A stretch of 64,000 nt of DNA from Calonectria ilicicola (Eukaryota; Ascomycota; Sordariomycetes; Hypocreales; Nectriaceae). The stretch spans positions 5,208,001 through 5,272,000 of the forward strand of contig CP085828.1 of the NCBI GenBank assembly GCA_020809705.1. The letters run 5' to 3'. Position 1 is the stretch's first letter. Each line of letters begins with the position of its first letter. The notes beneath the pieces were generated by a model. The model was not told where the DNA came from. It saw nothing but the letters and a program-made list of their open reading frames with translations, and made no database searches. Positions 1-64,000 of this stretch are shown piece by piece. The position numbers and the translations under genes were made by a program.

Positions 1-599
1 AATTGATATAATAAGCGACAATTTAGTCATTGGCTCCCTATGACGAATCCCGCTTGCCATGGAGATTCGCGGGGTCAACGGCGGATGCCCTCCGATGTGC
101 GAAGCCTCCCTCTATGTACCGCGCTAAAATTCTATCCAATGAAATGAGGTATATTCAAGATTTTGTATGACAATAAGGTGTGGTAAATGCGCGAGGTACT
201 TCGAAGGAGGCTTCGCACATCGGAGGAGATGCGCTGCCAGCCCCGCACTCATGCCCCGCCGTCACTTTTCCGTCGGACTGATAAGCTTGGTTTTCCGTAT
301 CATGGACGGAGATTTCCAAGACCGACCATTTAGTGGATCTCTTCTTTAGCCGTGACCTCGGATGGTTCTTGGCTGGAGATGATCAGGCCTAACTCACTTC
401 GGAAACACACAAGTCCGAATCCAGTTTCGTGCACACTCATTCGAGTTGCGGATGCTGCCGCAGAAATACCGCTTGCGACCGTTAGAATCTAAGTTCTCAG
501 ATTGCATTATCAATTGAGTACGCTAAATTATACTGTTTTAGAACGGCAATCCACCCATCTAAAACAAGTTGACAAATGACTATGCCTCAGTCATTGTGT
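1..599. other. Left-edge intergenic region with a fold-back repeat
   Basis: I found no convincing gene here. The small open frame at 167-349 lies across one arm of the inverted repeat described separately and has no recognisable features. The rest is the presumed 3' flank of the minus-strand regulator that ends at 600. Confidence 0.6.
89..226. repeat. Inverted repeat, 21-bp perfect arms with imperfect extensions
   Basis: Bases 89-109 and 206-226 are exact reverse complements over 21 bp, with core sequence GGAGGCTTCGCACATCGGAGG read on plus at the right arm split as ggaggcttcg + cacatcggagg. Pairing continues imperfectly inward, to about 130 on the left and about 183 on the right, and weakly outward into CCCCGC-containing flanks. 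This is a fold-back able to form a hairpin with a loop of roughly 50-95 nt. It may be a decayed MITE or solo foldback element. I could not define target-site duplications. Confidence 0.7.
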
Positions 600-3005
600 T
601 CAAAGATGAAATGTCTCATCATTAAGAAACAAATCCAGATTTCCTAACCCGGAAGAAACCATTGAAGCAAATTGACCCCAACCTGAGGAATCGACGAATG
701 CAGAAGTCGGCATGCCGTTGAAGTCAACTGCAGTTTCTCCCAGTAGCTCTGTATAGTTGGTGGCGTCGCTAGGAGTTGTATCCATGGGCATTGAGATTGC
801 CTGGAGCCCATTTGTTTGTGTATAATCCTCCATTATCCCCAGGTTCATTGATGGATGCATCCGCTTCACCTGACGCAATGCCTCCACGCGCAGTTCATCC
901 AAAACAAGACAGTAACGCTCTGATAATGAGCCTTTCTCGGCGATAGCTGAAATATGAAATTGACATCGAGTGGCGGCTGAGAAGTATGTGCTGTACAGCT
1001 CCGGTGAAGATGCTCTCTTCTGAATTACGTAGAGGTAGAGCACAATTGTAGCGGTAAAAGCAAAGTATGCTGTAATCTACAGCCAGTAAGTCCAAGAATC
1101 AATAGTGGCAAAGAAGGTACCAAATACTAACCCAAAATGCCCGAAACATCTGTCGTGTTTGTGTGATATCGTCAATCGTTTTCACTGTATCCATTGCTGC
1201 CATCAAACACTGGCGCACACTTTCCTCAGTCTGAACATCATCATTGACAGTTCCGTTTTTCCTTGATAGCCGTGCAAAGTTACTCAGCACAAATGGTCGG
1301 TAAGTGAGAATCACAGCGTGCCAATACGTGAGGTTGAGGACGTTGCGTTGTCGTTTAAAGATTGGCGCCATTAATGATATGCTCGAAAAGTCTGCGTCCA
1401 AAAATCTAGCCAACTCAACCCGCCAGTCACTCAAGTCCTTTGAGATCCTCTCAGTCAAGATCTCTCGGCGACTGGTGGATATAGGCTTTATGGAGTAGAG
1501 ATCGCGCACGATTTTGCTCATTATCCGAGCAAGCCTGTTTGTTAGCGGTAAACTAAGCAACCGGGTGGCTCTTCTTACTTGATGTGTGCCAGCGGTGCCA
1601 GCATAATTGATGGACTCTTGCTGGTAGAGGCCGTGTTTATCCGGTCCGCCATTATCAGATGATCATCCACACATAAGGGGAGCTCTGTATCTATGTCGTC
1701 GTCGTGCAGAGTTCGTGGCCTACCCAATGTGACACTCAGATATGCATCCAGCGTATAAGCACACCAAAATGTCCTGCGACGACATTCGGCCTCTATTATG
1801 CTCAATCCTCTTGTTGGATCAGCCCGCCTGTTTCTGTTGAGACCAATAGCCAATGCCAGATGAGATACAGTTCCGAATAGACTCCAGCAATGATTAATAC
1901 GGGATTGGGCAAGAAGGAAATAGCATTGGGTTAGCCGTGCCTGAACGCTAGTTAGACGTATTGAGCCCCTCTCCTTGGTAAGTTGATGCTCAGCGGCGAG
2001 AAAGTACCGAGTGCTAGAATTCGACATCAACATACATACACTGGATACACTTACTAAAGGAAGTCTACGTACCTCAGATCCGGTGGGCCAGGCCTGTCGT
2101 CGTCTGGCATATAGACTCTAGCCTGGGCAAAAACCATAAAGAGCAAAGCCACCTTAGCAGGGGCACTATGCGCATCGTGCATAATACCAAGGGTATCATA
2201 GAACTCGTCAAACCACTCCTGGATAGTGGGTCGGTGGAGGAAGCGGTACGTCGGCATTGCAAAGTCAAAGTACCTATCAACCAACCGCTGGGCATCATCT
2301 CTGGGCAGCATCATGCAAAAGGACGGGTCAAATTCAGGAAGTTGCATTGGAGCATCACCAAAGGTAAAAATGGTGCTAGCATTAGAGGGCGAGATGGCTT
2401 GGTGCAAACGTTTCTGAACCCGAAGCAGGAAGGAGATGCCTGAGGAGGGTCCAATATAATGTCCTTGTAAGTCCGTCTGTGAAGGCTCCGGGGAACTTTG
2501 CGATGATGCCTCTACGTATTCTGTTGATGGTTCCAGATAAGCAGATGAGATGCCATGACCTTGTATTCCCGTAGCTTGATCTGGTGGCTCTGTTGTTGCA
2601 GAAATGGCCGAGAACTGAAGACCCGACACTGGGGGAGTTTTGCTTGGAGCCAGTTCATCTTCTACCAGAATGGAGTCACTTCCACTTTCTACAAGAGATG
2701 TCGGCAGAATAACAGGCGGTCGGCCTCTGGAGTATGCAGAATCGAAAGTGCAGCTGGCCTTTGCTCGAGTGCAAAATTCGCACGGCTGTGTGCCGTCGCA
2801 TTTGATCTTCCTCCTACGGAATGCCACTTATTAGCACACGCGCCGAATAACAAAAGGCACAAACTTCTTGGCATGCTGTTTACTTTTTACACCTATCGCA
2901 TGCCCGAGTCACTCTTGCTCTCTCGCCATTTCTTTTCCGCTTCTTGGACAATTGCGGACTGCAGTCATCGGTAGATGCTGGCAACGGTTGGGTGGCCGAA
3001 GCCAT
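600..3005 (-). CDS. Zn2Cys6 fungal-specific transcription factor
   Basis: Probable nuclear DNA-binding regulator with an N-terminal Zn2Cys6 cluster and a central fungal_trans domain. By splice signals it has five exons: 3005-2884, 2813-2073, 2013-1579, 1534-1132 and 1076-600. The first intron splits the zinc cluster; joining it gives CDRCKKRKIKC followed by CEFC and CTF, the classic six-cysteine spacing. Exon 3 carries the fungal_trans signature (AECRRRTFWCAYTLDAYL, then GRPRTLHDDDIDTELP). Exon 5 opens with a hydrophobic segment typical of the C-terminal part of this family. The ATG at 3005 has an A at -3; an in-frame ATG at 3071 would add 22 residues. It sits on the same strand just downstream of the transporter at 3744-5641, so a regulator-transporter pair is possible, but no target is shown by the sequence. 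Confidence 0.85.
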
Positions 3006-3071
3006 CTTGATTCGGTGCCACTCGCTCCGAAAAACACGGATAGAGTCGCTTGTGTGAGGGAGTTTTTCCAT

Positions 3072-3743
3072 GTCTCCGTCTCCTCCATCTGCCCATCCTT
3101 ATCCAGCCTCATGGAAACCGGATTCCTGCAGCTGACTCAGCCGGGAAGCATTCGGCAAAGTCTTTTCCGCTATGTGGAGGGATGGTGTTGATTGGCCAAA
3201 GAGAATCCACCTCCTCTCACAACCTGGACTTTAGCCAAGTCCACCGGCTTTATTATCCGCCATTAACCAGCTACTGATTGGTTAGTGCATGCATTTCCGT
3301 CTCCACCATTGGAGCAACTAGTGCACCCTCCGATGTAGGCCTTTGACAGCCAATGAAGAAGCGCGTGCTCGACAGGGTTCATCTTGAGCTCCAATCAGAT
3401 TTCTGTCAGAATCAGGAGTTGAACCAGCATCATATTGGCTTAGAAACACCTATTTTCCAGAAAACACATTCGATCATAGGACATGTGTATATCCATCAAT
3501 AGAATATGAGAACGGTGTGATTTTATTGGCTTGGTATATCTATTAGATACCGTCAGATTCCAGAAACCCTCACGCCTAGGCTGTCTGCAAGTGATTTTCT
3601 GTTAGTGATGCCAGGAATTATCTCCAGGAACCTCTAATGCAAAATTAGAGCCTTCCAGCACATCATTCTTGAAACCCAAATGTATGCCATCCCATATGAA
3701 TAGCACTATAACCAGGAACACGAATCCGCTCATCCGTAACATC
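3072..3743. other. Intergenic region: regulator promoter and transporter 3' flank
   Basis: No gene is apparent. Several CCAAT/ATTGG pentamers occur at about 3190-3360 (for example TTGGCCAA near 3192 and GATTGGTTAG near 3276). They are consistent with promoter elements for the minus-strand regulator but are not proof. Confidence 0.5.
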
Positions 3744-5641
3744 TTAGTTTCTACCATACTTCCTCAAGGTGTATCGATCCAACTGAGTAAGAGGTTAGCC
3801 TGGTTTCCTTTTCAATTAAACATATTTTACTTACCCAGAACATCATGAATAACCAGCCAGCCAATGCTGATGTCATACAAATCATAGCGATATAACCGTT
3901 GCGCCAGTATGGAGCGTGGTCGGCTGGGTATACAGCAATGCCCCAAAACGTGTACAGCAGCATACCACTAGCGACCATTCCTGCCAAGACCACACTTCGC
4001 GCAGCGTCATCTCCACCACGTGCCATGATCTTGCTTGGCCAGCCATACAACAGCGGGTTGATTCCATATGCGGTGGCTGCAAGATACAGCACACTGATAT
4101 TTCCAGCAACTGACATTTGTCGAATCAGAAGTACAATGGAACAGGCGAGCTGTACCACGCAAAGACCAAGGCCTACAACCACATGTTGATTGTATCGGTC
4201 AATGAAAAAGGCGGCGACAAATTCGCTAACAATACCTATGGCCTGGATTCCAAGAGGATAGGTGTTGATTTGAGTTTGGGTATATCCGTCAATCTTTTGT
4301 CGGTACTTGAGGTACAACAAAAGTAGCCCTTGAACAGAATAGGCTTGCAAAGCAGCCGCAAGAAGAGAGAAGAAACAGCAGACGTAACTAACAGCAAACA
4401 ATTAGTTTATGTATGCCGAAAGACTCAAAACAATACAACTCACAAAGTTGGTTGTCCAAGCACTCGTTTGGCAAGACTCCAAGGGGCAATATTATGGCCC
4501 TCTTCATTCTTTGGGGGAAGGCGATCCAAGGCCAGCTTCCGTTCTCGTTCGTTCAGATATGGAGCTTTTGTGTGCTCCGGAACATCAGGAAACAAGAAGT
4601 ACCCGAAAAGGGCGATAGGGCAAGTAATGATGCCGTCAATCAAGAATACCCACTGCCAACCAGCGAGACCTGATCGTCCATCCATGGTCCTATGAATTGC
4701 CGCCATCATTACACCAGCAAACATGTTGCCAACTTGGCCCGCCACTGTAAAAATAGCGGTGCGCTTTGCAATTTCATCAGATTTGCTATTTTCACTTTAG
4801 ATTATGTCCGTAGTAAGAAATTGTGCATGGATGACTTACTACCAAGATCCCATCACGTACACGCAGCCGGCGTATGTGCTTGCCTCAGCCAAACCCATGA
4901 GAAATCTGACAGCACAGAGCTGAGCATAGTTCTTGCAGCCTGCGCTTGCCATTGTAAGGCCAGCCCATACGATTACCATACTAGGTAGCCAAATACGAGG
5001 GGCAACCTTCTGAATTATGATGCTGTTGGGGATCTGACCAATCAACATTCTATTTGATGAAGAGTCAGCAATGCTTCCCTCGTGGATCGATAGACATACC
5101 CAGCCGACGTCATGGAGAGTAAAACATTGTATTGGTTACCGTGGAGGTCCAATGCTTCTTTGAGACCTGCAACCTAAAAGGCTGTTAACAATTCCATGAC
5201 ATGATGAAATAATGGTTAGGCTAGACTCACGTAGGCATTCGCAAAAGCTGCTCGATCTATTATTGTTAAATGGATTAGATCGCTCATTTATCACAGAATA
5301 AAGGAGTGGAAAAATACCAAGGTAGTTGAAAAAGTAGCTGAAACAGGAATATGTCTAGATTGCGCGTTAGTCAAGCTCAAAATTCCTTCCCAGTCCTCGT
5401 ACAAGAATGAAGAAATCTAATTGAGGTTAGTTAGATATCCAACAGGCAATGGGACTTGTTTCTTGCCCAATTTTCTGATTAGTCGTCTCTCTTCTTTGCT
5501 GGTATCACCCCAAAGCCACGTCACGGCCGTCTCTGTTCTTCAGTTAGCGACGAGAGTCTTCGTTGTGTTATTAGGCGTCTTGCCTTGTAGAGTCGGCTTC
5601 TCGCCATGTGGAGTCGGCTTCTCCTCTTTCTCTTCCATCAT
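3744..5641 (-). CDS. MFS anion:cation symporter, pantothenate/allantoate (Fen2/Dal5-like) transporter
   Basis: Plasma-membrane major facilitator of the ACS family, which takes up pantothenate, allantoate, nicotinate and similar small anions. The exact substrate is not determined. A ten-exon model gives a full-length 12-TM protein starting MMEEKEEKPTPHG. It contains the family N-terminus GDTSKEERRLIRKLDFFIL, the motif SYFFNYLDRAAFANAYVAGL in TM1, the loop YKSDEIAKRTAIF, and FPDVPEHTKAPYLNERERKL in the central loop. It ends FWLDRYTLRKYGRN. Exons: 5641-5584, 5532-5467, 5416-5403, 5354-5318, 5256-5231, 5173-5100, 5049-4840, 4785-4444, 4387-3835 and 3782-3744. Introns 1 and 2 need GC donors, and exon 3 is only 14 nt. 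A second ATG lies directly after the first. The Zn2Cys6 gene downstream may regulate it. Confidence 0.85.
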
Positions 5642-7552
5642 GAACCTGGACCGTGACCTGGAGAGATGAATTCTTGACTGGCTGGAACAACAGTTGACTG
5701 TTCAGCGAGAGAAATGGAAGAGAAACACTCGCACACTGGTCAAGAGGGTTGAAGAGCATTTTAGACAAGCTTTGATCGGATGAGATTCGATTGATAAGAC
5801 AAGATTAAACCCCCCACGCTACATGACAGTCACCAACACGAAACGCCATTCCGAACAAAGTAAAGCAACGCGGCCTTATGCTTATTTTGGTACTCAAAAG
5901 CTAAGCGATGGGTTGTTCCCACTCACGACTTCGGTAGTGTAACCACATTTTCGGTGAAAGTTTATTTGCGAAAAATCAGAAGCGAAAACTCAGACAGATC
6001 CCCTAGCTTTTCTCGCCAAGAGGACAATTTTAACCCTGGACAGCGGTCGGGATGATTGACACACCGAACACCGACATGGAATGATAATTTGCAGTAGGTC
6101 TTGCACCCTGAAACCAATCTGTCGCCACAAATTGATGATCAACCGCACTCATCGATGATTTTTGTAAATCCCGCAGTCATTTACACTAGAATAAAATAAG
6201 GGAAAAAAGAGAGAGAAAAGGCTTGGCAGAGCTTGAGTAAGCATTATCTCCATATTAGCGTTAGAGCGTTTGAGTCGGCCGTCACCATTAGCGTTGGCAT
6301 TAACTAGTGGTGGCTTGAGGAAGCAGACTGGTTTAAGGTGGAAACGTGGGTTCGGTACCAACCGATCTTGGACCCCATGGAAAAGTTGTGGAGAGAGACA
6401 CTGCAGAACTTGCCGAAAACTTAACTGTGAGAATTATCTCCACAATCAGGATTCAAACTTCAATGGTCATAAGAACAGTAAGTGGAGAAAGCATCCCTGT
6501 TTGCATGTCCAACAAAAAGCTGGGGTTCTTCACATTCTTTGGCGATTCTGGTAACGTGTGGGGGGTTGGATTGGGGTGGAATCACTGAATGCCCAAAAAC
6601 AGCAAAATAAGCGATGCCCTCGTGTATTTCCCCGGCCTACTGCCGTTCTTAATGGATTGGGTAATTCTAGCTGTTAAATATGCGGCGTTCGGGTAATCAT
6701 CAGTCATCAAATGCGTCCGTCATGGAAGTGGCACTAACGGTTGGCATGAAACAGTCCCAGCAAGCTGGTGCCCCCATTGAACGATCTCCAACCTGTTCAT
6801 GGCAATGTGACATCACTTAGACACGCCCCATAATATAAAATTACTTGCATTGGACTCCCATACCCGCGACCTAGTTCAGACAATAGGTGAATTGAAACTC
6901 CTCCGTCTTTATGTTGGTGGGCACAACCGGTTCCTAACCTATAGGGTAACTCAGTTGGGATGACGAATTGTCGCGACGTATTTTGAAAAAAAAGTTGGCT
7001 GGGCGGAAGTGGAGACATGACCCACAAACATCTAGGATTTACGAAATAGCCAATTGTCGTGATCTGAGATACTGGTCGCTAAAAGGAAGGCACTTCGTAC
7101 TCTTAGCGGCGGCTGCTTTTTGCACAATCGTATTAATAATACTAAACGGCAGCCTAGCCTCTACGCTGACGGTGAGATAAAATGGTCATTTGTGCGACAA
7201 GGGACGATGATATTGCGCAAGAGCGAGACAACAAGGCGGTTAATTCACTTTGCACAAATAGTTGGGGCATGGTTGTCTTTTATGCTTTGCACACGACCGA
7301 GTAAAGGCCATAAAATGGCTGTTGCTTTACAATCGTCAGTGCGTTTAGCGCACTAACCACGACAAGAAATTGGAGATTAATTACGTAAATATGGTCCATG
7401 AAACAGACGGCGTGTCCGTTCCGAAGTGGTTTCGCTCTCGGTTTCGTGGTTGCTATCGCCGTCATGCTGACAGGCCTAGATAAATCCTTACACAGCTTTC
7501 CCGCCTGTCCCAGTGATATCCTGGAGCTTTAGAACCGTTTCCACATGCCAAG
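5642..7552. other. Long divergent intergenic region
   Basis: About 1.9 kb between the minus-strand transporter and the plus-strand regulator. Open frames here (for example 6270-6554 and 6968-7180) are short, lack recognisable motifs and show no splice pattern that extends them. I see nothing definite beyond shared promoter space. Confidence 0.5.
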
Positions 7553-9257
7553 ATGTTCCATCCGATGGCACCAGACGGCCCAAAGCAGAACAAGTGGACC
7601 AGGGCTAGAGTCCCAAGGGTCAGAACTGGGTGTAAAACATGGTTCGTAGATGCCGATTGATCTCTGCTGGATGCTGCTGGCTAACATCAACTTGTAGCAA
7701 GTCAGTTTGTCGCAAAATGTCATTGTATCAATACTTACGCATTCTAGAACGCGCCACCTCAAATGCGACGAAGAAAAACCACATTGCAAAAGGTGTCAGA
7801 AGGATAAGTTCAAATGTGAAGGCTATCCGCCCATTCCGAAGCGCAGGCATTTCTCAGTACAGCCTCCTGCACCAGTGCAGGAAAACATCTTTCTTCACCC
7901 GCAGGCTTTCAGTGTATCCATCAATTCCTCTCAGACACCCCTTGAAATCGACCTTCTCCACCATGTTCGAACATGCACCATTCACGACTTCGGAACAAGC
8001 TTAATGTTGTCGGAATTTTGGAACATTCATGTCTTGCCTCTCGGCCATGCCGACACGCCCATCAAATATGCACTTTGTGCTCTTGGAGGTGCACACAGAA
8101 GCTTCAAGTCTCAGACCAAAGGAAGCCCTGTGACTTGGAACTCAGGCCGTAACCTCGAATATGTTTGTATTCATTTCTACAACCAGGCCATACATCACAT
8201 TAGATCCATGGACCCCACAAAATCACAACAACACATGGAAGCTGTCTTGATCTCGATTCTCATCTTTATTTGCATCGAAAACCTTCTTGGTCGACATCAG
8301 GAAGGGCTCCGTCACTTAAAAGCAGGATCTGATCTGTTGACCTCGCTTCGCCAACAATCTGTATCAAACAACAAGAAAGAACGGCAAGTGGTCCGAATTT
8401 TTGATGAAATCACGGCTATGATGTCAAATATTTCCATCAATTCAGCACTATATTCTGGAGATGATGTTATTCCTGAGGTGCACTTTTGTCTTCTCTCTTC
8501 TTTCGCGAAGGCTGATGTTGCAACGGAACCCCCTTCATTAGAAGTGCTAGCTCGGGAACTGTTTGAGTTCGAAACAGAATATGGTGCAAGGATACATCTT
8601 GCCTCACTACAAATAGGAGAAAGAATCTTTCCGCCCAGAAGCAAGTTTGATGAGAATTTATTTCCCTCCCCGCTGCCTGATGTCTCTATCCCCAACTTTC
8701 GAAATTGGAGTCGACGATTCGCAGCGCTCCGAAGCCAACTTAATGAGGAGGAGCTTTCGCGGGCCGACCTTTACCGGATTAAAACTTTGGCACTTGAGGA
8801 CTCAGTTTGGCTGGCTTTTTTCGACAAGGAGTTTCAGGGAGATGTGGTTCATCGGAAGAGCTGCGAGCGCATCTTGCACGCAATCGAAAGCTTGTTGCAA
8901 TCGAGGGACGTCAAATCAGCCCCAGTTTATTCTCTTGATGCGCACATTATTCCCGCATTAAGCATGGTCTGCGCATCGTCAGAAGATAAAGACATTCAGT
9001 GCACATGCATAGAGATGCTGCGGTCGATTCACATGCGGGAAGGTGTATGGGAGAGCCAAAAAATGGCAGATATGTTGGAGTCAGCCCTATTTGGAATTGA
9101 GGCAAATAGCCTGCAGCGGACTGTGTTGCCATGGAACATTCCAGGGCTTGCAAACCTAGCTGCAGCGTCTCCCCCGCTACGAAATCAGATATCAAAGGGA
9201 GTCCTGTCGATCGATGACTTTAAATGGGAAAATCGCCAGTATCCCTTTGGGGCATGA
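7553..9257 (+). CDS. Zn2Cys6 transcription factor with a predicted 3-nt microexon
   Basis: Nuclear regulator of the C6-finger class with a long fungal C-terminal region like that of sterol-uptake-control-type regulators; its target is unknown. The coding start at 7553 gives MFHPMAPDGPKQNKWTRARV, then RVRTGCKTC. The large exon 7748-9257 begins inside the cluster with TRHLKCDEEKPHCKRC and KFKC. A regular C-X2-C-X6-C-X6-C-X2-C-X6-C cluster is obtained only if 7553-7641 is joined through the three bases 7698-7700 to 7748. That implies introns of 56 nt (7642-7697) and 47 nt (7701-7747). Skipping the three bases produces an in-frame TGA. The remainder is uninterrupted and ends RQYPFGA. A shorter start at 7565 is possible. 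The gene lies 2.6 kb upstream of the carboxylesterase and 5 kb from the putative RiPP pair, so a local regulatory role is conceivable only. Confidence 0.82.
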
Positions 9258-10250
9258 GAGAAGGATGAATGAACCGTGAGGTTCACGAAGCAGAGAGTTG
9301 ACACAAACCGTGAACCAATTTTTTAGAATAAGCTCCTAGAAGCTTGCTAATCCACCAAGAGTGGCAATTTAGGCATAGTTTGGGAAAAGCAGGAAAATGG
9401 AAAATAGATTTCTCAAACATACGTTTGTGCCGCCCAAGACAGCTGCTTGATTTGATCTATTATTATAAGCGCCTAAACTAAACTCCTCATCTCCCATATT
9501 GATATTTGATGAACTACTCCAACTGGCCGACCTGTGGCAAAAAAGTCAAGCGGGCTCGCGCCCAACACCCGTTCTGTGATTCCTCCAAAGCCGCGCATCT
9601 CTTTTTGTCTAGTCTTTGTTGGTTCTACGCTCCACAGACGGAAATTGACTGGGATCCGCAGTGTCTGGCCTCATTCCACGACTTTGCCGCCGGCAGTGGG
9701 GGCGAGAATCTTATTATTTGCTGGTTGGCTTCAGAACGAGTGCGCATTATAGTCGCTTCGACCTTTTAAGCGCGGACAAGAACAGCCTCATGCATGATGG
9801 ATATTTTCGCGCTTGGCGATACAGTCCGTGTTTCGAGATTCTTGGGGGCTGAGGGATAATTGGTGCTTGTTGGTTGGTTGTGTCGTCAACCAACAGGTGT
9901 TGGTCCCAAACGGGTTATCTAGTCTACTGTCTTTCCACTAAATTTAGGAGAACGGCCCCCAAACTAAATTTAATCCAACCTACCAATTAGAAGGTTCCAT
10001 CTCACAATAGCCGCCAGCCGTCTCCTTGTTGGCCAGAAACGGGACCGTGATGTACTAGGGTTTCGATATCGCAATGTCGTTGTTAGAGGTTGCTGCAAAG
10101 TATAAGGCGCCCTCTTGTTCCTCGGATAGGATCATGATAAACAAACAAAGCAACAATCAGCAATCTTCAATTCCTCTCAATAACCTTGTCGCACCTGGAG
10201 TGTTTGACACAATCATATTTTAATTTCTTGTGTATTTTCGATCAAAAAAA
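9258..10250. other. Intergenic region upstream of the repeat protein
   Basis: No gene recognised. An 8-bp-arm hairpin (GTTGGTTG at 9873-9880, CAACCAAC at 9887-9894) is present. An A-rich leader (AAAAAAA) lies immediately before the ATG at 10251. Confidence 0.5.
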
Positions 10251-10820
10251 ATGGGTAACAGTCCTTCCAACATGAAGACTACCAAAATCTACCGCGCATC
10301 AAACGGCAACCTGTACTACAAGCGACAACGGACCCGTAGTCACAAAGAAGAAGATGACACCTTTTCTGTTGTCGTTGCTGGTAAACGCAGAAAGTGTTAC
10401 AAGGACGCAGATGGAACCATCTGGTTTCGGGACTCGAACAAGTGCTGGTACCCCTACAAGCCACGCGAGATGGTTGTCCAGGAACGCGGCAGGAGACAGT
10501 CGTGTTACGTTGATGATTTGAGACGACCTTGTTCCCCTGACAGCTATGCGCGGTTATCCTTTGATCGATCTTCATCTGTGGATCCACTTCAACGCTATAG
10601 TTACGTGGATCGGCCCGTTGTCCCTTCGTGCTACGTTGACGACCTGGGTCGACCCTGCTCTGAGGATAGTTACTCTCGAGGGTCCTTTGAACGGATAAGG
10701 ACTCCTTCTATTGAGGAACATCGGCGATCTTATTATGTGAACGCCCCTAGTGAGCCGTACTCGAGGCGATTTGATGACGACAAAGTTTCTGTTCGTATAA
10801 TCAACGTGGACAAGTTCTGA
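10251..10820 (+). CDS. Unrecognised 189-aa basic/tyrosine-rich repeat protein with a myristoylation-like N-terminus
   Basis: I do not recognise a family. The start at 10251 follows an A-rich leader and gives MGNSPSNMK, with Gly2 and Ser6, which fits an N-myristoylation signal; an ATG 21 nt upstream is unlikely. The first 75 residues are basic and aromatic (NGNLYYKRQ, DADGTIWFRD, KCWYPYKP). Two 21-residue repeats follow with a 42-residue period: about residues 84-104 and 126-146, sharing SCYVDDLxRPCSxDSY and an F(D/E)R end. A decayed third copy (SYYVNAPSEPYSRRF) is at 160-174. The repeats carry paired cysteines. No signal peptide or membrane segment is present. A soluble or membrane-tethered cytoplasmic protein is the simplest reading. 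The function is unknown. Confidence 0.7.
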   Translation: MGNSPSNMKTTKIYRASNGNLYYKRQRTRSHKEEDDTFSVVVAGKRRKCYKDADGTIWFRDSNKCWYPYKPREMVVQERGRRQSCYVDDLRRPCSPDSYARLSFDRSSSVDPLQRYSYVDRPVVPSCYVDDLGRPCSEDSYSRGSFERIRTPSIEEHRRSYYVNAPSEPYSRRFDDDKVSVRIINVDKF

Positions 10821-11826
10821 TCCAGGGTCTTGCACCATTATTTTTTACTCTGGCGTTTGACAGGGATTTGTTTTATTTTTACTGGATAGCGTTTTGCATG
10901 AGCGATGTTTGGAGACGGATTGTGAAGCTTTGAATAAGGGGATGTGGCTCTTTTTAGAGGCCCCCAGATCGGCGTCCGTGGATGAAGGGTGACAAGAAAG
11001 ACGGGGAATCACATACACACATACACATACATATCTGCATCTTGGTTTTTGGAGAATGCCGTCGGCGTTTATGTTGTCAACATTACATCATATTTTCATT
11101 TGTCAATTTTAGGTTCACACAATTGATCTGCCCATTTTTTCTTGTATCCGAGATGTGTCCAGAGTATATGCTAGTATGATAGTCCCGGAGTGCGCGATGG
11201 CTACCGCTGATGACTACTGCCAAGCCTGAAGATGCGGCACTACTCACGAATGCAGCAGCAAAAACGATGGAATTCCCACCAATGACGTGCTGCGGACCAA
11301 GGTTAAGAATAAAGTACTCAAATTGAGCAATAAAGTCCCCAAAAAGAGTATTACATGCATGGGAACGATGCCGGTGCTCTTGATTCATGTGGAAATCGCG
11401 ATGTGGAGATGAAAGCACGGATGGAAATGGACGAATCGGCATCCAACTACCCGTGAAACCGGGAATCCCGACGGCGGAGGCACGGTTTTATCGCGGCTTT
11501 CTCCTTGAACCTTTTGGACGCTAGCAGCCAAAGGGGGATAGCTTCCGCCCTGTGCTCCCACACACTCGAACCGCGCCCGGGGATGACGACAATGCGAACG
11601 CTTTTTAGGCCCCTTGAATCAGTGGCAATATCGGCAATACACGAACTTGGGCTTGGAGATGACGAGGCATGGACCCAGCCCCGAAAGAGTTACGAAGTCT
11701 AAACCAGGAGAGCACATTTAGTCAAGATGGCAGAGAGTATAAAGTTACAGAGATGGATGATCACAACAATACCAAACAGCTCCCCCAGCACCGAACAGTT
11801 TTCTAAAAGCAAGGGCAAACTCAATC
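10821..11826. other. Intergenic region with esterase promoter
   Basis: No gene recognised. A CA-rich stretch (ACACATACACATACATA) occurs near 11014-11032. The right end is the carboxylesterase promoter. Confidence 0.5.
11735..11743 (+). promoter_or_regulatory. TATA-like box of the carboxylesterase
   Basis: GAGTATAAAG lies about 85-90 bp upstream of the ATG at 11827, a usual fungal TATA distance. Assigned by position and sequence only. Confidence 0.4.
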
Positions 11827-13697
11827 ATGCATTTCCGATCACACCTTCTCATGCCCTTGGCGGCTTCTGGAAGCTTGGCTGCAGGCATCAAGTATGACCG
11901 CGCTGCAACCACCACAGCAGCTTCTACAGCAACTCCCACAGTAACCCTGGACTACAGCACCGTCGTCGCCGCTGCCGGTAACACAACCGCCGGATACTGG
12001 AAATACCAGAACATTCGCTTCGCCAAGGCCCCAACTGGAGACCTTCGTTGGGCAAAGCCTGAGTGGCCCGAAACGGAGACAGAGGTCAACGATGGCACCC
12101 TTGCAGAGTCCGACGTCGCTTGTAGCTCGACTGAGGACTGTCTGTTCCTCGACGTCTGGGCCCCTGCCAACTCCGAGGGCAAGAAGCTTCCCGTCATGGT
12201 GTGGACATATGGTGGAGGCTTCACTGGTGGAAGCAAGTCGGAGAACACCCCTGAAGGACTGTTCGATCTGAGCAACGAGTTTGTCTATGTTGCTTACAAC
12301 TACCGATTGGGAATGACCGGCCTTGCCAATGGTCCCACATTTCTCCACGAGGGCGGCACTTCTAACACTGCCATCTGGGATGTCCAGCATGCATTCCAGT
12401 GGGTTCAGAAGTACATTAGCCAGTTCGGAGGCGACCCTGACGAGGTGACTGCCGTTGGTTTCTCCGCAGGTGGATCTCAAACCCTGTTCCAGTTCACTGT
12501 ATGCAACCAATTAGGCTATGAAGCCTTCCATTTACGGCCATTTGCTAACCCTTTCTAGCGCTTCGCTGGCCATGCTGAGCAGCTCTTTAACCGGGCCTAC
12601 GTCATGTCCCCCGGATTTGTTCCCGGTGCAGGCCACCAACATGCTGAGGTTAGCACGCATTTCAATACCAGACAAATAATATTCCATTCTAACATGCTCG
12701 CAGGCTTTCTGGCAGAACGTCTCAACAGCCGCTGGATGTTCAGGTGGCAGCCTTGATTGCATGCGCCAAGTCAGCTTCGACGACCTGAACACAGCCGCCA
12801 CTAACGTTCAAGACACCTACGACTACCAGTTCCAGCCTCGTGTTGATGGAGATATCATTGCTGATACTTGTGAGTCTGAATTTGACTGTACATGTCAACT
12901 TCAATTGCTAAATCCCATTAGATGAGGCACAGTTCTACCAGAACCGATTCAACTTTTCCGGCCCCGTCGTTCTCACCCACGAGCAGCATGAGGCCAACGG
13001 CCAGGCCTATGATGGCGTCAACACCACTGCGGATGTTTCCACTTACCTTCGCATCTTCTTCCCTGCTATCCAGGATTCTGTTATTGATGAGATCCTGTCC
13101 CTGTACCCTGAAGACGATTACACCAGCCCTGGCCTGCGATTTTCGGACATGAAGCAGCACTTCGACCTTACAGCCCACAACCTTGCAGCTACAGTGGCAT
13201 TGGATAACAACACTTGGAATGCTATGGTTGCCCTTGACCAGGCCACCCACGGCACTGACCAAAGCTACTACTGTAAGTCATGTTCAAAACTGTGATAGCA
13301 AGCCAACTAACCTTTTCCAGGGTACAGCACTTACACGCTCTCATCGAGCAGCTCCAGCACCTCAAGCAACTCCACCACATCCGCATCTAGCGCGGCGACT
13401 ACAACTGCTGCTACATCCAGCAACTCCACTACTGGCGGCCCAGGTGGCGCCGGTGGCGGCATGGGCGGAAGCTCGTCCGTGAATGCAACCATCGCCGTCA
13501 CTATGCAAAAGTACCTCATGTCCTTCGTCCTTACCGGAAACCCCAACACAAAGTGGGCGGACGACAAGCTATACTGGCCCAAGTACAACGAGAAGAACAG
13601 CACTACTGAGCTTGTCTTCAACACCACCATGTACACACAGTCCGATGACCTTGCCAACGACAAGGCTCGATTCTGGAACAAGGCTTTGTGGTACTAG
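11827..13697 (+). CDS. Secreted type B carboxylesterase/lipase
   Basis: Extracellular serine hydrolase of the alpha/beta fold that hydrolyses carboxylic esters; the substrate is unknown. Five exons: 11827-12498, 12559-12648, 12704-12869, 12922-13272 and 13321-13697. A signal peptide (MHFRSHLLMPLAASGSLAAG) begins the protein. Family hallmarks are STEDCLFLDVW, the oxyanion segment TYGGGF, the nucleophile elbow GFSAGGSQ (Ser in place), and a likely catalytic His in THGTDQSYYWY. The C-terminal segment ATIAVTMQKYLMSFVLTGNP matches the family. A Ser/Thr then Gly-rich low-complexity stretch of about 45 residues lies between the His loop and that segment, which is unusual for the family. All splice joins keep frame. 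It is convergent with the secreted precursor gene at 14253-14780. Confidence 0.88.
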
Positions 13698-14252
13698 ACG
13701 AGAATTCCGGAACGTGTGGGGCTTCATGATTTCCTGTAACAAAATTCCCTTGTAACTTATAAGAGCAGTGTTTTATGTACAGAGAGAGTGTTTTCTTATT
13801 TAAAATACCCAATATTCTGAAATATCGCAAATTGGAAAATTCAATCTAGCCTTTTTGATCAATTTTGAAATCGCCCCTTTCATGATAACTTGGAAACTAG
13901 TTTTCATCTGGTAATCACATGCGCCGCGCCTTCTTAGTCATGTTATTTAAGTCGCCCAATTTCTTTTTATTTTGCCTAAACTAAACCTCAACTGATAGAT
14001 AAGAGAAAGAACGTGTAGAAGTAAAGATTCCCCGTTCGGTTCAAGAATTAACTGGTTTTAGGGGCTTTGAGAAGGCAAACATGGAGTTGTACATGTGTCT
14101 TCGTTTAACGCAAACACAAGTGCGATCAGATATATCGAACCCATGGCTCCTCACATCACATGAATGCCGTTTTTCCATAAGCATCTATTCAATGCAAGGC
14201 TTGCCAGATGACTTACCAGGGCGCTGTTGATCCAGAAAGCAAAAGGGCCAAT
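13698..14252. other. Convergent intergenic region
   Basis: The 3' flanks of the esterase and the precursor gene. The sequence is AT-rich and no gene is seen. Confidence 0.5.
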
Positions 14253-14780
14253 TTAGTCTCGGCCATTGGGGCGATTGGCAAGCTTGGCTACAGCTTTCCC
14301 AACCTCAACGGCACCTTCCCCAACAGCTTCTGTCGCTTCCACAAGGTCCTTGTAATATGTAGACAAGTCGGCATATCCATAAATCTTGGCAATATTATCA
14401 TTGCGCTTCTGCACTGGGCCGAGTTTCTTGTTCTTGTTCTTGTTATACCAATCGATCACAGCATCCTCAAAAGTACGGGGTGCAGCGTCGTCCCCATTGT
14501 CATCGTCAGACTGACGCTTTTGTAATAGACTAGCTGTAGCATACTCTTCCAAGAGCGCGTCTATGTCCTTGTCTCCGAAAACAATAACCGGGCGGCGGGG
14601 ACCATCTTCTTCGCGCTTCTTTAATAGACTAGTCGTCATATACTCTTCGAGAAGTGCATCAATATCCTTGTCGCCGAAAATTGGTATCGCACGACGCAAA
14701 TCATCGCCTTGGTTTAGAGCAGGCGCAGCAAGCACAACGCCAAGTAGGCTAAGGATGATGGGTGCGAAAATGGCCTTCAT
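14253..14780 (-). CDS. Secreted KEX2-processed repeat precursor, candidate RiPP (dikaritin-like) precursor
   Basis: A 175-aa single-exon protein. Residues 1-19 form a signal peptide (ending VVLAAP). RR at 29-30 precedes repeat 1 (AIPIFGDKDIDALLEEY, then MTTSLLKKR, residues 31-56). After a short acidic spacer, RR at 62-63 precedes repeat 2 (PVIVFGDKDIDALLEEY, then ATASLLQKR, residues 64-89). A further KR is at 125-126. Signal peptide plus dibasic-flanked repeats is the architecture of ustiloxin/phomopsin/asperipin-type precursors and of other KEX2-processed repeat proteins, in which Kex2 in the Golgi releases the repeats. The divergent neighbour is a UstYa-family oxidase, supporting the RiPP reading. 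Which residues form a mature core is not determined. The repeats have a Phe and a Tyr but no known YAIG- or YVIPID-type core. The C-terminal 50 residues form an unassigned tail. An alternative is a non-cyclised secreted peptide precursor. Confidence 0.8.
   Translation of the reverse strand: MKAIFAPIILSLLGVVLAAPALNQGDDLRRAIPIFGDKDIDALLEEYMTTSLLKKREEDGPRRPVIVFGDKDIDALLEEYATASLLQKRQSDDDNGDDAAPRTFEDAVIDWYNKNKNKKLGPVQKRNDNIAKIYGYADLSTYYKDLVEATEAVGEGAVEVGKAVAKLANRPNGRD
14514..14690 (-). repeat. Two tandem precursor repeats
   Basis: The coding repeats are at 14690-14613 and 14591-14514 (26 codons each). They share the 13-residue block FGDKDIDALLEEY plus a xTxSLL tail. Synonymous differences between copies indicate an old duplication kept under selection. 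Confidence 0.8.
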
Positions 14781-15516
14781 AATAACTGATTGGGATACGA
14801 TATTAAGAAAGAAATGAATGGTGGATTTTGGGCTTGAATTCCTTCGTTGGAGGCTTTGGAGTACGCCTTTTATATATGTTTTTTTCTTCCTATATGAAGC
14901 ATTTCCATCGTATTCCTATATGGTACAAAGACACTACACGACGATTCAATCACCTCTGAATAGTTCATCGCTCTTACGTTTTCGAAGCACAAACTCATTC
15001 TTCCAGTTAAGACATGTATGTAAAACAGGAGTCGGGCCGAAGAGATATCGCATCTCGTGAGAAACGAACCAATTGCCATCAAGCACAGAACTTTTTGCGA
15101 ACGTTTAAAAATCGGATATTTACTGATCCATTCTAAGCACACTTTGAGTGTAGCGAGATACATACGTGACATTAACTTTTGTCCTAGTAAAGTGGGTGAT
15201 GTGATAGGAAGACCGTTTAGATTACCCCCAGTGATATATTGTGACGTGATGAGTTTAGTGTGAGATTATTTGTGATTTATATGAAACTGTGATGAAAAGT
15301 CCGAATTTTAGTGTGAAATTGTCCAAATATTACAGTTTAAGGCAATGCAAACGGGGCTTGTAATTTATGAGCTTACCTTATCACAAATGTACGAGACATG
15401 ATAACAACGGGTATTTAGTCTTGGCCCAGAAACACAATATGCAGATGCAACCGTTCTTCCTTATCTTATTTTTATCATTTGCTCTGACGGTTTTTCAGGG
15501 CTCTCCCTAATCTATT
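14781..15516. other. Divergent promoter region between RiPP precursor and UstYa gene
   Basis: A 736-bp head-to-head promoter. No gene is seen. It would allow co-regulation of the pair. I did not find a clear regulator-binding palindrome. Confidence 0.5.
14867..14876 (-). promoter_or_regulatory. TATA box of the precursor gene
   Basis: On the minus strand TATATAAAAG lies about 87-96 bp upstream of the ATG at 14780. This is a strong TATA match at a typical distance and is consistent with a highly inducible small secreted gene. Confidence 0.55.
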
Positions 15517-16404
15517 ATGGCATTTTTCTCGGTTGTTGACGACTTGGATGCACAGTATAGCCCACTCCAAACAGATGGAGAGCGAAGCCATAAACACTGG
15601 GGCAGAAGATTGAATCTCTGTGCATGTCTGCTGGCACTCCAAGTGATAAATATTCTGGCTTGTCTTGGCGGGCTTGCTTTTCTTGACAAGTACGATGGCC
15701 ATCGTCATGCCCAACTTGATGACTGTAAGTAAGATCCACCAATTCCAGAAATATATGAGCGGCAAGTCTCATGGAATCAAGACCAACTGTTGCATCAGAT
15801 TAATAAGACCTGGGATTATAAAAATGGCACTCAATTCACGGTGGGGAGCTACGGAGAGAGCTGGGAAGATATGATAAAACGTATGTGAATATCACAATCA
15901 ATATAAACCATATTTGAGGAAGAGAACTAATTTAAATAGACCACGGGATTGTTAGTGTCACGGACAATTGGGCTGCACAGCACAGCCTTCTTCCTAGTGC
16001 CCCCGCTCCGGACACCCCTGGGGAACTAGTTTATCAAGTTGCCGTATTTCACAGCTTACACTGTTTGGTAAGTTTATCCACGTCAATAACTCGCTTCCCG
16101 AACCTTTTGTAATTGTTTTTATCTATACGTCTAGTATATAATCCGAGAGGAATTCCTGAGTTCTAACAAGGGCAAACAAGACGACCATGTTCATCATTGT
16201 CTGGATCATATACGTCACGCATTAATGTGCAGTGGCGATATTACGCTTGCGGCAATGGATCAAGAGCATCTTTTTGAAGCTGAGGCTAGTCGCGGGAATC
16301 ATCAATGCCGAGACTATAACAAAATTGTCCAGTGGACGAACAACCACACATGGAAAGGACTGCCAAAATGGCTTGAAATGCAAGGCTTGGGAAATCATGG
16401 TTAA
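15517..16404 (+). CDS. UstYa-family (DUF3328) membrane oxidase
   Basis: Members of this family catalyse oxidative cyclisation or hydroxylation of fungal RiPP and some NRPS peptides as secretory-pathway membrane enzymes. Exon 1 starts with a short cytoplasmic segment containing YSPL and then a TM helix (about residues 32-56). Later exons give WEDMIKHHGIVSVTDNWAAQ, then VFHSLHCL (HxxHC motif 1, about 16047-16064), then DDHVHHCLDHIRHALMC (HxxHC motif 2, about 16186-16220). It ends GLPKWLEMQGLGNHG. Both metal-binding HxxHC motifs are intact. Firm exons are up to 15880, 15940-16067 and 16135-16404. Intron 1 has two in-frame solutions: 15704-15748 (weak GTCATG donor, TTCCAG acceptor) or 15725-15781 (strong GTAAGT donor, CAAG acceptor). 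It is divergent from the KEX2-repeat precursor, which makes that the natural substrate. Confidence 0.88.
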
Positions 16405-17567
16405 TAGCAGTTATTTTATGTTACATAAGTTGCTTTCTTTCGCAATCGCTATTTAACAGCGCATATTAGTCTAAGAATAAAATCGCATTGGCACAATAGA
16501 TTTATTTCAGCAAAAATATCACCCAGCATCACATACTTTAGATAAGATGGCGTAGTTTCTGCGCCGAAACGGAATTACTTCAGGGTAGAATTGCTATAAA
16601 GCATCAAAAATGAATCAATTTGCATGACGGTGTATCTATCAAGTTCCTTCGGCTTTGCCTACCGCACTGCTCCATCGTTTCTCAAGTCTCATTGTTTAGG
16701 ATATTATCAAAAATCCATTAGAAGTTGATATTTCCCATAACACACTCTATATTCGCTTATCAGCATCAAATTTATCCTTTAATTTGACGGGCTCCTTCTC
16801 TCGCGAGAGCAGGAGAGAGTAGATATGAACATAGGGTTAAGAACAGTGAAAGGTACATAGCGAGGCTAATACCCAGTATTTGGCAGTGGCTGGGACCCCA
16901 TTTCGTCAAATAATGGTTAGTATGCAGTTTTTCCTTTTTCTCCTTTCTTAAAAAGGAAAAAAGAGAGAAATCATTCACATCAGTACTGTTGAATCGAATG
17001 AATAGCGATCCCATCCATATATACACAATCGCTCAGGGAAGTCGTTGAAGGCATTCGGACAGCGTAGGGTAGGTAAATCAACCGTAATGGTGGCCAATGC
17101 AAAAATATGACACGTTCGTCGTCCTTAGGCCACGGGCTAAAACGCACAGTCATAGTTAGTCTGCTGTCGTGGCAAATTGGAAATTCATGCTGAGCTATTT
17201 TTATCTTTTAGCAGATTGAGTGTCATTGCGATGCATCCATCTGCATTCGTTTTATTCAGCAGGTTTTTTAATCGTAAAAAAAGTAGCAAAATCTTCATTG
17301 ATGCCTTTCACGCCGATTCTATTCACCAAAATATGCGCAAAGTCGGCCTCAATCACGCATCGTCTCGCCGTACACCGCCCTGAACTCATCATGGTGGGGC
17401 ACGGTCCAGGCATAATTGCCCACATGATATCACACTTCGCATGGATCAGTGCCATAGCATGAACTAATTAATGAGGGGGCAAAGACACCAGGTATATATG
17501 TAAACAAATAATACCCTTACCACTTCCAGCTTGTTTTCCCTGCTCGACGTTAAATACATCAACCTTC
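16405..17567. other. Intergenic region
   Basis: No gene found in about 1.2 kb. I looked for a second HxxHC-bearing reading frame and saw none. TATATATG at about 17492-17499, roughly 70 bp before the next ATG, may serve the gene at 17568. Confidence 0.45.
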
Positions 17568-18866
17568 ATGGCCGGATTCTACCGCCTCACCCTGTTGCTC
17601 ACCTCGGGTGTATTGTTGTCGACCTCCATCAAGTATGTTTGGCGCCATGTGATTGCAAGCACGAAAAAGGTCGCTAGTGCGCCGACGGAACCTACCGAAG
17701 CGGCCGAGTCGACGGACACATCCAGGACGAGAAAACCAACCGAGACAACCGAATCCCCCAATGTAACCGAGCCAACAAATGTAGCCGAAACAACTGAGAC
17801 AAAGCGGAAGAAGAAAGAGACGGGAACACGACCTAAAAGAAGCGAGACCAAAGAGCGAAAAGTTCTTACTCAGGACAGTAAATTGCCCCAGGTAGAGGAC
17901 CATATTCAAACCGTCCTCGGGCTCATCCACAGAGACACCTTGGGGACCACGATCGTGCGCGACCAGATTCTGCTTGATTACCGAGAGTTCAAACCAAAGT
18001 TTCTCAAAGGTCTAGGATCAGAGAGAAGGAAGACAAATCATGAAGCCTCATATGAAGAATTTACCTCGTTTGGAGAAGTGACTGGTGGAGGAGCAATTGT
18101 GGATGTTTCACCATTCACCGTGAACCGAGATCCAGCCGAACTCGCCCATCTTTCTATTGTCTCAGGAGTAACTATCATCATGAGCACTGGAGACTACATC
18201 GCAAGCTCAGTCACCGAGAACATAGATCTGGACCAACAAACTGTTAGCGATATCGCCGTCCGATACATTTACGAACTTGAGCATGGTGTAGGTGAAAGTG
18301 GCATTAAACCAGGCATCATTGGAGAAATTGGCGTTTCCCACCCGATCACGCCGGATGAGCGCAAGAACCTGGAAGCAGCAGCCATTGCATCTTTAGAAAC
18401 TGGCGTTCCCATCAGTATCCATCCTGGGTCTCACCCAAACTCTCCTATTGATATTGTCAATCTGCTCGTGCAATTGGGAGTCAACCCCAGCAAAATTATC
18501 ATGGGCCACATGGAATGCTGCATCCCCCCTGACGCATCTAAAACACGTTTCAAGCTCGCAAAGACAGGCGTTTACATGCAATTTGATGTGTTCGGAACCT
18601 CGCGGCTAACCTTTCGAGCCATGAATTCAGAAAAGGGACGTGCCAAACAAATCGCTGAACTTGTGAACAATGGATATGGTGACCGTATTTTGGTGTCGCA
18701 CGGATCGCAAGGAACAAGTTCAAAATCCTCCAAAAAAGCATCGAATGCGGTGGATTTCTTCCGAAGAATCGTGCCGCTCTTGATGGAGGGTGGTCTGTCA
18801 GGCGAGCAAGTCAATGCAATCATCGTCAGCAACCCAGCCAGAGCTCTAAGTGTACCAAGAAGATAG
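17568..18866 (+). CDS. Phosphotriesterase-fold amidohydrolase homologue with degenerate metal site
   Basis: A 432-aa intronless protein. Residues 1-20 are hydrophobic (signal peptide or anchor). Residues 36-100 are Thr/Glu/Lys/Arg-rich (TEPTEAAEST and similar), a stalk-like low-complexity segment. From about residue 114 it aligns with the phosphotriesterase family (TVLGLIHRDTLG, then GEIGVSHP, SIHPG, MGHMECC, ILVSHG). In active members the first strand ends with HxH and the last has HD. Here these positions read RDQ (131-133) and HG (378-379), while Glu253, His285 and His314 are kept. Two His and one Asp ligand therefore appear lost, suggesting a pseudoenzyme or altered chemistry. The stretch is otherwise well conserved and uninterrupted. 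It lies beside the RiPP pair on plus. Its role is unknown. Confidence 0.72.
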   Translation: MAGFYRLTLLLTSGVLLSTSIKYVWRHVIASTKKVASAPTEPTEAAESTDTSRTRKPTETTESPNVTEPTNVAETTETKRKKKETGTRPKRSETKERKVLTQDSKLPQVEDHIQTVLGLIHRDTLGTTIVRDQILLDYREFKPKFLKGLGSERRKTNHEASYEEFTSFGEVTGGGAIVDVSPFTVNRDPAELAHLSIVSGVTIIMSTGDYIASSVTENIDLDQQTVSDIAVRYIYELEHGVGESGIKPGIIGEIGVSHPITPDERKNLEAAAIASLETGVPISIHPGSHPNSPIDIVNLLVQLGVNPSKIIMGHMECCIPPDASKTRFKLAKTGVYMQFDVFGTSRLTFRAMNSEKGRAKQIAELVNNGYGDRILVSHGSQGTSSKSSKKASNAVDFFRRIVPLLMEGGLSGEQVNAIIVSNPARALSVPRR

Positions 18867-19172
18867 AAAAGTTTGTGTTTAGCGAAGATGATTCTAATGA
18901 TTATAAATAATAATTTCTCTGTCATGTTGAGGCTGGACTTGCCGCTTGGTTTTCCTCATTCTCCAAAATTCCTGAGCATTGGAAAACAAATATAATGTAT
19001 CAAAAGGTTGAGCTTAGCAAATGAACTTGGTCAGTATGGGTTGGCAACACAGTAACAATGACCAAATTGATTCTGGCTGCCTCTAGGGGTTTTCAAGCTA
19101 CACAGAACAGATGTTGACGAACAATTTTACGAGAGGTTTTAATCAAAGTAAACCAAAAGTCCTTGTATTAAT

Positions 19173-20837
19173 TTACTTGTACAGAACATTAGTCCTAGAT
19201 GCGTGTGGAACCGTGCTGAGCGAAGCCGCCTTTTCACCCTTCGAGCTCAACCGTTTGCGAGACGCGGCTAGCCGCATCAAGGTGCCATGCCACCAGCAAG
19301 ATGAGATGCTGGCCTTCAGGTCCCTCTCAGAAATCTCCAATTTATCGATTTTACTTTGAAGACCAGCGATTTGAGCCCGTTCTTCCTCGATACTCTTTTT
19401 AGAAGCCTCCAATTTAGCAATTTGATTCTCAAGATCAGCAATTCGAGCCCGCTCTCGTTTCAATTCAGCATCAGATTGCCTCAACACATCCTCCTTGGCC
19501 TCAAGCTTGGTGGTCAATTCTTGGTTCAACTCGGTAGATATCGTAACCTGCGCGTGCATTTTCTTGAGGACTTCTGCAGAATCAGCTTGATCGTTGCGGA
19601 TTTTGAAAAGCTCCGAGCTTAACATTTGATTGTCCCTTCGAGCTTCGGACCCCTCTTTCCGAGAGGCTTGCAATTGAGCACTCGTCTCTTCCACCCTTCT
19701 CTGAAGAGTAATGACTTCTTTTTCGCTTTTCTCACGTCCATTTAATTCTTTCTGCACTTCAATTTTCAACTTGTTGTTTGATTCTTGCATTTGAGAGACC
19801 ATCACATCTCGAGCTCTTTTACTCTCCTCACTATTTCGAACTTGAGCTTTCCAATTAGATATTTGAAGATTTAGCTCGTTTTCGGTCGTCGTCGCACTTT
19901 GGCGAAATTGACTCATCATGGCCCGTTCAGTTTCAAGCTCTTCTTTAATGGCAATGATTTCTTTTTCACCTGCCACGCGTGCTGTCAACTCTTTTCGCGC
20001 TTCCATTGTCAAGGCCTCGTTCGAATTTTGTAGTTGAGATATGGCAATCTCTTGGACCTTTGTATCATCTGCAATACGATCAAGACGGCTCTTCCAATTG
20101 GTGAGATCGAGGAGCAATTTGCTTTCTTTTGCGGCTGCATTTTGACGGATCTGCTCAAGCTCTTGCCGAATTTTAACAATTTCTTGTTCGCCTGCTTTGC
20201 GCCCTGCTAATTCTTTCTTTGCCTCCAATTTCAAATTGTTGTTCGATTCCTGCAGTTGGGAAATGACCACCTTTTGCGTCTTCCTATCATCCTCGCTACG
20301 TTCAAGACGGTTCTTCCAATCAACAAGATCCAGACGTAACTTCGTTTCAGTTGCCGCCGCACTTTGGCGCGTCTGTTGCAAAGACAGTCGTTCGGTCTCG
20401 AGCTCTCTCCGGACTCCTTGGATCAAAGTCTCGCTCACCAAAAGCCTTTGCTGTGTCTCTCTAAGAGAAGCCTGGAGTTGTGGATCACTTTGGTACAAAG
20501 GCGTCGGTGGATTACCGCCGTTGGCGTTTTGGCTCTGGGCCTCCGCGTTGACAAGACCGGTCCAACGAGCAACAACCCCATCTTGCTGGTTCCAGTGCCA
20601 ATCTGGACAGAGACAAAGTCTAGCCAGTCTGTATAGGGTTTCTCTAGTGACAAAGTCGGGTCGTGTTCGGGAGATTGTCTGGAGCAAGCTGCTAATTTCG
20701 GTATATTGATTTCGAATTCTCCAACCGCAGCGGGTATTGCTCTTGGTTTTCCCGACACATTGTGTTCCGCCTTGGTGCGCGTCAGAGGTTTGCGTAATTT
20801 GGAGTATGGTCCCAGCGTTCCAGACAACCTGCGCCAT
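19173..20837 (-). CDS. Coiled-coil protein with N-terminal Cys/His module and three internal repeats
   Basis: A 554-aa intronless protein. Residues 27-85 hold CVGKTKSNTRCGWRI, then LARLCLCPDWHWNQQ. This Cys/His arrangement resembles the short module found before GIY-YIG (DUF1766/T5orf172) domains in fungi, but no nuclease follows. Residues 120-510 are strongly heptad-like coiled coil. Three repeats of about 74-81 residues can be read from the tryptophans at 174, 248 and 329 (DWKNRLER, NWKSRLDR, NWKAQVRN), each followed by a xISQLQxSNxxL-type block and a KELxGR-type segment. The last 45 residues are non-coiled and basic. No signal peptide. It is probably an intracellular scaffold or filament protein; the function is unknown. 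It is convergent with the phosphotriesterase-like gene, 306 bp apart. Confidence 0.72.
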   Translation of the reverse strand: MAQVVWNAGTILQITQTSDAHQGGTQCVGKTKSNTRCGWRIRNQYTEISSLLQTISRTRPDFVTRETLYRLARLCLCPDWHWNQQDGVVARWTGLVNAEAQSQNANGGNPPTPLYQSDPQLQASLRETQQRLLVSETLIQGVRRELETERLSLQQTRQSAAATETKLRLDLVDWKNRLERSEDDRKTQKVVISQLQESNNNLKLEAKKELAGRKAGEQEIVKIRQELEQIRQNAAAKESKLLLDLTNWKSRLDRIADDTKVQEIAISQLQNSNEALTMEARKELTARVAGEKEIIAIKEELETERAMMSQFRQSATTTENELNLQISNWKAQVRNSEESKRARDVMVSQMQESNNKLKIEVQKELNGREKSEKEVITLQRRVEETSAQLQASRKEGSEARRDNQMLSSELFKIRNDQADSAEVLKKMHAQVTISTELNQELTTKLEAKEDVLRQSDAELKRERARIADLENQIAKLEASKKSIEEERAQIAGLQSKIDKLEISERDLKASISSCWWHGTLMRLAASRKRLSSKGEKAASLSTVPHASRTNVLYK

Positions 20838-22136
20838 TGTAGTGGCTGTTTGAAATATTCAACTGGTGCTGAAATAATGGCATCAACGAAGGACGGTTAC
20901 AATACACAAATACTCAGACGGCAATTGCGCCACAGATCCATGTCTGGGGTTTCTGAATCTTTTAATGGCGCGAGCACCCCTGCGGCTGCAGAGGGCAGCT
21001 TTGTGTGATGGGGAAAAAAACCTGCATGAGTTGAAACCCTCCACCATGTACAATCGTTCAGCTGACCGGGAAAGACGGCTTCGCTAGCTACACCAAGTAA
21101 CACCACATCGTGTGGTGACCCCTCAAACCCCAGGTTCAACACCCAAATGATATCGGCTGGAAGATCCCTGAAACCATGGCAGGTGACTTTACGGCTGAAT
21201 TGGAAAATGTTCCCTTTCGGCCAGTTCAATAGATAAGTTTCCAAAATGAGCTGATTTCGATCAAGTTGGGCTATCGAGAGCTGGCGAGCTGAAAGACTGG
21301 GGGGCGGGGCTACTGCGCCGCGAACCGCCGACCGCGGAACGACCGCGGAACGAACCTACTTTTTTTCTTGGAGCAAGGTACGCGCTTGTGACAGCAAGTC
21401 AATTGGTCAAGGCTGTTTTCCGGCCCCCAATGCCCCAACGATGATCATCTGCATGTTGGTGCTATGCCTACTCGCACTGACGATAAGGAAATAGATTTGG
21501 TTTAGGCTTGGATAACTTGTGCCTTGGCATCCCCAAATGTTATGCTTAAGCCTTCATTATTTTATGCTGCTTAGTCGTCTCTCAAATTTAGGGTTTCTCA
21601 GGAACAACTCACGTATTATTGCAAGCGAAGGTATCTGAAGTCGATCATCGCATATCGATTAAGTTTCATCATGGCCGACACAAATTTCTGGAGAGTCTTG
21701 CGAATTTGGCTAAAGACGTAGAGTCTCAAGCTCTTTGGATAATCTCGTCACACAAAATTTGGTCGTCATCAATAAGAAATATGCTTATGTCGAAAAATGT
21801 TGGCGGAACATCATGCAAGACCTAGGAGTATTAGATGCAGCAAAGGCATGCCATCCAAAATTCGTCGCAAGAATTGCACGTACCCAGTGGGCATCAAAAA
21901 TATTCATGGAGTTTTTGTAATCGCGCTTGAGCAGGGACAGCCATCGAACAAGTCAATCACACAAGGAACGTCAGTGAACATCCCCCAAGTAAATCTTGCG
22001 CTTCAATGAACAATGATAATCTGTCCATTCAGTAGAAATGAGAACAGCAAATGACGCGATTTTGCTTGGTAATTGAATTCAACTAGTGATTGGTAATAAG
22101 CGGGGGAATAGCTGGACCAACCGGGAATTGTGGCAT

Positions 22137-22150
22137 CTCGGAATTCCGAG
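22137..22150. promoter_or_regulatory. CGG-N4-CCG palindrome, possible Zn2Cys6 site
   Basis: CTCGGAATTCCGAG is a perfect 14-bp palindrome with everted/inverted CGG triplets spaced by 4 bp, about 300 bp upstream of the SDR gene. The form suits a Zn2Cys6 dimer, but a single occurrence is weak evidence. Confidence 0.3.
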
Positions 22151-22332
22151 TAAGCGCGCGACCGTTTCCTAATTCGTTGATAGCACTGGTTAGGTTTCAT
22201 CACGACTCCCAAAATCGACCATGATTACACCATTGCAAGCATCGTGTATTGATACGTGTTGTATTTATCATTAGCCGCGCGCAAAATTCCCTTTTCGGAC
22301 AAACATTGGAGGGTGTAGTGTAGCAAGTGCAA

Positions 22333-22344
22333 CTTTATATAAAG
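22333..22344 (+). promoter_or_regulatory. TATA box of the SDR gene
   Basis: CTTTATATAAAG lies about 100 bp upstream of the ATG at 22445. Confidence 0.5.
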
Positions 22345-22444
22345 CTGGAGAAGAACCGTGCGGATGGATTCAAGAAGCATACACATCTCACCATTAGCTT
22401 CATTCTCGACTTTACACCATATTCCTCCGAATTTTTACCACAAC

Positions 22445-23288
22445 ATGTCTGCAGCCTCGAAGATTCTTCTTATTCTCGGCGCCGGTAAAAACATCGGCTC
22501 CCATGTCGCGGCAGGTTTCAAGGCCGAAGGCTACAAAGTAGTAATTGTGTCTCGAAGCGCAAAGAACAAAGAGACAACTCCGGAGGGCTATCTTGGCTTG
22601 CGTGCCGATTTATCTGATCCTAAATCTGTGCCCAACGTCTTCAGTGATGTCAAGGATGCATTTGGAGGACCACCAAACGTGGTCGTCTTCAATGCTGCTG
22701 CATTGACGCCACCCGAAGATCCCGAGAACCCGTTTTCGGTTCCTCTAGATGCCTTTCAAAAGGATTTGGCTGTCATGAACACTAGCCCTTATGTAGCTGC
22801 AGGTGAAGCAGTCAAGGGTTTCAAATCGCTGGGCCCAGAAGCACCAAAGGCGTTCATCTACACTGGAAACAAGCTTGTTGCTGCCATCCCACCTGTGCCA
22901 GTCCTCACGACACTCGGCACAGGCAAAAATGCAGCTAGTTTTTGGATTGCGCTGGCGTCTAAATACTTTAAAAACAAAGATTTCAGGTAATTCTGCCCCT
23001 ATCGCTTTCTTCGCATTAAACCCACATGTTTTCCTTTTCTTCTTAACCTCATCAGACTTGTTTATTGCCCCTTTTCTTTCTTGGGTCGTTGCTGACCATA
23101 CGTCTAGGTTCTATTTTGCCGATGAGCGTACCGCGAACGGTGACAGCCTCAGCTTGGCCGATCTTTCGGGACCTGCAGCGGCCAAATTTTATCTGGAATT
23201 GGCTGAGGGGGATGGCAAACTCCCTTGGTTTGCCACATTTGTTAGCGGGAAAGGATATGTGCACTTCCCGGACTCGAGCCGCGATTAA
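22445..23288 (+). CDS. NAD(P)-binding short-chain dehydrogenase-like protein
   Basis: Probable cytosolic oxidoreductase with an N-terminal Rossmann fold: MSAASKILLILGAGKNIGSH carries a GxGxxxG-like motif, and a VVFNAA segment corresponds to the NAG strand. A YTGNK (YxxxK) is present, but its setting (FIYTGNKLV) is atypical, so catalytic use is uncertain. Two exons, 22445-22986 and 23108-23288, are joined by a 121-nt intron with the Arg codon split (AG|G), then FYFADERTANGDSLSL, ending SSRD. An upstream in-frame ATG at 22358 is less likely given the TATA position. About 240 residues is normal for this SDR group. The substrate is unknown. Confidence 0.8.
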
Positions 23289-23787
23289 AATTATAAATAA
23301 TAATTCAAGACAGCCGATTATAATGGAACAATTTTTAATATGAAGCCTAGCTATTGCAAGACGCCGTGATGTAGAATGTGAATCCATACCGCATTCTGTG
23401 ACTCAGAGATTCTCAAAAAATCATGTATTACTCCTCTAAATGGCATCAAAATGTTCGACTGCGAGTCATGACTTCAGCATGATTCATCAGCATCAATTTT
23501 TTTCTGGGCGCTGAAATGAATATTCGAGCAACGTGTATGCGCCATTTAACCAATTGCCAGCCCAACGGCTATCTGATCCTTCGCTTGGTATTCTCACTCT
23601 CAGGTTTAGGGCATGGTTGTTTACTAAAACACCTATACTACAGATTGGGGCACGACGAGGTATGTTTGTTTGTCTATTACAAAGTTTATATAATGAGTTT
23701 GAGGATTGAAATTCTTTGTCATCATCATCATCATTTGCAAGGCAAGACTTATCAACTTTATTCAATAAATTGATTGGCTCGTCTGAC
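23289..23787. other. Convergent intergenic region
   Basis: The 3' flanks of two SDR genes. A short CATCATCATCATCAT run is at about 23719-23735. No gene is seen. Confidence 0.5.
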
Positions 23788-24830
23788 TTAAGGGGCACTG
23801 TAGCCTCCATCAACCAAAAAGTTCGCCCCTGTAGTATATGTTGACAAATCAGATGCAAGATACAAGTAAATACCCTGAAGTTCATGGGGTTCACCCTCGC
23901 GTCTAATATGCGTTAGTGAAATCATTCACACGAACCATTGCAAATGAAATAACTTACCCCAGAGGGATTTTATCCTTCCAGATCTCCTTCATTTCCTCGG
24001 GAATAAAGTCTGAAATCTCGGTGATAATGTACCCAGGAGAAACAGAGTTGGCTCTTGCAAATTGAGCCCACTCAACGGACAGACTCTTGCACAAATGAAT
24101 AACTCCGGCCTTTGCGGCGTTGTAAGCAGCCTGGAGCTGGGGCACGTTCACGATAACACCGCTCATGGAAGCTGTTGCGATGAAGCTTCCAGAGGTATAA
24201 TCTGTTAATGGCTGGCCAGTTGAGGTTGTCTTTTCAAGCTTCTGTCGGCGCCAGTGCTTTGCGGCAAACTTGGCACAATAGTAAGTTCCGTCTAAGTCGG
24301 TCTCAACCACGTCGTGATAGTGGTCCAACGGTCCATCGACCATAGGGCCCTTTGTCCAGGGAATTCCAGCATTGGCGACGAAAATGTCGAGGCGTCCATT
24401 AAAATCTTCGACAACTTGGTCAATAGCCTTTTCAACGCTCTCAGCGTTGCGGACATTGACCTGATAAGCCCGGCCTAAGTTTTGGTCAGCACCCGAAAAC
24501 GAAGCATTTCTGTCGAAATTTCCATCTTGATCATCCAAATTCCTTACAAGTTGTGTTGTACTTCGTAGCAATAGACTCGGCAACAATATCTGCCTTCTTA
24601 TTGGTGCTATACCAAATCGCAACATTGGCGCCCATCTCAGCGTATGCGTGCGCAACTGCAAGGCCAATACCGCCAGCTCCACCGGTGACGATAGCGGTCT
24701 TGTTGACAAGTGAGAGCCGCTTTGTTACGGACCCGCCGTCAATAACTCGTTCATTACTGTGAATGAAATTTCCTCCGTTCAATGGACTCAGAGACATAAT
24801 GGCGAAAGGTGGGGTTGGTATTCCTGACAC
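23788..24830 (-). CDS. Classical SDR, D-arabinitol dehydrogenase / sorbose reductase / xylulose reductase-like
   Basis: NAD(P)(H)-dependent polyol/ketose oxidoreductase, probably cytosolic. Exon 1 (24830-24548) carries the cofactor motif [20 protein letters not shown]. Exon 2 (24474-23958) carries FVANAGI, the catalytic Ser region (ATASMSG), and YNAAKAG with the YxxxK pair. Exon 3 (23902-23788) gives [19 protein letters not shown] and the terminal VDGGYSAP. The intron joins (73 nt and 55 nt) keep frame. The start may be the internal Met at 24797 (MSLSPLNGG). The motif set and C-terminus are those of the D-arabinitol 2-dehydrogenase/L-xylulose reductase group; the exact sugar is not assigned. 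Confidence 0.88.
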
Positions 24831-27475
24831 ACGATGATACTTTCAAAATCAATTCTTGCCAAGGATGAAGAAAGGAAAGAGTTGATATCTGTCTTTATTG
24901 CCAACTTGAGCAAATTTACGTGTTTCCAACGACCCGCTGAGATCATCGTAGCGAATGGGCCTCTTCCCTAGGAGGCAATTCCGATTCATGAGGAACTCGC
25001 TTAGGACTTGGTCCTGAAAAAGATGCTCCGGAAGTGGAACTTCCTTAAATGGACAAACTTGGGTCCTCAACACTAGTTTAGCGTCAAAAGGCAGTCCCTC
25101 TATTTCAAGCACCCGACAAATAGCCAGCTGGTCAGCCAATTGACTTGTTATCAGTATCAATATTGGGGAATGCAGCTAAAGTGTGCGGTTGGAGGCGGTG
25201 TGGCGAATTCAGTGAATTCCCAACAAAGAATAATAGGAAAAGAAACCGAATTTACAGTTGTTATTATTTATCCATGTCTATGCACGATCATGACCCGAGG
25301 CGGGATACGACAAGGCAAATATCTAGCGTGCAACTTGCAGTACGGACAACAACGAGCAACATTCATTAATCAAGAAAAAATTATGTAGCACCTGTACACC
25401 AAATCTCTCTCAATTTGTCATGGTTTTGCTCCTTTATTCGCAAGACAACTCGAAGTTCCAGCTCCCCAAGCATGGTAGGCGAGGCCTCTTGCACTCAGGT
25501 CCCATCTCAAATGGCGTAGTTGTGGGCCACTAATGCATAAATCCAATCGGTATCTCGATCACAATCATCCGATTTCCATTTGCAACGGAACGCTACTAGT
25601 ACCATTGACCCTGAAACGGGTAGATCGGCATAGGTGACGCAAGGTTAGCGTGGAAAAAATGGCCGACGCCTTGGGTAGGAGTCCTGTTACGGCAACCCGT
25701 GATTCACAACCCTTAATCAAGTTCCTCAGGCCATATGCAGCTCGTCAGGCCAACGCAAATCTCGTCCACATTTAGTATCACGCCCCAATCGTTCTTACTA
25801 TCAAGTTTTGCGCATATAGTAAGCTGTCGCTTTCTTGCCTGGAGACGCTAGTATATGAGTAGATCAATCAGTATTGTACCCAAAAAAAAAGTAAAGTGCA
25901 ACAAATTTACGATGTATACAGTGTCCAACTTATAAAAATTATAGATTTGAAAGTATTATGAGGTTCATGTATACTTTTCTCACCTGTAGGTAAGTTAGAC
26001 ATACTAGGGCAGTGTGGATAGTATCCGCGGTCAGCGTCAAGTTACATCCCCGACAATGTGCAAAAAGAACCAAGCAGCAGATTATTGTAGCAATAATCTA
26101 TAATAACTTACAAAAATATCATTATCTAGCACCCTGTACGATCGTCTTTAACATACCGTGCAAGCTGTACCTCGAAGTGAGTAACATGTGTAGATGTGAC
26201 TGATCTAAAGTCTCTGCATTTCGGAATGAGACAATGATAACAACCCGCGTTCAAGTTTTAGTCTCGGTACTGAATTATTTTATCTGTGTTGAAGGTCGAA
26301 TTAAGGCTAAATCTCATGCACAGCTGTCATGCGGTTGTGGTGCCACTTTTAAGCATTCGGCAGGAGACGATTTTCCCGATGCAAAGCACAAGATACGGGA
26401 TCAGGTCAACTTTAGGTTCAAAAATATAATTCATATCCCATATTCTGTACTTAAATTCACCTTTAATTGACGATTTGGTTTTCTAGTCAACTAATATCAT
26501 GCTTTGACTGTTCAAGTCGTCAGTATCTCAGTCATTGAACACCTCTAGTTGTCCCAAAATAACCTTCTTCTATTGGATGCAAAGCACATTTATTCCCGAA
26601 TAATTCCATCACTAGCAAAGCTTTCTATGCTTGAAGCGCCACATCAAACGGTATCACATTTGTGGCTTGACTTCCGGGATTGGTCCTCTTGAGCTTCACG
26701 ATCCATGCTGTGGCTAAAAGCAAGAGAGATCCATAAATAACAGCCGTGTGATCCAAGACTTGGGCTATTTCAAGTTATTGAAGGAAAATAGATATTCTAG
26801 TTACCATGTATGTTAATTCTAAGGGGGAGTAATTAATCAACTGTCAAGTCAAGTTCAACAGCTGTGGTAGAAAGGTTCCAACTAACAACAGCAAAACAAG
26901 CCGTGTTAAACTACTCAGATGAGAAGTTCATCCCATTTTCCCCAGACAAGTATATCATGACTATTAATTTCAGCACAGGAGTTCGTGCCGCAGCATTGCA
27001 TGAGTTTATCTCACAGGAACGATTGTGCCTGGCAAGAGGCACGACGCCAAGGTAGATCTGCCAGGGGGTGCGGATGACCTGTCAGGGGCTGATTCAGCAG
27101 GGTTTTCGGTATGGATCAGCTGATCATGACATGCATCTGCATTGCATACAACAACCGACAATTCCCGCGAGGAGAGCCCTGATTGCATATGCGCGCCTGC
27201 AGAAATGGCCTGAGTGGCGTGCTCCACGTTATAGATGAAACGGCCAAAGAGCTCAATGTGGAGAAATAGCTTAAACTTTGTGGGAACTTGGACTTCACTG
27301 ATCAGGACTGTGGTCTCGAGAGTTTTTATGTAGCCGGTTTTTTATTCAATAGCCATGCTCGCAACGAGTCAAGGCCCTTTTATATGCCCAAGTATAAGGA
27401 ATGCGTTTATATCATATCAGAATCATCACCATCCATCCAATCCCTCACTCATCGATCCCCCGAAGCTAGTAAAAA
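24831..27475. other. Sparse 2.6-kb region with one coding-looking patch
   Basis: Mostly AT-rich and without gene-like frames. On minus, 27280-27060 reads open through NVEHATQAISAGAHMQ and similar. A separate minus segment at about 26750-26630 encodes a hydrophobic tail (VIYGSLLLLATAWIV, ending FDVALQA, then stop) behind a plausible acceptor (GAAATAG). I could not join them into one model. They may be exons of an unrecognised gene or a decaying one. Confidence 0.4.
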
Positions 27476-27918
27476 CTAGTAAAGACCAACAGTGAGATCA
27501 CCCTTGACTCGAGCAGTCAAGTGGACCTCGGCCTCAAGATCGAGCTTGATACCGACAAGGAGAGCGGCGGCCTTGGCCTTGCCCTCGTCGTCAGTGGCAC
27601 CCTTGAGGAGCTGACCTGTGGAAATGTAAGAAAATGTGCAAAGATTGTGAATTGGTGTTTTGGAATCTACTTACCAGCAGGCTGGGAGAGGCCGGTGGAG
27701 GTGGGCAGAGGGACAACAAACTGCTGCTTGTCGAAGGTGCTGCTGAGGTGTCAGACTGGCGATTCTTCAATTGAAACCAGGGGAAAAGTGGAAGGAATCT
27801 CAATCTTGATCCTCAATGGCAGAACCAAGATTGGATGCCAATTGAATGAGGATAAGACGAGAAGATTGAGAGAAGGTGGTGGTTTTGGAGGGGAGTCTTA
27901 CGCGTTAGGGGCAGACAT
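27476..27918 (-). CDS. Small conserved-looking 75-aa protein
   Basis: Three exons, 27918-27902, 27742-27675 and 27615-27476, give a 75-residue protein starting MSAPNASTFDKQQFVVPLP and ending ARVKGDLTVGLY. No signal peptide, TM segment or cysteine is present. The middle reads LLKGATDDEGKAKAAALLVG and then an alternating beta-like segment. The codons are strongly C-ending, as in highly expressed fungal genes. All splice sites are canonical (GTAAGA/CAG, GTAAGT/CAG). I do not recognise a function. A plus-strand frame over the same bases is its shadow. Confidence 0.75.
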
Positions 27919-29449
27919 TTTGAAGGTTGGTGGGATCGAAAGATCGAAAGAGTTGAGAAGTTGAGTGTGAAGAGTGAGTTGAGAGAGTTGATTGAGTTGT
28001 TTGGATGATGATTCTGGCTTCTGGCTCGAAGCAATGCCTTCTTATATAGCCAAATCCTCAGGTCCGTCGTCCGTCCAAGACAGCCCCCAAAGGTCCGCAA
28101 AGGCCCGGTGGATGCCGGTTCCAATCCCGGACGGGGGCAATTTTAGCGCCCGGCGGATCTCAGACGACAGATTTCCGACATTATTGTGGGGAGAATGTTT
28201 GACAACGCATCTCCCGCATATGCGTGGAGTCGTGGCAACGAGTAGCATTACAGCCTATATCCCAGCACGGAGCCGGCATCTCTTCTTGTTCCTCTGCGTG
28301 GCATCGACATAGCCTTTTTGCTTTGCGAAAAATGCGCGTCACGGGCAGCCGGCGGTGGACCCCAGCAGGTCTTCGGAGATTGGGAATTGGTTACGCGCTT
28401 TTTCGCCATGTTCCAGCGCATGGCATCAATTCAAGGACATCCAATGGCTTACCACCCAATTCGGGAAACCTCGGCGCTCAACGTTGAGGCAGAGGCCAGC
28501 ATCTTTGGCCACAATGGTTTGGCAAGAGATGGCTGAGGTGGAGATGGTTAATGCTCGACCCGGGGCGCGTGCAACAGCTTGATGGCCATATTACTTTTTC
28601 CTCTTCTCCACCGTGAGCCTGCAAAAGTAAAATTGTGATATTCTCGTTCATCCGTCGTGTAATTGCCGCATGGAGAACCAGCCCGATCCCTTCCTAGCAC
28701 CTTGATCAAGCGTGCATGTAGTGGCTGGGCTGTCCTGTTGACCGAGGGAAGCGCGCGTTGCATGGAGTAAGTAGCTCGGCTGGACCGAGAGTTGAGCTCA
28801 ACTTTCTCCATCAACAGCTAGGCGTGCACAGATGATACGATGTTGAAAAGCAAATGGCATGTCAATTGGATTGTCGATTCGGGCCTACATGTTCACAAGG
28901 TCTAAAACATGTATTTTTTTTGGTGTATTATTTAGTCTATATACAACCTTGAAACAAAAAAAGACCCAAAAAATCCAACCCAAAACTGCCTTTTTGTCGT
29001 TGATTCAAAGATTTAGATCAACGCCAAAACAAGAGTATTCTGGAAGCAAAACCATAGTTCACGCCGGTGTTTAGGGTAGTCGAGTGCCATTGAGAGCCCC
29101 AGACTTGCAGGGGTAGCTCCGATGGCTCTTGTAGGGACCTGCCTTGATGCAGTGCATTAGCTGTTCAGATGAATCGCGTGATCTACGGGCAGGTGGATGG
29201 GTCGGTTGGTGGCTGGAAGATGACGAAACAGGGACGCCCCCGGCCTCGTATTGGTTGCTTTTTTGTTTCTAGGCCTAGACCCTTTGACCCTCTATGGCCT
29301 CGCTTTTGTGTCCTTTGCTCTAGTGTAGTGTAGTGCTGTGTGTTGTGCATGTCCCGCTTCATCGTCCCGGTCATCGTACCGGCGGGCGGGCGTCCGTCTG
29401 TCTTTGTTATTTTCAGCATCCGTTTCAATTCTCGTCACTAATGCTAAAG
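27919..29449. other. Intergenic region
   Basis: The promoter of the 75-aa gene and the 3' flank of the aminotransferase. Frames at 28224-28582 on plus overlap each other and have no recognisable content. Nothing further identified. Confidence 0.45.
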
Positions 29450-30922
29450 TCAGGCCATGGCTACATCGGCCCCACCCTCGATCTCGTCCACTGCCTCACG
29501 CAGCGTCTTACAAATATGCTGGAGCTGAGCATTAGTGACGGTGAAGGGCGGTGCTAAGAGGATGTGATCGCCCCCAACTCCGTCAATTGTTGCCGATCCT
29601 GGGTACAATGCGACGCCCTTCTCAAAGGCCCTCTGCTGGACGCGAAGTCCGAAGGCCACGGCCGGGTCGAATGGCTTCTTGGACGCCTTGTCTTTGACAA
29701 ACTCGACGGCCCAGAAGAGGCCGCGTCCTCGGATATCTCCAACCGAGCTGCAGCCCGCGAGCTCTGCGCGCAAAAGGCGCTCGAGATGCTGACCCATCTC
29801 GGCGCAACGCGCAACCAGATTGTCCCGCTTGACGATGCGCTGCACCGCCAGGGCCGCCGCGCAAGAGATTGGGTGTGCCTGGTACGTGTGTCCGTGGTTG
29901 AGCGCATTGGAGCCCTCGCGCAGTGCGTTGACCACCTTTTCGTGGATCAAGACGCCCGAGATGGCGGCATAACCGCCTCCCAGGCCCTTTGCGACCGTCA
30001 TGATGTCCGGCACGATGCCCTCCTGCTCAAAGGCGAAATACGTCCCCGTCCGGCCGATGCCGCACATGATCTCGTCCAGGATCAGCAGGATGCCGTACTT
30101 GTCGCACAGCGATCGCACACCCTTGAAGTAGCCGACGGGGGCCGCAACGCAGCCAGACGTTGCGCCAACCACTGTCTCAGCGATGAAGGCGGCGACCGTC
30201 TCCGGCCCCACCCGTAGGAACTCGGCCTCCAGCTCTTCGACGAGGCGCTGGGTAAAGCCCGCCTCGGTCTCAGTTTCGTGGCGGTACTGGTACGCGTAGG
30301 CGGGCGAGACATGCGAGACGTGCGGGTAAACAAAGCCGTGGTAAGGCGCCTTTCGAGCCCTGTTGGTCGAAATTGACATGGTCGCCATAGTGTTTCCGTG
30401 ATAGCATTGCCTCCTGGATATTAAGTGCACGCGTTTCGTCTCGTTTCTCTCGTAGTGATACTGCCGGGCCAGCTTCAGCGCCGCCTCGACCGCCTCGCTG
30501 CCGCTGCCGAGGAACAGGGCCTTTTCCAGTCCATAAGGGTTTCCCTCGAGCATGGTCTGGGCGAGTTCCTCGGCGGCCGCTGTCGTATATGATTGCGTGT
30601 GCACGTAGCTGACCTTTTGTGCCTGCTCCAGCATCGCCTGTATCACTTCCTGGTTCCCATGGCCGATCAGCGCAACAGCCGCCCCGCCACACGCGTCGAC
30701 GACGGTGTCGCCATTGGCCAGCTTCAATTCGATTCCCTGCGCTGACTCGACCTTGTATGGATGTTGCACAAGTGACCTGTTCATAAGCCAGTCACCTTTA
30801 TGCGAAGATTTGTCCGCTGGGCCATTCTGACCAACTGTTGGCTGCGCATCGGTATCTTTTGAGGGTGACATGGTTCCAATTGGCGTTAATTTTAAGCAAG
30901 GGTGCAAATCAACAATTGACAC
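29450..30922 (-). CDS. Class III PLP-dependent aminotransferase
   Basis: Fold-type I transaminase of the omega-amino acid / 4-aminobutyrate / adenosylmethionine-8-amino-7-oxononanoate type; the amino donor is not determined. A 490-aa intronless protein. It shows the PLP phosphate cup FLGSGSEAVEAALKLARQY, the aromatic RRQCYHGNTMATMS, the Asp that binds the pyridine N in LILDEIMCGIGRTGTYF, and the Schiff-base Lys in DIMTVAKGLGGGYAAISG. NHGHTYQAHPISCAAALAV and RGRGLFWAVEFV follow. The first 45 residues have no signal and may be a spacer; a second Met (MSPSKDTD) is at residue 18. The gene is markedly more GC-rich (C/G-ending codons, long overlapping frames on both strands) than the AT-rich flanks. 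This may reflect expression bias or transfer. Confidence 0.9.
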   Translation of the reverse strand: MSIVDLHPCLKLTPIGTMSPSKDTDAQPTVGQNGPADKSSHKGDWLMNRSLVQHPYKVESAQGIELKLANGDTVVDACGGAAVALIGHGNQEVIQAMLEQAQKVSYVHTQSYTTAAAEELAQTMLEGNPYGLEKALFLGSGSEAVEAALKLARQYHYERNETKRVHLISRRQCYHGNTMATMSISTNRARKAPYHGFVYPHVSHVSPAYAYQYRHETETEAGFTQRLVEELEAEFLRVGPETVAAFIAETVVGATSGCVAAPVGYFKGVRSLCDKYGILLILDEIMCGIGRTGTYFAFEQEGIVPDIMTVAKGLGGGYAAISGVLIHEKVVNALREGSNALNHGHTYQAHPISCAAALAVQRIVKRDNLVARCAEMGQHLERLLRAELAGCSSVGDIRGRGLFWAVEFVKDKASKKPFDPAVAFGLRVQQRAFEKGVALYPGSATIDGVGGDHILLAPPFTVTNAQLQHICKTLREAVDEIEGGADVAMA

Positions 30923-32000
30923 TTTTTAACAAAAAATGGCTCTACCACTTCACAATCTTTTTATCTCTACTTGCCGAGGAGTTCTTTAACTTATATCACA
31001 TTTAGATAACATAGTGATGAACATTGCGAACGCATAGTCACAACGAAACCCGACCGAAACCCGAGAGGCGCTGTCGGGTATGGCGTCGCAATCGTTCGGG
31101 TTTGAGCTCGACGACCGGATCTTTTGGAGCGGACCGAATTTCATTATCCACAAACCCACCTTGGACAGCCATCAGGATCTATTATTCGTGACTGATCCTA
31201 TTTTACTCCAATGGAGGCAAAATGTTGTCAAGTTTGAGAGCCGAAGCCGGCTTCTTTGCACTTACGATACGTCAAAATTGGACCCATTTGCATACCGAAA
31301 TTTAGTTCAGCATGCTTCAGAGGAATGCTGCAGCACGCGACATAGTTTAGGTATTGGTTTAAGCAAGTGATTTTAAATTTCTCCAAGTTGTGAACGTTAA
31401 TCAAATAGTTAGAGGCAGTGGCAGTCATTTGGGCACACGAATATTCCCTGAGTAGGCAGTTATGCCTACTCAACTTATTCATGGCGGGTATAAGCTGCAT
31501 CATTTCGTTAATGAAGTCAACTTTAACTTTCTCCCCTGCTTCGCCAGTGGCTTCAAAACAGTCGATTGCGGAGTAATGTGGAATGAGAATCAACGTCGGC
31601 TTTCTTCGGTTGCTTTCAACTCAATGACTCGATGCCAAGACACAATCTTGATTACCAACCCTCGATCCCGGGAAATTCTTACTACACAAGATCCTAGCCC
31701 GAGGTTCAATTGGATGCAATTAGTCACAATAGTGTCTTATCTCCATTCAAACGAAGTGTTGCTCCACTAAGCCTCTGCTAGTTTGCGCCCTTCCGCCCTT
31801 GCAAGGCGCCCTTGTAATGTTGAACTTGTTAAAATCCTCGCCCCGGTCGAAAACCGAAAGCCGACGATTCTTTCCCGAGGGTTAGCATGTTTTGTTTTCT
31901 CAAACAATAGATATTTGAAGGAAGTGATAATGTGTAGAACTGAGCCTTCTTTGTGATATCTGCAACATTTTTGGTGCTGTGGTGCAGTCAATTTGCCGTC
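30923..32000. other. Divergent intergenic region
   Basis: Shared 5' space of the aminotransferase and the MCT-like transporter. Frames at 31080-31370 and 31462-31770 have no recognised content. Confidence 0.5.
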
Positions 32001-33488
32001 ATGCAGGCCCCAATTTCTCCAAAACTCAATCAGGTTGTGGCTTCGCCGACTTCCGCATCTGAAAAGGGGAATGCCACAGAAACCTCACGAGATGACCCTG
32101 AGATCTCATCCGCCCCTGAAAAAATTGTCCTTGATGGACTCAAAGGGTGCGTTATAGTTGCAGCGGCTGCATGCTCGTTGTTTGTGTATCTCGGGGTTGT
32201 TTACTCCTGGGGCATTATACAAATCAAGCTAGTTGAGATTACTGGCGCCTCATTAACAACCTTGATGTTTGTTGGTTCCTTGGCATCGTCTTTTATGGTA
32301 TCCATTAGCATTTTTTCAGGGATTGCCGTCCGAAAGATTGGGTATCAAAAGACAGCCTTTCTTGGAGGCTTTCTCATGGGGTTGGGGGAATTCCTTGCTA
32401 GTTGGACAACACAACATATCGGTGCATTGTTTGCATTCCATAGCTTTGTGTTTGGAATTGGAGGGGGGTTGACCATTTTTGTAAGTTTCCTCCATTATCT
32501 TTCTCAAGATACAGTAATTGACAGGATTTCTTAGGCCTGTGCAACAGGATCATTGAGATGGTTCAAAAAATACAAGGCGTTGGCGATCGGCACCGTCTAT
32601 GGAGGCGGTGGCCTAGGCGCTGCTGTCATGAGTATAGTAACAAACATTTTGGTTAAACAGGTAGGAGTTCCATGGACTTTTCGCATCCTGGGCTTCATGC
32701 TATGGGCAGTTTGCCTCCCCGCTGCCTATTTGATCCAGGTGCCTGAGGGACTTGAAGATACAAACCTCAAACTCCAATGGTAATATTCTTCTCACATTTT
32801 AAATTTGTCAGATTCGTATTGACTTCTTGGTAGGCATCGTTTCAAACAACCCAAATTTCTCGTCATCCTTGTCGGAACATCTTTGTCATGCTTCTCGCTC
32901 TTTATCCCACCGTATTTCATCCCCATATTTGCCCAATCTATGGGTTACTCTCGCCAAAAGTCGATAGTCACATTGGCAGCATGGAATTTGGCTTCCATGG
33001 TCGGCCGTATTGCAGCTGGTTATATGTCAGATTCGCTACTGGGCCCCATCAATAGTCTCATCCTGTGCCTGCTCTTCGTCAGCCTCAGCTCATTCATAAT
33101 TTGGCCATTATCTTTCACAATTGGCGTTTTTGCAGTATTTCTGGTCATTAATGGAATGGGGTGTGGTGCATTCTTCAGTCTCGTCCCACCCGCCCTTGGT
33201 ACCACTTTTGGTGGTGAAAATACCCTCGGAATCCTTCCCATTGTCTGGATGTGCTGGTTCTTTGGGTTCTTCTTCGTAAGTAATTTCTGCACTCTCATAA
33301 ACCAAACTCTAACATCTATCAAGGGTACACCAATCGCATCGGGCCTATATTCTCTGTCTAGCGGTGGTGAGGGTATCTCACAGTTCAGGCCGGCAGCATA
33401 TTATGCAGGAGCAATCTCAATGGTTGGAATCATATTAATCATGGTGATCCGATTGGGTCTTACTCGAAAAGTTTTTATCAAAATATAA
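32001..33488 (+). CDS. MFS monocarboxylate transporter-like (MCT/MCH family) protein
   Basis: Twelve-TM carrier of the fungal MCT-like family, in the plasma membrane or an internal membrane; the substrate is unknown. Exons: 32001-32480, 32535-32779, 32834-33275 and 33324-33488. It has a hydrophilic N-terminus ending APEKIVLDGLKG, then the TM1 signature YLGVVYSWGIIQ. Later segments include the GSLRWFKKYKALAIG loop, MGYSRQKSIVTLAAWNLAS, GRIAAGYMSDSLLGP, and FGFFFGTPIASGLYSL after the last splice. Intron 3 (33276-33323, 48 nt) is stop-free and a multiple of three and uses a CAAG acceptor. Reading through it would insert 16 residues in a membrane segment. An ATG at 31953 is in frame but less likely. 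The stop lies 25 bp from the end of a convergent Zn2Cys6 gene. Confidence 0.87.
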
Positions 33489-33513
33489 TCCAGCGGCTTT
33501 TTGACCGCTTTAT

Positions 33514-35760
33514 TCATGTACCTGTCAGCCCTCCAGCAAATTCCACCTCCTCCAACATAGACCACCAATTTGGCCAAAGGCCGGGGTCTTCAAGATTAGT
33601 ATTTATATCAGAAGAAAGTTGGCCAATGACCATGTTCTCTGGGGCGAGGTTCCCTTCTTCATTTGTAGACTCTCTTGAAGCTTCCACTTGACTCACTGCA
33701 TCCCTCTCGGCACGGCGGATTTGTAAAATATGTTGATCGGATCTGTCGACGACTCTAAACTCATGGATAGATTGGTGTAGAACCTCAAAGTCAAAACGGC
33801 ACTTTCCTCGGTATGGTCGGCTTTCGGAAGTAGCTCTCTCGTACAAGAGGGACGAGTTTTGAATAGTTTTAATCTACCGTTGTTAGTATATGTCGAAATT
33901 TCTCAGGTATTAAAAAAACACCTACCCAACCACCACCAAGATCCCAAACATGTTGAAATTCTCTCAAGTATTCCAGCGCACGCTCCATGAGCTCCTTGGC
34001 TCTAGGACTTCGGCCAAAGTTCATACCAGGAAATCGATAGGCATAAAGGTTTCCAAAGCACGCCGAAAAGGCACAGAAGCCAGAAAAGGGTGTGGTTACC
34101 TGAACACCACAATCTGCGGCATCCTTGAGTAGATTTATCATTTGCTCCGAGGCATCGAACATTTGACGAGCACAGTCATCCCACCATCCATGCGGAGCTT
34201 CAGCCTCTAGGAGTGGATGGTCGATTGGACCGCGGGGTGTCAAATCTGCCGACGTCGGTAAGAATGGAAAATATTCTCGATGCAGCATCATTAGACTAAA
34301 GAAGGAATAAATTTAGAATCCGAGTCTCTGCATCAGTCCTTGCGAGCTCTTACCTCTGATAGTACAAAAGATTAAGATAGACAAACGACTCCCCAAATCC
34401 AAGTGTCATGTGTATAGCAACACTGTTTCTGGGGTAATGTAGCCTACTATGTTGCATATCTCTCCATTGGTCTAACCGTCGCCGGATTTCCAGCCATGGT
34501 GATCCGGGCACCCACGGGCAGTTTTCGGGTTTGCACATTCCTGGTGCGCGTCGGCCATCATTAAGTATAAACGACATTACTTGCGCGTTAATGTCAAACC
34601 CATGTGCTAGAATCTCGAAGCTATGTGAAATATCGAGGGTCACGAGCGGCCTATTGTCACCGGAGGCAGACTCTTGGTCATGAGCATCTCGGGACCTAGC
34701 CGTTTCCGAACCAAAAGCGAACTCAACAGTCGTTGGAGGCCGTGCAACCTTTAACTTGTGCATCTCCAATTTGGGAAGCATGCGTGGGTTGTATGTTCCT
34801 GAATTAATTGTGCAGTCCATGATGAAACAGGCCCAATATGTTCGCGCCTCGACAGCGGCCGAGAGATTGTCCAATTCGCTCCCGTGAGAAATATCGAGAG
34901 GAAACGGGGCGACGCGAGAGCTGTGCAGTGATTGCATGATTCTGATTGCAATCCCTTTCAAAAACTGTTAGCTGAATTGAATTGGTGCTGCATCGCACAG
35001 ATGTCCTCAACTCACCACAATGCATCCATGCTTTGTGAAAGTCGCGCACGCCCCATTCGAAAAGCGTCAGGATAAGCAGAGCCTGCACCACAATGATCTT
35101 GGGCGGCTGAAATATACATTCTGACAAGGCATTGCGGGCATATGCTGCCAGACTCTCCGCGTCGGGCAAGTCGGTCGCCCAGGCCTCGTTGCGGACCGCG
35201 GGCTGCTTTTTGACAGAAGCGAGAACTGTGGCGAGTAAAGCTTTGCTCTCGTCAGACCGTGGGGATTGGTACTCCTTCATGAACAAGGACGGCTGCAGAA
35301 TCCTCAACTCGGGGAATTTATTAGTAAATACATTCAAGGCCTTCATAATAATGTCTGGCGGCAGATTCGTGAGGTAGTCGTCGACCCGATTCCGGCGCCG
35401 GGCCTGGGCCGGGCGGCCGAGCGGTGGGCTGAGCTCGCTGGACGCGGCGTTGGAGAGGCCATTGTGCGGGAGCTCAGAGGTCGGCGATGCCCTGCTGGAG
35501 GGATCAATTGACTCGTCGGCCTCGGACTGCACGCGCTTCCTTTTCAGGGCCCTTTTGGCGGGCGCGTTCGGCCTGCTGAGCTCGCAGCCAGATCTGCCCA
35601 GCTTGGCACACTTGTTGCAGGGCGCGGCGCCTGTGTTGACACACTTAATCTTTGACTTGCTGTCTCAGACCCATCCGTCAGTACGCGCACCGTTTTAGCG
35701 GAGACCTCTCCACAGCGCAACAACTTACCGACAATACTCGCATGAGAGACTGGATCGCAT
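33514..35760 (-). CDS. Zn2Cys6 transcription factor
   Basis: Nuclear regulator. Exon 1 (35760-35729) ends inside the zinc cluster. Joined to exon 2 (35659-35016) it gives SCEYCRKSKIKCVN, then APCNKCAKLGRSGCEL, a complete six-cysteine cluster. It is followed by a basic run (KRALKRKR). Further exons are 34954-34354, 34295-33926 and 33873-33514. The exon 2/3 join gives HKAWMHCGIAIRIMQSL in the fungal_trans middle-homology region and requires an AAAG acceptor (34955-34956 region). It ends EFAGGLTGT. No other start is seen upstream in frame; the one at 35760 places the cluster at residue 7. The coding part near 35.1-35.6 kb is GC-rich. It converges tightly on the MCT-like transporter, a frequent regulator-transporter arrangement. 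Confidence 0.83.
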
Positions 35761-38037
35761 CGTGTCGATTCGCCCGTCCTGCGTTTTGCCCCTGGGCGCA
35801 GAATGTCGGCTTTGAATTTTGTGCAATTCCGAGATCCGATAACCGGAAATGGCCAATTCACTAAAAGACCCGCCCATCAGTCAGTAAGTCTGGGCCTGGG
35901 CCACACGCTCACTCCACACACGATAAGCTCGGTTCAACTGAGGCCAGGGTATATCCACTGGTTGCTGGTGTCGTTGATCAACTCAATATCAAACAATACC
36001 GTCTATTCTTTTCGCTATTTGATAGAATGCATTCATTCAAATTAAATAATATCAAGCATGTAAATGATATGAAGCTAAATATTATTTCCGAAAATATCCG
36101 ACGATGTAAAATTCGTCGTACTCCTTCCTGCTTCTCCTTAGTGACATAATTATTTACATAACAATTTACACAAGACAGACGGTAAACTTGACAGTAACAC
36201 AACAACAACCAACAAACATGGTTCAAGCCATCAAGAATATTCTAACGATATGGAAATTTTAGATATAAATAATGCAACCAACTTATCCAATTTGCATTTG
36301 CCGGATCTGCATCCTTGGCTACGTCACGACCTAACCACCCTACACCCACCCATACACCCACTTCCGACACAACATCCCTGGCATGAAACTTCTTGACACA
36401 TTGATACATGATTTTCGATATAATGAGCTGATATTTGCAGATATAGCAATGACAGTGACAGTTGGCTGGAGGGTAATTGGACAAGAGGAGATGAACGAGG
36501 GGCTTGTTACAAAAAGAACCCTGCGCATATGGACTACACAACGACATGGCCACGCGGCCAAGGATTCTGCCTTACCATCTTGAAATGAATGGCTTACCTT
36601 GTGCGGCACTTCAAAATGTCTAGATGCAAATCTGATTTGTTCCAGACCTGCCTCTGGATACCTAGGATCGGCATCAAGCTCACAGCCTTTGCCATTTTCG
36701 GTTTTGAACTCTCAACTGGGTCAATGGTGTGTCTGAGAAACCATTATTTCTTTTGGCCTCGAGATAGAATAATTTTAGATGAAGAAAATAATGGGAATGG
36801 GGAAAACCCTGTATCATTTCGTCTACAGCCGCAACAGCGGGTGAAAAGCTCCGCCCAGCCTTAGCACGCAGAGCTTCGTCCTGGAGATTAACCTTAATTG
36901 ATACCTGGAGCAACAAGCTCTCAGCTCCCATACACTCTAGGACCAGCATGTCTCGGCGAGTCAGGGCAGGCCGAGTTAGTAGACTGGAAGGTCAGACATG
37001 TGCTTCAAAAAGCCCACGCGTTTTTGGATCGATGAAGGGTTCATTGGATGCAGCAGTAATGGAAGAATCGTCTTAAAAAGTGACATGCATATCCAAAGCA
37101 AAAATCGACCAGTAAACGGTCTTGGCGTACAGCCCTGTGTGGCAGTGACACGGCTCACTGCGACACCAGATGCAACTAGGCTTCGCCCGGGCTCAAGGGT
37201 GTGCTGTCTGTTGAACAAGGCTGCGAGGGATACCTGAATGTGCAATGCGGCTGAAATCGGCTGAATGGAACTCTCGCAGTGTCTGTAATGTCTCAAACAC
37301 AGTGTTTTTTCTGCAGTTGTATACTGGCTGCAATTGTGCAACTACAATGCGCTCTATCAATGGAGCGGATGTAGTAGCAACAAACTCTTCCCTTAATTTT
37401 AATGCTGATTTTTTTCCCTTCTAGAGACGTGTTGTATGATGTGAGTATTTTATCTTGATATTTACAAAAGAGGAAAAGCGGATATGCACCTCTGGATCAA
37501 AGCGCAGCCGAGTTCTGTCTCTCATGATCGCGGCCGGCAGCCTGATGGAGATCATCGCTGGGCAGTGCCAGCCCGCCCCCAAACCAATATGCAGGACGCC
37601 TAAAGTTAATTTTCACTAGATATAGCGCGGGAGCAATATCTCACTGGTTGTTCACGCTTAGTGGCTTTTCTTTTTCGGAAAAACAAGCATGTCTTGTTCA
37701 TTGGGGGCCGTTGAGGCGCATACACGATGGCAAAATGGGCTGCACTAAACGCCACCATATGCGGGCTGTGAGAGAAAAGAAACAAGTCACGGTGATGGCA
37801 TCGGCGAAGTTGAGCTTTCTCGGCCAAATACCAAAGAGGGGGGGAAATCAAGGCTCTGAGGTCAGTACTTTCAGGATATTAGATGAAAATGGAATTCGAG
37901 GCTCCGAGGATAAATACCGGATGATTCCTCTGCTGCTGGAACTCAGCTCAGCAACACATCTCACCAAGCAAATCTTCTACCTCAGGCTACCAAGTTTCCA
38001 ACTCCTTTTCTTTTGAACGAGCTGAAACTCATAAACC
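35761..38037. other. Long intergenic region
   Basis: About 2.3 kb with no gene I can support. Frames at 36242-36609, 36976-37341 and 37648-38016 lack motifs and credible splice extensions. The 36.0-36.3 kb part is AT-rich. Confidence 0.45.
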
Positions 38038-38596
38038 ATGTCTAAAGTCCTCCGGTTCACTTTCTTCACCCTCCGCGGCATAGAGGTTGTCTTGGGTGCC
38101 ATCATCCTTGTTAATTTGGGACAATTTCTCGTCAAGGAGTGGTGGCAAAAAACGGGTGCGAAACCAAGCAAGTTCATTCAATATATTTATGAATTTTTCA
38201 TTGCCATCATATCGACAGCCTATTCAATCGTTTCACTCATTCCTCTTACCAAGAATCTCATCAAATTTGGCACCGACTTCTTCTTTGCTCTGCTTTGGCT
38301 TGTAGCTGCCATTTTAGTATTCCACGTATGTATTTATCCTATAGCAGTACTTCTTCGTGGAAATTGTTTAACAGATGTAACAGACCAGTTATGAGTGTCC
38401 TGAAGGCATGTGCAACAAGCTTTTATGGTCACGAAGACTTTCAGTGGGTGTTACTGTTCTTTTTGTTATATCTGGAATCGTTGGCTGGTACTGGGCGAGA
38501 AACAACACGATTACCATTCCTATCAGCAAATTTATGGGCGGCGGTAAGGTTGGTAAGGGTGGTAAGGGTGGCAAGAGAAGGGGAGGAAGGAGGTAA
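38038..38596 (+). CDS. Small multi-pass (MARVEL-like) membrane protein with basic Gly-rich tail
   Basis: Two exons, 38038-38325 and 38384-38596, are joined VFH|TSYECPEG. The first half starts MSKVLRFTFFTLRGIEVVLG and contains three hydrophobic segments (about residues 8-30, 48-70 and 78-96). A Cys-containing loop (YECPEGMCNK) and a fourth segment (VGVTVLFVISGIVGWYW) follow. The size and four-helix layout with an opening RxxxLRxxE-like pattern resemble MARVEL-domain proteins, which is a tentative match. The C-terminus is a Gly/Lys/Arg tail (GGGKVGKGGKGGKRRGGRR), likely cytosolic. The function is unknown. Confidence 0.72.
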
Positions 38597-39245
38597 GACG
38601 GTTGACTAGAGAATCCATCAGATGTCTTGCCTTGGCACGGCATCTGTATGGTTGGGGCTGGGTGACTCGGGTTGGGCTTGGAGCACTGGGGATTGACGTT
38701 ACTGTCGACCTTACAACCAGTGTTTGCCAAAGACTAACTATCCCGGTCCTGTATGACTTTGTCGTGGAGGATTGGAGCCAAGGACTCAGGTAGCTTCATA
38801 AGATTTTTGTTGTCAAATGGAGAGGGCATGCGTGAGGATAGGTCGTGGTAGGGTATGGAGACTTTTTATCTAATTGAATAATACGTTCCTTGATATAAAT
38901 TATCCTCAAGTCCACAGGTTTACAACAAAGTAATCGTGATTGCACCAACTTCTACGGATAACCTACAAATATCCGAGTGTCACTAAGTTCTGCTTCGCAA
39001 TCAAGATGAAGGCGAAAAAAAGATCAAAACCCCAATACCGTATATCTATTTAGTTTTGTTTCCTGGTCTGCTGTAAAGCACACGCGCGTTTATCTAAATC
39101 AAGCTGTCTGGCAAAGCCAGAACTACGAAGTCAAGGTATAGCAAATTTTGAGGCATAGCAAACTTTTTGATAACAAGCCACCCTCCCCCTCATGAAATGC
39201 AAGTGCTGCTCTTCATTCGCCGCTAAACCCTGGCTTCTTGCATAC
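38597..39245. other. Convergent intergenic region
   Basis: The 3' flanks of the small membrane protein gene and adenylosuccinate synthetase. No gene is seen. Confidence 0.5.
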
Positions 39246-42146
39246 TCACTCGCGGAAGATCATGTCTTCACGGTCTTGGCCGGTTCCAATGTAGTTAATC
39301 TTCAAAGTAAAGTTAGTAATCGTTGGTTCGTTGCTGGAATAAGACCACCGAAATGGTGCGAGAAGTGTCGCGTGATACGAATCTTTAATCTATGAGACGT
39401 ACCTTAACGCCGAGCTCGGACTCAATGAGCTCAATGTACTTCTGGGCCTGAACGGGAAGATCCTCCCACTTGCGAATGCCTCTGGTAGAGCTTTGCCAAC
39501 CCTCGAAGTCAATGTACTCGGGAGTGCAGTCGTACAGCTGGCAAAAAAGTTAGATTTCAACATACAGTGAATGAGAGGAGGTGTTACTAAGTCGAGGTCC
39601 GCGGGGAAGCTCGTGAGCCTCTGCCCATCCTTGGTGACGTAGGCCGTAGCGACACGGATCGTGGGGAACGTGTCCAATACGTCAACTGAATGAAGTCAGC
39701 ATTGAATGTCCTATCGACAAGTAGTCTTGGTCAAGATGCGCACGCTTGGTTAGGTTGATGGAAGTGTAGTCTGGAAATCTCATGTTAGTGGGTTTGCCCA
39801 AACCAACAATGGTCGATATAATGTAGTCGATCTACTCACGGTTTACGGCATTGGAGTACTTCAGCACGACCAGGTCGAGCCAGCCTAACAATCGTTAGTA
39901 AACCGTTTCGTTCAAATCGTAGAAGATATCATACCGCATCTTCTGCGTCGGCCAGTGGAGACACCCTGGAAGAATTAGTTGGCGAACGGTTGAGAAATAA
40001 ATCTGCGAAACTCACAATCTCTCCACCGATGTCCTGTAGCTTGGTGCCGATATCGTTGAGCTGTTCTGTGGGGAAAGGACCAGATCCCACACGGGTGGTC
40101 TGAATCAGAATATTGTTAGAAAACGCAAATACTATTTTTCTGGGGATGGAAAGCGCCGGGAAAGACTTGCATATGCTTTTACGACTCCGTAGACGTTCCT
40201 GAAAGGCGATTAGTCTGGGACAGGGTGCTTTTTTATGGCAAAAAGTGGTTTCGATTGTAGAATGTGAAATGAATGATCCGGGTGTCTCTGTATTATTAGC
40301 GGTGCTAGGTAGGTACCACTTACTTGATGGCAAAAGGGTTAAGGGCCAGGCCTTGGATGCAGCCTCCAATTCCGGTAGACGATGATGTGACAAACTGCAA
40401 GCGCGTGTAAGTTGGATTACCACTTCAGTCAGTGCTATCGCAAGAATTCGCAAAATACAACCAGTAGACACTAAACTCGCTGCCCGAAGCGGGTTTGCTC
40501 AATTGAACTGAACGTAAGCCTGCAGGCGAGCTTATAGGGCTTTATTTAACGGCTTGTTGTGGCATCTCAAGTCTAGTGTCTTCGTGGCATATTTGTAACT
40601 TCTTGCGATTTTGTCGAGGAAGCTTACCGGATAGGATCCGTGGTCCAGGTCAAGCACTTTTCCCACAGTTAGTAGACACGCGATTGCAGCCTCAAACATG
40701 TAATGACATACTCAGAGCCTGAGAACCCTCGACAAGCACGGTGCGGTTCTTCTCCTGCGACTCCCGAACATAGTCGACGGCATCGACAACGTATGGGCGC
40801 AGGGTTTCTCTGTATGTCTTGTATCGGGCAAGCTCCTCGTCGACGTCGTATTGAAGTAGGTCGCCGTATCGCTTGCGGTAGTTGTCGGCGATGTATCGCA
40901 ACTTCTCCTCGAACGAGTCGCTGAAAAGATCAATGATTCGCAGGCCATCTCGGGCAGCCTTGTTGCTGTAGGATGGGCCAATGCCCCCTATGGAGGTCTA
41001 TTAGCAACAGCCTCGCCTTCCTCATGGGTTGAGGATTATTTACTCTTGGTGGTGCCAATTGACTTGGAGCCTTTCTGTAGTATTGTTAGTTTAGGTTAGT
41101 GAGCGGGGGGGAAAGATAGAAGAAAATAAAAAGAAGAAAAATAAAAAGAAGTCGTACCTCAATCTCGCTGAGACCATCAACGGCAGCGTGCAGAGTGAAG
41201 TTGAGGTGGCAGCGGTTGCTGACATGGATGCGCTCGTGCACAGTGGGCACGCCCTTGGCCTCAAGGGCAGACAGCTCCTATTGTGCGGTATTTAGTCGGA
41301 TGGATTCCGGGTTGCTGATGCGGCCGTTCGGCATACCTTGAAGAAAGCCTCGGTGTTGAAAACAACGCCGGATCCGATCAGGTTGTCGGTGTTGGGGCTC
41401 ATCAAACCAGAAGCTGCAGCATACCCAGGTTAGCCAATGCTTTCACTTCATCGTCTTGGGGAGCAATGCCGAAGCGGCGACAATGGTGGAGGGTTGTGGG
41501 GGACGTACGCAACAAGTGGAAGCTATACCCATGGGCATCGTGTTAGCTATGCGCATTCTCGGAAAAATGCATTGGGCGCCGACTTCAGCGCAAAGTCGGA
41601 TTCCAATTGAGCGCAAGCGCGATATTCCTACCTGTAGCTCTGGCCACCAGTCCTGTGCAAAAGCGTCGTTAGGTCAGTGTTCATGTATTTGGTGCCTGCA
41701 GCCTCTTACTTGATTGAGTGACCAGCATTATGGCCTCCAGCCGCGCGGGCGCAAACGTCAAAGTTCTTGGTCGAGAGGAGGTGGTCCGTCAATTTTCCTT
41801 TCTGTAATCGCAGAGTTACTGGGTCAGTCCAGCCCATCGGCGCAATGAAGTCAAAGAAGTTGTCGCGGAGAACAAAATCTCAATCATGGAAAACGTACAC
41901 CTTCGTCTCCTATACGCAGCAGAAACCGTCAGCGAATACCCTCTAACACACGAGCTTCGGCGCGTTGAGGCATCATGATCATGATGGGCTACCCCACCTT
42001 GCCCCGCGCCCGTGTCTTCCACGCCCTGCATCGCGGGGCCCCCGTTTGGCCAGTGAAGAAGAGGGAGGGAGGGGAGAGAGAGACAGGAGGAAGAGGGAGA
42101 ACGTACCCCATTGGGAACCAAGAATTATGCTAATGTTAGCCGCCAT
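39246..42146 (-). CDS. Adenylosuccinate synthetase
   Basis: Catalyses GTP-dependent condensation of IMP and aspartate to adenylosuccinate in AMP synthesis, in the cytosol. The gene is split into many exons. Exon 1 (42146-42107) gives MAANISIILGSQWG. An 11-nt exon (41909-41899) supplies the DEG of the P-loop, and exon 3 (41801-41710) continues KGKLTDHLLSTKNF, then AAGGHNAGHSIK. Later exons read SFHLLPSGLMSPNTDNLIG, LRYIADNYRKRYGDLLQYD, VLVEGSQA, YTTRVGSGPFPTEQ, GVSTGRRRRCGWLDLV, and finally GTGQDREDMIFRE. GDEGKGK and the IMP/aspartate loops are intact. An upstream in-frame extension to 42359 is Ser-rich and unlike the family, so I chose the Met directly before NISIILGSQWG. It shares a divergent promoter with mad2. 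Confidence 0.92.
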
Positions 42147-43123
42147 TGTTGCTCGTGGTTGTTGTCGCGTCCCTTGCGATGCGTCAATTCGCGGGTTGAA
42201 GAAGGACAAGTCAAGAGAGAGAGACGGTCGCTCAGGGCAAGGGCATGCTAGAGTGGTGGGGTTGTTTTGCGTGGAGCTGCTGCTGGATGACGATGAGCAG
42301 CTAACAATTGAGATTGAGTCACGGGCGAGAGAGAGGGATAATGCCTCGACGGGTCCCAACGCGCCTTTAACTAGTTATGTATTTGACGCTCTGTCTGTCA
42401 TGAGAACTAATGCGTGACATCTGCCAGTCACCTGGCTGTCTGGCTTTGCACCTCAATCTCAATCATGTCCACAAAGGTTAGTCACATCTGCTCCGGCTCG
42501 CCGTCTAGCTTTTTTTCTCTCATCTTGTTGAGCCATTAATCAACACGCTAATTGGACCCCCATTACCCGCCAGCCCATTGGACCGCCCGTGGCCATGACA
42601 ATCCACAAGGCTGCCTGTGGCAGCTGCTTGAAACTTGATACTTGACACTGTACGCTGCCCATGTCATGCCCGCACGGCTGTGAGTGGGTGTCGGTTGTGT
42701 TGCGATACGAACCAGGTGACTATTACGTGAAAGTATTCCCAGCAATCATGCACCTTGTTCCATCATTAATTCAAGCGCCCAACTTCCTGATTCTATTCTG
42801 TAACCTCGGTAAATTGAGTTAGTGACTGACTCTCTGCATTGATTACGGTTTTTTTTTTTTTTTCTTGTCATGGTTTTTTTGCCCTACTCCGAAATCGGGT
42901 TGTTCTTGGTGAACCCCGCCGCACAGACCAGCTCTCTCCCTCACCTTTCACCGGCACCTTTCACCGCTCACCGAAGTCCAAGTCCATGCTTGCACCCCGC
43001 AACCGTAAAGTAAACAAATCTAAACCATCATTATCCATCACCAAAGCCACCCAGTACAAAAACCCAACCTGCAAACTCTACCCCATCCCCCCACGTAACA
43101 CATACACCCACACCCCTGCCAAA
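42147..43123. other. Divergent promoter between adenylosuccinate synthetase and mad2
   Basis: No gene is seen. There is a run of 15 T at 42849-42863 and a C/A-rich, pyrimidine-skewed leader (43020-43120) before the mad2 ATG, typical of fungal 5' UTRs. Confidence 0.5.
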
Positions 43124-44153
43124 ATGTCGTCAAAGGAATCCTCAAAGACCAAGGACAAGACCAAGGATAAGTCCAAGGTCCACAAGCTGTCCCTCAAGGG
43201 CAGCGCCCGCCTTGTTGCTGAGTTTGTACGTCACCCAAAGTAGCCACAGCTTGTTGCTCCCTCCTCCCTATGACACCGACATGGACAAGTTAACTAACTC
43301 TCTGTTGTTTTTTATAGTTCCAATACTCCATTCACACAATTCTGTACGATAATGCAGCTTCCTTACCACCGATCGCGCCCACTGACAACAACCAGCTTTC
43401 AACGAGGAGTCTACCCAGCCGAAGACTTCGCAGCGTACGATCCCTTTTCCCTCTCGACATGTACCGACAGTAGACACTAACTAGATACACAGAGTCAAGA
43501 AATATGGCCTCAACATGCTGGTCTCATCTGATGACCAGGTCAAGGCCTACATTAAGAAAATCATGTCTCAGCTTGACAAGTGGATGGTAGGAGGCAAGAT
43601 CTCGAAGCTAGTGATTGTCATTACCGACAAGGATACGGGTGACCATGTTGAGCGCTGGCAGTTTGATGTGCGTATTTCTCTATTCCCTCTCTCTTCACTG
43701 TTTTTGCCGTCTTGGGCGGGCCTTGTCTCTAGGCTACGTGGCGACATGGCTCGCTTCTTTCTTAGGTGGCCAGTTCACTAACACTCTGATCGCCAGGTCC
43801 AAATCTTCCAACCCACGAAAAAGTCCAAGACCTCCTCCAAAGCTGCCGATCAAGAAAATGTTGCCGGCGGTGCTGCACCCGCACCCACTGGCGAGAAGAC
43901 CGAGGCTGAGATTCAGTCCGAAATCGCTGCCATCTTCCGTCAAATCACCGCCTCTGTCACCTTCCTACCGCAGCTCAACGGCGACTGCACCTTCAACGTC
44001 CTCGTCTACGCCGATGCCGATAGCGAGGTGCCCGTCGAGTGGGGTGACTCTGACGCCAAGGAGATCGAAAACGGAGAGAAGGTTCAGTTGCGTGGCTTCA
44101 GCACTGCCAACCACCGTGTCGACACCCTGGTGAGCTACCGATTGAACGAGTGA
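43124..44153 (+). CDS. mad2: Spindle assembly checkpoint protein Mad2 (HORMA domain)
   Basis: HORMA-fold checkpoint protein that inhibits Cdc20-APC/C until kinetochores attach. It acts at kinetochores and the nuclear envelope. It starts MSSKESSKTKDKTKDKSKVH, a basic lead, then LSLKGSARLVAEFFQYSI. After two short introns it reads LFQRGVYPAEDFAAVKKYGL, then DDQVKAYIKKIMSQLDKW, GGKISKLVIVITDKDTG and RWQFDVQIF. The safety-belt and C-terminal part runs QLNGDCTFNVLVYADAD to VSYRLNE. An Ala/Lys-rich insertion (TSSKAADQENVAGGAAP) sits between strands, longer than in yeast Mad2. Five exons; first 43124-43225. Upstream in-frame sequence to 42839 is untranslated-leader-like. Divergent from adenylosuccinate synthetase. 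Confidence 0.93.
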
Positions 44154-44541
44154 TTGGTCGGGACATATACGAGTGTTGCTTGTACTAGGTAGGCAAGCGG
44201 GATATGATTACGACCTTGGGTTGGAGGGATCTACTCTACAGCCAGGTCATGGCATAAATGTAATGAACAGAGTGGCCGAATCGGCCTGTATGGCGTTGGG
44301 TGGCGCAAAGGGCAATCTTGTCTTAATTCGCATACTTCTCCGGGAGGAGAGTTGACAAATATGTACGATATTTGGTATCTATTTCGGCACCTGCTGCCTT
44401 TCTCTTCAAGAGTTTTCTATGAGACAGCTCAAAAGAGCCAAGTCCCTTGACTTTTCCATGTATTCTCACGCCATGTACCCATCTACGGTCGCCGCCTGAT
44501 CAAACCATCTGCGCCTCATCACCAGTGTTCATGCTATCAGT
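44154..44541. other. Convergent intergenic region
   Basis: The 3' flanks of mad2 and ubp14. Nothing identified. Confidence 0.5.
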
Positions 44542-47142
44542 TCAAACTCTCTTGAAAAAGTAGACGTACGCAAACTTGCGCATCTCTTCCACGTCATAAG
44601 CTTCGACGACTTTTTCGTCGTTGAAGAGAACCCAGGTAGGGTTGTTGTCGAGTTGCTTTCGGATGAAGGCAACATAGTGACTGCAAATGATGTTAGCTTC
44701 CTTCGTTAGAGTATCAATTAATCCCACGACTTACCCTGCATGGATGCTTGTTCCTTTGTGGCACACGATGGAGCGAAGTTGAAAGGTGGCAGGGAGAGTA
44801 GCGCTGCCAGCTAGCTCTTTGGAGGCAGCAGCGCTGTCAGCTGGAGCATCATCATCAAAGGTACCTTGGTCATCGGGGTGGCTAAACAACCACTCAACAG
44901 CGCGTTCAACATCGCCGCCCGTCTCTTTGAGCGCTTTCTTGGCCTGGGGGGCCCCAAAGCCCATCGCACCGAGCATCTCGATTTTCTCTGGATCAGCCGT
45001 GTCACCACCACCACTAGCTGACTGGCTGCTGAGGTCGAGAGGTTGATCAATGTCGGGATCTTCCATATGAGCAAATAGCCATTCCATGGCAGCATTGGCA
45101 TCTGAATTTCCAGTGGCATGCAACGCCCGCTCACAGCGGTTGCGGGGGAAACCCATTTGCTCCAGCTGAGCAACGGCGCTCTCATCCGGTACCCATGCCG
45201 GGGCTTGGGTCTCCGGCTCGTCAGGGAGCTGCTCCTCGTTGGATTGCAGGCCCTGCGATAAATACTCGTCAAGAGGGAATGCCTCGTCAGGGACAATCAC
45301 AGGAACATCAACCTTGATGGGAACCCAGTTCACCACCGTCATCTTCCTGGCATTGACGACGAGGACATCGGGGAAGGTCTTGAACAATGAACGCTTGGTG
45401 AAACCGTCCTTACTTCCACATGCCGAGCAGGTCAGCTCGACCTTTTCAGTTGCTGTGAAATTGTCCAGACACTCCTTCAGAGAAACGGGCTTGTAGGCTG
45501 CCGCACTTGGTTCAGCGCCCTCCTCGACCGGAAGCTTCTCTAGAGGCACGTCGATAAAAATGTTGTCCTGCTCGTTGCTGCTGTACTTGACCTTCTTGCA
45601 TCCTAGACACTGAAGGCGTTGCTCGAGGACGAAACGGAACTGTTGTGTAGGATCGACTAGATTACCAGAGTGCTGAGCCCGAGTAATCAATTTGAATAGA
45701 TGTTGAAGGAGCTCCAGAGCGTCTTGCTGGCGCATCGTCGAGAATTCCTCATGTCCCCTACCCATCAAGTGCTTGAACATTGCGGGTGCCAGACCCTTTT
45801 GGTGGTGGATTCCAGACTCAGCCACGACATCTGGATCGGGCTTTGAGTATCTACCCGACAAAAGACCATCGGCAAGCTTTCGTAGCTGGGTTTCCAGGTC
45901 CTCGGCTGCGTCAGGTACAATAGGAAGGTCGTCCCCGGGTCTGAAGTATCGTTCCTGGAATGAAGGCATATCAAAAAGACACTGGAGAATACTGGCCATG
46001 TAACAACTATTACCCAGGTTCTTCAAGCCAGTGAGGCCGGGGCCGAAGAGGGGCTTAAGCTCTTTACCGTCCTCGGTTGTCATGCTAAAGTCCCACTTGA
46101 GGTTTTGCTCGATTTGCATCTCGGTCAAGCTCTTTTCGGTCTTTTGTCTTTCGGCAAGGATGATGCCCCAGTGAGCGAGATGCTCACCAAGACTGTCGTC
46201 GATGCGTTCGTCATCGCACTTGTAGCAGTAGATGTCGGCTGTGCCCTCTGGGGTAATGGAACCGAGTTTTACAGCGACTCCATGACCAGACTCGTTGGCA
46301 TGAGCCAAGGCGTGAGAGTTTCCATCCACGCCACCCATCTGCTTACGACCGCATCCTAGATTGCCACACTCCAGGCAAAGCCAAAGGTTTTCGTTAAGAT
46401 CACATGCGGAACAGTGACCCAAGGCGCCTTGCTCGATCTTTCTCGAGGGCTGCTGCTGGAGCAACAAGATGTGCTCACATCCTGTCAGTTCCTGCTCCCA
46501 AGCCTTGACTTCCTCTTTGCGAGAAAAGGTGTTGGCCTTCATGATGCTGTCGACAATGGGGGCCAGCTTGGGGCTGGTCTTGTCCAGCTCAGTGCTACAC
46601 TCGAGACACTTGACTGCCAAGGCGGTATCGTATCGGTCTTCTTCGGTCTCGGCGGCAATGGCCAGCTTGGACATTTTTGCCGGTGGCTCATCTCGGACGA
46701 CGACTTTGCGGGTTCTGCGAATGTTGAGGGCAAGGGGATGGCTCGCGAGGACATGATGGAGGTTGTTGTGGAGTCGGTCACCGGCACAGCCGCCGTTAAA
46801 GCACTGAAGGCAGACGTCGAGTCCAGCAGGATCGTCCTGGGTCGAGAGGTGTGGTTAGCGGAACGACGGGGGCCTGCACAATCGGATTCGGATCCGTGGG
46901 CGGACTCACGATGGAGTCGAAACATTGGGTGCAGTCTTCGCGGTAGACAGACTGGAAGGGGGTCGGGGGCGTGAGCCCTGTTTTGTAGATCGCCGGTCAG
47001 CATTTTGATGTCTTTTTTCAGGCCTCCGAAGAAGATGTTGATGGGGGATTCAAGGATGAAGCACCTCCAGCTTGGAAACTTCAAGCTAGAGAGGAATGGC
47101 GGGGTCGTTATTACCGATCGACTCGAGATGCGGGCAAGCCAT
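44542..47142 (-). CDS. Ubiquitin carboxyl-terminal hydrolase 14 (Ubp14/USP5 type)
   Basis: Deubiquitinase that disassembles unanchored polyubiquitin chains for the proteasome system. Exons: 47142-47115 (MACPHLESI), 46977-46910, 46836-44735 and 44680-44542. Domains in order: an N-terminal variant zinc finger (VYREDCTQC, then CLQCFNGGCAGDRLHNNLHH); a canonical zf-UBP (CSACDLNENLWLCLECGN, then GNSHALAHANESGH); the catalytic Cys box (LKNLGNSCYMASILQCLF); two UBA domains (VAQLEQMGFPRNRCERAL and IEMLGAMGFGAPQAKKAL); and the His box (GHYVAFIRKQLDNNP) ending FAYVYFFKRV. The His box is completed by the last splice (HAG|HYVAF). All catalytic elements appear intact. Full length for the family. Confidence 0.93.
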
Positions 47143-47539
47143 GACTGGTGCAAGCACTGCGGCGTCTCTTGTTTTTTAGGGTGCTGAAGGAAGGGAAAAT
47201 ATAAAGGGAACGTCTGATTCTCCTGTGTCCCGCCAGCGAGTTGTGGAGGATTGATAAGCTCCGTCAGCTCGGTCCTGCTGAGGAAGTGGGCAAACGACAC
47301 ACGTCACTGCAGCCTGGTAAATCTGGGGAGATCGGAAGGCGGGGCAATTACGCCACACACAAGCAAGCAGCTTAGCCAGCCAGCCACACCGCCACATGGT
47401 TGGCCCAAGTCACCAAAAATGCTACACTGCTTTTGTAAACTTGGACAAATAATTGTTCTCGCATCATGAACGATCGGGATTAGCCGGAAGGGAAATGAAA
47501 GCGAGATTGTAACTATTTTTTTTCTTCCTTTTAGAAAGT
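47143..47539. other. Intergenic region
   Basis: The ubp14 promoter and the 3' flank of the arrestin-like gene. Nothing identified. Confidence 0.5.
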
Positions 47540-48661
47540 TTATTCTAAAGCATCATAATGTGGAGGTTTGCTAGAAATATCTTCATACATGGGAGGAATT
47601 TCCTTATCCCAACTCACATTCTTTTCACAGTAATCTGTACATACCACATCATACCGCAAACACAACCCGTATCTAGTACCACTTGACGTTCGCAAATGTG
47701 TCTTGCCAATGGGTGCGGATTCCCGGGACACACTGAGGCGGATAATGAGCACATGAGTGATTTCAATGCCGTCATCAGTTTTGGTATCGAAAGCATACTT
47801 AGGCGTCCGTAACCTAGACTTGCATTGGCTAGGTGAATAGTCAAACTCCATCTCGAAGCTCGCATTTGCACCAGAATATGCCGACTTCCATCCTTTGTAC
47901 ATTTCTTTTTCTTCAATTAAGGAGACCTCAGTCTGGCTTGAAGCACTGTGCTGGCAAGAGCTGGCAGACAATTTCCTGGTCTCCTCTAGTCTCCAAGCTA
48001 ACATATTTAGTACCCAAAAATTTACAGATTTATTCTTGTCGTCTTGGACTATTGGGCCAGAAAGCTTGAAGGAAAACATGTTCGGGCCAGTGGGATGGAT
48101 GACTTTGTCGTAACGAACGTTGGCATTGAGTCCAGTAGGAGGAAATGATTGAACAGAGCTGTGAGGAAGTTCGGGTTTTGGTATCGACCGCCTAACCAAC
48201 ATGACCTTTCTCAGATTAACTAGAGTGGGCGGGGAAGTGTCCGATGTGTGGCCAACAAGGGCTTGCGCGCGAAATTCATAACCAATTTTGATGGATTTGG
48301 TGTCTGACGAGGCTGGAAGGCGACCATCCAACAAAACTGAAAATGGATAGGAATAAACCCCACGTTCAAAAGTGGACGGTTCAGTAAGAAAATCCCATCG
48401 GTGAAGCTCCTTATAACGGTTCCCATAGTCGGCGCAGTCTTTCCGACCCGATACCGTATATTGAACAGATAATCCCAAAGAGGCAGAGAATGCCCGTATT
48501 ATTTTAGAATCGTCGGAGATACTGAGAACCACTTGACCGGTAAATATTGCACCTGTGCTTTCATCCGGAGTCCCGTGAAATATAATGGAGGGGCTCTCGA
48601 TGTTCCAATCAATTGAAACAGAGTGCGGTGGGCTGATTGATCGTAAAAAAGAGAGGGGCAT
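47540..48661 (-). CDS. Arrestin-like (ART) trafficking adaptor
   Basis: Arrestin-fold protein of the alpha-arrestin class. Family members recruit a Rsp5-type HECT ligase to plasma-membrane transporters for endocytosis. Intronless, about 370 aa. N-terminal arrestin sheet: SIDWNIESPSIIFHGTPDE, then GQVVLSISDDSKIIRAFS and GVYSYPFSVLLDGRLPASS. The C-terminal half contains SVNFWVLNMLAWRLEETRKL. Two PY-type motifs near the end (PPMYED and PPHYDAL) fit WW-domain binding by Rsp5. I chose the Met giving MPLSFLRSISPPHSVS; an ATG at 48724 adds 21 residues. The Zn2Cys6 gene upstream is on the same strand. Confidence 0.8.
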   Translation of the reverse strand: MPLSFLRSISPPHSVSIDWNIESPSIIFHGTPDESTGAIFTGQVVLSISDDSKIIRAFSASLGLSVQYTVSGRKDCADYGNRYKELHRWDFLTEPSTFERGVYSYPFSVLLDGRLPASSDTKSIKIGYEFRAQALVGHTSDTSPPTLVNLRKVMLVRRSIPKPELPHSSVQSFPPTGLNANVRYDKVIHPTGPNMFSFKLSGPIVQDDKNKSVNFWVLNMLAWRLEETRKLSASSCQHSASSQTEVSLIEEKEMYKGWKSAYSGANASFEMEFDYSPSQCKSRLRTPKYAFDTKTDDGIEITHVLIIRLSVSRESAPIGKTHLRTSSGTRYGLCLRYDVVCTDYCEKNVSWDKEIPPMYEDISSKPPHYDALE

Positions 48662-48906
48662 CTCTGACGGCGTAAAGACAAGATATTTACACTCTAAAAT
48701 TCCGAATTCGTGGGTTAAGTGCAATTTGTAAGGTCGTTGGTCTTTTTTTCTTCGAAAAACCCCACCTCCACTTCCTCAGCGTGAAGGGCGTATACGGCGC
48801 ACTGAGCGTGTGTAGTGGGAAGGGCATGAAATACATGTGTATTCCTTTGAGATTCCATCAATTGCACTTATTAAATTCATCCGAAAACTTTTATAGTAAT
48901 GACCAA

Positions 48907-50487
48907 TCAACCCAAGTTCAACACCCAATTGCGCTTCTTAAGAACATCCTCCCAATCCCAGTAATGGCCACCATTCAAGCGCTCTCTCCAGATCTCCTCT
49001 AATGCCTTCTCAGCCGGTAGTATGTTCATTACATTCACTCTTTCCCGTATCATAGCTAATCTGGCGGTGCACTTGTGCACTTCGTCCTTTTGATCCAATT
49101 GAGACCCGGCTAAAAATAATGGATATGTCAAGCCCACCTCAACAGAGCTTCCTGGTGGAATTCTCTCTATGAGAGAGATGATTTGACAAGCGAGCCCGAA
49201 TTGTCGATTTTTGTGTGCTTCGGAACGTCTGTAAAGCAGAATGAGCGCAACTAAGCGATTTATCTCTGCAAGGGCACAGAGGTCTAGCCGTGTAGCGACA
49301 TCGAGCCTCTGGGCTGCCTCTGAGGCCAAAGGCAATTGAAATTGCAGATTTATGATTTGACTTTCTAGATCATTGAAAAGTCGAATTTGGGTTGAATCGG
49401 AATGCTCACCGGTCTTACCGGCCTGTCCAAGGTGACGAATTCGTTGTATGATGCGGAACAAGTCGCTTGACATCCCAAGAAGTGGATCAACATAACCTGA
49501 TTCGCGCGGGGCTTGCTCTGGCAATATGGGCACTTCGGAAATGTAAATCTCCCATGGGATCGTTTCTTGGTTGTCCAATGCGAGTAGGTTGAGCGAGTAG
49601 TCCTCGAGAATATTTTGATCGCAATCGTCCTCAGCATGCACGACTCTTGACATGATAAAACTCATAACATCGTAGTATAAAAACATGTGATAGAGACGGT
49701 TTGCTTCCCAAGAAATACCGCGGAATGCTTCTTCGCCACCAATTTGCTGGATAATACCGCGGGCTTGATTTACGTGACTTATCCAATTGGAAGTGCAAGT
49801 GCCATTGACTACCTCCGAGGCAATGACCATGAGGAGGACAGCCACCGATTCCAGTGCACTATATGGAGTCTGTTTTTGTGACAAAGCCGCTGTTTGCAAA
49901 AATTGAAGACATGTTGCTTCATATTTTGAAGAAAGCTCACTTAACTGAATCTTCCGTAGGCTATCAGTTGCTATTTTTGAGAGATGGACTGAAGAACAAG
50001 CTAAAATTCCGCTTCTTACGGCGTCGCAATGAAACGCCAAGGGGATAAATACTGAAGTAAAAAAGTTTGATGGAATATTGGCGACCGACACATTGGGAAC
50101 GAGCGAGTGGATATAGTGGGACATGAGCATCCGCTGCTCAAGAGTGCCCGAATCCAGCCGCCCTACGTCTGTTGGTGACTGAGTTAGGGGGAAACCAACT
50201 GAATGATCAGGTTGCACGGTTCCAAAATCCCAAGCAGCATATAAATTATTTTGTAGTGCAGGCGATGATGCAGCTTGAACCGCAGAGCGTGTGCGGCGTG
50301 AAGCCGAAACTTGACTCTTTGGAGCCCATGTGCATTCTAGATTGAGTCTTTCGCAAGCCTCACATTCAGGCGGTGCACCAGAACAACGCTTTCTTCGCTG
50401 ACGACACGTGATACATCCGGCGCGAGACCTTGAAGCAAACCGTCTCTGTCGAGGCGCACCGTTGACCAAGTCTGTGGCATGTTCCAT
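48907..50487 (-). CDS. Zn2Cys6 transcription factor, intronless
   Basis: Nuclear regulator of 526 aa in one exon. The zinc cluster is near the N-terminus: RSRAGCITCRQRRKRCSGAP, then ECEACERLNLECTW, with the spacing of the class. Downstream is a C-terminal fungal-specific region (NVSVANIPSNFFTSVFIPLA, then ISWEANRLYHMFLYYDVMSF), the layout of DUF3468/Fungal_trans_2-type regulators. It ends WEDVLKKRNWVLNLG. The ATG at 50487 puts the cluster at residue 25. Its target is not determined. Confidence 0.9.
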   Translation of the reverse strand: MEHATDLVNGAPRQRRFASRSRAGCITCRQRRKRCSGAPPECEACERLNLECTWAPKSQVSASRRTRSAVQAASSPALQNNLYAAWDFGTVQPDHSVGFPLTQSPTDVGRLDSGTLEQRMLMSHYIHSLVPNVSVANIPSNFFTSVFIPLAFHCDAVRSGILACSSVHLSKIATDSLRKIQLSELSSKYEATCLQFLQTAALSQKQTPYSALESVAVLLMVIASEVVNGTCTSNWISHVNQARGIIQQIGGEEAFRGISWEANRLYHMFLYYDVMSFIMSRVVHAEDDCDQNILEDYSLNLLALDNQETIPWEIYISEVPILPEQAPRESGYVDPLLGMSSDLFRIIQRIRHLGQAGKTGEHSDSTQIRLFNDLESQIINLQFQLPLASEAAQRLDVATRLDLCALAEINRLVALILLYRRSEAHKNRQFGLACQIISLIERIPPGSSVEVGLTYPLFLAGSQLDQKDEVHKCTARLAMIRERVNVMNILPAEKALEEIWRERLNGGHYWDWEDVLKKRNWVLNLG

Positions 50488-51920
50488 TTTCGTTTCTTAG
50501 CAACCAGAATTCATTTTTGCATTGAGAAAAAATAGCACCTGGCTCAGTCACCTGAAGGCCCCACCGTAGTGGGGCTGAAGTGAGCGGCGTGCCACGGTCC
50601 TTCATCTACATACACGGTGATGACTTTGATGTCGATTGTTTATCTACTAATAGACAATACAAATATTGCTAGTTTATCATAAAATCTTGTTATTTATTCA
50701 AACATTCTTTCCTCCCAGGCGCTCGGATTTGGAATACATGGCGTGCAAACATTTCTGGAACATAGGTGTTATACCGTAGCTAATGAAAGTATATAGCTGC
50801 CAAATTCATCACTAGAATGTTGGCCGTTGATGACAAGGTGCAGAAAAGACTTGCCTGTAGGTTCATTTTTGAGCCTGATTCAACGCTTCAACTCTGTGGG
50901 TTATCGGAATTCATCAAGAAGGGTTCAAATACTCCGAATGAGTAGGGACCGAGAAATCAAAGTAGCAGAACCTCCAGTTCGCAGAGGCCATAGACGTTGG
51001 TGCTGGAGTTATATCAATAATAATTGAGTAACCCACAGCCGATAAGCGCTAACACATGAATATTCGCAGACAGAAAACACCGGGTTAGACAGGATAGTAA
51101 GTAAAGGCATGCATTTGTAAAGAAAATTAAGCTTTCTGTGAATGTTGGCCTCTTATTACGCTTTTGCCCTGAGATGCAGCGTTCCACTCTTACGACTGAA
51201 TTATGTATGATTTATCAAGGTCCGTTTTATTATCAGTTATAAGCATGCAACAAAAAAAAGTCGAACGAAGATAAAGCAAGTTCCTACAAAAGTTCCTTGG
51301 CCCCTGCGCTCTGCAACAAAGTCCCTGCCAGTGTCAATGCGATCAAAAGTACTCGGTGAGACAGGGAAGCTTAGTTGATCAGCGTCTATGCGCAAACTAC
51401 TGGTGGCTTAATACCCCTCGTATTTGAACTTTCCCGGGCCTATTGGTTGTCTTCTTTATCGCCCTCCTCATATTGGCAACCCCCAGTTCATGAGGTGCCG
51501 AGAACCGATCGCCCCACAGTTACTCCCCCAATTGTAGCGCAGCGTCCACTCTCGTGTTGGGTGATCTGCCGGCGGCCCCTCGGTAAGGATGGACAGTGGA
51601 CCTTTAGCTAGATCCAAACTCCCCAATCATTGGCTTGTCGTTTGAAGCTCAACTCACGGACTTGGACAAAAGAAGAAAGTGGTTTTGTCGAGGATATACA
51701 GAAGGAAGGAGGGATTTGCTTTTGATGCCGTTGGCAAATCCACGTGCCTTTGCTCCAGATAATCTGATGATCAATCATAAGCGCGGTTATAGAGAGGTGA
51801 AGAGGATCCTTTGTACTACCTAGAGCCTCAGACTACTTATAATCTGAATATTCTCCTCCTACCTTGCTTCTTGGCATCATAGCATCCATCTTAACTTGCC
51901 TCCCTCCAAACCTGCTCATC
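50488..51920. other. Intergenic region
   Basis: About 1.4 kb. Frames at 50827-51027, 51375-51611 and 51635-51823 are short and featureless. The right end is the promoter and CT-rich leader of the ribonuclease gene. Confidence 0.45.
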
Positions 51921-52420
<500 letters not shown>

Positions 52421-53015
52421 GCCTGAAGCGCTTTCTTTTTGTGTTCTTGTTCTAGACGAACATGACTGTCTTTCAAACGGATTGGATCACGGATACATGA
52501 TTCCAACCTTTTGGTTTCGAGGAAATAGTTCTGTAGCTACATATTGGATATTGATTGCCGTAAAATCCGCTCAGAGCATTTTTCATGTTGAGTGGATGAT
52601 GTAAATACAATAAATAAAAATATCGCCACATATCTTGCGTAAAACTGGCTAAATGATTCAAGTGACATCCAACGATGCTCAAGATTTATTCGCTTCACGA
52701 GTGCCTTTGTCTCGGTATGTATATTTTGTGTCTTTAATAGTTGATTGGCAAGGCGGTCCCTGCGTGAACGCATATATTTCGCTCAGTGCATGTATAAAAT
52801 TTTGAATTCAAAATCAAGATAAACATAAAAATAGGTTAAATAATTTAGTTATTTATAAGATTATTTATAATGAAATGAATTAGGCTTTAGTATTTTCTTC
52901 AAACTATGTTAGAAATTTTTCAAGAAGGCCCTAACTAAATTGTTTTATGTGTGCAGAAAGATTCATGCCCATGAGCCTTCATCGAAATGCTTATTCTATT
53001 TACTTCACAACTCCC
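52421..53015. other. Intergenic region
   Basis: Very AT-rich at 52790-52930. No gene is seen. Confidence 0.5.
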
Positions 53016-54836
53016 TCAAACCTTCTCCTCGTCCGAGGAAGCCTTCTCTCTCTTATCCTTTCGACTTCTGAGAGTATCCAGTCCTGTTCGATGTTCCTTG
53101 TGGTCCTTGCTGAGAGATTGTTGCTTTATGAACAGGCTTGCAATCAGGCCCAGCGCTGAAAACGCAACATATAGAATGAACATTGTCTTCAACCCTTTGA
53201 GAATGAACCTCCGTGCAATATCGCCTGTCTCTCCCTCCAACTTCGCGACAGATTCAACGTTTGATACTGCGTTTGTTCCCGAAAGCATCTCCGCCATGCT
53301 TGTGCCTAGTAATCTCTGCATTTCTGGTTTCTGTTCATTCATCTTATTTCCGAAAACGACTCCACCAATAACGATGGAGATAGCTGTGGCCATCTGACGT
53401 ATGAAGCCAAATGTCGCAGTGGCGGATGCAATGTCTTGCGGCTCAACATTCGTATGGAGAGCGATAAGAGGAGACTGAAAATTCGGACCAACGCCGATAC
53501 CAGCCACAATTTGGTAAAGGATGATTTTGGGAAAGTCAGCACTGGCAGGTAAATCCAGAAAGAGACCATAACCAAGAATCATAGTAGCCATACCGCCACT
53601 AATGAGGTAGGTATAATTGCCCGTTTTTCGAATAACGAAACCTGCAACGGCCGAAACTATCGACAAAGAAAGCACATAAGGCAGCAGATATACACCAGAC
53701 ATGAGCGCAGAGGCTGATAGGACACTCTGAAAGTATAATGGAAGCCAGTAGCATCCAGCCATAAAAACAAAGGCTTGACAAAATGTTGTGAAAAAGCAAG
53801 CTGCGTCGGTAGGGTTGGAAAATAGGTGAAGTGGCACAATGGGATACTTTGCAACTCGGGCCTCGATAAAAAGGAAAATTCCCACTGTTATGATGCCGAA
53901 GATAATGAGGCAGATGACTGTGGGAGAAGCCCATGGGTATGTACCACCTCCAAATTCGAGGCCAAAGAGCCACATAACGGTACCGCCCACTATCGTGAGG
54001 CTGCCGAACCAGTCAACTGCCTTCAAACCCTTGACCACGGAAGTGCGGGGGTTGTGCAGCTTCAGGACAAAGAAAAGAACAATCATACCAACGCCGGAGA
54101 TGGGCAGGTTAATATAAAAGCACCATCTCCAAGAGACTTGGGAAGCGAATATCCCGCCAATCACCGGTCCTAGAGCGGAGGCGATGGCCCAGACAACACC
54201 GGCCAGGCCAAAATAAAAACCCCGATCACGGATCGAGAAGAGGTCGCTTATGCAAATATTGATGAGATTGACAATGCCTCCGCCTCCGATGCCTTGAACT
54301 GCACGGCCGCCAATGAGCATGCCCATGTTCACAGCGACGCCACATAATAGCGATCCAACCCAGAAAACGCCTATAGCTGATAGCAGAATCGGCTTTCGGC
54401 CCCAGATGTCGGAGACTTTGCCCCATATCGGGGCGCATGCGGCGTTGGCTAAGAGGTATGCAGAACCCACCCAAATGTATCCGGTACTCGACTGGAAGCT
54501 TTCTGATATGGTCGGCACAACCGTCGTAATGATGCTCACGTCAATCGCAGCGAGGAACAGGGCAGTGCAAAGAGATATGACGACGATTGCCGTCTGGAGC
54601 TTTGTGCGGGGTGCACCTGGCCCATCCGTCTTGTCTGACACCGCTTCAACCATTATTTCGGTGTTGGGTTTCCGACTATCATCTGCTGGATCTGGTGGAT
54701 GGTACTCTTGGCCATGGCTGGTGGGCGACCTTGAGTTAGAGCAGTTGCTGGCATCGGAGACGTAGTTATTCCCTGCCTCGTGCAACTTGTCGCTACTTCG
54801 TATTTGAGCATCTTGTGACATTTTTGGCCAAACCAA
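53016..54836 (-). CDS. MFS DHA2-type (14-TM) drug:H+ antiporter
   Basis: Plasma-membrane efflux carrier of the fungal 14-spanner class (azole/polyamine/toxin exporters); the substrate is unknown. A 606-aa intronless protein. An 80-residue acidic cytosolic N-terminus precedes TM1 (TAIVVISLCTALFLAAIDVS). Motif A reads APIWGKVSDIWGRKPILL, motif B-like GRAVQGIGGGGIVNLINI, and motif C-like SALGPVIGGIF followed by SWRWCFYINLPI, a DHA2 hallmark. The C-terminus is basic and cytosolic (SRKDKREKASSDEEKV). An internal Met at residue 6 is an alternative start. Nothing in the sequence ties it to a nearby cluster. Confidence 0.92.
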   Translation of the reverse strand: MVWPKMSQDAQIRSSDKLHEAGNNYVSDASNCSNSRSPTSHGQEYHPPDPADDSRKPNTEIMVEAVSDKTDGPGAPRTKLQTAIVVISLCTALFLAAIDVSIITTVVPTISESFQSSTGYIWVGSAYLLANAACAPIWGKVSDIWGRKPILLSAIGVFWVGSLLCGVAVNMGMLIGGRAVQGIGGGGIVNLINICISDLFSIRDRGFYFGLAGVVWAIASALGPVIGGIFASQVSWRWCFYINLPISGVGMIVLFFVLKLHNPRTSVVKGLKAVDWFGSLTIVGGTVMWLFGLEFGGGTYPWASPTVICLIIFGIITVGIFLFIEARVAKYPIVPLHLFSNPTDAACFFTTFCQAFVFMAGCYWLPLYFQSVLSASALMSGVYLLPYVLSLSIVSAVAGFVIRKTGNYTYLISGGMATMILGYGLFLDLPASADFPKIILYQIVAGIGVGPNFQSPLIALHTNVEPQDIASATATFGFIRQMATAISIVIGGVVFGNKMNEQKPEMQRLLGTSMAEMLSGTNAVSNVESVAKLEGETGDIARRFILKGLKTMFILYVAFSALGLIASLFIKQQSLSKDHKEHRTGLDTLRSRKDKREKASSDEEKV

Positions 54837-56042
54837 GGACTATAGCATTAGTTGCACTAAAGGCGTTGAGTAAAATTATTGTGGGTGCCCGTCCAGAGCC
54901 CTAGTTATCTTGAAATAATTAAGTTGGTGAACTCCAGGATGGATCCGTGGTATTTGCAATAGTGCATTTCTAAGCACGCCATAGCCTATATCCATCCACC
55001 CTCAACGATGCAAAATTTTCCCAGCGGCTGGCTCACCGTACCATTCAAGCAAGCAAGCGGAAATGATCCTCCGGGTGTGGGGCAATACGCCCTTCAACGA
55101 CACGCTGCTCTTCACCGGTACTTGTTGATGAAGCTAGTCTCAATCTAGGAATGAGGGGATTGGCATCTCGTAATTTTCCGATCGATTCCGGGGTCTTGTG
55201 GGTTGTCAGATGAACTAAACTAGTGAAGTTCCACGCATTCCGAATTTTGTTAGACATTGGATGCTTGTAACTGCACCACGTCCTGGCGAAGGACGATACG
55301 CAGTAGGAAAAATTGTCTATTATTTCAAACTAGCGCTTCTTTCCCTCCGAGTGTGGGGGTTACCACTTGTTAAAGAGGTAATTGGGCTCGTCATAGCTGT
55401 ACTCAAAGCGACAATGCCAACAATGTCGCTATGAAGCCTACATCACAATCAATTACTTAATTTAAATGAGACTATCCTTATAAATATTCCCCTAAAGTAC
55501 CTCAAATAACTGTAGACTAATGATGAATTTCTTCGGGCGGTGCATACAGCCTTGAATGACGCACCATACATGTTCTGTGGCTGATTGCCTTTATTCTCTT
55601 CCAAACGATACACAAGCATAGCAGCTGGAGTGTCAAATAATCGTTACGCCACTCAAAAGTGAAGTGAACACTTCGTTAATACGTAGTGCATCGTAGGCAA
55701 TATCCTGTTTGACATGGAGACATACAAATCCAAGTCTTTTGTTGTGAGAAAAAGAAACTTATTCCAAAAAAAAAAAAAGAAGAAGAAGAAGCACGTCTTC
55801 AAATATTTAGCAGATTGGCTACCTAACTTATTGCACTAACTCATTCTTCAATAACAAAGAAATCGATATCTTGGTGGCCGATGACAAGTGCCGACAGGTG
55901 TCAGGCTAATTTGTTTGCACTTCAAATGCAACAAATTCTCACCTTCATTCATTCATCCTCAAATTCTAACACAAACTTGATCATCATCCATCTTTGCCTT
56001 ACGGGGTTCTGCCAGCCCTTGTCATCGTTCCACGCCGGAAAT
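54837..56042. other. Divergent intergenic region with a low-complexity tract
   Basis: 1.2 kb between the DHA2 gene and the plus-strand gene at 56043. The frame at 55045-55257 has no recognised content. An A13-(GAA)n tract is at 55766-55791. Confidence 0.5.
55766..55791. repeat. A-run followed by (GAA)n microsatellite
   Basis: A run of 13 A is followed by about four to five GAA units. This is simple-sequence DNA with no obvious function. Confidence 0.8.
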
Positions 56043-56930
56043 ATGTCGAACCCAGAGGATACCCAAGAGGGCGAAAACACTAAGGACGAGTTTGCCGATA
56101 ACCGCTACGCAGTGCAAATTGGCACCCAAGTCACCTCGAACAACTTGCGTCGCTCTCGCACACCAGCCAACCAAGGAATGCCTGCAAGGGTTATCCGCAA
56201 ACCCGAGGATTTGAGCGCTTGGGAGAAAGATGCACTTAAAGATATCGTCCGAGAATGGATGAAGTCTCGTCCTCTTCCCAACCCGGATAAGACTGTTATC
56301 CCAGGAGACCTTTGGGAATCATTCCTACGACGAATCTTCGACATGTGGTCGTCTATTAATGAACGCAACCATCCGCCAAAAATCGGCCAACGAGTTGCAG
56401 CAGACGTCAACGTCCAAGTTGGTGTTCTCCACCAAAACCATCCGCCCGCTGGAGGGAAGCGAAAAAGTGATGGCGAACTGGTTTCTCTACCACCCTCGAA
56501 GAATAGAAAGTCTGGTGACCCTGTTTTTATGGGACCGACACTGCAATACGGGCAGCAGCATGTCCGATGGATGTTCCGAGACGCTGGAGGGAAACTAGTA
56601 AATTGGGAGCACATTCGATTCGACGACGACTATGATGAGATTCAAGCTATTACGACATGTATGAGGCTGTACGATGATGCAGAAAGACGTCGTGTTGTCA
56701 CTCACAACAACGCTCTTGCAGTATCCCTGGCCCGGCGACGCATTGTACGCTTTGCTCGCCATGGCTTAGAAAGCCGGACTGATCCGCGAGTTTTGCCTGA
56801 GGATGTGGCTGTTGGATTCGTCCAATTGGAACTGATCCAAGATGTGGTTTTCCGAGAATCGCAGAGAGTCCAAGCCATGGTCAAGGAGGCAGAAGACAAC
56901 GGGTTCAGTGAAGCAACTTGGTGGTTTTGA
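56043..56930 (+). CDS. Unrecognised 295-aa soluble, probably nuclear, protein
   Basis: I do not recognise a family. The start at 56043 (MSNPEDTQEGENTKDEF) has A at -3. The preceding in-frame stretch to 55881 is leader-like. The N-terminus is acidic, then RRSRTPANQGMPARVIRKPE. A helical region follows (LSAWEKDALKDIVREWMKSR), then a basic bipartite-like segment (GGKRKSDG, then PSKNRKSG) that could be a nuclear localisation signal. The C-terminal 130 residues are helical and charged, rich in Arg and Glu (ARRRIVRFARHGLESRTD), ending ATWWF. No TM or signal peptide and no introns. Codon use is like the neighbours, so it looks real. Confidence 0.7.
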   Translation: MSNPEDTQEGENTKDEFADNRYAVQIGTQVTSNNLRRSRTPANQGMPARVIRKPEDLSAWEKDALKDIVREWMKSRPLPNPDKTVIPGDLWESFLRRIFDMWSSINERNHPPKIGQRVAADVNVQVGVLHQNHPPAGGKRKSDGELVSLPPSKNRKSGDPVFMGPTLQYGQQHVRWMFRDAGGKLVNWEHIRFDDDYDEIQAITTCMRLYDDAERRRVVTHNNALAVSLARRRIVRFARHGLESRTDPRVLPEDVAVGFVQLELIQDVVFRESQRVQAMVKEAEDNGFSEATWWF

Positions 56931-57702
56931 GTCCTATTCTTGTTTTCTCGACTGTTGCCACAAGTTGAGTTTGTACATTCCGGTGCACCATTTTGTTTTG
57001 ATTTCATGCCCGAATAAAATGGATCTGGGCAATTAGGGACACGGGTTTGGGCAGGGAGTTCAATCGGTTGGTGGTTGGCTGTTGGGATTGAAGTTAACAA
57101 TTCACACTATACAAACACACCCCTTGAAATGTGTCTTCGTGAGTTTTTCTCCTCGGCTTGCTCAAACTGCAATACAACCCTTGAAGGGCTGTCCTCCCTC
57201 TGCTTTCTCGCCATTCCCCTGATGACGTTGCCTTCTTCGGGGTGATCCCATTGTCTCAAGAATTCTCTGTATCCGTGACAGTGTTGCCAGTTGATGTGGC
57301 AATGGTACTTCCCTTTCTTTATTTCAACAAATTGTCAAGATTTATGTGGTCGAACCTTTGGACTATGGCATTATATATGGAAGAGAGAGCGCGTCCTTTT
57401 TAGGCAACAATTCCTAATATTCATTTATGTATTTATTTTTTATTTATTTATTTATTTTCTTTTTTAGAAATATTTATGTTAAACTGTGTATTAGTGTATT
57501 ATTTATTATTGCCATAGGAAAACCACGTTGGCGTTGTTTTGTTTCTGGTACCCAACCTGCGTCGTTTGTGTATCGCTCGGGTATCTTATTTCCTCCCCCA
57601 AATAAATGCATCGCTCGTCCATTCTAAATCACCCCTCTAAGTACATAACCCTGCCATCCCATCCCTCTTTTATTCATCACTGGCCTCCTGCTGAGATTGC
57701 TG
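56931..57702. other. Convergent intergenic region with a TTTA tract
   Basis: No gene is seen. Contains (TTTA)n-like DNA at 57423-57466. Confidence 0.5.
57423..57466. repeat. (TTTA)n simple repeat
   Basis: Imperfect TTTA/ATTT tract of about 44 bp. Low-complexity only. Confidence 0.75.
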
Positions 57703-58527
57703 TTATAAGCTCAACCAGCTACCAGACGCATTTCGTCCTGGTCCCGCCAGGTATATTTCGCGTGGGCTCTGTGGGGGTACGTGTTCGCTGTCCGTTGGAA
57801 GCTCAGCTTTCGGTTGAAAGTAGCATGTGGTTTGAACACCTTGGCCATCTGGGTAATCAAGAAAATTCGGTGAAGGGAGCACGCTTGATGGGCGTTGACT
57901 TGATCCCAGTTGAGTCTTCTTCCACTCTCTAAAGTCCTTTAAATCTTCTTGGAACTGCCTCAAATCCTTAAAATATCTCCAGAGAAAGGATCCCAGTCCA
58001 GCCAGGATTATGAGGCCCGCAATCGTCGAACCAACGGTGATGCCTGCAGCTTCGTTTGTCGAGAGGCCTGTATTCGGCCCAGTCACATTAAAATATAAGG
58101 AGTCATTATTCGCCAAGTCTTCTTCTCCCGATTCATTTTTTGAGTCGATGGTCAAGTAAAAGACGTAGTCTTCGCCTGTTGGAATATTTGAGGTGTAATT
58201 TTCAAGACCAACAGTCCAATCTACACTGCGGGAACTTGTGTTTTCTATGGATTGTTAGTCTGTTATTCGAGAGGGATGGACGTGGAGAGGTTACGTACGT
58301 GCCAGCTGCAGCGACAGTTCGCAGGGGTATTCCAGCAACAGGTAGACGTCGAACCGTGAATAATTTGACTCCCATTGGAACGAAATAGATTGCCCGATCC
58401 GATAATGTGAATTTACGCTATAATCACTTTCTCCCTTGTCATTCGGACCAGGCTCAATAAACGAGGTTTTACACCAAGAAGTTGTGACCAAGATGGTTAA
58501 TAGAGTGAGTACAGTCGAGCGAAACAT
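57703..58527 (-). CDS. Type I single-pass membrane protein with extracellular beta-type domain
   Basis: Two exons, 58527-58299 and 58244-57703, join as LQLA|QNTSSRS. A signal peptide (MFRSTVLTLLTILVTTSWC) is followed by an ectodomain with several N-glycosylation sequons and the pattern YRIGQSISFQW, then FDVYLLLEYP. This pattern recurs in fungal secreted/cell-surface proteins that carry one TM near the middle. The TM helix is AAGITVGSTIAGLIILAGLG, followed by a basic stop-transfer segment (WRYFKDLRQFQ) and a Pro-rich cytosolic tail. The function is unknown; it may be a wall-stress or adhesion-type surface protein. Confidence 0.78.
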
Positions 58528-59570
58528 TGGGAGTGAGTTGTTGATTCAAGGCTTTGGATGGATTTCGAGCAGATCAGATGATTGAGATTTGCGGGGATCT
58601 CCCTGTTATGTAAGGACGTCGATCCCGCACCTTTCAAGTAGGCTGTCAACAGACAGGATCGATCTGCTTTGGCGCACGGGTAAATCGACGTTAAAGCTGG
58701 ACAAAGTGTCAAGACGTAGGCAATATGTTTTAATTCCAGAGGCTAGAGCCAAGCTAAAGAAGCCACGCCACATTCCTGCGCCTTGAGCCAAGTTGACGAA
58801 GGTGGTTAGGAATCCACCCAACAGCCAGAACGACCAGTAAAATCCCAAGCCCACAAAACGACTGTGCTTCCCTATCTTCATTTCAGGAGCTCGAGAGAAG
58901 AGTGGGATTGTTTGCCCAGGTAATGGCCATGGACGAGGTGCACCAGCAGACCAAAGGGTCGTCTGTGCAAGAAACAATTGTTTCACCATCATTACTCAAG
59001 ATCTGATTAGCCTGATCTCTCTCACATGGCGCTTAATCTAAACTATCTGGATGAGGCTGTGAAGTTGTTGCTATATTTACCCTTTTGTTTTTTTGACAGC
59101 TCCTCGCTTGCAAGTGCTGCTGCAAACAATCGGGAGACGAAAAGGAGATGATAGTCGCCCAGTCTAATCGGGGCTAGCGCACGGCTCCCCGGGGCCGCCG
59201 GTAGCCCAGTAGTCCTCAGCTGCCCCTTTATCACCACAACCCGATCAGGCTGTAACGCTAGACTAAACTCAGGGTTGGCGGGCATTTTGGCGGTTAAGGA
59301 GCACTGGCAATCGTGTTTCAGGAGATGCCACTAGTTCATCTGGTCCCTTGAGCTGAAGGACTAGCTGGTGGCGAAGCGAATTTGGGCAGCCAATTTTCCC
59401 GTGCATAATAAGCGACTGTCATGGCGTTCACCTTGCACTTGGTCGCCAACCTTAGCCCAGTTGTGGCAAGCGACAGGCACTTATTTTAGAAGCATTTCAA
59501 GACATTTGAATTAATGTTAATAATGAGCCTTCTCCGCCATCTATCTCACGATTTTCCACTTGTCTCACTT
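58528..59570. other. Intergenic region
   Basis: The minus-strand frame 58992-58606 has a hydrophobic stretch (FVGLGFYWSFWLLGGFLTTF) and could be a small membrane protein, but nothing else supports it. Otherwise empty. Confidence 0.4.
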
Positions 59571-61073
59571 CTAAGCCAGCTCAAGTTCTATACTTCCATT
59601 CGCAACATGGCTGTTGAACCACTCCTTCATCAATATTTCCTCTCCGACATTTTGAAGTCCGCTCAATGCATCATGGATAGCAATCTTGCTGACAGCTTCT
59701 GAAAGCTCCGCCATTGCCAGATTCTTCGCTATGCACTGTCTTGGGCCGTGGCCAAATGGCATCATGTCTCTCTTCATCGCATCTGTTGGCTCCCCTTCTA
59801 TGAGCCACCGTTCCGGGACAAAATCCCGCGGGTTGGAATAGATGGCCGGGTTAAAATGAAGCTCAAATGGAGTGCAGGAAACAACAGTACCGGCTGGCAT
59901 AAAAGAGCTCTTGAACTGAAATCCTCCTGCAGGGACTACTCGAGGTAGTCGACTCGGGTTGGCCATGCTTAACCGCAACCCCTCTTTGATCACAGCCTGG
60001 AGATATGGTAGGGATTGGAGGTTGACATCAACTTCACTGTCTATCTCACTCATCTCGCGCCGCAGAGCCTGGTACTTTTCTGGCGATTTTGCAAGCATGA
60101 AACATATCGTAGCCAAATTCATTGCGGTTGAGTCTGTGCCAGCAAATATGAGATCCTTGCATTGCGCCCTCACCTCAGAGTTGGAGAAATCGGATCCCAA
60201 CAAGCGAGTGGGATATGATCCTGGTAGGTCACCTCGAGTAGCTTTAGTGACAACCTTGGCCACAAATTCGTCGACTTGAGCGATACTATCCACTGCCTGT
60301 TGGTCTGGCCACAATAATGCCTCAATGCGCTCCAACCATTGGAATTCCCATGGTGAAAAGTACCAATTCTTGCCCACTGCAACAAATGCATCAACCATTC
60401 TTTCCGCGGACATGGGTGCAGCTTCGTTTAGTTTTTTGGCGACTGGCTTGTTTACATCCTCTTCACAAGCACCATATTTGTCTCCAAACAAGTATGAGGA
60501 AACGCTGTCAAGCGCAAATCCTCGGCATACAGGTAGTATGTCCACTTTCTTATTGCTTGCTCTTGCCTTTTCGACGTCTCGTCCTAGTCGATCAATAAAT
60601 CCTAAAGCTGCGTCCGCAAGAACAGACTTGCCCGCTCGGATATTCGATGTACTAAACAACGGTGTCACCGCTTTTGCCCTGGGTGCGCGGTGAGCTGGGT
60701 TGACAGCAGAGAAGATAGTTTGGTGGCCATCAATATTGAAGTTCATGTAGAATTCAGGTTTCAAGAAGCCACCTCGCTCTTGGTAAATCGGGGCCAGGGC
60801 CTCTCCGTCTGCGATGTCAACACTGTTTGGGCCGGTGCAAACAATGGGGCCATATTTTTCATGAAGTTGGTGGACAGCTGTGGACTCATCGCCAATCCAG
60901 GCGTGATAGTTCAGCCATAGAGATGTCAATCTCACAAATCGAGGGCCCGGGATTTTTGCAAGCGGGTGCAAGGATGATAGGCGATATATTAACCGACCAA
61001 CCACGAATAATATGGAGCATGCAATAGCTGAGATCAGCACGGGGGACGAATTGTCTAGCGTAGTCAGAGTCAT
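59571..61073 (-). CDS. Cytochrome P450 monooxygenase
   Basis: ER-anchored haem monooxygenase of 500 aa, intronless. The N-terminal anchor is VLISAIACSILFVVGRLIYR, then the Pro hinge LAKIPGPRFVRLTSLW. The I-helix reads DLIFAGTDSTAMNLAT (AGTDST). The ExxR motif is EGLRLSM. The PERW region is DFVPERWL, and the haem-binding loop is MPFGHGPRQCIAKNLAM with the Cys ligand. All hallmarks are intact and the length is normal. The motif set is that of fungal secondary-metabolism or catabolic P450s; the clan and substrate cannot be given without a search. No biosynthetic core gene lies immediately beside it. Confidence 0.95.
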   Translation of the reverse strand: MTLTTLDNSSPVLISAIACSILFVVGRLIYRLSSLHPLAKIPGPRFVRLTSLWLNYHAWIGDESTAVHQLHEKYGPIVCTGPNSVDIADGEALAPIYQERGGFLKPEFYMNFNIDGHQTIFSAVNPAHRAPRAKAVTPLFSTSNIRAGKSVLADAALGFIDRLGRDVEKARASNKKVDILPVCRGFALDSVSSYLFGDKYGACEEDVNKPVAKKLNEAAPMSAERMVDAFVAVGKNWYFSPWEFQWLERIEALLWPDQQAVDSIAQVDEFVAKVVTKATRGDLPGSYPTRLLGSDFSNSEVRAQCKDLIFAGTDSTAMNLATICFMLAKSPEKYQALRREMSEIDSEVDVNLQSLPYLQAVIKEGLRLSMANPSRLPRVVPAGGFQFKSSFMPAGTVVSCTPFELHFNPAIYSNPRDFVPERWLIEGEPTDAMKRDMMPFGHGPRQCIAKNLAMAELSEAVSKIAIHDALSGLQNVGEEILMKEWFNSHVANGSIELELA

Positions 61074-62659
61074 ATTGGCTCATGCAGCAGCACCTTTTGA
61101 CGCTGTGCTGACAATGATATATATTGTCGTGAAGAGACGGAACTTGATTCCTAATTGCGGTGCGATTAATGGCTCCTCGATGGGCCCAATATCGAGACAT
61201 TTTTCGGGATAGGACTAAATATAATCCAGTGCATTTCACTGCGTCTTCGGCCCTGCCGCCGAGCTGTTCTCGGGGCTCTTATCTGACGGCTTATCATCGG
61301 GTCTCCCGACACCTGCAATGCAGTTGCAGGTTCCGAAAACCACGAAAAGACTCATTCCCAACACACAGGATCAGGATACCTATTGCAGATACTACGAAGA
61401 GAAGATCTTGGTAGCAATCGCGGTATCATTGGAGATGATATCTAAGATAGCTTAATCAGTAAAACATGAATGCACTCATCGGGTTCAGCGAATCTCATGC
61501 AGTGGCGCTAATTTCAAGGCAATGCCGATTGAAACAGCCACCAACTAGAGTGCTGATCATGATGGTCCGAGAGCTGATGTCATCTTCGCGATGAACGAGA
61601 AGCCGACAAACTAAGATCAATCAGTTCACAACTTAAGACACATCGAGTTGCGTTTCGAACAATCCCGGATCGGCTTCAGGCCATAGCCACCCTAAATTCA
61701 AGTGACGATGAGAATCACATCCAATCACCTGCACGCGTCGGGATTATCTTGAACCCTTGGAGCTTGAGGCGTATTCCAGGATCGTCAACCTGCGTTAGTC
61801 CAACACGCTGACGCAAAGCCAGCAACCCACACGAGGATCTCCAGTGACCGGATTCGTCTTCCAACCTAGTCAAGAACTTCAGAAATTTAGTTGATTTCAA
61901 CGGCTTCGCCCGCACAGATGTCTTGGAGTGAGCGCTAGTGCTCCCGGCACATCCCCCGCAAGCCAAGCCGAGGGAGCCCGCACCGCCGGTATGCTTGGGG
62001 CCAGCCTCCCGCGCCCGTTCCTTAAGGGGACCGTGCACTAAATACGAAGAAGGTTTTTAGAGTGTGTGGGCAATCTATTGTCCGTCAAGTCTACTCGACT
62101 TCATATGCAAGCTGTTCTGGAAATGGCATCGGCCTAGTGAGGATGGCCACCCCAGTAATGTCTGAGATTAAGAGCAGAGTCTACCCAAGATGTTGGAAAA
62201 CAAGTTACTAAATGAATCAAGAAAAAAATATCTCATTTGTTACTCGAGTCACATGAATACGATCGGTGAATTTTGATGTGATTGCTGTTTTACCGAAATG
62301 TTCAACGCCAGTTCAACGTCAATTATGTCGATCACGTCTTAGTATCAAGGCGTCGATTTCAACCTCGGCTGATCTTCCATTCCCTTTCATTTCATCTTAG
62401 GGAAGTAGCATTCACGGCCTACTAGTCTCCTCCGGAGGCGTTCCGAGGCTTCACCAAGTGACGGTTCAGACACTATTTTAGCTTACGTCCCTGCGTGCAG
62501 CTCATAAAGATAAAAGCCATTGAAACCAAGGTCTGCAAAAAAGACGTGTTTATTTATTCGTGACCCTCATGCTTCAACCTGTTTCGATTTCATTGAAACA
62601 TATTCCAAGCTGACAGCAGTTGGCCGTCATCCATCCAGGGTGTTGAAATCGCGTTCAAT
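61074..62659. other. Intergenic region
   Basis: About 1.6 kb. The minus-strand frame 62038-61715 is GC-richer and begins in a C/G-rich patch (61930-62040), but I cannot assign it. No RNA gene is recognised. Confidence 0.4.
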
Positions 62660-64000
62660 ATGAAAATATGGCGCAGAGTGTGTTTATTTGCCAGTCTCGG
62701 CTTATTTCTACTGCCAATTGTCGCAGGTGAATCTCGGATATTAAACGGACTTAATCGCTTCCCAAAGTGTGCAGTAAGTTCTATGCCACAAAGATAGCAT
62801 CAGTCTCTTGGCATATTAACAAGATACAGCTGAGCTGTTTCACCGCCGCAGCTCCTAAATCAACTCGTTTAGTGACCGATGATAATTGTCTGTGTCATGA
62901 TGACTCCATGAACACTGAAATCGGAGCCTGCGTAGAAAGTGCTTGCACCATCAAACAAGCTTTATGTGTGTATTTTACCCCGAACAACGCTCTTTACACT
63001 TGACTAACCACGAATTATCAGTCACGCAGAATCTAACCCTGTCATTATGCGAATTCCCTATCCGGGATAACACATATACTTATAAAGCATTGGCCATATC
63101 TCTGCTTGTCATCTCCAGTATTTTCGTCTTACATCGAGTCATTGTGAAGCATGTATTACGCATCGGTCTTGGGTCCGACGACTGGGTCATTGTCGCCACG
63201 ATGCTTATCGTTATCGCCAGCACCACCATTAGCCTTGATAAACTTATTGGCAATGGGCTGGGTCACGACTTATACACGCTCACACCGGAAAATATCACAT
63301 CGTTCTTAAGATATTTTCAAATTGTAGCATTGCTATATTTCGTTCAAATTACGCTTCTGAAGGTGTCTATCCTACTCTTCTATCTTCGGATATTTCCCAC
63401 TAAATCAGTTCGTTATGTTTTATGGGGGAGCATTGGATTCAATGCTTTATTTGGAGTTACCTATATTTTCTTGACTATTTTTATGTGTCAGCCCATTTCC
63501 TACTTTTGGACTCAGTGGGATGGCGAACACCACGGGAAATGCGCAGACCTCAATGCAATCACAACAGCAAATGCTGCAATTTCCATTGTCACAGATCTAT
63601 TCATGATCTTCATTCCCCTATCACAAGTCAGATCATTGAATCTTGATTGGAAAAAGAAAGTCGGGATTGCTTTGATGTTCTGTATCGGCACCTTGTAAGT
63701 CTTCCTTTAGAGTCCCGTTTTCCCTGAGATATATCTGACCTAGAAATTAGCGTCACTATTGTGAGCATATTGCGCTTCAGTTCAGTGCTAAAATTTGGGT
63801 CCGACAACAAGAACCCAACTTGGGACTACATGCCAATCGCTATATGGTCCCTTCTTGAAGTTGACATTGGAATTATCTGTGCGTGTATGCCAGCTGTGCG
63901 CACGCTATTAGCCCATCTGTTTTCCAATGTATTCGGTTCAATAGGAAGATCCAACGGTCGAAGTAACATGGATTCATATGGGCAGGTGAGAAGCAATAAA
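62660..64000 (+). CDS. CFEM-domain, Pth11-like seven-TM receptor (partial, cut by window end)
   Basis: Surface receptor-like protein. Pth11-type proteins sense host or surface cues upstream of G-protein signalling. Exons: 62660-62773, 62830-62967, 63030-63694 and 63751-63985, then a GTGAGA donor at the edge. A signal peptide (MKIWRRVCLFASLGLFLLPI) is followed by a compact CFEM domain with eight cysteines (FPKCALSC, DDNCLC, GACVESAC, ALC, SLCEF). TM helices follow (ALAISLLVISSIFVLHRVI; DDWVIVATMLIVIASTTISL; and others), with the family motif IGLGSDDW and a loop LGHDLYTLTPENITSF. All joins keep frame. The C-terminal tail is outside the window. Confidence 0.88.

Follow-up and report, generated by a model that had tools for sequence, protein, structure and literature searches.

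Does a gene for a secreted, Kex2-processed repeat protein that stands head-to-head with the gene for a UstYa (DUF3328) oxidase form a unit that makes a modified peptide, or do the two genes merely adjoin? We addressed this question for one such pair from Calonectria ilicicola, located in a 64,000-nucleotide stretch of DNA (the window), which a sequence-only reading had put forward as an undescribed dikaritin-type locus yielding a modified cyclic peptide. The kind of locus, a Kex2-repeat precursor together with DUF3328, is known and common in fungi: 1647 of 5372 Kex2-repeat proteins of ascomycetes have a DUF3328 gene among their 15 closest genes, and the counts of DUF3328 genes are highest at the position adjoining the precursor gene (PMC7329392). 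According to the same survey, Tyr is present in 65.6% of the repeated sequences, and homologues are lacking for 2560 of the 7878 precursors (PMC7329392). The pair described here is one more orphan precursor with its oxidase.

The precursor and its repeated core

The precursor gene (14253..14780, minus strand) is a single open reading frame of 175 codons plus stop, with no intron. The N-terminus of the protein is hydrophobic by a simple hydropathy measure (3.07 on the Kyte-Doolittle scale over 9 residues), and we place a predicted signal peptide at residues 1-19 (MKAIFAPIILSLLGVVLAA; 14724..14780, minus strand), the cleavage site being set by eye. By the hydropathy of its h-region, the precursor has the ER signal of a dikaritin-type locus. 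Dibasic sites follow at RR29-30, KKR54-56, RR62-63, QKR87-89, 118-119 and QKR124-126. They delimit two repeat units of 23 residues each: unit 1 (residues 31-53, AIPIFGDKDIDALLEEYMTTSLL; 14622..14690, minus strand) is flanked by RR and KKR, and unit 2 (residues 64-86, PVIVFGDKDIDALLEEYATASLL; 14523..14591, minus strand) by RR and QKR. The frame, its hydropathy and the dibasic sites confirm the 175-residue secreted precursor with two bounded repeats that the sequence-only reading had described. Behind the last KR lies a C-terminal peptide of 49 residues (residues 127-175; 14256..14402, minus strand) with the Tyr-rich stretch IYGYADLSTYY; this tail holds four of the seven Tyr residues of the precursor and is possibly a third, non-repeated product or a follower.

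Read directly off its sequence, the precursor displays the features used by Umemura for Kex2-repeat proteins: it has a signal peptide, its repeats reach the required length of 8 residues or more, and no stretch between sites is longer than 100 residues. Its two repeats fall below the minimum of three given in the excerpted text of Le Marquer et al. (PMC6339444).

Within the units lies a core, FGDKDIDALLEEY, present as copy 1 (14640..14678, minus strand) and copy 2 (14541..14579, minus strand). The precursor thus has repeated cores between RR and KR sites, in two copies only, with 13 of 13 residues identical. Comparison of the copies codon by codon shows that 7 of the 13 codons differ, all of them synonymously (pS 0.98, pN 0.03, where the one non-synonymous step behind pN results from averaging over paths at a Leu codon that changed in two bases). 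Outside the core the units vary in amino acids (AIPI versus PVIV, MTT versus ATA); the variation directly after EEY (MTT in one copy, ATA in the other) adjoins a fixed stretch before it. Since more than half of the codons have changed and every change is silent, selection, as judged from the codons, maintains the core at the protein level, and the core can be attributed neither to a recent duplication nor to an accidental reading frame.

The precursor appears to be new, and no relative of it came up in another species. Pfam yields nothing for it at E≤0.1, and NCBIfam one match, far below the cut-off. Against 5.8 billion proteins, the whole precursor has no relative at E≤1 among 586 candidates and the repeat region (residues 22-95) none at E≤10 among 88 candidates, in a search that works via shared 5-residue words and that diverged relatives would escape. 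Within its own genome the precursor finds only itself below E 1; two more matches have E values of 1.9 and 3.8. A genome-wide search for the MF_alpha pheromone gave no match, its controls being equally silent. The letters of the core do not occur in the texts of 5.39 million papers searched, though an earlier automatic listing in a supplementary table is possible. The term 'undescribed' therefore suits the precursor and its core, which are absent from the protein and text searches, and does not suit the kind of locus, which is common.

The UstYa gene and its neighbourhood

Across a divergent promoter region of 736 bp (14781..15516, unstranded), which from the geometry would be common to both genes, the precursor gene faces the UstYa gene (15517..16404, plus strand). 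Its predicted 234-residue product matches PF11807 with 73.6 bits (E 2.8e-20, cut-off 25). In our gene model, the ATG at 15517 is followed by four exons (15517-15724, 15782-15880, 15940-16067 and 16135-16404) and three introns, of which introns 2 and 3 were placed by eye and intron 1 has several formal solutions. Because the intron-1 variants score nearly equally against PF11807 (72.0 to 75.5 bits), the score cannot choose between them. We prefer an intron of 57 nt, since exon lengths of 208, 99 and 128 nt then equal those of a sister gene on contig 11 (see below), and this comparison led us to discard the shorter alternatives of 42 and 45 nt. The splice sites of the sister gene were also placed largely by eye, which makes the two gene models a mutual fit and no independent proof.

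For UstYa, the query in the protein and genome searches was the 239-residue variant with the 42-nt first intron. The closest match in the protein search was Penicillium herquei N7540_000257 (E 9.8e-37), the only hit among 211 candidates. Against solved structures, UstYa gave a single match at E 0.32, which is not meaningful. The P. herquei gene model does not contain exon 2, by either an annotation error or real exon skipping. Exon 2 measures 99 nt in both C. ilicicola paralogues, and the reading frame is kept if it is skipped; skipping as the normal form of UstYa was nevertheless rejected, because both the sequence and the length of the exon are conserved in the two paralogues.

UstYa has one N-terminal membrane helix by hydropathy (residues 38-56, LLALQVINILACLGGLAFL; 15628..15684, plus strand), with four Lys or Arg in the preceding 15 residues and two in the following 13. 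As the N-terminal flank is the more basic one, the catalytic domain would be lumenal, which suggests that it shares a compartment with the secreted precursor. Both HxxHC motifs expected of the DUF3328/UstYa protein of a dikaritin locus are present, HSLHC at 16050..16064 and HVHHC at 16186..16200 (plus strand). The head-to-head gene for a membrane-anchored DUF3328 protein with these two motifs, as first read from the letters, is upheld by the PF11807 score and the single helix.

We found no tyrosinase (PF00264) in the window, so that a component of the 2015 dikaritin definition is missing from it; the genome has 74 exon matches to this family, spread over many places, a set that seems unusually rich for one fungus. 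The kexin-type domain PF01483 has two matches in the genome. A Pfam scan of the other window frames, covering 18 frames of at least 150 residues and two shorter ones (introns can hide genes from such a scan), identified a carboxylesterase and a phosphotriesterase homologue beside the pair, and no transporter, reductase, methyltransferase or peptidase in the scanned frames adjoining it. A short-chain dehydrogenase frame comes no nearer than 22.3 kb. At 4.8-5.1 kb an MFS-like frame reaches 25.4 bits, under the cut-off of 33.4, and an MFS gene above the cut-off is located at 53.0-54.8 kb. A larger cluster including the carboxylesterase or the phosphotriesterase homologue was rejected, since neither finds a match at the sister locus; the membership of the latter is also disfavoured by a genome search in which, at E≤0.001, it found no protein but itself.

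The phosphotriesterase-family protein (17568-18866, plus strand) has an N-terminal hydrophobic stretch. Compared with PDB 9efa, Gly replaces the last Asp ligand in a part aligned with 120.8 bits, and RDQ stands in place of the HxH ligands in another part, which aligns weakly (4.2 bits); the protein is perhaps a pseudoenzyme.

A sister pair on contig 11

PF11807 has nine exon matches at six places in the 69.9-Mb genome. With one script we scanned for repeat precursors in the window, in 20 kb around each of the five other UstYa places and in ten 10-kb control stretches, 264 kb altogether; the script sees uninterrupted frames only and would miss intron-bearing or single-core precursors. It listed 13 frames, two of which we judged to be real Kex2-repeat precursors, one in the window and one on contig 11. 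The others, sorted by eye, comprise one frame antisense to the sister precursor, one of low complexity, one resembling WD repeats and eight with scores of at most 41. No credible Kex2-repeat precursor was seen, again by eye, in the ten control stretches (100 kb).

The sister precursor (contig 11, 1777861-1778538, minus strand) has 225 residues and seven units. Divergent from it across 913 bp is the sister UstYa gene, located by genome search (contig 11, 1779452 to about 1780360). This protein is the best genome match of the window UstYa besides itself, and the two are mutually closest, with 140 of 234 aligned residues identical (60%; 91 of 131 in the C-terminal part), pS 0.78 against pN 0.24, and saturated dS. 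An adjacent divergent Kex2-repeat precursor is thus found at two of the six UstYa places. Since the scan saw none at the other four, UstYa proteins may act on other things. The synteny in relatives that the first proposal calls for is matched, within the same genome, by this paralogous pair.

The P. herquei protein is equidistant from both paralogues (73 of 125 identical residues each in the C-terminal part), which suggests that the duplication is younger than the split from the P. herquei lineage, an order that is read from three sequences without a tree. In the 20 kb of the sister locus, window frames of at least 40 residues match the UstYa gene only (tblastn, E≤1e-3); at other UstYa places, the same search gave, apart from matches to the UstYa family, only those of 29 and 38 residues near 16.8-17.0 kb of the window and the MFS-like match at 4.8-5.1 kb. 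The two promoter regions (736 and 913 bp) have no 10-mer in common on either strand. The simplest reading is that precursor and oxidase were duplicated jointly and kept together, the precursors being too diverged to prove it.

In two other places, on contig 11 near 1509962 and on contig 12 near 1187195, there are UstYa fragments around HHLHC that are nearly identical over 40 residues and look like a recent duplication.

The two precursors compared

With an E of 0.051 in plain BLASTP, the window and sister precursors are not clearly homologous. They have in common the spacing of their units (KR, a short spacer with acidic residues, RR), which occurs once in the window precursor and repeatedly in the sister, and an IxGDK[DE] element. 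When the window unit was shuffled, 3 of 600 shuffles reached the best score of this element and 1 of 600 the summed score; as the element was noticed before being tested, its presence in both precursors is suggestive only.

The sister precursor contains neither Tyr nor Trp, and Phe is present in three of its seven units. Judging by these compositions, the sister precursor cannot form a Tyr ether within itself, and Tyr chemistry cannot serve both. Either the chemistries of the two pairs differ, or the chemistry is independent of Tyr, or one of the enzymes does something else. The composition of the sister precursor weighs against assuming Tyr-ether chemistry for the window.

Discussion

The window pair has parts of several described systems. 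Like the loci of ustiloxin and phomopsin, it joins an ER-targeted Kex2-repeat precursor to a DUF3328 oxidase, and an acidic pair precedes the Tyr of its core (EEY; the published motif is EDYXI, PMC6339444). It differs from them in having no tyrosinase match in the window, no methyltransferase or peptidase in the scanned frames, two repeats only and no Ile after the Tyr, the crosslink of ustiloxin and phomopsin joining Tyr to Ile (PMC9233826, in the part available). The asperipin-2a locus (aprA, aprY, aprT, aprR) is alike in combining a precursor with a single UstYa homologue, no tyrosinase being named among its four genes in PMC6514808, where the crosslinks are described as running from Tyr side chains to beta-carbons. 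No transporter or isoflavone-reductase-like gene was found adjoining the window pair, and its core is different, with one Tyr per copy. The victorin precursor also has multiple cores and is thought to be processed by Kex2, and its cyclisation, of Phe to Leu, does not require Tyr (passages of PMC9233826). The Kex2-repeat proteins with nearby DUF3328 genes collected by Umemura in 2020 (PMC7329392) consist of the same two elements as the window pair, whose core is absent from the paper texts searched. Where the 2015 definition of dikaritins includes a tyrosinase, and a methyltransferase, transporter or peptidase in the cluster, a DUF3328 protein alone suffices under a later one, and such proteins are also credited with hydroxylation and chlorination (both from the excerpt of PMC12048977). 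The dikaritin-type claim stands in so far as the pair is real, its core is under selection and the pairing recurs; it is weakened by the window having no tyrosinase and the sister precursor no Tyr or Trp. The first reading is right as to the kind of locus, and a cyclic or Tyr-crosslinked product, drawn from analogy, is putative. What the present analysis adds is the sister pair, selection on the core, the gene model and the Tyr- and Trp-free sister core.

We consider it probable that the window pair is a two-gene dikaritin-like RiPP module that has been kept through duplication. The main rival view sees in the precursor an ordinary Kex2-processed repeat protein which releases linear, unmodified peptides as signals, structural components or effectors, with UstYa acting on another substrate or being a chance neighbour. 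In fungi, 6120 of 7878 Kex2-repeat proteins have no DUF3328 gene among their 15 closest genes (PMC7329392), and one paper sets such proteins apart from RiPPs, as being unmodified after translation (PMC7099791); moreover, the 23 residues of the released unit exceed the 13 and 14 of the ustiloxin units (PMC6514808, available part), and four of the six UstYa places have no repeat precursor that the scan could see. Against this, within the 264 kb scanned the divergent layout is repeated at one other site only, that of the closest UstYa paralogue; where an ascomycete genome has about five Kex2-repeat precursors (PMC7329392), it seems very unlikely that two sister enzymes would each have come to adjoin one by chance. 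On balance, unmodified linear peptides are an unlikely account of the locus.

Should FGDKDIDALLEEY instead be a recognition element, the product would be the C-terminal peptide or the residues just after EEY, a proposal that agrees with the Tyr-rich tail, with the variable residues behind EEY following a fixed stretch, and with the related IxGDK[DE] element in the sister precursor, where the shuffles rarely reached the observed scores. The sister precursor, however, has no Tyr and hence no comparable tail, and the element was noticed before its test in a comparison of two precursors only, themselves related at no better than BLASTP E 0.051; we hold this proposal to be quite improbable. The product might instead resemble candidalysin, a helical peptide that acts on membranes and would form independently of UstYa. 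It would likewise start from a secreted precursor cut by Kex2, and the helical moments, 0.47 in the repeat peptides and 0.70 in the tail, point in this direction. The net charges (-4 for both repeat peptides and -2 for the tail) are unlike those of cationic lytic peptides, and the recurring pairing of precursor and UstYa would be left unexplained, so that this origin is hardly credible.

For the favoured two-gene module, we infer that the two genes were duplicated jointly, and picture the processing, the modification, the product and its activity along the following lines. Its signal peptide, as read from the sequence, would direct the precursor into the secretory pathway, where Kex2, by analogy with dikaritins, would cut it in the Golgi after the RR and KR sites that the sequence provides. 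Cleavage would free two 23-residue peptides with the common core, to be trimmed as in dikaritins. Anchored in the same membrane system, with both HxxHC motifs presumably lumenal, UstYa would oxidise the released or still joined core, and its family makes a side-chain crosslink or a hydroxylation the most likely outcome; purely by analogy, Tyr47/80 and Phe35/68 are plausible sites of reaction. Secretion of the modified peptide would follow.

A bolder proposal, and an unlikely one in our estimate, is that these enzymes belong to a UstYa group without Tyr chemistry, which recognises the short acidic IxGDK[DE] element common to two precursors that are otherwise unlike, and oxidises non-Tyr residues in Tyr-bearing as well as Tyr- and Trp-free cores. 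If true, it would reveal a new class of DUF3328 substrates and, within one genome, a natural experiment in enzyme-substrate divergence. Little is understood of what UstYa proteins recognise and of the residues that they oxidise, and here two sister enzymes each adjoin a precursor of their own. As one core bears Tyr and the other has neither Tyr nor Trp, the sister pairs allow it to be tested whether DUF3328 specificity lies in an aromatic residue, in the GDKD-like element or in neither, and the two-gene unit would be a small system for reconstitution.
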